Shown piece by piece: positions 1 to 37,549 of a DNA stretch of 37,549 nt. The DNA is from a candidate division WWE3 bacterium GW2011_GWC2_41_23 (lineage in GTDB: Bacteria; Patescibacteriota; WWE3; UBA101185; UBA10185). How positions within the stretch are numbered: the stretch's first letter is position 1; each line of letters starts with the position of its first letter. The DNA lies in assembly GCA_000996895.1 (NCBI GenBank), contig LCBB01000011.1:1-37549 (forward strand). The letters are read 5' to 3'. Under the pieces are notes generated by a model. It searched no databases. It saw only the letters and a program-made list of their open reading frames with translations, and was not told the origin of the DNA. The translations under genes and the position numbers were made by a program.

Positions 1-102
<102 letters not shown>

Positions 103-118
<16 letters not shown>

Positions 119-303
119 TTTGTTTTTGTTTTCAACTATAATTTACAATCCCAAAGTATTATCAGCTTAATATGCTAATCCTCGTTCGAACCATAGCACT
201 TCGTGCTATAGAATCGAACTAAGGTCGTCGCCGGGGTTTTTGTATGCCGGACTTTTTTGTTTCGCGAGTTTAAATTACAATCCCAAAATATTATTTGCTT
301 AAT
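103..303. repeat. Partial duplication of the 5S 3' end plus downstream flank, with intervening hairpin
   Basis: AGGTCGTCGCCGGGGTTTT occurs at 103 and again at 222-240. The downstream flank ACAATCCCAAAgTATTATcaGCTTAAT (about 145) recurs as ACAATCCCAAAaTATTATttGCTTAAT (about 277). Hairpin GTTCGA..ATAGCAC-TTC-GTGCTAT..TCGAAC lies at 184-219. Confidence 0.85.
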
Positions 304-460
304 TTTTTTCTAGACGCGACTTATAAGCACTCATGGCAGGGTGCTAATTTTTTACCCAATCTCCCTGTGACCGGGCTTTCCCAAAAACCCTAGATTTCCC
401 CGTATTTTCACGTTATAATCTCCCCGTTCCCTTCTATAAAGATCGGAAGAAAGGAGGTTT

Positions 461-1627
461 TTGCTTGAGAAGGTTTCCGGTAGAAATACGAAAGAAGCCC
501 GAAAAGCAAATACCCGAAAAATGTCAAAATCATCAAAGGTTCGTAAGCCGGAATCGGCTATGGCCAAGCTTTTAACCGATAAAGATCTACAGATGAAAGA
601 TCTTAGACCCGGAGATTTAGTAGAAGGTATTGTTGTTAGTGTTTCTCACAGTGAGGTTTTGCTCGATGTAGGAGCAAAATCGGAAGGTGTCGTCTCAGGT
701 TCCGATATAGCGGACGCTGACGAGTCCTTTAAACACTTAAAGGTTGGGGACACAATCCTTGCTAAGGTTGTGCAGTCAGAGAATCAACAGGGCTATGTTG
801 TTCTGTCTTTGAGAAAAGCTGAAAAGGACAAGAAGTGGAAGGGCGCCGAAGACGCGCTAGCTACAGGCTCGGTTCTTGAAGCTACCATCATTGAATATAA
901 CAAGGGCGGTTTATTGTGCGATTGTGCGGGATTGAGAGGTTTTATTCCCCTATCTCACCTTGATAGAAGCCATTTTGCCAATGATATTGCGAAGTTTGCA
1001 GCCGGTAGCGAGGCTGAGTTGAAGGAGTCCCTGAAGGCTTTGGCCGGAAAGGTCATTAAAGTAAAAGTTATTGAGCTTGACCCCTTGAAAAACCGCTTCG
1101 TATTGTCTGAAAAAGACGCAATGAGTACATACAGCGACGAAAGCAGAGAAAAGAGATTGCAGGAAATAGCCGCCGGTACAACACTCGAAGGAATAGTTAC
1201 GGGAATAATGCCGTTCGGAGTCTTTATAGACTTGGATGGAGTGGAAGGTTTGGTACACATAAGCGAAATAGCCTGGGAAAAGGTTAATAACCCCTCCTCA
1301 TATTTTTCAGTAGGACAAACGGTTAAAGTTATGGTTCTTGGCATCGACGAACAGAGCAAGAAGCTGGCTTTAAGCGTGAAAAGACTTACTCCAAATCCCT
1401 GGGAAACTGTGGAGAAAAGTTACCCGGTTGGAACCAAGGTCAAAGGAATTGTCAGCAAAGTTGTTCCTTTCGGAGCCTTTGTGACAATAGAAAAAGGATT
1501 AGACGGCCTGATACACATATCCGAAGCCGCGGGACCTTTGAAAGAGGGCGAAGAGGTAGAAGCTATTGTTATACAGGTTGACGGTACCAATCAAAAACTT
1601 GCGTTAAGCACCAGACCACAAGAATAA
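461..1627 (+). CDS. rpsA: S1 RNA-binding domain protein (30S ribosomal protein S1-like)
   Basis: ORF with repeated S1 motifs (GDLVEGIVVSVSHSEVLLDVGAKSEGVV; GTTLEGIVTGIMPFGVFIDLDGVEGLVHISEIAW; VPFGAFVTIEKGLDGLIHISE). Start could be 461 (TTG) or 521 (ATG). Confidence 0.88.
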   Translation: MLEKVSGRNTKEARKANTRKMSKSSKVRKPESAMAKLLTDKDLQMKDLRPGDLVEGIVVSVSHSEVLLDVGAKSEGVVSGSDIADADESFKHLKVGDTILAKVVQSENQQGYVVLSLRKAEKDKKWKGAEDALATGSVLEATIIEYNKGGLLCDCAGLRGFIPLSHLDRSHFANDIAKFAAGSEAELKESLKALAGKVIKVKVIELDPLKNRFVLSEKDAMSTYSDESREKRLQEIAAGTTLEGIVTGIMPFGVFIDLDGVEGLVHISEIAWEKVNNPSSYFSVGQTVKVMVLGIDEQSKKLALSVKRLTPNPWETVEKSYPVGTKVKGIVSKVVPFGAFVTIEKGLDGLIHISEAAGPLKEGEEVEAIVIQVDGTNQKLALSTRPQE

Positions 1628-1643
1628 GGATTTTACTTAGAAA

Positions 1644-3989
1644 TTGAATTTCAGTCCCCTGCCTTCCGAGGCGGGGGACTTGCAGATAATGCTAATAGAC
1701 AGACTTACACAAAGAGCAAAGTCAGTTTTACTCAAACTTCCTGAGAAGGAAGCTATTTCAAGTGCCAAAGTACTTGTCGCAATAACAGAAGAGAGTGGAA
1801 TGGGTAATACTATTCTCCAGGCACTCGGAATTTATAATCTCAACAAGAGAAAAATGGTTTCTTTAAACGATCTGACACGTGAGGCTTTTGTTCAGGCAGC
1901 GAATTTCGAGCACATGTACGTGGGAACCGAGCACCTGATTTTAGCCCTTTTCAAAATGTGCGAATCCCCCGATTTCAGCCGTCTGCGCTTTGAGCTTATA
2001 AAACTAAGTGTTTTTCCCAATACCATAAAATCTATAGATAAGAATAAAAAAACTCCGATACTTGATACTTTCGGTGAAAATTTGAATCAGAAGACCGTGC
2101 GTAATATGGACAAACCTCTTGTATACAGGACAGTTTATGAATCTCTCGTAGCTTCGTTACTTTTGAAAAATACTCCTAACGTTCTAATCCTGGGGGAGCC
2201 GGGTGTGGGAAAGAGGGCGCTGGTAGAACTTTTGGCGAGAAACATTTCCTCTTTGGACGTCCCGCCCGCGTTGGTAGGATACCAGGTCATAGAGTTCGAT
2301 ATGCTGGCTTTCATGACAAGTCTGATGAACAAAAGCGGGATAGAGACGGGGCTCGCGCAGTTGTCGGATGAACTGAGGTCCTTAAACCGTGTAATACTTT
2401 TTATTAAAAACTTTCAAAACTCTTTCTTTGCAACGCCAATGGGATTCTCCATGCCGATTTTTTACTCAATGTTTAAGTCCGCTTTGGATAATTCGGACAT
2501 AAAAATAATAGCGACGATGGCCTCTACCTTATATGAAAAGCTTGGCGCGGATAATGAACACATCCTTGAGGACTTCGGGACGGTTGAAGTAATAGAGCCC
2601 ACCGAAAAAGAAACCCAGAAAATACTTGAAAGCACGGCGTTGTACTTAAGCGAATTTCACAACGTGGATATCACAAAAACCATGGTCAACCTCATTTATA
2701 AAAAAGCGAAAGAACTGGAAAGTGACGACAAATTTCCACAGAAGGGCGTGGATCTTATGGACCACTGTTGCACGTTTGTCATTCTTAAAAAGAGCAGAAT
2801 ACCCGAGAGCTACAAGGAGATGGTGGATAAGAGATTTGATATTCTCAGCCAGCTTCAGGTAACCCTGGACGAAGGTAAATACGAGAAAGCCCTTCACTTA
2901 AGGAAAAAAATCAAGAACTACGACCAGAAATTATCCTCAAAAGAAGAGAAAATATTTATCCCCGAGAAAAAACTGAAGATGACATCGGAAGATATTAACG
3001 AAGCAGTGTCTATTTTTAGAGAAGAGCGGGAAATGGATGAGGACAAGGCAGGTTTAAAGAACTTGTCCCTTCTTTCGGAAAAAATAAGAGCCAGAATAGT
3101 TGGTCAGGATGAAGCGGTAAACCTGGTTGCAAAAAGCCTGGTCCGTTCAAGACTTGGCCTAAGATCAAGAAAAAGACCGGTCGGAAACTTTCTGTTCCTC
3201 GGTCCCACAGGTGTAGGAAAGACGGAGATGGCCAAGGTACTGGCCGAACTGTTCTTCGGATCCAAATCTCTGATCAGACTAGACATGAGCGACTTCTCGG
3301 AGAAGCACAATGTTGCTAGATTGGTAGGTGCTCCCCCGGGGTATGTCGGTTACGGAGAAGGCGGCGAACTAACGTCGAAAATAGAGGCAAAACCGGATAG
3401 TGTGGTGTTATTCGATGAAATCGAGAAGGCCCACCCGGATGTTTTGAACGTCTTGCTCCAGATAATGGAGGAGGGGGAGCTTGTGGATGCCAAGGGTACC
3501 GCGTACGACTTTTCGCACGCCGTTGTAATTCTAACCAGCAATTTGGGTACGGAAATATTGCATAACAACGAAATCGGTTTCGAAGAAAAAACTATTAGTG
3601 ATAAATCAGTCGAAGGAAGGTTAAGAAACAACCTGAAAAAGATTTTAAAACCCGAGCTTCTGAATAGGTTCGACGAAATCATTATTTTCAAGCGGTTACA
3701 AAGGGAAAACCAACTTAGAGTATTAGAATTACTCACAAAGGAGATTAACGTTACACTTAAAGCCCAAAGTATCACTTTAAACGTCTCAAAAGAGGTTAAG
3801 GAATATTTACTGGAAAAGGGCGGTTCCCTCGAATATGGGGCGAGGGCTCTTAGAAGAACCCTTGAAAAAGAACTCGTAGACGCTTTAGCCGAATACCTTT
3901 TACACCACGAGAAAAGACCGTTGTCACTTTGTGCTTCGATGTCTGAAGGGGATATACACATATCCGCTAAAAAAGCTAAAAATTGTTAA
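1644..3989 (+). CDS. clpC: ClpC-like AAA+ ATPase (double AAA domain, degenerate D1)
   Basis: D2 Walker A FLGPTGVGKTEMAK and Walker B VVLFDEIEKAHPDV, RLVGAPPGYVGYGEGG pore loop, ClpB-D2-like C-terminus. Start may be the internal ATG at about 1689. Confidence 0.88.
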   Translation: MNFSPLPSEAGDLQIMLIDRLTQRAKSVLLKLPEKEAISSAKVLVAITEESGMGNTILQALGIYNLNKRKMVSLNDLTREAFVQAANFEHMYVGTEHLILALFKMCESPDFSRLRFELIKLSVFPNTIKSIDKNKKTPILDTFGENLNQKTVRNMDKPLVYRTVYESLVASLLLKNTPNVLILGEPGVGKRALVELLARNISSLDVPPALVGYQVIEFDMLAFMTSLMNKSGIETGLAQLSDELRSLNRVILFIKNFQNSFFATPMGFSMPIFYSMFKSALDNSDIKIIATMASTLYEKLGADNEHILEDFGTVEVIEPTEKETQKILESTALYLSEFHNVDITKTMVNLIYKKAKELESDDKFPQKGVDLMDHCCTFVILKKSRIPESYKEMVDKRFDILSQLQVTLDEGKYEKALHLRKKIKNYDQKLSSKEEKIFIPEKKLKMTSEDINEAVSIFREEREMDEDKAGLKNLSLLSEKIRARIVGQDEAVNLVAKSLVRSRLGLRSRKRPVGNFLFLGPTGVGKTEMAKVLAELFFGSKSLIRLDMSDFSEKHNVARLVGAPPGYVGYGEGGELTSKIEAKPDSVVLFDEIEKAHPDVLNVLLQIMEEGELVDAKGTAYDFSHAVVILTSNLGTEILHNNEIGFEEKTISDKSVEGRLRNNLKKILKPELLNRFDEIIIFKRLQRENQLRVLELLTKEINVTLKAQSITLNVSKEVKEYLLEKGGSLEYGARALRRTLEKELVDALAEYLLHHEKRPLSLCASMSEGDIHISAKKAKNC

Positions 3990-3998
3990 GATAGTAAT

Positions 3999-5399
3999 AT
4001 GCCGAAAATCAGAACGGTGTACACATGCCAAAATTGTAATTACCAGGCTTCTCATTGGGTCGGGCAATGCCCTCAGTGCGGAGAATGGAATACCTTTATA
4101 GAGGATGTAGTAGTTAGTCAAAATTCCAAATCCGGTTCCCACGCGGGAAAAGGCGTTACTATTGCACCTATCCAACTTTCCAAAATTTCCACCAAGAATA
4201 TAAAAAGGCTTTCCTCAAATATTTCAGAATTCGACAGAGTTCTGGGAGGGGGTTTTGTTCCGGGACAGGTAGTGCTGTTGGCAGGAGAGCCCGGTATAGG
4301 TAAGAGCACCATCCTTACGGATATCGCAAAAAGCCTCGGAGACAAAAAGATACTTTATGTCGCAGGAGAAGAAAGTCCCGATCAAATTAAGATAAGAGCT
4401 GAAAGAATGGGCTATCCCGCTGAAAATTTATTTATACTCCAGGAGTCCGGAGTAGAGCAGATAATCTCGGTTGCCGAAGCGGAAAAAGATTTAGCGTTAA
4501 TTATTGTAGATTCAGTTCAGACGATTTATTCAGACGAAATCGCCGGTATTTCAGGCTCTCTTCCTCAGGTACGCGGATGTACTCAGCTTCTAACAATGGC
4601 CGCGAAGCGTACCGGAATCCCGGTAGTGCTTGTCGGGCATGTAAATAAAGAAGGAGTTGTAGCAGGTCCGAAGGTTTTGGAACACATTGTCGACACAATC
4701 TTATATCTGGAAGGTGACCCCCAGCATATGTTCAGGATGCTAAGAACAAGTAAGAACCGTTTCGGCCCGGTGTCGGAAGTAGGGATATTCGAAATGCAGG
4801 AAAAAGGTATGAAAGAGGTCAAAAATCCTTCAGAGCTTTTCCTTGAAGAGCACGTTGCAGGAACTTCGGGATCTTGTATTGCGGTGGTTATGGAAGGATA
4901 CAGGCCGCTGTTATTCGAAGTACAAGCTTTAACAATAAGAACCAGCTTCGGGTATCCCAGGAGGACTGCCAGCGGGTTTAATGCCAACCGTCTCCAGGTC
5001 CTTGTAGCAACCATCGAGAAAAGAACCGGAATAGACCTCAGTGGACACGATATCTATCTAAACATTGCAGGAGGTTTCAAGATTAGTGAGTACGCTGCCG
5101 ATTTGGCTGTCTGCATCGCCGTAATCTCTTCGGTAAAAGACTTGCCGATAAAGGAGAAAAGCGTAGTATACGGCGAAGTAGGTCTAAATGGCGAGGTAAG
5201 AAGGGTTTCTCATACTGAAAAAAGGTCGAAAGAGGCAAAAAAGCTCGGTTTTGAAATAATTATCTCTCCCGAAACTGCTAAAAGTTTGAACGAGGCAGTA
5301 TCAAAGGCTCTGTCCAAAGGATACAATTTAGATAGTGGAAAACACGCTAAACAAAACACAACAGAAAGCAAAAGGTATAACGCAGTTAAGCCGGTTTAA
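3999..5399 (+). CDS. radA: DNA repair protein RadA (Sms)
   Basis: N-terminal C4 zinc motif YTCQNCNYQASHWVGQCPQCGEWNTF, Walker A AGEPGIGKST, KNRFG motif, Lon-like C-terminal domain. Confidence 0.95.
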   Translation: MPKIRTVYTCQNCNYQASHWVGQCPQCGEWNTFIEDVVVSQNSKSGSHAGKGVTIAPIQLSKISTKNIKRLSSNISEFDRVLGGGFVPGQVVLLAGEPGIGKSTILTDIAKSLGDKKILYVAGEESPDQIKIRAERMGYPAENLFILQESGVEQIISVAEAEKDLALIIVDSVQTIYSDEIAGISGSLPQVRGCTQLLTMAAKRTGIPVVLVGHVNKEGVVAGPKVLEHIVDTILYLEGDPQHMFRMLRTSKNRFGPVSEVGIFEMQEKGMKEVKNPSELFLEEHVAGTSGSCIAVVMEGYRPLLFEVQALTIRTSFGYPRRTASGFNANRLQVLVATIEKRTGIDLSGHDIYLNIAGGFKISEYAADLAVCIAVISSVKDLPIKEKSVVYGEVGLNGEVRRVSHTEKRSKEAKKLGFEIIISPETAKSLNEAVSKALSKGYNLDSGKHAKQNTTESKRYNAVKPV

Positions 5400-6324
5400 C
5401 ATCTGGGTCAGAATTGCCTTTGCGATAATATTCTTTATCTTAGGTTTCAACCTTTCAAGATCGGCGTTTTTTATGGAACTCCCTTTTTTCGGTTACCATA
5501 CTGTATGGGAAGTTCTCATATCCGCAGCTGCGGGGTTAATCGGATTTTACGTTTTCCCCCTGTTCTTAATAAGCGCTCAGTACTGGATTGAAGCCACAAT
5601 CAATAAGGTTGTGAATGAGATAGTGACCAACTTTTGGGATCAGCAATCCCGAAAGATACAGGAAGCAAGGCGGGAAAAGCAAAAAAGGAAGGTTGAAGAA
5701 GAAGATTCGAAAAGAAAGTCGGATTGGGAGCATGCCGTAGTTTTGGACACATCGGTGCTTGTGGACGGAAGAGTAGTTGATATTGTAAAAACCGGGTTTT
5801 TGGATCACCGGCTCATAATTATTCAGGCAGTATTAGATGAACTTCAAACCATTGCCGACAGTAAAGATAAACTGAAACGCCAACGGGGCAGGCGCGGATT
5901 AGATGTTGCGAAGGAACTTAAGAAACATTCGAAAGTTGTTATTCCTGACATAGGGGCTAACGGAAAAGGCGTGGATGCCAAACTCGTTTCCTTTGCCAAG
6001 GAACACAAATTAAAACTTATGACCATGGACTTTAATTTGAACAAAGTAGCACAGGTGTCCGGTGTTAAAACCTTAAATTTAAATGATTTAATAAACGGTT
6101 TGAAAACAATTATGCTACCGGGCGAGGCAATAAAGATAAAAGTTGTACAGCAGGGCAAGGAGAAAGAGCAGGGGGTAGGATACTTGCCTGACGGTACCAT
6201 GATAATCGTAGAGGGAGCAAAAGAGCGCGTGGGGGACGAGGTAGACGCCGTAGTATCGAAAATAATACAATCATCCGCAGGAAGAATCATATTCTCGAAA
6301 GTATCGGAACAGCTCAGGAATTAG
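5335..6324 (+). CDS. Membrane-anchored PIN/TRAM domain protein (YacL-like)
   Basis: Two N-terminal TM segments, PIN core VVLDTSVLVDGRVVDI...LDELQTIADS, C-terminal TRAM-like EQGVGYLPDGTMIIVEGA. The ORF overlaps radA by 65 nt; the true start may be further in. Confidence 0.85.
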   Translation: MENTLNKTQQKAKGITQLSRFNIWVRIAFAIIFFILGFNLSRSAFFMELPFFGYHTVWEVLISAAAGLIGFYVFPLFLISAQYWIEATINKVVNEIVTNFWDQQSRKIQEARREKQKRKVEEEDSKRKSDWEHAVVLDTSVLVDGRVVDIVKTGFLDHRLIIIQAVLDELQTIADSKDKLKRQRGRRGLDVAKELKKHSKVVIPDIGANGKGVDAKLVSFAKEHKLKLMTMDFNLNKVAQVSGVKTLNLNDLINGLKTIMLPGEAIKIKVVQQGKEKEQGVGYLPDGTMIIVEGAKERVGDEVDAVVSKIIQSSAGRIIFSKVSEQLRN

Positions 6325-6400
6325 AGCCTAAGTATCTTCCAATATAAAAGTAAATAGAGTATTTTGCGCGGGAGAGGAGTGTGAATGAGAGCACAAAAAA

Positions 6401-6449
6401 ACACTCCACTAGAAGCGACATAAATAGCGGCGACCGCAGAGTGTTTTTT
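6401..6449 (+). terminator. Terminator-like hairpin with T6
   Basis: AAAAAACACTC ... GAGTGTTTTTT inverted repeat downstream of the PIN-TRAM gene. Confidence 0.5.
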
Positions 6450-6536
6450 GTCGAAGCGTTTTGCAATCTAAGATTGCAATAAGTCCATGCTTCAGAGCAG
6501 CCGAAGCATGATTTAAATAAACTTTATATTATTTAC

Positions 6537-6581
6537 CACGCATAACAAGCGACGAAGATTAGTCCGAAGAGCGTGTTTTTT
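6537..6581 (+). terminator. Second terminator-like hairpin with T-run
   Basis: CACGC ... GCGTG followed by TTTTTT. Confidence 0.4.
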
Positions 6582-6637
6582 ATGAGGGACACGAAGTTCT
6601 GTATTATAATCTTACGTGCGTTGCTGTTATAGAAGTA

Positions 6638-6658
6638 TGTACTATTGTACAGTTGTAC
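6638..6658. promoter_or_regulatory. Three tandem TGTAC boxes with exact 8-bp period (candidate RHH operator)
   Basis: TGTACtatTGTACagtTGTAC at 6638, 6646 and 6654. Confidence 0.55.
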
Positions 6659-6701
6659 GTAGATAATAGATTTACCATTACCCTATAAGTTATAAATAAC
6701 G

Positions 6702-6729
6702 TGTGGATAACTTTTAGGATTGTGGGTAA
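6702..6729. promoter_or_regulatory. Two DnaA-box-like sites
   Basis: TGTGGATAA (reverse complement of TTATCCACA) at 6702-6710 and TGTGGGTAA (one mismatch) at 6721-6729. Confidence 0.45.
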
Positions 6730-6747
6730 CTATTAAAGGAGGCCAAA

Positions 6748-6882
6748 ATGGAGTTTAATAAAATAAAAACAACCGTATTAATTGATAAGACGCTCAAAAA
6801 GCTAGCTCAGGTACATGCGATACAAAACGATATGACTCTGGGGGAGCTGATTGAGGAGGGTTTGAGAAAGATTCTGGTGTAG
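6748..6882 (+). CDS. Ribbon-helix-helix (CopG/Arc-like) small protein, 44 aa
   Basis: Absent from the ORF track (too short). RBS AAAGGAGG then ATG; MEFNKIKTTVLIDKTLKKLAQVHAIQNDMTLGELIEEGLRKILV* fits an RHH beta-helix-helix pattern. Confidence 0.75.
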   Translation: MEFNKIKTTVLIDKTLKKLAQVHAIQNDMTLGELIEEGLRKILV

Positions 6883-6994
6883 CTTTCCTTTACCGGGTTT
6901 GCTATTCTTGCAAAATTTTGCTCGTATACTTTATTTACCCAACCTTGCCCTATTAGCTATTAAATATGCTATAAAACCAATGTAACCCGCCGTA

Positions 6995-7023
6995 TTTACA
7001 TGACTTATAGTGTGTGATATAAT
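6995..7023 (+). promoter_or_regulatory. Sigma70-type promoter
   Basis: TTTACA-17 nt-TATAAT upstream of the 7052 CDS. Confidence 0.65.
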
Positions 7024-7051
7024 GCGGTAAACAATAATTAAAGGAGGAGAG

Positions 7052-7438
7052 ATGTTAGAATTTGTGCTCGGCGTTATTTTCGGCCTTTTTTTATTTAGGC
7101 GGATCAAGGCGGTAATTATCTTCTTGGTCATATACATCTTAATCATGCTGGTCGCAATTTCTCTTGACTTTGGTCCTGTTAACGTAAGTGCTTTTTTGTG
7201 GCAGGGCAGCGGACTTTTGCTCGGTGCTTACCTCAAAGCAATAATGGACAAGGGCAAAGTCAACAGACTTGAAGTGGAACGTCAGAAAAAAGAAGCGGAA
7301 AAGCTCAAAAATAAGAGAGCTGAAGAACCTAGGGAAGCAGAAAAGAAAGAAGAGGAAAAGGCCCCTGAAGAAGAACAAGAAGAAGAGCAAGAGCAAGATT
7401 CGGACGAACTTCCTCAGCTTAACGAATGGAAAGATTAG
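7052..7438 (+). CDS. Small membrane protein with acidic/charged C-terminal tail
   Basis: AAAGGAGG RBS; two to three TM segments then KKEAEK...EEEQEEEQEQDSDE low-complexity tail. Confidence 0.75.
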   Translation: MLEFVLGVIFGLFLFRRIKAVIIFLVIYILIMLVAISLDFGPVNVSAFLWQGSGLLLGAYLKAIMDKGKVNRLEVERQKKEAEKLKNKRAEEPREAEKKEEEKAPEEEQEEEQEQDSDELPQLNEWKD

Positions 7439-7482
7439 CCATTTGAAAGCTAGAGGAAAAGTAAGAAAGTTGTAAAACCGGT

Positions 7483-7536
7483 CTGCAGATGATGTTAAGA
7501 AATTAACATAAAAACATCTGCAGGCCTTTATTTTTT
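7483..7536 (+). terminator. Rho-independent terminator
   Basis: CTGCAGATG ... CATCTGCAG then T-rich tract; inner TGTTAA/TTAACA. Confidence 0.8.
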
Positions 7537-7566
7537 CATTATCCAGTTCTTAAACGCCCCATAGTA

Positions 7567-7595
7567 TTGACAAAAAGGCGCGTATCTGTTACTAT
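7567..7595 (+). promoter_or_regulatory. Consensus sigma70-type promoter
   Basis: TTGACA-17 nt-TACTAT. Confidence 0.75.
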
Positions 7596-7601
7596 CTAGT
7601 G

Positions 7602-7727
7602 TGTTCTGGAAGGAGACGTACAGCCGCCTAATTTCAGGCAAATCCCCCAGAATACAAAATATATTTAAACTGTTGATTTATGCGCCCACAAGGCTCATCA
7701 ACTAGCAGTTTATTAACTGCTTTTTTT
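7602..7727 (+). ncRNA. Candidate small RNA or 5' attenuator/riboswitch-like leader
   Basis: No plausible ORF between promoter 7567-7595 and terminator 7704-7727. Pairs TTCTGG/CCAGAA, GCCT/AGGC and GTTGAT/ATCAAC give a structured transcript of about 125 nt. Confidence 0.5.
7704..7727 (+). terminator. Rho-independent terminator ending the leader transcript
   Basis: AGCAGTT-TATT-AACTGCT followed by T7. Confidence 0.8.
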
Positions 7728-7889
7728 ACCGGTAATTGCCGGTAAAAGTACTTTGACAAGGTGTAGTGTGGGAAATCCTCTTTAAGGTCTATTTGATTGG
7801 ACCCGGTTTAGCCTTTTTGGCCATTCCGTTTCGGGATCTAACACCCCTTTTATACATATCTTTCTGTGGATGTGTGTTAAAGGGGTGGT

Positions 7890-9200
7890 GTGGATCCTAA
7901 GTTTTTAAATCAATCAGATATGGGCTTTAACCAGCCCGACCCCAAGGAGGTTGAAATGGTTAAGATTTTGGAAAGTGTAAAGAGAATTCCCGTTCGGACC
8001 TTGCTGATAGTCGTAGTTGTCATTCTTTGCGCGGGTGTTTTCGTTTTGCTCGGGAGCAACGCTGTTGCCCTCGCAAAACAGGCCGCCGCGCCAGCCGCCG
8101 CTCCTGTTCTTGAAAAAGCGCCTGTTGTGGCTCCTGTGGTCAAGGCGCCTGCCGCTTCCGTTTCCGCTCCTGTTGTTGCAGCGCCTGTCGTTGCAGCTAA
8201 AGAGCCTCAGCAATCCCGCTCAGCGGAAGTCGTTACGACCATCCGCCAGGTTGGAGGGGCCGAGGAGATCGTGAGAGACTGGCACAACAAAAATGCCGAT
8301 CAGGTCACCTTTCCATATGTCGAAGATCTCGGATGGGAAGACATATTAAGGATTGACGGTAAGCCAGCCATTCTCGTGGCGTGGTGTGCTAACAAAGGCA
8401 CATCAAGTGTTGCCGGTGAGGTCTATCTTTTTGACAAAGGTTACTGTGGGGCTACTATTACCACGGAACCGTCAATAATTTTAGTTACCTCGTGGAACGA
8501 TTCAGCCAAAGACGTTAAAGAACAACATCGCGATATGTGGGCTGAGGCTTATGTCATTAACGAGAACATGGATCCTGAAGAAACCCTCGGGCGTTTGCTC
8601 TCTGAGTGGCTAGTTGTGCAAAGTAAGGATCTTGGTTTCAAAGTGGGTTTGACCGGGGAGCTCTCCAAAATGAAGTATTCGGAGGCACAAGAGGCTGTAA
8701 AATCCAACGAACCTCTCTTTCCTGATCAACTTCCACAATTACCCGCAGGTGAAAAGAAACCGATTATCATGACGGTTCAACGGGTTGGTTCAGATGGCAC
8801 GGTCATAGCCGACCTGAAAAACCGCGATGCGGAGTACGTAACAATGCCCGTCAAGGTTGAAGCGGAGTATGAAGGGATCCTGAAGGTCGACGGAAAGATG
8901 CAGCTAATCGTATGTATGTCCTCTGACCCCGGGACTTTCAAGTTCCAAGACGTGTCTAAGGAAATCGATACCGAATTTGTTGCGTGTGTAATTACGCACG
9001 AATGGCTCTCGATTGTTGTAGGCACGGGATATAACGAAGACAATGGGCGGCGCAACATCTCTGGTGACGTCTACATTGTCCCTGCCGATGAGGATATCGA
9101 TGCGGTAGCCAAGTCCTACGCAACGATCCTTAACGTGAAAGAAAATAAACCGTACGTGTTTGTTATTCTTTCTGACGGATCCTTGTTCGAAATAAAGTAA
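7890..9200 (+). CDS. Single-pass membrane protein with two copies of an unknown extracytoplasmic domain
   Basis: TM (RTLLIVVVVILCAGVFVLLG), Ala/Pro/Val linker, then two similar modules. The start is more likely ATG 7956, preceded by AAGGAGG (7944-7950). Confidence 0.8.
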   Translation: MDPKFLNQSDMGFNQPDPKEVEMVKILESVKRIPVRTLLIVVVVILCAGVFVLLGSNAVALAKQAAAPAAAPVLEKAPVVAPVVKAPAASVSAPVVAAPVVAAKEPQQSRSAEVVTTIRQVGGAEEIVRDWHNKNADQVTFPYVEDLGWEDILRIDGKPAILVAWCANKGTSSVAGEVYLFDKGYCGATITTEPSIILVTSWNDSAKDVKEQHRDMWAEAYVINENMDPEETLGRLLSEWLVVQSKDLGFKVGLTGELSKMKYSEAQEAVKSNEPLFPDQLPQLPAGEKKPIIMTVQRVGSDGTVIADLKNRDAEYVTMPVKVEAEYEGILKVDGKMQLIVCMSSDPGTFKFQDVSKEIDTEFVACVITHEWLSIVVGTGYNEDNGRRNISGDVYIVPADEDIDAVAKSYATILNVKENKPYVFVILSDGSLFEIK

Positions 9201-9225
9201 GACCCCACACTCACCCCTAACAAGA

Positions 9226-9316
9226 GGCCGTAAGAATTGTAGATGCTGAACCCTTTATTTTGTCTAACAAGACAATATATCGGATTCTCTTCTCGTTCTT
9301 ACGGCCTTGTTTTTTT
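9226..9316 (+). terminator. Rho-independent terminator with a long loop
   Basis: GGCCGTAAGAA ... TTCTTACGGCC then TTGTTTTTTT. Confidence 0.75.
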
Positions 9317-9378
9317 GTGCGGGTTTTTCAAAAGCATACCTCTTAACCCCGCGCAACCAACGTGCTACCATATATTCA

Positions 9379-11709
9379 ATGGAGATTTCGAAGCTTCCGG
9401 AGAGATTTTCGGAAAAGATAAGAACACTGTTCTCGGACAAATATGTGGTTGCTTTGACCGTCATTATAGTATTTCACTTCACTTTAAATGCACTCTGGCA
9501 GGTTTTAAATACAGCGCCTCCCACGTGGGACAGTGCAGGTCACATAGTGCTTTCCTATATTTTTACTGACAGATTCCCCGAGTTTTTCGGCGGTCACGCC
9601 AACTTAATATCTCTGATAAAAGTCTCAACATACTACCCGCCGTTTTTACACTTTCTGGGCAGTATTGTATTTTTTGTAATAGGAAGAAACTACGAGTATG
9701 CCCTAATGCTGGGGACCGGTTTTTTCATTGTCGCTCAAATCTATTTGTATCTATTAGTTAAAGAAGTCACTCAGAACAAAAAGACAGCTGTGTTGGCAGT
9801 CTTGATATTCTCACTCTTTCCACAGGTTTGGGAGCAGAGCAGGCAGTATCACCTCGACGTTCCGCTTTGCGCTTTACTGCTCGGCGCCTTTTACCATTTA
9901 ATTAAATCCCGCGGACTCACAGACAAATACCATTCGGCGCTTTTTTTCTTTTTGTTAGCGTTCGCCCAACTGACGAAGTGGTATGCCTTTGTATTTCTTG
10001 CTTTCCCTTTCCTTTATCACGTTTTGTATTCTCCTCTAAAAGCCAAAGTATTACACGATAGAAACAGGTGGACGAACCTGATTGTAGGTGGAATCATTGT
10101 ACTTATTGTTGCCGCTCCCTGGTACGTTGTTAATTTCAAGACGATCTTAGAAAACGTTCAGGTGTCCTCAACGGCGGATGCCGGCGATCCGTCCGAGGTT
10201 CTAAGCTTCGAAAGTTTTTTCCACTACATAAAGCTTTCAACCACGCATCAAATAGGAATAATATCCATGTTTCTGTTCGTAGTATCGGTAATGTTTCTTT
10301 TCAAACAGAACAAAAATATGGGCAGATACGTTCTTTGGTCCACGTTGATACCTTATTTTGTGCTCACTTTAATCCAGAACAAAGACCTAAGATACATTCT
10401 TCCTCTGACCCCGCTTTTTGCCTTCGCCATCGCCTCTTTTTTCACTACGCGGCCGACAAAAATGTTTCCGAACATCGGTATAGGAATTTATCTTTTTTAC
10501 CTTTTTTTCTACTACTTCTTTTTCTCGTTTAATCAATATCAAACTTTGCCTAAATCTCTTTATTTCATATCTACGTTGTTTGCAGGACCGGGTTACAGAC
10601 TTACCTGGGTCGACGAGCCTTATTCTTATGCTTACAACGGCAAGGACTGGAAGGGTGAGGAGATAATGCACACGATAAATAAACTGGCAGACGAGGAGCC
10701 TAACATTCACGGTAAATACAGAGTTCTGGAAGTGTCGGATAACAGGTTTTATTCCATAGCATCCTTTGATATGTACCTGCTTGAAAACCGCTATTACGAA
10801 ATGAATTTACAAATTCCCTACAACCGCCCCGACGCAATGAGCGATGAAGAACTGGCGAATTACCTATCACAAATGGATTTTGCCATCATTCCGAAGGATC
10901 CAGGTCCTCCGGGACTGAGAAATATCGCTGTATTAAGACAGTTGGTGTCCTATTTTTTGGACGGACAGCATACTGAATTTGAACTGTCCCAATCATTTGA
11001 TTTGCCCGATGGAAATGTTTTGTACCTATTCAGAAGAAGTGATTACTTGAAATACAATAACCCCGCACTTTCCCAGGAACATCTCAGGATTTACATGGGA
11101 AACAACCTAATCCTTGATCGCGAGCTGCTGCCAGGGCGGTCTTTTAACGTGAGATTCTACAAGGAGAACGGGGAGTTTGTAGACATAAATTACCCTGAAG
11201 GAGGAGGAAACCAGATGAGGCTTAGTCTGGAAGGCGTGAATAGAGTCAAAATAGATTTACCGGCCCGTGAAATGAACATCAAGGAGTTGCATGGGTGGAG
11301 ATATTACGACCAGCACTTCGTTAGAGATAGCAAATATAACGATCTAATAAACGGCTCTTATGACACTTTTGTTTATTACTCCGGGAGACTTGCTCCGAAA
11401 AATGTCTTTAATGCGTTCACTGACTTTAACGGTTCTGTTGAGGTAGCTATGGGGGAGGGAGTAGTGAATATCACCGTTACCGACGCTTCAGATCCGGTAT
11501 ACGTAGCCTATGCTTATAACGGCTGGAAATGGGAATCAGCGTTTTTAGACAAGGATAAAGGTAATGTTTCTATCCCCTTACAGGACCTTATACAGATTGA
11601 GGTCACCAGTAAGAAACAAATCATCAAAGGGTTCGACAAAATGTGGGATTTTTTCATCTGTTACAACGGAAACGCCGTTTGTTTCTACCCTCTGGCTGTA
11701 ATCCTATAG
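9379..11709 (+). CDS. GT-C family glycosyltransferase-like polytopic membrane protein
   Basis: Many TM segments and N-terminal PPTWDSAGHIVLSYIF typical of PMT/ArnT-like GT39 proteins. ORF-track start 9307 lies in the terminator T-tract; ATG 9379 preferred. Confidence 0.78.
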   Translation: MEISKLPERFSEKIRTLFSDKYVVALTVIIVFHFTLNALWQVLNTAPPTWDSAGHIVLSYIFTDRFPEFFGGHANLISLIKVSTYYPPFLHFLGSIVFFVIGRNYEYALMLGTGFFIVAQIYLYLLVKEVTQNKKTAVLAVLIFSLFPQVWEQSRQYHLDVPLCALLLGAFYHLIKSRGLTDKYHSALFFFLLAFAQLTKWYAFVFLAFPFLYHVLYSPLKAKVLHDRNRWTNLIVGGIIVLIVAAPWYVVNFKTILENVQVSSTADAGDPSEVLSFESFFHYIKLSTTHQIGIISMFLFVVSVMFLFKQNKNMGRYVLWSTLIPYFVLTLIQNKDLRYILPLTPLFAFAIASFFTTRPTKMFPNIGIGIYLFYLFFYYFFFSFNQYQTLPKSLYFISTLFAGPGYRLTWVDEPYSYAYNGKDWKGEEIMHTINKLADEEPNIHGKYRVLEVSDNRFYSIASFDMYLLENRYYEMNLQIPYNRPDAMSDEELANYLSQMDFAIIPKDPGPPGLRNIAVLRQLVSYFLDGQHTEFELSQSFDLPDGNVLYLFRRSDYLKYNNPALSQEHLRIYMGNNLILDRELLPGRSFNVRFYKENGEFVDINYPEGGGNQMRLSLEGVNRVKIDLPAREMNIKELHGWRYYDQHFVRDSKYNDLINGSYDTFVYYSGRLAPKNVFNAFTDFNGSVEVAMGEGVVNITVTDASDPVYVAYAYNGWKWESAFLDKDKGNVSIPLQDLIQIEVTSKKQIIKGFDKMWDFFICYNGNAVCFYPLAVIL

Positions 11710-11711
11710 TT

Positions 11712-11740
11712 TTGACTTTTGCTTGTTTTGGGTGTAGAAT
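11712..11740 (+). promoter_or_regulatory. Sigma70-type promoter
   Basis: TTGACT-17 nt-TAGAAT upstream of the 11792 CDS. Confidence 0.6.
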
Positions 11741-11791
11741 AACTCCAATTTCCGATAAATAGACCTTAAAATAAAAGGAGGATGTGTATAG

Positions 11792-12754
11792 ATGAAGACC
11801 AAAATTGTTGTTTTCATCGTTGTTTTGTTTGTGTTGGTGGCAACTGTAGGCGTGGTTCTCGCCGAGTCATATGGCGAATCCAGTTGTGACCACTATATCT
11901 GGGTTGAATATCCAGGATCCCTCGGGGAAAGTGCTTCTTGGCATACTACGGATAAGGCTGTGTTGACCACAAGATTAAGTTCTTATTCCCTTGTGGAAAA
12001 GGCATTTATCATTGGCCACGGGGACTATACGCTCGCCGGGGTTCCGGCAAGCAATACCTGGGGATGTTACTATACAGGCGGTTACTATCCGCCCCAGAGT
12101 AGGGTAGACGAAATTGTCAGCAGTCTGAGTCCAGCGGAGTGTGTTTTTGTGAGTGAGGAAGGAACCATTACGGTCAATGTTCCGGTAAACGGTTCGTGCG
12201 TATTGCCTGAACCGCCCTCACCAACTGCAACTCCGACCGTGCTACCGACCGAAGCAGTCACAGTAACTGTATCTCCGTCTCCGCCAGCAACTCAGACACA
12301 AACGCCCACTTTAGAATTGCCACCCACTGCCACAGCAATTCCTGTACCCTCCGTTCTTCAAGGTGGTGTTAACACTGTAGAAAAATGGAACGGTGCCGGA
12401 AACGGAAGTAACTTGAGCATCGTAACGGGATATGCTTATGACATCGTAGCGGTGGCATACACCGAGCCCGGTACTCCGTTAAATTTGCGGATTGGGGTGG
12501 ATAAAGAGAACGATCCTAGCATCCAAAAGGGAACAGGCACGTTTAGCTGGAATCTGGCGGGATACTGGAATCTCGTTGTCACTTCCGATTCTAGTGGGGT
12601 TGTCGAGGTAGTGGTTCACGTGAGTTCCGTTTTCTGGTCACCTGGAAAAACTCACATTGTGGCAGCAGGATATGGGGATCAAACTCCCGAATCTTGGACT
12701 GCCACGGTTAGCAACGGGATGTATCAGGTCTTTTTACCTCTGGTCACTCGCTAA
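11792..12754 (+). CDS. Secreted protein with signal peptide, Pro/Thr linker and beta-rich C-terminus
   Basis: AAAGGAGG RBS; N-terminal signal MKTKIVVFIVVLFVLVATVGVVLAES; PSPTATPTVLPTEAV... linker; C-terminal FLPLVTR. Confidence 0.8.
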   Translation: MKTKIVVFIVVLFVLVATVGVVLAESYGESSCDHYIWVEYPGSLGESASWHTTDKAVLTTRLSSYSLVEKAFIIGHGDYTLAGVPASNTWGCYYTGGYYPPQSRVDEIVSSLSPAECVFVSEEGTITVNVPVNGSCVLPEPPSPTATPTVLPTEAVTVTVSPSPPATQTQTPTLELPPTATAIPVPSVLQGGVNTVEKWNGAGNGSNLSIVTGYAYDIVAVAYTEPGTPLNLRIGVDKENDPSIQKGTGTFSWNLAGYWNLVVTSDSSGVVEVVVHVSSVFWSPGKTHIVAAGYGDQTPESWTATVSNGMYQVFLPLVTR

Positions 12755-12767
12755 AAGCTAACTACCG

Positions 12768-12818
12768 AACGGTATCGAGAAGATGGGTTATCCCACTTTT
12801 TGGTACCGTTTTTTTTCC
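12768..12818 (+). terminator. Rho-independent terminator
   Basis: AACGGTA ... TACCGTT then TTTTTTTT, inner TGGG/CCCA. Confidence 0.75.
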
Positions 12819-12885
12819 TCTATGCTTGATTCCTTTGCCGAATCCCGCAATTGCCCAAACCCCACATAAAACCTATACTTAAAAG

Positions 12886-15800
12886 GTGCAACTCAGTGCT
12901 CCAAAACCACCGATATTTAACAAGTTCCCTGAAAGTCTTAAGAAAATAGGATTTTATCCTGCGCTTCTTTTTCTAATAATCCTCATAATTTGTATCAAAA
13001 ACTACACTCCCGGCACCTTTTTAACGGGATGGGACACCCTTCATCCTGAATTTAACCTGTCTTTATACTGGCAGCGCATTTTAGGCGGTGTGTGGCAGGA
13101 ACACCAGGGATTGGGGGCTGTAGCGTCCCAGTCTCACGCTTCAGAAATCCCGAGGATGGTACTGTACTCATTGATAGACCTATTCTTTGGCTTACGATTT
13201 GTCCGCTACGCGTACGCTTTTCTGACACTTTTCCTCGGTTCTTTCGGAGTTTACTTTTTTCTTAAGGATGTTTTACTCCGAAGGTTTGAAAAAGCCTCGA
13301 AATTATTGGGAGCGTTTGTCGGGGCACTTTTCTATCTCCTAAATCTCGGAACATTGCAACATTTCTACGTTCCTCTGGAGATGTTTTTGACTCATTTTGG
13401 ATTTTTAGGCTGGTATATGTGGTCTTCATCCCTGTTTTACCAAACGGGAAAACGCAAGTATTTGGTACTCTTTTTTCTATTCACTCTCTTCGGGTCTTCC
13501 CAGGCACACACGAGCACACTATTTTACGCATTTTTTATTTATTTCTTTGCCTATTTTCTACTCATACTGCTGACGGATCTTTCCCAAAAATTATCGTGGC
13601 GTCCGGAGTACCTAAAAAGAACAGCCATAATATTTGGAGCTACACTTATAATTAACTTTTTCTGGCTCTTGCCTAATTTTTACTTCGCTGTAGGCCACGG
13701 CGGAGAAGTGAATATGTCTAAGATTCACGGGTTGTTCTCTAACGAGGCTTTCCTGGCAAATAAAAAATACGGAGGTACGCAGGATGTTACTATCTTAAGA
13801 AGTTTCTTGTTCAGCTGGGGAGAGCACACGGGAAACGCACAGTACGGCGAGCTTCTGGATGAGTGGATTTTGCACCTCAACAGCCCGGGTGTGCTGATAT
13901 TGGGCTACGGACTGTTCATATTTGCTTGTATAGGAGTTATAGCCTCTGTTGTAAGAAGGGAAAAGTTCGGGTACGGGGTGTTTGCATTCTTTGCTATTGG
14001 CATATTCTTCCTTTTCAACGTCAATCCTCCGTTCGGAGGTCTTTTTGTGTTAATGCAGAACACCGTCCCTCTGTTTAAGGAGGCTTTCCGGTTCCCGTTT
14101 ACGAAGTTTTCAATCGGGTTAATGTTTGCCTACAGCGCCTTTTTCGGCTACGCGCTTAGTTGGTACGCGAATCTTTTTCACAAAATAACGCAGAGAATAT
14201 TACTTCCAAAATTTGTAAGGGGATCCATATTGGTTCTGGTAACTTCGCTTCTTATTTACTACATGTGGCCGGCCTTTTCCGGCAATCTCCTAAGTTCTTC
14301 AATGAGGGTAGATATACCGAAAAGATACTTTGAAATGTTTAAGTATTTTGACAGTCAGGAAGGTTACGGAAGAATAGCCGACTTTCCCGTGCATAGTTTT
14401 TGGGGGTGGGTGTACTACGACTGGATTCCTGCTAACCGTGGGGGGTACCAGGGCGCAGGTTTTTTGTGGTTCGGCATCAAACAGCCTCTCCTGAACCGGG
14501 AGTTTGACAGGTGGAATCTTCTGAACGAGCAGTATTACAGGGAAATGTCGTATGCTGTGTATTCCCGCGATCCGGACTTAATGACGGATGTTTTAGATAA
14601 ATACAAAATAAGATGGCTTTTGGTGGACGAATCGGTGATGATACCCGCAGCAGACAGCAAGCAGCTGTTTTACCCCGAAATCAAAAAATTGTTCGCGGAG
14701 ACACAAAAAATCTCACTTTCCCGCGACTTCGGGCAAGGGCTTTATGTTTACGAATATTCTTCCCCCCAAGTCATGTCCCGGGTTGAAAGTCACGATACAT
14801 TTTATCCGGTCGGGGACGTTGTTTATAAAGAACCATATGACACTGTTTATTCCTTCTACAATCCCTACATTAGCGGAGGAGAAGAGAATTTCCCCTATGT
14901 CGGGGTAACCAACACGGACGAGACCGTTAAAGAAGAGTACGTGCAGAATCAGGGTGACGTAACCTTCGTAAACCCGAAATTTATTACCGGGGATGCCATA
15001 CTAACAGGCAAGGACGAAAGCGGGGAGAAGTCTGCCCGTGTGCCGCTAACCGCGGCTCTTGAACGTTTGCCCGGAAACGCAGGACTGGTTTTTTCTATAA
15101 ACCACGTATCTTCCGGGGAAGAGTTGATGAGAACCACTTTTGATGGGATTGACAGCGGTTCTGCAGTAGCGATGTCAGTCAACGGTGACCCCCGCGGGTT
15201 GTTTATAAATTCTGCTGAGTTCGGAAAAAAAGAAGTCAACTTTTACTATAATGTCGGAGCCCCCAACAGTTTAAATATATTTACCTTAAAAGAGGGCAAC
15301 ATATCTATAATGGGGTATACCGGTGAGCTGGAGCCCTGCAGCGACCTTTATGGAATGAGCTCATACGAAATTAAACGGCTTGAAGACGGTTTTACTCTCA
15401 CGGGCAGCGGTTTGAAAGCTTGTCTAACGCTTCCGGTTACTTCGGTTCTGGATAGTAGTGAGGAGGTCAACGTCTCAAACCCCTATGTTATAAAAGCCGA
15501 CGTCACGCCGGATAACCCTTATTCTATTTGTGTTTTCAGCAATAAGTCCGGTTTGTGCGAGAACTATTACAGAGACGGTGTTCACATGTTCACTGTTAAA
15601 GGAAACGTGGGCGATTACTTTTTAAGATTTAACTCAAATGCGCTGGGGAGCAATAGTCCGGTAGCTACAACATTTAGGAATATAAAAATATATTCCGTAG
15701 AAAACACGATTGCTTCTCAGATAGTTCTTGATGAGCTTAAAGTCCTTACCCCCTTTGTGTCGGAGCCCTATAAGATCGCCAATAACATGTCTTTCGGAGG

Positions 15801-16524
15801 AAAGGCTACAGAGATGGATCACTACAACAGGTACTGTAACCTTCTACAAAATCAGGATGAAATGCCAAATATCTCAGGAACTCCGGGTGTTTTAACTTAC
15901 TCTTCAGCAGAAAACGCAGTGTGCGATTCCTTTCCGTTCCCTTATCTACCCCAGACAACAGGGTACCTTTTGGAAGTAAGAGCACATAATGTGGCGGGGG
16001 CGCCTCTGCGTATGTGCCTGACAAATGAGTTCTCAAAAAGATGCGATCTGTACGTCGAACTTCCCAAGAACCCTGAAATGGAAAGCTATTATTACCTCAT
16101 ACCCCCGATGGGTGACGAGATGGGTTACACGGTGAATTTTTCTAACCTTATTTTTGGTAGTGACTATACCGAGAATCAACTGGAATCGGTGCGCTTATCT
16201 CCCATACCTTATAATTATTTACGAAGTTTCCACACCGAAGTTTTACCTGAAAATGGGAAGCAACTGATTGTTTTGAACGAGGCATATGAAAAAGGTTGGA
16301 CGGCATTTTGCGGATTAGTCCCGTGCAAAGCCGAACATGTGACCGTTAATAACTGGGCGAACGGTTGGGTGTTTGAAGGCAAAAGGGACGCTTCGGGTAT
16401 AAAATTTATCTTTTTACCCGAGCTTCTGGAGTATCTGGGGTTGCTAATACTGATTCCCGTTGCAATTTTCACTTTTAGGTACAAAGAAAAATTTACTGAG
16501 GACAAGGGGGATCGGGATGAATGA
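12886..16524 (+). CDS. Very large polytopic membrane protein (YfhO/arabinofuranosyltransferase-like GT-C)
   Basis: 1212 aa; N-terminal multi-TM region with TGWDTLHPEFN motif, long extracytoplasmic beta-rich region, C-terminal TM. Confidence 0.7.
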   Translation: MQLSAPKPPIFNKFPESLKKIGFYPALLFLIILIICIKNYTPGTFLTGWDTLHPEFNLSLYWQRILGGVWQEHQGLGAVASQSHASEIPRMVLYSLIDLFFGLRFVRYAYAFLTLFLGSFGVYFFLKDVLLRRFEKASKLLGAFVGALFYLLNLGTLQHFYVPLEMFLTHFGFLGWYMWSSSLFYQTGKRKYLVLFFLFTLFGSSQAHTSTLFYAFFIYFFAYFLLILLTDLSQKLSWRPEYLKRTAIIFGATLIINFFWLLPNFYFAVGHGGEVNMSKIHGLFSNEAFLANKKYGGTQDVTILRSFLFSWGEHTGNAQYGELLDEWILHLNSPGVLILGYGLFIFACIGVIASVVRREKFGYGVFAFFAIGIFFLFNVNPPFGGLFVLMQNTVPLFKEAFRFPFTKFSIGLMFAYSAFFGYALSWYANLFHKITQRILLPKFVRGSILVLVTSLLIYYMWPAFSGNLLSSSMRVDIPKRYFEMFKYFDSQEGYGRIADFPVHSFWGWVYYDWIPANRGGYQGAGFLWFGIKQPLLNREFDRWNLLNEQYYREMSYAVYSRDPDLMTDVLDKYKIRWLLVDESVMIPAADSKQLFYPEIKKLFAETQKISLSRDFGQGLYVYEYSSPQVMSRVESHDTFYPVGDVVYKEPYDTVYSFYNPYISGGEENFPYVGVTNTDETVKEEYVQNQGDVTFVNPKFITGDAILTGKDESGEKSARVPLTAALERLPGNAGLVFSINHVSSGEELMRTTFDGIDSGSAVAMSVNGDPRGLFINSAEFGKKEVNFYYNVGAPNSLNIFTLKEGNISIMGYTGELEPCSDLYGMSSYEIKRLEDGFTLTGSGLKACLTLPVTSVLDSSEEVNVSNPYVIKADVTPDNPYSICVFSNKSGLCENYYRDGVHMFTVKGNVGDYFLRFNSNALGSNSPVATTFRNIKIYSVENTIASQIVLDELKVLTPFVSEPYKIANNMSFGGKATEMDHYNRYCNLLQNQDEMPNISGTPGVLTYSSAENAVCDSFPFPYLPQTTGYLLEVRAHNVAGAPLRMCLTNEFSKRCDLYVELPKNPEMESYYYLIPPMGDEMGYTVNFSNLIFGSDYTENQLESVRLSPIPYNYLRSFHTEVLPENGKQLIVLNEAYEKGWTAFCGLVPCKAEHVTVNNWANGWVFEGKRDASGIKFIFLPELLEYLGLLILIPVAIFTFRYKEKFTEDKGDRDE

Positions 16525-17530
16525 GATTTTAGTCACAGGAGGAGCCGGTTACATAGGAAGTCACGCTGTTAAAAGGTTACTGAAAGAAAATTACAAAGTT
16601 CACGTCCTGGATAATTTTACAACCGGCCGCAGACAAGCCTTGGAGAACCTGAGAAAATATGGAGAAATCAATGTAATTGAGGCCGATTTGAGAGACGGGG
16701 AGAAGGTTAAAAATGCCCTAACAGCGGGTAGTCTGAAGAACGTTTCTACCGTATTACACTTTGCAGGAGTGCTGTCTGTAAGCGAATCCATGCAGAATCC
16801 TCACAAGTACTTCTTAAATAACCTGATGGGGTCCGTTAACCTTTTGGAGGCTGTGAGAGAAGCAGGAATAAAGAACATAATATTTTCCTCGACCTGCGCG
16901 ACTTACGGCAATTCTCAGTATCTGCCTATAGACGAAGAACATCCGCAAAATCCCACCAACCCTTACGGGGAATCCAAGCTTATGGTGGAAAAAGCCATCA
17001 AGTGGTATTCGGCGTTGTTCGGGCTAAAGTATGTAATTTTCCGCTACTTTAACGTTTTCGGCTCCGATCCTGATTGTGACGTTGGGTACAGTTCTTTGCC
17101 CTCCGTTCACCTCGTACAGAGCGCCGTCAGAGGAGCATTGGGACTTTCCCCCTTTAACGTAACTTGTGCTGATAATTTCAAAACCCGAGACGGTACTCCG
17201 GTGAGGGATTACGTCGATGTTGTGGATTTGGTGGGCGCTCATTTTAGGGCGGTAAAGTATCTTGAAAAGGGCGGGGCAAGTGATATTTTCAATCTCGGTA
17301 CCGGTAAAGGTTACACAGTTTACGAAATAATTGACCAAGTAGAGAAAACCATAGGAAACAAGTTTGACCGCAATCCGGGTGAGATCCGTCAGGGGGAGTA
17401 CGCAGAGGTTTACGCCAACTTCGATAAGGCTACCGCTTCTCTCGGTTGGAACCCTTCCACTTCTCTTGAGACGGGCATTAATAACCTTGTGAACTGGTTC
17501 AAAAAGTACCCCGAGGGGCTCGAAAACTGA
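16517..17530 (+). CDS. galE: UDP-glucose 4-epimerase
   Basis: MNEILVTGGAGYIGSHAVKRL Rossmann motif, catalytic SSTCATYG...NPYGESK, NLGTGKGYTVYEII. ATG 16517 preferred over ORF start 16460. Confidence 0.93.
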   Translation: MNEILVTGGAGYIGSHAVKRLLKENYKVHVLDNFTTGRRQALENLRKYGEINVIEADLRDGEKVKNALTAGSLKNVSTVLHFAGVLSVSESMQNPHKYFLNNLMGSVNLLEAVREAGIKNIIFSSTCATYGNSQYLPIDEEHPQNPTNPYGESKLMVEKAIKWYSALFGLKYVIFRYFNVFGSDPDCDVGYSSLPSVHLVQSAVRGALGLSPFNVTCADNFKTRDGTPVRDYVDVVDLVGAHFRAVKYLEKGGASDIFNLGTGKGYTVYEIIDQVEKTIGNKFDRNPGEIRQGEYAEVYANFDKATASLGWNPSTSLETGINNLVNWFKKYPEGLEN

Positions 17531-17565
17531 CCCCAAACCGCCCTTCCTTAGACAACCCCATAGTG

Positions 17566-17594
17566 TTGACAAAAGTGCCAAATCGGGTTAGAAT
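17566..17594 (+). promoter_or_regulatory. Consensus sigma70-type promoter
   Basis: TTGACA-17 nt-TAGAAT. Confidence 0.75.
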
Positions 17595-17716
17595 ACCCAC
17601 ATGATTGATCCGTATGGTCAATCCAAGAGTACTAAGTTCCCTGCCAAATCAACAAAAACTGCCATATTTAACTTGCCGCAAGACAAGATGGGTATGGGTT
17701 TTGTTATTTGAATTAT

Positions 17717-18293
17717 ATGAAAGAAAAAGGTTACAAGTTAATAGCTTTGATAACAGTCGTAGCCGGCTTGTTCCTTTTGTCAAGTGACAAGGCCCTTGCT
17801 GACTGCGAGTCAAATTACGGCGGAGGCGAAACCTGCATAATCAATAAGAGGTTTAGCATAGAGAAGAAAGTCAGAATAGAAGGCGATGATGATTGGGAAT
17901 CTAAAGTCACTGACGTCGAGGAAGACGACACAGTTGAGTTTAGAATAAGAATCAAAAACCTTTCTGACGAAGACGCCGACATAGATTTCGACGATATGAA
18001 GATGAGCGACTCTCTGCCAGATGAAATGGATAGAGTAGGCGGCTCAGGCTTAACCGAGTACTGGGACGATTTTGAGCCCGGTGAGACCAAGACCTTTATC
18101 ATAGAGGCTGAGATAGACTCAGACGAGTTTGATAGAGACGAAGCTTTTGACAAATGTATTGTAAATAAAGCTAAGGTCTATTGGGGTGATGAATTTGAGG
18201 GATCTGACACCGCTACTGTATGTTACGGTGATAACCGGTATAGCAGGAATCGGATCTTTACTAGTCGGTGCTTTGCTGAGAAAGAAAAGATAA
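17717..18293 (+). CDS. Secreted acidic DUF11-like surface protein, probable sortase substrate with an apparent +1 frameshift near its C-terminus
   Basis: Signal peptide and acidic beta-domain in the annotated frame. Near 18214-18230 the next frame (+1) encodes VITGIAGIGSLLVGALLRKKR*, a typical sorting-signal TM plus basic tail, ending at TAA 18291-18293. The annotated frame instead runs to 18328. Confidence 0.7.
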
Positions 18294-18339
18294 CCCTCTC
18301 CGAGGGTTGCCCTCACAGCGTGAGGTAAATCTCTTTTCT

Positions 18340-18368
18340 CTCCGGGCAGGACACGCGTCCTTCCGGAG
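18340..18368. other. Strong intergenic hairpin
   Basis: CTCCGG gc AGGAC acgc GTCCT t CCGGAG. Confidence 0.6.
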
Positions 18369-18472
18369 TCCCCGTTTGCCCTTTGCCTTTGGGCAGGGGG
18401 CAGAATGGTTGGGTTTGGGTTACTTACTCGACCATTCTGTTCCTTGCCTAAAATTTCCTTCATAATCACATT

Positions 18473-19093
18473 ATGGAATCACCTAACTTCTTAATACTCC
18501 TGACCCTATTGGGCGGTGCCGGTTATTATGCCTACACCAAAGGACTGTTGCCCGATTTCCTTAAGAAAAAAGAAGTTCCCGTAGAACAGCCTGTTGAGGA
18601 ACAAGTTTCGGTTTTTGAACCTGTTGCAGAGCCTATTCTTCTACCTCCCACCAGCATTTCCATAAAAGAAAGAAATATAAGTGCTGATATTGTGGAAGTG
18701 GGGTTGCAGACCGACGGTACTTTGGGTACCCCCAAAAAATGGAATGAAGCCGGGTGGTATACAAAAGGTGCAAAACCCGGTGAAGAGGGTAACGTTATAA
18801 TTAACGCACATTTTGATGACAATCTGGGCAGACCCGCTGCTTTTTGGCAGTTGAAAAACGCCACAGTAGGTGATACAGTTCTTTTAGAAGATAGTTTAGG
18901 AAGATTGTACGCTTACCAGATCGTCGACTCTTTCCTAGTCGATATCAATGACCCCGATAGACTTGCGGTATTGAAAGATACTGAGGGCAAGTCAGAGTTA
19001 ACGTTGATTACATGTGGTGGAATATGGCTCCCAGGTAAATCGACATACGATAAAAGACTAGTAGTGAAGGCCGAGCTTATCGAATCTTTGTGA
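18473..19093 (+). CDS. Sortase family transpeptidase
   Basis: N-terminal TM, GNVIINAHFDDN (catalytic His) and TLITCGG (catalytic Cys) motifs; C-terminal KRLVVKAELI. Confidence 0.88.
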   Translation: MESPNFLILLTLLGGAGYYAYTKGLLPDFLKKKEVPVEQPVEEQVSVFEPVAEPILLPPTSISIKERNISADIVEVGLQTDGTLGTPKKWNEAGWYTKGAKPGEEGNVIINAHFDDNLGRPAAFWQLKNATVGDTVLLEDSLGRLYAYQIVDSFLVDINDPDRLAVLKDTEGKSELTLITCGGIWLPGKSTYDKRLVVKAELIESL

Positions 19094-19110
19094 TCCGATG
19101 AGGCTTAGAG

Positions 19111-19147
19111 TCGGGAGGTAGCAAGGGGCAGTGGCTATCTCCCGGCT
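19111..19147. other. Stable 13-bp hairpin upstream of rho
   Basis: GTCGGGAGGTAGC ... GCTATCTCCCGGC with two G-T pairs; no T-run follows. Confidence 0.6.
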
Positions 19148-19203
19148 TTAGGCGAGTGCCTGAAACAGATTGATGTATAAATTTCATTTTTAAACAATTA
19201 AAT

Positions 19204-20553
19204 ATGCCGATTAAAAAACCTGTAGATACAAGTAAAGATAGTAATTTGATTAATAACGGTGTTCAATTTCCCGATACTTCCGTTGTTAAAAAGAGAACAG
19301 CTCCGAAGACTGACGATGCGGAGAGTGTTGCTCCTGTTGTGGAACAGGAACCTATAAAAGAGGTACCCGCTACACCCGCCCCACTTTATTCCTACCAGCA
19401 CAAACCCAATATTCCTACAGAAGATAACGGTTCTAACGGCGACTCGGTTGGCATAGAAGGAATGCTGGAGATATTAAATGATTACGGTGTCATAAGACAA
19501 AGAGAAAAGTCCGAATCGGATCTTCCGCGCGATGTTTATATAAGCCATTCACAGATTAAAAGATTCAATTTAAGAAAAGGTGATAGCATAAAAGGTTATG
19601 CTAGACCCCCCAAAGAAGGGGAGAGGTACCTTTCTTTACTGAGAATTGAATCGGTCGAAGGAATAGAACCCGAAAGTGCCAGGAAAAGACCACATTTCAC
19701 CGAGCTTACCCCTATTTTCCCGAAGGATTGGATGAAGCTTGAAACGACCAAAGACGTTATTTCCACCAGACTAATTGACTTAATAGCCCCTATAGGTAAG
19801 GGACAAAGAGCTATGCTCGTTGCTCCTCCTAAGGCAGGTAAAACATTTTTACTCATGGATATTGCAAACGGTATAACTACCAACCACCCTGAAATTGTGC
19901 TTATGGTTGCCCTCATCGGAGAACGTCCGGAAGAGGTCACACACTTTAGCCGTAACGTTAAAGGCGAAGTGTACGCAAGTAATTTTGATGAGAGAGCTGA
20001 AGAGCAGACAAGAGTTTCAGAATTGTGCCTGGAAAGAGCAAAAAGACTGGCGGAAAGAGGAAAAGACGTAGTCATTTTAATGGACTCAATAACCAGACTT
20101 GCCCGTGCGTATAACATGGTTGCTCCTCCTTCCGGTAGAACTTTAACAGGAGGTTTTGATCCCGCAGCTTTGTACCCTGCTAAACACTTCTTCGGTGCCG
20201 CGAGAAATTTCGAAGAAAAAGGTAGCTTAACTATCATCGCTACCGCTCTTGTTGAAACAGGTTCAAGGATGGATGATGTTATCTTTGAAGAGTTCAAGGG
20301 TACGGGTAACATGGAGTTGAGGCTGGATAGAAGCCTGTCGGAAAGACGAATCTTCCCGGCAATAGACATTAAATCAAGCGGTACCAGACACGAGGAGCAG
20401 TTGTTCGACGCCCCTACACTGGAGAAGGTTTATAGACTAAGGAGAATGGTTGACCTTTTAGACGAAAGAGATGCCACGGACTTGGTCATAGACAGGCTCA
20501 AGAAGACAAAAACCAATAAAGACTTTCTTGATACCCTTCATACAGGGGCTTAA
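19204..20553 (+). CDS. rho: Transcription termination factor Rho
   Basis: APPKAGKTFLLMDIA Walker A, ALIGERPEEVTHF, DSITRLARAYN, GGFDPAALYPAKHFFGAARN. Confidence 0.96.
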   Translation: MPIKKPVDTSKDSNLINNGVQFPDTSVVKKRTAPKTDDAESVAPVVEQEPIKEVPATPAPLYSYQHKPNIPTEDNGSNGDSVGIEGMLEILNDYGVIRQREKSESDLPRDVYISHSQIKRFNLRKGDSIKGYARPPKEGERYLSLLRIESVEGIEPESARKRPHFTELTPIFPKDWMKLETTKDVISTRLIDLIAPIGKGQRAMLVAPPKAGKTFLLMDIANGITTNHPEIVLMVALIGERPEEVTHFSRNVKGEVYASNFDERAEEQTRVSELCLERAKRLAERGKDVVILMDSITRLARAYNMVAPPSGRTLTGGFDPAALYPAKHFFGAARNFEEKGSLTIIATALVETGSRMDDVIFEEFKGTGNMELRLDRSLSERRIFPAIDIKSSGTRHEEQLFDAPTLEKVYRLRRMVDLLDERDATDLVIDRLKKTKTNKDFLDTLHTGA

Positions 20554-20580
20554 TCTCCAAAAGAAACTCAAACCGAGGAT

Positions 20581-20609
20581 TTGCCGTTATATTGAGGTAT
20601 TGGTAAAAT
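20581..20609 (+). promoter_or_regulatory. Putative promoter
   Basis: TTGCCG-17 nt-TAAAAT upstream of the M23 peptidase gene. Confidence 0.4.
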
Positions 20610-20639
20610 CGGTAGAACGCTTGTTGATAAGCACTGATT

Positions 20640-21842
20640 ATGGTTTTTACTATCAAACGCCCGGTGTCTAAACGTTTTTTTCAGCTTAGTTTTGAAGGAT
20701 TTAGGCCGCAAGGACGGAACAAATTTGAACAGTTCGTGAATATTTGGGCGGAGTTTTTCCGTTCTATACTGGAGTATCTGTGGGACAAGATCGTGGATAT
20801 TTTGTTCTTTATTGCTTCAGTCCTGTACTATATTTTCCAATTACCTTCCGTTGCTAAATCATTTGTCGTCAAAAAGTTGATTTGGTCCAGAGGAAAGCTC
20901 GGGAGACCTCTGGCGTTTGTAACCGTAGTTGCAGCTTCGTTAATAGTTTTCATGATCGGCGAGGTGTTAAGCAGTTACGATTTTATCGCGAGCCCTCAGG
21001 TTAAAGCAGATTACATTTCTACATCCAGTGACATCATTCCCAAGAGGGAAATGGCAGTTACAACTTTGCCCGAGGAGAGAAAAAGGACAGAGTCACTTAC
21101 TTACAAAATCGAATCGGGAGACACCCTCTACAGCATCGGGGAGAAGTTCAAAATTTCCGCCGACGCTTTGAAATATGTAAACAATTTGTCTGACAACTCA
21201 ATTCTTAAAGTAGGTCAGGACATAACAGTTCCTCCGGTAGCCGGTCTAATCCATACTGTTGAAAGAGGGGACACTCTCACTTCAATCGCGTTGAAGTATG
21301 ATGTACCTGCTCAAGCTGTGGCCGACTTTAATTACATATTGGATACTTCAACTCTGGCTTTAGGTACGGAGTTGGTTATTCCGGGCGGGAAAGTGCCTAA
21401 GGTTGTACCTGTGTATACGCTTTATTCCGGCGCTCCTTCAACAGGTGACTCTTCTGCGGCTAACGCTGACAAAGGGTTTTGTGTCTGGCCGTCGACCGTC
21501 AGGGTTGTTACGCAATACTACAGCTGGTACCACAATGGCGTGGATATAGCCACACCTCATAACATCTCTTCGCCCCCGCTTCTGGCCTGTACTTCAGGTA
21601 CTGTGGTTAGAGCAGGATGGGATCCTTTTGGACTGGGGCTGCACGTGAGAATTGACCACGGAGGTGGTTACGAAACGGTTTATGGTCATATGAGCCGTAT
21701 TGATGTAAGCTATGGCCAGCAAGTTTCACGTGGGGATGTTATTGGGTTGATGGGAAACACGGGGAGATCGACAGGTCCGCACGTACACTTTATAGTCAAA
21801 TACAACGGTATAGCTCAAGACCCGTTTAATTTCGTTCAATAA
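20640..21842 (+). CDS. LysM-domain M23 family metallopeptidase
   Basis: Two LysM motifs (YKIESGDTLYSIGEKF; HTVERGDTLTSIALKY) and M23 motifs HNGVDIA, GLHVRIDHGGGYETVYGHM, GPHVHF. Confidence 0.93.
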   Translation: MVFTIKRPVSKRFFQLSFEGFRPQGRNKFEQFVNIWAEFFRSILEYLWDKIVDILFFIASVLYYIFQLPSVAKSFVVKKLIWSRGKLGRPLAFVTVVAASLIVFMIGEVLSSYDFIASPQVKADYISTSSDIIPKREMAVTTLPEERKRTESLTYKIESGDTLYSIGEKFKISADALKYVNNLSDNSILKVGQDITVPPVAGLIHTVERGDTLTSIALKYDVPAQAVADFNYILDTSTLALGTELVIPGGKVPKVVPVYTLYSGAPSTGDSSAANADKGFCVWPSTVRVVTQYYSWYHNGVDIATPHNISSPPLLACTSGTVVRAGWDPFGLGLHVRIDHGGGYETVYGHMSRIDVSYGQQVSRGDVIGLMGNTGRSTGPHVHFIVKYNGIAQDPFNFVQ

Positions 21843-21844
21843 AA

Positions 21845-22990
21845 ATGATTGATTTGGTAAAAATAAAATTAAGGGCCGGTAACGGCGGGGACGGCAAAGT
21901 CTCGTTTTTCAGGGAAAAAGGCACTCCTAAAGGAGGGCCCGACGGCGGTGACGGCGGTGACGGAGGCAGTGTTTATTTTGTAGCAAACAGAAATATGGCC
22001 ACGCTTAGGGATTTCAGAGCAAAAGAAATGTATGCGGGGGAGGACGGAGGCTTTGGGGGGAAACTGAAAATGTACGGGGCTGACGGTAAAGATTATAGAA
22101 TTTCGGTGCCTTTGGGTACCTTAGTTTATGAATTAAAAGAAGGTCGTGAAGTTCTAGTTGCCGACATGGATATTGACGGAAAGGAATTTCTTATTGCCCG
22201 GGGCGGAATAGGTGGCCGGGGTAATTATAGATTCCGTAGCTCTACAAATCAGACGCCGGTTCAGTACACTCCGGGAACTTTGGGCGAACAAAAAGAAATT
22301 AAGCTTGAAGTAAAACTCGTAGCCGATGTCGGACTAATAGGATTACCGAATGCCGGAAAAAGCACGTTATTAAATAAACTAACACACGCAAACGTCAAAG
22401 TAGCGAACTATCCTTTTACGACTCTTTCTCCGAACTTAGGTGTAATGGAGCTGGAAAACGGTGAAAACATTATTATTTCCGATATCCCCGGATTGATAGA
22501 GGGTGCTTCGGAAGGTAAGGGGCTGGGGGATGAGTTTCTAAGGCACGTAGAACGCACCAGGGTGCTCGTACACCTCATAGATCCGTTGGAAGGCTATTCT
22601 GATGGGGGCGGTTTAAATTTGGCAGAAAATACCCTTACTAATTACAGAAAAATAAGAAAAGAATTGGAAGTTTATGGAAAGGGATTAATAGCTAAACCTG
22701 AACTAGTAATTATAAATAAAATAGATATTACTGAAGTGAAAGATATTTTAAAAAGTATTACTGACTATTTTAAAAAACAGAAAATCGATGTTATAGGTAT
22801 ATCAGGTGTATCGGGGGAGGGAATAGAACAATTGATGGGGAAGATAAAAAAGATACTTGAAGACAACCCGAAAAGGCCGATGTTCAACGCGGAAAAGCCG
22901 GTTAAACTGTTTACAATAGAGAACCTTCCAAACAAGAGAATGGTTTTTGGCCATGATAATGTTAAAACTTTTACTCCCAGAGGCATCTGA
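21845..22990 (+). CDS. obgE: GTPase Obg/CgtA
   Basis: Obg Gly-rich N-terminal domain (GGPDGGDGGDGGSVYFVAN), G1 GLPNAGKSTLLN, DIPGLIEGASEGKGLG. Confidence 0.95.
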   Translation: MIDLVKIKLRAGNGGDGKVSFFREKGTPKGGPDGGDGGDGGSVYFVANRNMATLRDFRAKEMYAGEDGGFGGKLKMYGADGKDYRISVPLGTLVYELKEGREVLVADMDIDGKEFLIARGGIGGRGNYRFRSSTNQTPVQYTPGTLGEQKEIKLEVKLVADVGLIGLPNAGKSTLLNKLTHANVKVANYPFTTLSPNLGVMELENGENIIISDIPGLIEGASEGKGLGDEFLRHVERTRVLVHLIDPLEGYSDGGGLNLAENTLTNYRKIRKELEVYGKGLIAKPELVIINKIDITEVKDILKSITDYFKKQKIDVIGISGVSGEGIEQLMGKIKKILEDNPKRPMFNAEKPVKLFTIENLPNKRMVFGHDNVKTFTPRGI

Positions 22991-23018
22991 TATAATTCTT
23001 AAGCACCGTTTGCATTAC

Positions 23019-23094
23019 GGGCCGTTAGCTTAGTTGGTAGAGCGCTTCCATGGCATGGAAGAGGTCAGGAGTTCGAATCTCCTACGGTCCACCA
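23019..23094 (+). tRNA. tRNA-Ala (anticodon GGC), CCA encoded
   Basis: Acceptor GGGCCGT/ACGGTCC, anticodon arm CTTCC-ATGGCAT-GGAAG, T-arm GTTCGAATC, 3' ACCA. Confidence 0.95.
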
Positions 23095-23243
23095 GGAAAT
23101 TTCGAAAGCGCCGCAGGTGCTTGCGAAATTTGCTTTGTGAGGGGGAGAGATTCGAATGCCGCAGCGAGCGAAGGCGAGTGAGGCGGGGTCGAGCGGATCG
23201 CCAGCAGACGATAACGCGTGACCGAATCTCCTACGGTCCACCA
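23095..23243 (+). mobile_element. 149-bp element inserted at the tRNA-Ala 3' end, ending in a duplicate of the tRNA 3' terminus
   Basis: CGAATCTCCTACGGTCCACCA (21 bp) at 23074-23094 and 23223-23243. The element starts with a hairpin and contains inverted GAGATTCGAA at 23147-23156. Confidence 0.65.
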
Positions 23244-23256
23244 ATACTAAATACAA

Positions 23257-23292
23257 AAAGAAATCCCCGCCGAGCGGGGGTTTCTTTTTTCA
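23257..23292. terminator. Bidirectional Rho-independent terminator
   Basis: AAAAAGAAATCCCCGC-CGAG-CGGGGGTTTCTTTTTT between convergent units. Confidence 0.85.
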
Positions 23293-23309
23293 AGGAGCAA
23301 GTCTCAGGT

Positions 23310-25553
23310 TTACTGTCCCTGTTTGGGTAACGTTCCCAGGTCAAGGTTCTGTGCGTTTATCTCTTGCTCGGTACCTGCTTTTACCAAAGGTTCCTGTTGT
23401 GCAGGACCTTGATTTTGTGAAGCGGTAATCTGTTCAACAGTTGGTTTAACCTGTCCTGTGGTGCCTGCTGCTTTGATTCTTTCGTCTACAGCTGCAATTT
23501 CTTTGTCCAGAAGTTTTGCATCTTCTGAATCAACGTCTACGAGAGTTTTCGTTACTTCGAACGCCTGTTTTGCACTTTGAAGATCGTTCAGCTGAATCAT
23601 AGCCTGTGCAAAGTTGTAGTAAGCGTTTGCGTAGTCAGGCTTAAGTGAGAAGGCCTGTCTGAATTGATTAGCTGCAGATAGGTAATCTTTCTGTGCATAG
23701 AACATTCCGCCCAGATCCAGTCTTAACCTTGGGTTTGTTGGGTCAAGTTGTATGGCTGTACTGTAGGCCGATACTGCCCACTCAGATGCGTTCTCCGCCA
23801 CATTCAAGATACTTCTGTATATCAATGCTCTGGTTTCCCAGTTAGCTGCACTCAGCGGGTTTATAGCCTCTGTGGTGACTCTGGTTGTGGTAATAGCTTC
23901 CGAGATTAAGCTCTGTATAGTTTGCTTTTCCGCATCTGTAAGATTTTCCTTACCGGCTAAGTTGTTAGCCAAGGCGAGGTCGGTTTGTGCGAAGGAGTTG
24001 TAGTACGAATCTCTGGTAGGATTAGCCGTGATGGCCAGTCTCTGATTCTCGTATACTTTTGCTCCGTCATTGTTAAGCAAGGCTATGACGGCTCTTCTCA
24101 TGTAGAACTCTCCCATATAATTCTTTCCCCAGAGGTAACCTCCGTAGATGACGGCAATAATTATGACTGCTCCGAAGATAAATTTGGAGTACTCCTTATT
24201 TATTGCAGAACTGTCTCCCAGCGAAGCAACTGCCTGGATGTCTTTCGCTCCCACCGAGCTGACTTGCGCTATTTTGCTGCGCTCATCAATGTATGTGTAT
24301 GCGGCTACCAGCAATGCAAGAAGTGTGAACAGCATAAACGTTGAAGTTACCGTAGCGTAAGTAAATAGGAATGAAGACATCAAAGCTACAAGTGAAAGAC
24401 TCAATACTTCCGTGAGTCCTTCCTGGCTGTCGGTGAATTTAGTTTGATTAGCAAGTCTCATCATTCTTGACCCCAAGAATATGGTGGCAAGAAGTCCTAA
24501 TATACCGATTGTGGCAATGATGTTGAATATTTCGTTGAAAGGAATATCAAATCTCACATTCCAGAATTCGGTTGCGTTAAGAGACATGGGTCTGAAACGG
24601 GTGAAGTTAGTTTGGAATGTTGAGGGACCCGTTGCCAGTAGAGGAAAGTTTTGAATTGTTGACGACGCAACGACCCAGCTTTCTCTTACAGGAAGACTAA
24701 GCTCCCTCGGGAAATTAGGATCCACGAGCACGTTTCGTGTTGCCGGAACTAAGAAAATAATTGCCATAGCTGCCGTTGTTCCGAGAATAGCGAGATAGTA
24801 GACGCCTTCTTTGAATACTTTTGACAGATCGACGTAAAAAACCATTCCGACTATACCGACCACAAGTAGTGCCCACGCGGCAAGCGAGCTGGTTAGGGCA
24901 ACGTATAAAATACTAAGGATGGTAGCTCCCACAAGCGCTATTTTTATCAACATATTCTTTTCGTAGGCGATAAGCACAAGCGCCATCACTATAGAAAGTG
25001 CTGCGAACAACGCTGTCTGTGTGGTACCCCCGTAAAAAGAGAAGTTTTGCAACTTCATGTATGCGGTTGAAGAGATAAATATGTTGAAGTAGCTCAAAAC
25101 GGATACGAAAGTGGCAATTCCGGTACCTATTAAGAAAGCGTAAATCGCTCCTTTTATAGCTCTGGGGTTTCTGTATAGGGGAGTAGCAATGTAGTAGTAG
25201 ATTACAAAGACTACTAATGAGAACAGTCCCAGCCACCTTCCCTGGCTTCCGAAAATGCTTACAGACTTATTCAATGAAAAGACCGTAGCTAGAGCATATA
25301 CGCCTGTGAATATTATTAGGGGAAAGTCTATGATGGACTTTGCAAGTTCTATCTTTTGACCCAGCATTAGTCTTACTGCCCAGAGTATCGCAAGCAATAT
25401 AGTGCCTAAGATGATTAGCGTGAGTTTGTTAAGTTCAAAAAACTCAGTTGTAATCGGCAGGAAAAAAATTGGTACTAAGAAAGGTAGTATGTAAAGCGGG
25501 ATAGCTTTAGACACTCCCTCGATTATGAAAGTTAAATTATTGTTTTGTTTCAT
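23310..25553 (-). CDS. O-antigen ligase-like polytopic membrane protein with TPR repeats
   Basis: About 10 TM segments, then TPR units (YSTAIQLDPTNPRLRLDLGGMFYAQKDYLSAANQFRQAFSLKPDYANAYYNFAQAMIQL). Start taken at 25553 (MKQNNNLTF) rather than the 25721 ORF start. Confidence 0.8.
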   Translation of the reverse strand: MKQNNNLTFIIEGVSKAIPLYILPFLVPIFFLPITTEFFELNKLTLIILGTILLAILWAVRLMLGQKIELAKSIIDFPLIIFTGVYALATVFSLNKSVSIFGSQGRWLGLFSLVVFVIYYYIATPLYRNPRAIKGAIYAFLIGTGIATFVSVLSYFNIFISSTAYMKLQNFSFYGGTTQTALFAALSIVMALVLIAYEKNMLIKIALVGATILSILYVALTSSLAAWALLVVGIVGMVFYVDLSKVFKEGVYYLAILGTTAAMAIIFLVPATRNVLVDPNFPRELSLPVRESWVVASSTIQNFPLLATGPSTFQTNFTRFRPMSLNATEFWNVRFDIPFNEIFNIIATIGILGLLATIFLGSRMMRLANQTKFTDSQEGLTEVLSLSLVALMSSFLFTYATVTSTFMLFTLLALLVAAYTYIDERSKIAQVSSVGAKDIQAVASLGDSSAINKEYSKFIFGAVIIIAVIYGGYLWGKNYMGEFYMRRAVIALLNNDGAKVYENQRLAITANPTRDSYYNSFAQTDLALANNLAGKENLTDAEKQTIQSLISEAITTTRVTTEAINPLSAANWETRALIYRSILNVAENASEWAVSAYSTAIQLDPTNPRLRLDLGGMFYAQKDYLSAANQFRQAFSLKPDYANAYYNFAQAMIQLNDLQSAKQAFEVTKTLVDVDSEDAKLLDKEIAAVDERIKAAGTTGQVKPTVEQITASQNQGPAQQEPLVKAGTEQEINAQNLDLGTLPKQGQ

Positions 25554-25635
25554 GAATAAAGTGTGGACGAAGAAAATAGGTCTGTCAAGGGGCTTTCTCG
25601 TTAAGGGAAAGAGAGGGTTATTTGTTGTTGTTGCG

Positions 25636-26310
25636 CTATTTTGACACAAACCAGTTAAAAGACGTGTCGTAATAGAGTGGTGTGTCGAGTCTAAGTTCGA
25701 ATCCTTCACCGGCTCTAACATTTGTCACCCAATATGCGGTAGCGGGCGAAAAGCTTTGAGTGAATGTGATGATAACCTTGGCGTCTGCCGTTAATATCTC
25801 GCTATCTACAAAGACGGAAGAGTGTCCTTTGGGCACTACTGCTGACCCGGAAGCCACAATTTCCACGCTTTCGCTGTTCGTACCCTGTGCAGAAAAGGCT
25901 TCAATCAGGCTGGATTTCTTATTGCCTATATTAATAAGACCGAACTCGTTGGCAGATATTATGAGAAGTAGTATTAGAGTGGAGTAGGAAATCAGTTGAG
26001 TTCTAATCTCTTTAGATTTTATAACGTTCAAAAGGTTGGTATATTTATTTTTTGTCTCAATCTCTTTTGCAATTTCGTCATTATCCGCACCTTCTGCTTT
26101 AAGTCTTTCAATAGTGACAAGTCGTTCGAGAACCCAGTCAGGGTAGTGGCCTCTTATATTCCCGTCGCTATCTTTTTGTCTGGTCATGTGCGGAAGCCAA
26201 CCAATCTTTGTGTAGTATCTAAGCCTGTTGTAAGGGTCGCCTTTACCAAAATCTATTCCGGTACTTTGGGCCTTCAATATAAGTTCTTCGGTGCTTAACA
26301 TTTTTTCCAT
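25636..26310 (-). CDS. MerR-like HTH protein fused to a TM helix and extracytoplasmic domain
   Basis: N-terminal NRLRYYTKIGWLPHMTRQKDSDGNIRGHYPDWVLERLVTIERLKAEG (MerR-like wHTH), TM LISYSTLILLLIISANEFGLI, C-terminal beta-rich domain. Confidence 0.7.
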   Translation of the reverse strand: MEKMLSTEELILKAQSTGIDFGKGDPYNRLRYYTKIGWLPHMTRQKDSDGNIRGHYPDWVLERLVTIERLKAEGADNDEIAKEIETKNKYTNLLNVIKSKEIRTQLISYSTLILLLIISANEFGLINIGNKKSSLIEAFSAQGTNSESVEIVASGSAVVPKGHSSVFVDSEILTADAKVIITFTQSFSPATAYWVTNVRAGEGFELRLDTPLYYDTSFNWFVSK

Positions 26311-26395
26311 AACCGCATTATAGCAAATAGTATTTTCTAATTTAGCTGGAGTTTGGAATATTGTATTTTATGGCGCCAGTATCATATTTGTTTGT

Positions 26396-27262
26396 ATGCT
26401 CAACACAGCTATTACGGCTATTGTAGATTTTCCTAAATGCTCCGGTTCTATAAAAGGACTTCCGGAACACCTTTATATAAGGGGAGATTTACCGGCGGAT
26501 ATTAATGCGAGAGGTCTGGGTATCGTCGGGAGTAGGAGAATTTCTCCTTACGGTATACGAGTTCTCCGGGAGCTTTTTTATTATTTGAAGGGCAGCGGAA
26601 CTATTATAATTTCCGGTTTTACTTCCGGTGCTGATAGCTATGCGCACGAATATGCTTTGAGCGCGGGGTGTAGTACCGTGGCTGTCATGCCTTGCGGGTG
26701 CGATATTATTCATCCGTCAAGCAATACGGAACTTTATAAAAAAATATCCGGAGGAGGGGGTGCCGTGGTTTCGGAGTTTGCAGACGGATTTAGGCCCCAG
26801 AAATGGACTTACCCTAAAAGGAACAGGCTGATTGCGGCTTTATCAAAGATTTTGTTGGTTGTGGAGGCTTCTTTGAACAGCGGATCTATGATTACCGCCC
26901 ATTTTGCAATGAAATACGGAAGAAAGCTCTTCAGCGTTCCCGGGGATATTTACATGGAAAGATCGGCGGGGGCGAACAAGCTCGTTGCCGGAGGCGCTGA
27001 AATTTACCTGTCCCCGGAGCGGATTATTGCTGAAATGGGCTTAGATAGAGGCGAAAAACCTGGTATTAAGAACAAAGTTGCTATTGAAGGCGGCCTATCT
27101 GAAGAGACAAATGTTCTAAGTGTATTAAAGGAGAAAAGCTCCAACTTTGACAAACTCTTCAGTGAAACAGGAATTGAGCCAAGCGCCTTAAACGCCATTC
27201 TTATTGAAATGACGCTAAAAAATCTTATTTCAGAAAGAAACGGAGTTTACTATGTACTGTAA
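26396..27262 (+). CDS. dprA: DNA-processing protein DprA
   Basis: GIVGSRRISPYG, SGFTSGADSYAHEYAL, NRLIAALSKILLVVEA, SLNSGSMITAHFA, VPGD. Confidence 0.92.
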   Translation: MLNTAITAIVDFPKCSGSIKGLPEHLYIRGDLPADINARGLGIVGSRRISPYGIRVLRELFYYLKGSGTIIISGFTSGADSYAHEYALSAGCSTVAVMPCGCDIIHPSSNTELYKKISGGGGAVVSEFADGFRPQKWTYPKRNRLIAALSKILLVVEASLNSGSMITAHFAMKYGRKLFSVPGDIYMERSAGANKLVAGGAEIYLSPERIIAEMGLDRGEKPGIKNKVAIEGGLSEETNVLSVLKEKSSNFDKLFSETGIEPSALNAILIEMTLKNLISERNGVYYVL

Positions 27263-28772
27263 GGTAAGAACGTTTTTCATTAAAGATTTTAAGGTTATTG
27301 ATGTTTGTGTAGAGGTCACTATTTCATCCCGGGGTATTCCCAGAGTCGAGGTAACAGGAGTAAAGGGTAGGGAAAGTGCAAAAAGCATAAAAATGATACG
27401 GACTGCGTTCAGTAATTCCGGATTGGAGTTTCCCAACAAAAAGGTGAATATAAATGTGCTTCCGGAAGGGTTAATTTCCGACCTTGCAGACATAGAGTTT
27501 CCTGTCTCAATGGGTATCTTATTTGCTCATTTGGGAGTAGCTCCCGGTACTTCGGATCTTTTCTACGGGGGTATGGACGCAGCAGGATCGCTTGTTCCCG
27601 CAACTAAAATTATATTTATGGACGGCGCTTGGTCACACGGGAGAATAGGAAGGTTATTTATTCCGGAGGGTTCCCATTACTTTAACGAGAGTAAAAATGG
27701 GTTGAATGTATACAAATTGACTTCTTTGTCGAGGGCAGCAGAAATCCTGATAAAAGGTGGTCAGCCTTCGACGGGAGAGCGTCAGTCTTTGTCACATAAT
27801 TATAAATGGAAAGCGCCTGACGGGAAAAATTGTTTCTGTAACGTACTCGGAAACGAAAATGCTAAACGGGCTCTGACTATTAGTATTTCAGGACATCATA
27901 ATATTTTAATGCTGGGACCGTCGGGTACTGGAAAGTCTCTATTAGCGGAGAAGAGTACGGGAATGTTTCCTTCGGGAACTTCAGCAGACGCGGTAGAGAT
28001 AATAAAAGCTGCCGTTATGTGCGGGCAACCCCTAGAAAACACTGTAAAGACGCCTTTTAGGTGTCCTCATATTTCCATTAAAGAGACTGACTTAATAGGA
28101 GGCCCTAGGATGCCCGGTGAAGCAACTTTGGCACATAAGGGAATACTTTTCTTGGACGAAATGCACCTTTTTGCTCCGAAAGTTTTGAATTCCCTGAAAA
28201 CTGTCGTTGACCAAAAGAAGATTGATTTCAATTGCGGTGGAATTCCGGTCAGTTATCCTGCTGATTTTCTATTAATGGGAGCGGCCAATAGTTGTATGTG
28301 CGGTTTACTCGGGGCAGAGGATAGGCAGTGTAAGTGCAACGGGCAGGATTTAAATACTTACAATTCCAGAATGAACCCGGCTTTGTTGGAAAGGTTTGAT
28401 ATTTTGACTCATGTTACAGGTGCCGCTGTTGAGGCGGTCCGGGCAAAAGGAGGTGGTAACTGTTCCTCAGGTTGCCGTATTAAAGAGCAAATCAATAATG
28501 CCGTAGCTGTGCAGAGGGAAAGGTTTAAGTCCTTGGGGATTAGCTATAATTCCCAAATTCCTACCGACCATATAAATAGTATTTGTACGCTGGGTAAGAA
28601 CACTGCGCTCCTTTTGGAGATGGCGGTATCCAGATATGGGCTGTCTACGCGCGCAGTTCACAGGATATTGTGCGTATCCAGGACGGTGGCTGATCTGGAA
28701 GGAGCACCGGAAATCTCGGTTGCCCACATCGCGGAAGCCGTCCAATATAGGGTAAAGAATGACAAACCTTGA
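27252..28772 (+). CDS. comM: ComM/YifB-like Mg-chelatase family AAA+ ATPase
   Basis: MLGPSGTGKSLLAE Walker A, FRCPHISIKETDLIGG, GILFLDEMHLF, NPALLERFDI. Overlaps dprA. Confidence 0.92.
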   Translation: MYCKVRTFFIKDFKVIDVCVEVTISSRGIPRVEVTGVKGRESAKSIKMIRTAFSNSGLEFPNKKVNINVLPEGLISDLADIEFPVSMGILFAHLGVAPGTSDLFYGGMDAAGSLVPATKIIFMDGAWSHGRIGRLFIPEGSHYFNESKNGLNVYKLTSLSRAAEILIKGGQPSTGERQSLSHNYKWKAPDGKNCFCNVLGNENAKRALTISISGHHNILMLGPSGTGKSLLAEKSTGMFPSGTSADAVEIIKAAVMCGQPLENTVKTPFRCPHISIKETDLIGGPRMPGEATLAHKGILFLDEMHLFAPKVLNSLKTVVDQKKIDFNCGGIPVSYPADFLLMGAANSCMCGLLGAEDRQCKCNGQDLNTYNSRMNPALLERFDILTHVTGAAVEAVRAKGGGNCSSGCRIKEQINNAVAVQRERFKSLGISYNSQIPTDHINSICTLGKNTALLLEMAVSRYGLSTRAVHRILCVSRTVADLEGAPEISVAHIAEAVQYRVKNDKP

Positions 28773-28785
28773 ATTATTTTAAATC

Positions 28786-29059
28786 ATGTTGTATATTCCA
28801 GGCATTATGATGTTAGAAAAAGTTTCGAATAAGTACGGGTCAGAGGAATGTTTCTGAGGTAGCGGATAGGCTTAATGTAGAGGAAAATCTGGCGTCTCAT
28901 CACCTTAGGGTTTTAGCGGCTCTGGGTTTTTTGAAGAACGACAAAAAAGGCAGGGAAGTGTATTACAGGATAAACGAGACCCGTTTTATAGCTTTGCTTA
29001 AGGATTTAAACAGAAGCCGCGTTTTTAAAGAAATTTTACTTAAAGCTTTGGAAGACTAA
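28786..29059 (+). pseudogene. ArsR-like wHTH gene with apparent frameshift in an A5 tract
   Basis: Not in ORF track. Start-less frame reads KKFRISTGQRNVSEVADRLNVEENLASHHLRVLAALGFLKNDKKGREVYYRINETRFIALLKDLNRSRVFKEILLKALED*. Removing one A from 28817-28821 joins it to MLYIPGIMMLEK. Confidence 0.6.
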
Positions 29060-29099
29060 TCTCCGTTTTCAAATAATTTATACTTTTGTATCTTTTTGA

Positions 29100-29186
29100 T
29101 GCGTTAATTATGCGGTAATAAATGAGCAACATTACTTTTAAGTCGTCCTAATGACATACTGTTGCGTTTATTTTGCGGTAAATAAA
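29100..29186. repeat. Two 23/24-bp direct repeats, each a pair of TGCG-kTwAw half-sites at 11-bp spacing
   Basis: TGCGTTAATtaTGCGGTAATAAA at 29100 and TGCGTTTATttTGCGGTAAATAAA at 29163, start-to-start 63 bp. Confidence 0.6.
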
Positions 29187-29254
29187 GATAGAGTTTCTAC
29201 TTACGATAGACTTTGTCTCATTTATTTTTCCGGTAACTCTATTTACGATGAGGT

Positions 29255-29893
29255 GTGGTACCAAACAGGGTAGTGATTATTTTGAGTACAGTTCTGGCTT
29301 TTGTAGCAGGGTATCTTATATCCCAGATGTATCCGGTTTTCTACCCCGAAAAAACCGAGGACAGTCCTGTTGAAAATTCCTGTGATGAAATTATAGATAT
29401 TAGTGTGGAAATCTCCGGGGCCGTTTCTAACCCCGGCGTTTACGACCTCAATGATGGCAGCAGAATAATTGACGCTATCAAAACTGCCGGTGATTTTACT
29501 CCGGATTACGATTATTACTGGGTTAGCAAGAATATAAACCTCTCTCAGATTTTGAAGGACGAACAAAAAATATTTATACCGTTTGAAGCTCTTGGTTACA
29601 GCGTAAACCAGGGTAGTTGTTCCCAGGAGATTTTCTCGTCACTACAACCTTCTTCAACTACCGAAAGCTCCGGAAGTTCCGCCACAGCTGCAGGTACAAC
29701 ATCTCAGGGGACGGGAAAAGTGAATGTAAACACGGTGACTTTTGATGAACTTGACGCCCTTCCGGGCATCGGTGCCACCTATGCGGGAAAGATTGTGGCG
29801 AACAGGCCTTACTCCGGAGTAGAGGAGTTTAAGGAAAAGTCCGGGCTTACAAATTCTGTTTACGAAAAAATAAAAGATTTAATAACTTATTAA
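29255..29893 (+). CDS. comEA: ComEA-like competence protein (SLBB plus helix-hairpin-helix)
   Basis: N-terminal TM, ISVEISGAVSNPGVYDLNDGSRIIDAIKTAGDF, KVNVNTVTFDELDALPGIGATYAGKIVANRPY. Confidence 0.92.
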   Translation: MVPNRVVIILSTVLAFVAGYLISQMYPVFYPEKTEDSPVENSCDEIIDISVEISGAVSNPGVYDLNDGSRIIDAIKTAGDFTPDYDYYWVSKNINLSQILKDEQKIFIPFEALGYSVNQGSCSQEIFSSLQPSSTTESSGSSATAAGTTSQGTGKVNVNTVTFDELDALPGIGATYAGKIVANRPYSGVEEFKEKSGLTNSVYEKIKDLITY

Positions 29894-29924
29894 TTTTCAT
29901 AAGTATTAGTGGTTAAAAACTAAC

Positions 29925-30938
29925 ATGCGGTTATTAAAACAAAACTTCGGATTCTTACTCCTCATGTTTTTAACGGCAACGCGCGTAGTATTTTTTTGTA
30001 ACACCAGAGGAGGTATTTTTGCATGCGTGCAAAGCCCTGAAAAAGGTCCCTTTGAGTTTTTTGAACCCATCAAGCAACATTTATCGGAAAGAGCAAGAAA
30101 GTATCTCCCAAGTCCTCACAGCGAGTTGGTTTTGGGGATGACAATCGGAGTCGATGATCTTTCAAAATCCCCGCGTTTCAAAGACGCACTTAAGCGCACG
30201 GGAACAATTCATGTGGTTGTAGTGTCGGGTTTTAATATGAGCTTGGTGGCGGGGTATGCTTTAAAGATTTTCGGTAGTCCTTACAAGGTTAAAAACTTAT
30301 TACTTACAATAATTACTACGTTCTTTTACGCGGCTTTTACAGGATTTGAGCCGCCTGTATTAAGGGCGTGGGTAATGTCCTCCTTTATGCTGGTCGGAAA
30401 GTTTTCGGGACGTTTGTTAAACTCACTGCGCTTGTTGGTGGTTTCGTACTTCGGTGTCCTTCTTATAAATCCCGGCAACTTTTTTAGTGCGAGCACATAT
30501 CTCAGTTTTTTGGCTACGTTCGGATTAATTGTTTTCGCGGACCCTGTCGAAAGCTTTATAACGAAACTAATCAAACATAAGTGGTCCGTAATGGGGGATT
30601 TTTCAGCGAGTTTTTCTGCCCAGCTAATGGTTTGGCCGATAATATCCGGAATGTTCGGGCAGGTAAGTCTGATAAGTTTATTGGTAAACGCCCTCGTTTT
30701 ATGGACGGTTCCTATAACTACGGTACTGGGTATTCCGGCTTTGTTACTCCCCGGAAATCTTATGTGGATGATTCTTTTTCCTTTCTGCGATTTTTTTATA
30801 AGGGTGGTGAACTTTTTCTCAGGGTTTAATAATGCGAGTGTTGCTTGGAAGATGCCGATGCCGGCGTTTGTCATTTACTACGTTTTGTTTTTCGTACTAA
30901 CTGTTTTTATTGTCAGGTCAAAGGAAAAGTCTAAGTGA
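29925..30938 (+). CDS. comEC: ComEC/Rec2 competence channel domain
   Basis: GTIHVVVVSGFNMSLVAG, AFTGFEPPVLRAWVMSSFML; polytopic. Confidence 0.9.
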   Translation: MRLLKQNFGFLLLMFLTATRVVFFCNTRGGIFACVQSPEKGPFEFFEPIKQHLSERARKYLPSPHSELVLGMTIGVDDLSKSPRFKDALKRTGTIHVVVVSGFNMSLVAGYALKIFGSPYKVKNLLLTIITTFFYAAFTGFEPPVLRAWVMSSFMLVGKFSGRLLNSLRLLVVSYFGVLLINPGNFFSASTYLSFLATFGLIVFADPVESFITKLIKHKWSVMGDFSASFSAQLMVWPIISGMFGQVSLISLLVNALVLWTVPITTVLGIPALLLPGNLMWMILFPFCDFFIRVVNFFSGFNNASVAWKMPMPAFVIYYVLFFVLTVFIVRSKEKSK

Positions 30939-31765
30939 AAGGCGCAATACTTTTTCAGATTATTTTTGTCACCGCCTACATAGTAGTTTTTCAGTTAGTA
31001 GTAAGCAGGCGTCTGTTAAGTGGTTCGGGTATGTCGGTGCACGTGATTGATGTGGGGCAGGGAGATGGTATTTACATTGAATTAAACGGTAAGCCGGTGG
31101 CGTTAATTGACGGCGGGGGTGACTACACGGCGGACAAATATATTTTAGAAAAGACAGGTTTAGGCTGCAACATCCCTTTGGTTGTTTTGAGTCATGACCA
31201 CGGAGATCATTTTGTGGGTTTCAAACGTATTTTGGAAAGGTGTAAATTTGGCATACTCAGATATAACGACGTTGTTCTCGACGGACTCGCCGTACCCTCA
31301 AGTGTGAAAAATAATCCAAAAAATAAAGTTAAAAAAACTTTTGACGGAGAACAATTTGTAATCCGCGGAGTGTTTATAAAACTGTTCGTGCCTTACGAAA
31401 GTATTCACGGAATGCCTAAAAACCTTAACAACGCTTCTGTCGTTTTATTGGCTAAATACAAGGATTTTGAGGTATTGTCACTTGGGGACCTTGAAGCAGA
31501 GGGACAGGAGAGGCTAGACCTCAGAAAGCTTAAGAGGCTGATCAGCGGAAGGCTGGATGTACTGAAAATATCCCATCACGGCGCGGTAAACGGCTATAGC
31601 AGGGAGCTGGTGGCCGAGCTTAAACCCGTGGTGTGTGTGATTTCAGTGGGCGAATTCAACACTTTCGAGCACCCTTCCCTACCGGTAATTGAGGAATTGG
31701 AGGCGGCAGGCTGCGGTGTAATCCGCACGGATAAGGTAGGAGATGTTGTTATAAGCTCCCGCTGA
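30935..31765 (+). CDS. ComEC metallo-beta-lactamase domain (separate ORF)
   Basis: VIDVGQGDGIYIELNGKPVALIDGG, LSHDHGDHFVGF, LKISHHGAVNGYS. 4-bp GTGA overlap with upstream ORF. Confidence 0.9.
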   Translation: MKGAILFQIIFVTAYIVVFQLVVSRRLLSGSGMSVHVIDVGQGDGIYIELNGKPVALIDGGGDYTADKYILEKTGLGCNIPLVVLSHDHGDHFVGFKRILERCKFGILRYNDVVLDGLAVPSSVKNNPKNKVKKTFDGEQFVIRGVFIKLFVPYESIHGMPKNLNNASVVLLAKYKDFEVLSLGDLEAEGQERLDLRKLKRLISGRLDVLKISHHGAVNGYSRELVAELKPVVCVISVGEFNTFEHPSLPVIEELEAAGCGVIRTDKVGDVVISSR

Positions 31766-31770
31766 ATGAT

Positions 31771-33561
31771 ATGATGCTTTTGTCTATGGAGAATAGAAAA
31801 TCCGGAATAAATAAAACCGCTCAAGACCTAATTTCTAAGGCAGTTCATAAACTCTATGGGTTAGACAAACTGACCATTAGTGTAGACGTTCCGGAGAACG
31901 GAAGTTTCGGCGACTACTCTACCAACATTTCGTTCGTAATAGCTAAAACTTTAGACAGAATCCCGTTTGAAATTGCAACCGAGGTTGCACACGAACTTTC
32001 ATCTGAAAATCCAAAGATAGAATTTGAGGGTACTTTGTATTCTATTTTCGAAAAAATTGAACCCCACGCTCCCGGCTTTGTAAATTTCACCCTGAGCGAT
32101 AAATTTTTATTCCATAACACGATGGATATAAACCTTTTGAACGAGACCTATGGGTCCTCGGATTTTGGAAAAGGCAGAAAGGTTATTGTCGAGTATTCCC
32201 AGCCGAATACCAACAAACCACAACACATCGGACACGCCAGAAATAACTTCATTGGATCCTCCCTTTCTAAAATCTTAGCTTTTTGCGGATACGACGTTGT
32301 AAAAACAAACTATGTCGGAGACATCGGAATTCATATCTGCAAGAGTATGTTGATGTACATAAAACATGGTAACGACGGTCTTCCAGACAAAAAGAGTGAC
32401 CACTTCGTGGGTGACTTTTATACTATGTACGAAAAAGAATTCGAAAAAAATCCCGGGATTGAGAAAGAAGCTCAGGATTTGTTGAGACGCTGGGAATCAG
32501 GAGATAAAGAAGTAAGGGCAGTTTGGGAAAAAATGAATTCCTGGGTGTATGAGGGCTGGAAAAAGACATACTCAGACCAAAAGGTAGAATTTGATGTCTG
32601 GGAACATGAGAGCGAAAAAATAGATGTGGGAAAAGAAATTGCGCTTTTATCTTTGGAAAAAGGTTTAGCCGAAAAAGACGAAACCGGGGCTATTATTGCG
32701 CGGTTGGAAAAATATGGCCTTCCCGACAAAGTATTATTAAGAAGCGACGGTACCTCAGTCTACTCCACCAAAGAACTCCAATTGGCAAAAGATAGTTTTG
32801 AAAAATATAAGTTCGATAAGAGATTGTACGTGGTTGATGTGAGGCAGTCCGATTACTTCAAACAACTTTTTAAAATAATAGAATTGCTCGGTTTCGATTG
32901 GTCAGATAGATTGGTTCACATTGCTTACGGTATGGTTTCACTTCCTCAGGGAAAGATGTCTTCGCGCACCGGTCTGGTGGTTAACGCTGACGATGTTCTG
33001 GAGGATTTGACGTCTCTGGAGGAGGAGGAAATCCGAAATAGTATTAAGATGCCTAAAATAGTGCGGGAAACGGCGGAAAAAGTGGCTTTGGCGGCATTTA
33101 AGTACGGAATGCTCAAGGTCGACACCAAACAGGACGTTATTTTCAACTACGAACACGTTACCAAGTTTGAAGGTAATACCGGTCCTTATTTGCTCTACAC
33201 ATACGCCAGGGCAAGATCGGTACTTGAAAAAGGTGGTTTTGAGATAGAAGGCGGGAAATTCAAGTATGAATCAATACCTAAGGAGTTTTCCATGCACTTA
33301 AAAGAAAGAGCACTGGCTTCGGTGTTAGTGCATTTTCCTGAGTACGTGTTGAAGTCCGCCGGAGAATACGCGCCTAACCAAATCGCCAACTATGCATATG
33401 AAATCGCGCAGAATTTCAACTCTTTTTACGGTGAGCTCCCGATCCTGGATGCCTCTCCCGAAAGTTTGAAAAAGTTCAGGCTATATCTGACTCACGCCAC
33501 GATGGTTGTTCTAAAACAATCCCTCAGCCTTTTGGGCATCGAAGTAGTGGAAAAGATGTAA
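31771..33561 (+). CDS. argS: Arginyl-tRNA synthetase
   Basis: VEYSQPNTNKPQHIGHARNNFIG HIGH-type motif; KMSSRTG motif; DALR-like C-terminus. Confidence 0.95.
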   Translation: MMLLSMENRKSGINKTAQDLISKAVHKLYGLDKLTISVDVPENGSFGDYSTNISFVIAKTLDRIPFEIATEVAHELSSENPKIEFEGTLYSIFEKIEPHAPGFVNFTLSDKFLFHNTMDINLLNETYGSSDFGKGRKVIVEYSQPNTNKPQHIGHARNNFIGSSLSKILAFCGYDVVKTNYVGDIGIHICKSMLMYIKHGNDGLPDKKSDHFVGDFYTMYEKEFEKNPGIEKEAQDLLRRWESGDKEVRAVWEKMNSWVYEGWKKTYSDQKVEFDVWEHESEKIDVGKEIALLSLEKGLAEKDETGAIIARLEKYGLPDKVLLRSDGTSVYSTKELQLAKDSFEKYKFDKRLYVVDVRQSDYFKQLFKIIELLGFDWSDRLVHIAYGMVSLPQGKMSSRTGLVVNADDVLEDLTSLEEEEIRNSIKMPKIVRETAEKVALAAFKYGMLKVDTKQDVIFNYEHVTKFEGNTGPYLLYTYARARSVLEKGGFEIEGGKFKYESIPKEFSMHLKERALASVLVHFPEYVLKSAGEYAPNQIANYAYEIAQNFNSFYGELPILDASPESLKKFRLYLTHATMVVLKQSLSLLGIEVVEKM

Positions 33562-33580
33562 AAGCTTTATACTACTATCA

Positions 33581-34660
33581 ATGTTAGGGCGTAAGTCAAA
33601 AAGCAAAAGCTCATCTACCCATCCAATAGCCAGGTTTATAAGATCTGTACTTTCTGTTGTAGTTCTCACTGCTTTGGTTTTAGGTATCACTTTAGGGGCA
33701 AAAGAGCTGTATGCCGTGGATTCCACGCGCTTCGGAAAAATATCCTCTTCTTTGTTGGCCAAGATTCATATAAAGGTGGATGAAGATCAAATCGGAGAGG
33801 TTGCCGGAAAGTTTGCCGAACGTATTTCCCAAACAAACTTAGGCTCGGGAGTGTCTTCCAGCAGGCCGGATGGAGACTCTGATAAGAATGTTTATGCCGG
33901 TAAGGATGTAGCCGTTGAAATCGCGTTTTTATCAGATATACACGACGACGTAGCTAACCTGAATGTTGCACTAAATAAGGTTAAAGAGCGCGGAATAAAA
34001 GATGTCTTTATTCTGGGAGATATTACGGGCTATGGTGATGTTACCTCTCTTACAAAAATTAAGGATATTTTGGACGGGTCGGGTGTTGAATATTTCGTAA
34101 TTCCCGGCGACCATGATTTAGCCCAGTCTTTAGATACAGGGAACTTTACATCCGTGTTCGGAAGGGAGTATGGAGAGACTGATATTTCGGGTTATAACTT
34201 TGTCTACTTCAACAACTCTGCTAATTTCACGGTAATAGCCCCCTCAGCTATCTCCTGGATTGAGCAGGAATTGCCTGAAGCTGATTTTTTCCTGGTATCC
34301 CAGCCTTTATACACTGAAGAATTGGCCCCTCCTTTTAATAGGATATTTATGGGCAGCACAAACGGCGAAGTGACTGACGCGTCCATGCTCGATAAGCAGG
34401 ATGCGGTCCGTAGCCAGGGGGAATTGTTCCTTTCTTTGGTTAGAAATACCGCTAGTGTGAAAGCTTTGATAGCAGGTGATCACCATAAATCCTCTTCGCT
34501 GACAGACCCGGTAAGAAGTAGCTTGATGCACTATGTTGTGGGGGCAGTAAGTTCCAGCCTGAATGACTATCCTCAAAAAGCTTTGCAGTCTTCCAGGTTT
34601 GGTGTTTTGACCATCTTCCAGGACGGCAGCTACGAGGTTTCGGACGTTGTTCTAGACTAA
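33581..34660 (+). CDS. Membrane-anchored calcineurin-like metallophosphoesterase
   Basis: N-terminal TM; FLSDIHDDVANL, FILGDITGYGD, IPGDHDLA, IAGDHHKSS. Confidence 0.85.
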   Translation: MLGRKSKSKSSSTHPIARFIRSVLSVVVLTALVLGITLGAKELYAVDSTRFGKISSSLLAKIHIKVDEDQIGEVAGKFAERISQTNLGSGVSSSRPDGDSDKNVYAGKDVAVEIAFLSDIHDDVANLNVALNKVKERGIKDVFILGDITGYGDVTSLTKIKDILDGSGVEYFVIPGDHDLAQSLDTGNFTSVFGREYGETDISGYNFVYFNNSANFTVIAPSAISWIEQELPEADFFLVSQPLYTEELAPPFNRIFMGSTNGEVTDASMLDKQDAVRSQGELFLSLVRNTASVKALIAGDHHKSSSLTDPVRSSLMHYVVGAVSSSLNDYPQKALQSSRFGVLTIFQDGSYEVSDVVLD

Positions 34661-34688
34661 ACAAATCCCCGGTGTTATAAAGTAATTT

Positions 34689-35270
34689 ATGAAAGAAAAA
34701 ACCTTAGTACTTCTCAAACCCGATGCCGTCGCCCGCGGGATAACGGGGGAAATAATAGACCGTCTGGAGCAAACAGGATTGAAAATTGTCGGGGCGAAGT
34801 TATTGCGTGTTGATAAACAGTTCGGCTCAAAGCATTACAACCACAACGACGAATGGAAAGAGATGGTCGGGAAAAGAAACATCGCTGACTGTGAGAAGTT
34901 CGGGCTTGCTGCTAAGGATGTTTTCGGCACAGAAGATGTAAAGAGAATCGGCGAAATGGTAGACGAAAGAAACGCCGATTTCTTAGCTTCCGGACCCGTT
35001 TTCGCCATTGTGTTTGAAGGCCCCAACGCCGTCGCCAAAGTTAGAAATATGGTCGGGTCAACTTTCCCCGATACAGCGCCTCCCGGGACAATCAGAGGAG
35101 ATTACGGGCTGGACTCAGCTTTTTCCGGAATGATTAGAAAGAGGACAACTTACAACGTGATACATGCTTCCGGATCGGTAGACGAGGCCGTTCAGGAAAT
35201 AAACCTTTGGTTTAAACCTGAAGAACTAATCGACTATAGAAGAGTGCACGAAGACCTTTATAATTATTGA
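34689..35270 (+). CDS. ndk: Nucleoside diphosphate kinase with internal insertion
   Basis: TLVLLKPDAVARGITGEII, GPVFAIVFEGPNAV, GTIRGDYG; 193 aa with extra segment YNHNDEW...ERNADF. Confidence 0.9.
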   Translation: MKEKTLVLLKPDAVARGITGEIIDRLEQTGLKIVGAKLLRVDKQFGSKHYNHNDEWKEMVGKRNIADCEKFGLAAKDVFGTEDVKRIGEMVDERNADFLASGPVFAIVFEGPNAVAKVRNMVGSTFPDTAPPGTIRGDYGLDSAFSGMIRKRTTYNVIHASGSVDEAVQEINLWFKPEELIDYRRVHEDLYNY

Positions 35271-35341
35271 TTTTAGGTCATTTGCTGTTCATTTCCGTGC
35301 TTCAGTGGATTAATATATAATTGCGGTTGTCGTACGAACGT

Positions 35342-35431
35342 GGAGGGATCGCATAGTGGCCTAGTGCGGCAGTCTTGAAAACTGCTATGCTCGCAAGGGC
35401 ATCGTGGGTTCGACTCCCACTCCCTCCGCCA
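35342..35431 (+). tRNA. tRNA-Ser (anticodon TGA), CCA encoded
   Basis: Acceptor GGAGGGA/TCCCTCC, anticodon arm GCAGT-CTTGAAA-ACTGC, long variable arm, T-arm GTGGG-TTCGACT-CCCAC, GCCA end. Confidence 0.95.
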
Positions 35432-35566
35432 GGAATTTTCGACGGGCGCAGTCCCGGCGGAAATTACTTGAGGGAAGTTGGATCGTACCGCGAAGCAGGT
35501 TCGGCTGACTCAATTATGCGAGCATAGCGAGCAGAATTGCTTTGCGAAGCAAAACTCCCTCCGCCA
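35432..35566 (+). mobile_element. 135-bp element inserted at the tRNA-Ser 3' end, ending in a duplicate of the tRNA 3' terminus
   Basis: ACTCCCTCCGCCA at 35419-35431 and 35554-35566. Starts with the same hairpin architecture as the tRNA-Ala element; contains inverted GAGGGAaGTT and TGCGAGCATAGC. Confidence 0.65.
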
Positions 35567-35616
35567 AAATCCCATCCCAATATACCGTTTCCCCAAGTTT
35601 ATATATAATAAAAGCA

Positions 35617-35928
35617 ATGAAACTCGTAGTGCTTTGGAAGAACAATCCGGAATTTAGAATAATCGTATCTCTCTTTGTGCTGGCAGTAATCTTTTACTTT
35701 TTGTCTTTAACGACCGGGGATAAATCCAGGCAATGCACTCAGGTGGGAGGTGTATGGTCGAAAAAGTACCGTGAGTGCGAAAATATCGGGCTTAAAGAGT
35801 GTTTTAACATAGGCGGTCTCTACAACTTCTGCGCAAGTCCCTGTAGGCACTATAGGGAGGAAAACATTCTGGACGTGTGTGAATTCGAATGTACTAAGGT
35901 GTGTGAGTTTCTGCGCCTGTCAAAATGA
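35617..35928 (+). CDS. Small Cys-rich single-TM protein
   Basis: MKLVVLWKNNPEFRIIVSLFVLAVIFYFLSLTTG TM, then eight-plus Cys. ATG 35617 preferred, since ORF start 35542 lies in the tRNA-Ser element. Confidence 0.65.
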   Translation: MKLVVLWKNNPEFRIIVSLFVLAVIFYFLSLTTGDKSRQCTQVGGVWSKKYRECENIGLKECFNIGGLYNFCASPCRHYREENILDVCEFECTKVCEFLRLSK

Positions 35929-37445
35929 TGTGGCGGGAGATTGCGGATAATCTTAAAAGATACCTTCCCAAGGCTATTTTCTTTCTGTATCTAGGTACAT
36001 TCTTTTTCAGTAAAACTAATCTTGTGATTGTCGATCTCGGCCGTCACCTTATGAACGGCAAGCTATTCCTGGAGCAGGGGACGGTTTTAAGAACGAATCT
36101 ATACTCCTACACATACTCGGATTTTCCCGTTATTACGCATCATTGGGGCGCTGGAGTTATTTATTACCTAGTACATGCTTTGACCGGGTTTAACGGCCTT
36201 ATCATACTTGGGGTGTTGCTGGCTATTCTAACTGCCTTTTTTCTATTTAAAAATTCTCAAAAACGGGGTAGCTTCGTGGCTTTCGCTTTAGTCGCGCTTC
36301 TGTTATTTCCATTATTCGCGTCAAGAAAGGAAGTACGTCCAGAAAGTTTTAGTTATTTGTTCGTAGCGGTTTACATATATATCTTCGAATCGTATAGGGC
36401 GGGACGGTTAAACTTAAAATTCATGTACCCCCTTATGTTTTTGTTGCAGTTGTTTTGGGTAAACATCCACATCTTTTTCGTGTTTGGAATATTGACCGTG
36501 TTTATCTATATAGCGCACGCAATTATTACCGAAAAATCTATCAATCTACGGCGCAAAATGCTAGCCTTGCTTTTTCTGGTTATCGCAGCAAGCGCGATTA
36601 ATCCGTTTTTTATTAAAGGCCTTTTTACCCCTTTCAATATTTTCAAAAATTACGGGTACATGATTGCCGAAAATCAGTCAGTGTTTTTCCTGCAAAGGTT
36701 GGCTCCTAAGTTTGAATACTTTTATTTCGAGATGATTGTGGTGCTTTTTATTGGATGTCTGGCATTTCTCCTATATAAAAAGAAGATTAAAGAGGATTTG
36801 CCTCTGATAATGGTTTCTCTAATGTTTACGGTGTTGGCATTAAGATATGTCAGGGCGTTTCCTCTTTTTGTAGTCGGTTCGGTTCCTTTGTTCGTTAGTG
36901 CCCTGGGTTACATTAAGAATAGGGTGTTAGTTTATGTGGCATTCGGATTTGTTTTACTGTTGGGTTTTATACCGCGTAGCTATTTCTCCCCGTTCCAGCG
37001 GGGGTTTGGTATGGGGTTGGGTAAAGATTCCTTGGAATCGGCAGAGTTCTTTTTAAAAAATGGGTTGCAGGGTCCCGTATTCAACAACTACGATATCGGA
37101 AGTTATCTAATTTACAACCTATATCCAAAGGAAAAAGTATTTGTCGACAACCGCCCGGAGGCCTATCCCGAGGACTTTTTCACACAGGTGTATGTTCCGA
37201 TGCAGGAGAAAGAGGAGAAATGGCGCGAGGTTGCGGCACAATACAATTTTAACGTGATTTTCTTTTACAGAAGGGATTACACGCCCTGGGCGCAGCCCTT
37301 CCTTATTACAAGACTTGCCGATCAGGAATGGGTGCCGGTTTATGTTGACGATTTGGCACTCATTTTAGTAAGAAACGGCGCCCCTAACAAAGATTTGATA
37401 GAGAAGTACAGGTTGCCTCCTGAAATGTTTGTTGTCACGAAATAG
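35925..37445 (+). CDS. Polytopic membrane protein, GT-C glycosyltransferase-like
   Basis: About 10 TM segments; VDLGRHLMNGKLFLEQGTVLRTNLYSYTYSDFPVITHHWGAGVIYYLV typical of GT-C-like membrane proteins. Confidence 0.75.
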   Translation: MMWREIADNLKRYLPKAIFFLYLGTFFFSKTNLVIVDLGRHLMNGKLFLEQGTVLRTNLYSYTYSDFPVITHHWGAGVIYYLVHALTGFNGLIILGVLLAILTAFFLFKNSQKRGSFVAFALVALLLFPLFASRKEVRPESFSYLFVAVYIYIFESYRAGRLNLKFMYPLMFLLQLFWVNIHIFFVFGILTVFIYIAHAIITEKSINLRRKMLALLFLVIAASAINPFFIKGLFTPFNIFKNYGYMIAENQSVFFLQRLAPKFEYFYFEMIVVLFIGCLAFLLYKKKIKEDLPLIMVSLMFTVLALRYVRAFPLFVVGSVPLFVSALGYIKNRVLVYVAFGFVLLLGFIPRSYFSPFQRGFGMGLGKDSLESAEFFLKNGLQGPVFNNYDIGSYLIYNLYPKEKVFVDNRPEAYPEDFFTQVYVPMQEKEEKWREVAAQYNFNVIFFYRRDYTPWAQPFLITRLADQEWVPVYVDDLALILVRNGAPNKDLIEKYRLPPEMFVVTK

Positions 37446-37475
37446 GGTAGTTGTGTGTTAAAATCTTATTGCTTT

Positions 37476-37549
37476 GCTCCCGTAGTTCAACGGATAGAAC
37501 GTGTTCCTCCTAAGAATAAGATGCAGGTTCAATTCCCGCCGGGGGCACC
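37476..37549 (+). tRNA. tRNA-Arg (anticodon CCT), truncated by window end
   Basis: Acceptor GCTCCCG/CGGGGGC, anticodon arm TGTTC-CTCCTAA-GAATA, T-loop TTCAATT, ends ..CACC at window edge. Confidence 0.9.

Follow-up and report, generated by a model that had tools for sequence, protein, structure and literature searches.

Gene-less folded units that end in copies of tRNA 3' ends in WWE3 and other Patescibacteria

Behind the tRNA-Ala(GGC) gene of a candidate division WWE3 bacterium lies a short folded unit that contains no gene and closes with an exact copy of the tRNA 3' end, and units of the same build are found behind many other tRNA genes in the Patescibacteria. We favour, as probably correct, the explanation that these units are non-autonomous, gene-less integrative mini-elements whose attachment sites are tRNA and tmRNA genes and whose folded-strand structure is under selection. 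The family is apparently undescribed, since no match to it was found in Rfam or in the literature searched.

The unit behind tRNA-Ala

The stretch of DNA analysed here, 37,549 bp in length, is called the window. Its features around the tRNA-Ala gene are as follows.

23019..23094, + strand: tRNA-Ala(GGC), host gene and candidate attachment site (ARAGORN; Rfam RF00005, 65.5 bits)
23074..23094, + strand: proximal repeat copy, tRNA positions 56-76, from the T-loop to CCA
23095..23133, + strand: 5' hairpin of the unit, immediately following CCA (fold, comparison of units)
23144..23154, + strand: arm X' (guide), 5' strand of P1, complementary to the T-loop/T-stem strand with which the tRNA 3'-end copy begins (compensatory changes in P1)
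23155..23223, + strand: conserved core, ending in GTGACC (covariance model R1, 92.3 bits here; covariation; consensus)
Order within the core, + strand: AAT(G), P2 (23158-23184), GG, P3 (23187-23223), AGCA loop (23203-23206)
23223..23243, + strand: distal copy of the tRNA-Ala 3' end, the start of which is the 3' strand of P1
23255..23290, + strand: terminator-like hairpin downstream of the unit (the scan reported it on the minus strand)

The last 21 nt of the tRNA gene (CGAATCTCCTACGGTCCACCA, 23074-23094) recur exactly at 23223-23243, as a preliminary description of this DNA had stated, and the insert thereby defined measures 149 bp. Since this is the only 21-mer repeated anywhere in the window, a chance repeat can be excluded. 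In nearly all copies the first base of the repeat (C56) is already contained in the invariant GTGACC of the unit itself, so that the duplicated part of the tRNA really consists of positions 57/58-76 (19-20 nt). Three other elements of the preliminary description, namely a strong hairpin at the start of the insert (23095-23133), an inverted T-arm fragment (GAGATTCGAA, 23147-23156) and the lack of a credible ORF, also held up on inspection. The sequence of the hairpin differs between units and its architecture is retained. The 149 bp contain neither an integrase gene nor a credible ORF; an ORF of 98 aa that crosses them (23034-23330) has its start codon within the tRNA and was rejected. Together, the tRNA and the insert fold with a z-score of -4.6, which none of 200 shuffles equalled, and the insert alone folds moderately (z -2.1). 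The terminator-like hairpin is kept in four congeners, with or without a unit before it.

A covarying core

Each unit consists of the 5' hairpin, the arm X', a three-way-junction core and the copy X of tRNA positions 57-76, in this order, and is about 115-190 bp long without any gene. Six units could be folded into a common three-way junction made of P1 (X' with the start of X), AAUG, P2, GG, P3 with its AGCA loop, and GUGACC. In the six founder units double changes were observed in 13 of the 24 pairs, and 93.8% of cells pair, compared with 74.6% in shuffles; among 75 distinct matches the double changes extend to 22 of the 24 pairs, and in neither set did any shuffle reach these counts of double changes. 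The arm follows the tRNA: the copy behind Gln-CTG has CAAATCC in place of CGAATCC, matched by a change of the arm to GGATTTG. G-U outnumbers A-C in paired columns by 111 to 33, from which it follows that the folding strand is the sense strand, the one that carries the tRNA, although such a wobble-pair bias fits RNA and single-stranded DNA alike and cannot tell them apart. Rfam 15 gave no match inside the units, either at the gathering threshold in the window or at E<=1 in the six unit loci.

Units at other tRNA genes and in other genomes

A BLAST search of the insert against its own genome (G000, 837 kb in 18 contigs) returned related stretches only beside other tRNA genes. Units of the same build lie behind Arg-TCG, Gln-CTG, Pro-TGG, Ser-GGA and Leu-TAA (two in tandem), and the terminal copy of every one of them is the 3' end of that unit's own tRNA; covariance model R1 finds seven units behind six tRNA genes. 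The preliminary description had made its case depend on similar duplications at other tRNA genes, and with five more in the same genome these are decisively present.

Across the phylum, at a threshold of E<=1e-5, R1 matched 46 of the 380 Patescibacteria genomes sampled, belonging to 38 of 313 genera, and matches named as Berkelbacteria, Paceibacterota, Kaiserbacteria and Nomurabacteria attest to a phylum-wide spread. The relatives in the dataset include CP006914.1 (WWE3 RAAC2, a complete chromosome) and MEVX01 (WWE3 RIFOXYB1). Thirteen of the 57 nearest relatives carry R1 units, with 0 to 20 copies per genome and a patchy occurrence even inside one genus. These nearest relatives yielded 77 distinct loci, 57 of which have a tRNA gene on the same strand at most 330 nt upstream; an exact 21-nt repeat was present in 44 of these tRNA-linked loci and a 19-nt repeat in five. 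The host tRNAs represent 29 isoacceptor types, and tmRNA is used as well. In a few distant lineages (L334, L309, L182, L230) the arrangement is mirrored: a displaced 5' tRNA fragment houses the unit, and the intact tRNA follows downstream. Displaced 5' fragments are known for a minority of islands (PMC4383910). Two matches, L067 and L077 (G034), are likely to be spurious or highly divergent.

A loose pattern scan of genome contigs matched many high-GC genomes by chance, and among those pattern loci that were rescored with the covariance model good scores were seen in Patescibacteria only. Viral contigs also gave pattern matches, yet none above 15.7 bits with the model, and the matches in phage records were to tRNA genes only.

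Turnover and constraint among congeners

Occupancy was tabulated from the stretches read behind tRNA genes in four congeneric WWE3 (Katanobacteria), the present genome G000 and G001-G003. At the orthologous tRNA-Ala(GGC), a comparison that the preliminary description had proposed, G000 and G002 carry the unit described above, G001 has an unrelated folded unit in its place, and the site in G003 is empty. Gln-CTG and Pro-TGG are occupied solely in G000 (in G002 a Gln-ended unit pair lies further downstream, behind genes), Arg-TCG is occupied in G000 and G002, and Gly-CCC has 0, 0, 2 and 1 units in G000, G001, G002 and G003, respectively. Many other tRNAs show the same turnover of presence and absence, as well as tandem copies.

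Within G002 the cores behind Arg-TCG, Gly-CCC and tmRNA are nearly identical, and their arms and copies are specific to each RNA gene, which implies either that units moved and renewed their arms or that gene conversion affected the core alone. Cores at orthologous sites are 94-98% identical (63/67, 64/69, 65/68 and 67/69) with few or no gaps, compared with about 65-75% identity and many gaps in most right flanks. The orthologous 5' hairpins drift in sequence and keep their shape, and the Arg-GCG unit differs between G002 and G003 by compensatory changes in P2. Such conserved cores amid diverged flanks may reflect selection on the folded core in situ, a recent arrival, or conversion.

Other inserts and islands at tRNA ends

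The window contains a second occupied tRNA gene, with a unit of another kind.

35342..35431, + strand: tRNA-Ser(TGA)
35432..35566, + strand: type-2 unit behind tRNA-Ser(TGA), with a different core and the same X'/X logic

The distal copy of this unit (ACTCCCTCCGCCA, 35554-35566) repeats 35419-35431, and in the genome as a whole type-2 units lie behind Ser-CGA and Ser-TGA. Type 2 constitutes a second family of folded units, with a GCGAAGC..GGTTCG core, apparently unrelated to the first (type 1); its hosts in the congeners are Ser-CGA, Ala-GGC, Ala-CGC, Glu-CTC, Glu-TTC and Cys-GCA, and at Ser-GGA of G001 a type-2 unit splits the distal copy of a type-1 unit. All four congeners (L013, L377, L361, L389) also have a mini-unit of 63-68 nt behind tRNA-Val(TAC), in tandem in G003. 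It duplicates the part of the tRNA that starts in the anticodon loop and ends with CCA, and it contains a GGATG arm and a CTGCGAAGCAG hairpin. The breakpoints of the repeats fall in tRNA loops: the T-loop, the anticodon loop (Val unit) or the D-loop (L182). Type-1 repeats start at 56/57, type-2 repeats near the T-loop/T-stem. The T-loop and the anticodon loop are known attachment sub-sites in tRNA genes (PMC4383910).

Two further kinds of small insert were observed. In some units (L310 and L314, in G298 and G358) a palindrome, CCTGCCTGCCGGCAGGCAGG, within the distal tRNA copy forms a tiny hairpin insert nested in the unit. Small cassettes with genes such as NUDIX and histidine phosphatase-like ones, placed behind tRNA-Ser genes, each end in a conserved sequence of ~35 nt resembling AAAAAAGTTCCAAGTGCGTCCCACACCCTCCGCCA; they occur behind tRNA-Ser(GCT) in G000:C7 (L408, L431), in G001 (L384, from 6273), in G003 (L351, reverse complement, from 4294) and in G004, G006, G007 and G012 (L403-L406). 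By analogy, they may be seen as an integron-like array anchored on the tRNA end, with no integrase inside.

Units with no tRNA within 330 nt were at first taken for ectopic insertions at CCA-ended sites of 5-11 nt. This reading was dropped because, in a longer context, at least five of them turned out to be separated from their tRNA by a wedged-in gene island (tRNA-Pro of G010, tRNA-His and tRNA-Gly of G026, tRNA-Gln of G002 and tRNA-Pro of G025), each island ending with 6-8 nt of the tRNA end, followed by the unit. The islands at tRNA-Pro of G010 and tRNA-His of G026 encode large serine recombinases (PF00239, PF07508, PF13408) and share the tRNA end with the units, but lie beside them, not around them. 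The recombinase genes at these two places (G010:C6 and G026:C1; L430, L435) encode 542-557 aa and are convergent on the tRNA, the gene of which their 3' ends overlap; the adjoining islands measure about 4-7 kb. With islands and units at the same tRNA ends, the tRNA 3' end emerges as a shared docking site. Outside the set explained by islands are the orphans L064, L103, L107 and L108, the first of which has a partial second unit behind its copy. A separate case is G026:C2 (L433), where, behind tRNA-Gly(CCC), a reverse transcriptase gene is bracketed by two Gly-ended units with duplicated flanks of ~200 bp.

Candidate mobilising enzymes

Two candidates for a general partner of the units were rejected because unit-rich genomes lack them: Y1 transposase (PF01797) is absent from G000-G003, G010, G026 and G028, and reverse transcriptase (RVT_1, PF00078) is absent from the unit-bearing genomes G001, G002, G010, G012, G014 and G022. 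Tyrosine recombinases (PF00589) are present everywhere and hence uninformative. G000 has two of them, both Xer-like and with counterparts in most close relatives, with or without units; neither scores as an integron integrase (IntI), as both fall far below the TIGR02249 cut-off and match XerC/XerD best. A gene for a Xer-like recombinase of 291 aa lies convergent near tRNA-Ile(TAT) in G000 (C10:8717) and at the matching places in G001-G003, and is possibly a domesticated integrase. No circular form or autonomous copy of a unit was found in the genomes searched.

Discussion

The structure, the site specificity, the duplication, the turnover, the empty site, the tandem copies and the lack of coding capacity are observed. 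We infer the following route, in which the circular or folded-strand intermediate, the recombination chemistry and the kind of enzyme are all conjectural. The unit, as a circle or a single strand that includes X, would recombine with a tRNA gene at the 3' portion identical to X. As in islands integrated at tRNA genes, one copy of X would then complete the tRNA, making the insertion harmless, and the other would mark the far end. The unit could be lost again by recombination or slippage between these copies. Selection would preserve the sense-strand fold, that is P1 (X' with X) capped by the core, which suggests a recombinase that acts on a folded single strand, or propagation through such a strand (ssDNA, like attC, or RNA). 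The enzyme would act in trans, and the series X, hairpin, X', core, X would form a dumbbell when circular. Among the counterpoints, simple recombination does not explain how a unit obtains an X' that fits a new tRNA, and core identities of 94-98% amid diverged flanks suit a resident function as well as a recent insertion.

The preliminary description had offered two explanations, a very small non-autonomous element mobilised in trans and a structured continuation of the tRNA transcript that offers a possible second acceptor strand. Both survive in part, and they are not mutually exclusive. The empty site, the replacement, the tandems, the patchiness and the lack of genes speak for the element, for which no mobilising enzyme was established; the anatomy, namely the position before a terminator-like hairpin, the covariation and the predicted fold, speaks for the extension.

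One may consider, as a serious rival with a limited though real chance of being right, that the insert is a functional non-coding RNA domain on the tRNA transcript, which switches the tRNA 3' end between the proximal and the distal copy. It would be transcribed together with the tRNA, between it and the terminator, X' would pair with either copy and thus control tRNA maturation or provide a spare 3' end, and the domain would be kept by selection and homogenised by gene conversion. The strong covariation, the wobble pairs biased to the sense strand, the place upstream of a conserved terminator-like hairpin and orthologous cores far better conserved than their flanks are all consistent with this. 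So is the predicted full-length fold: for 39 of the 40 units it is the distal copy that closes the acceptor stem, with an advantage of as much as about 9 kcal/mol, an outcome that would suit propagation at the RNA level too. This preference follows largely and automatically from geometry, since X' is complementary to X together with the 3' trailer. Moreover, such a domain is absent from most Patescibacteria and from most tRNAs, its carrier tRNAs change between congeners, unrelated cores replace each other at one site, and the proximal copy alone already gives a complete tRNA.

It is rather doubtful that the units operate at the RNA level, like a SINE or an intron, with the unit RNA being copied back or spliced at tRNA loops. 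They would then be selfish elements, a new small ribozyme or an RNA-copied parasite inserting at tRNA loops, and this proposal has the attraction that snap-back copying of the target would make X' anew, explaining why each unit matches its own tRNA. On this rather doubtful account an element that brought its own replacement tRNA 3' end would be harmless and would have its complementary arm rebuilt for every new tRNA. A core common to different tRNA loci with tRNA-specific X' and X, breakpoints in tRNA loops, an orientation fixed with the tRNA and the partial second unit of orphan L064 agree with it; gene conversion between units can also give shared cores, however, Rfam contains no ribozyme or intron that matches, and RVT_1 is missing from the unit-bearing genomes listed above.

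Quite improbable is the view that the units are remnants, i.e. scars (attL/attR) of kb-sized tRNA islands that were stripped of their genes. Islands do occupy the same tRNA ends here, some with large serine recombinases, but they sit between tRNA and unit rather than inside the unit, and random deletion would not be expected to leave a shared core of 65-70 nt, near-constant in length and with compensatory changes, at ~29 tRNA types. An artefact of assembly or alignment, or a chance repeat, has nothing in its favour and practically no probability, since an exact and unique 21-nt repeat is involved and the arrangement recurs in many independent genomes, including the complete chromosome CP006914.1.

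Returning to integrative mini-elements, the units can be compared with several known systems. MITEs and the REP-type elements of IS200/IS605 Y1 transposases are short, non-autonomous, palindromic and multicopy. The units are likewise short and gene-less, occur in multiple copies and have empty orthologous sites, but no Y1 gene is present in the four congeners, insertion is restricted to tRNA genes, and the target copy differs between units. Integron cassettes are small units mobilised in trans that form arrays at a fixed end, with a site, attC, conserved in fold rather than in sequence. Here the analogy is structural only, as tRNA genes take the place of attI and there is no cassette gene.

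The islands in tRNA and tmRNA genes catalogued by Islander resemble the units in their intact tRNA with a displaced 3' (rarely 5') fragment at the far end, in a crossover in the T-loop or anticodon loop, and in tandem arrays (PMC4383910). These islands contain an integrase and many genes, with size peaks at 13.6 and 39.9 kb (PMC4383910), in contrast to gene-less units of about 115-190 bp that have a covarying folded core; the units thus share the intact tRNA, the displaced fragment and the loop crossover, but have no internal integrase. The ssrA islands of Dehalococcoides are similar in being tandem elements with 20-bp repeats of an RNA-gene 3' end that start in the T-loop, and in a short conserved motif adjoining the repeat (PMC3146451). 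A serine recombinase of about 540 aa is found at their left edge, and members without an integrase are thought to be mobilised in cis; they differ in having a single target, ssrA, in being kb-sized and in bearing genes, and the portion of their description consulted mentions no structured core or target-complementary arm (PMC3146451). The units are best filed as tRNA-integrated mobile elements, extreme in their size and in their conserved fold.

tRNA genes are classic docking sites of bacterial islands, the known residents of which are kilobases long and bring an integrase, and to our knowledge the mobile elements of Patescibacteria are almost uncharted. If the explanation favoured here is true, the units would be among the smallest tRNA-integrated elements known, ~150 bp in length, phylum-wide and specialised on dozens of tRNAs. 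The tRNA transcripts of unit-bearing hosts would have to be read anew, with spare 3' ends and competing folds in mind, and the units would make it possible to test concretely if a folded site anchored on a tRNA can serve as the substrate of a recombinase or of an RNA process.
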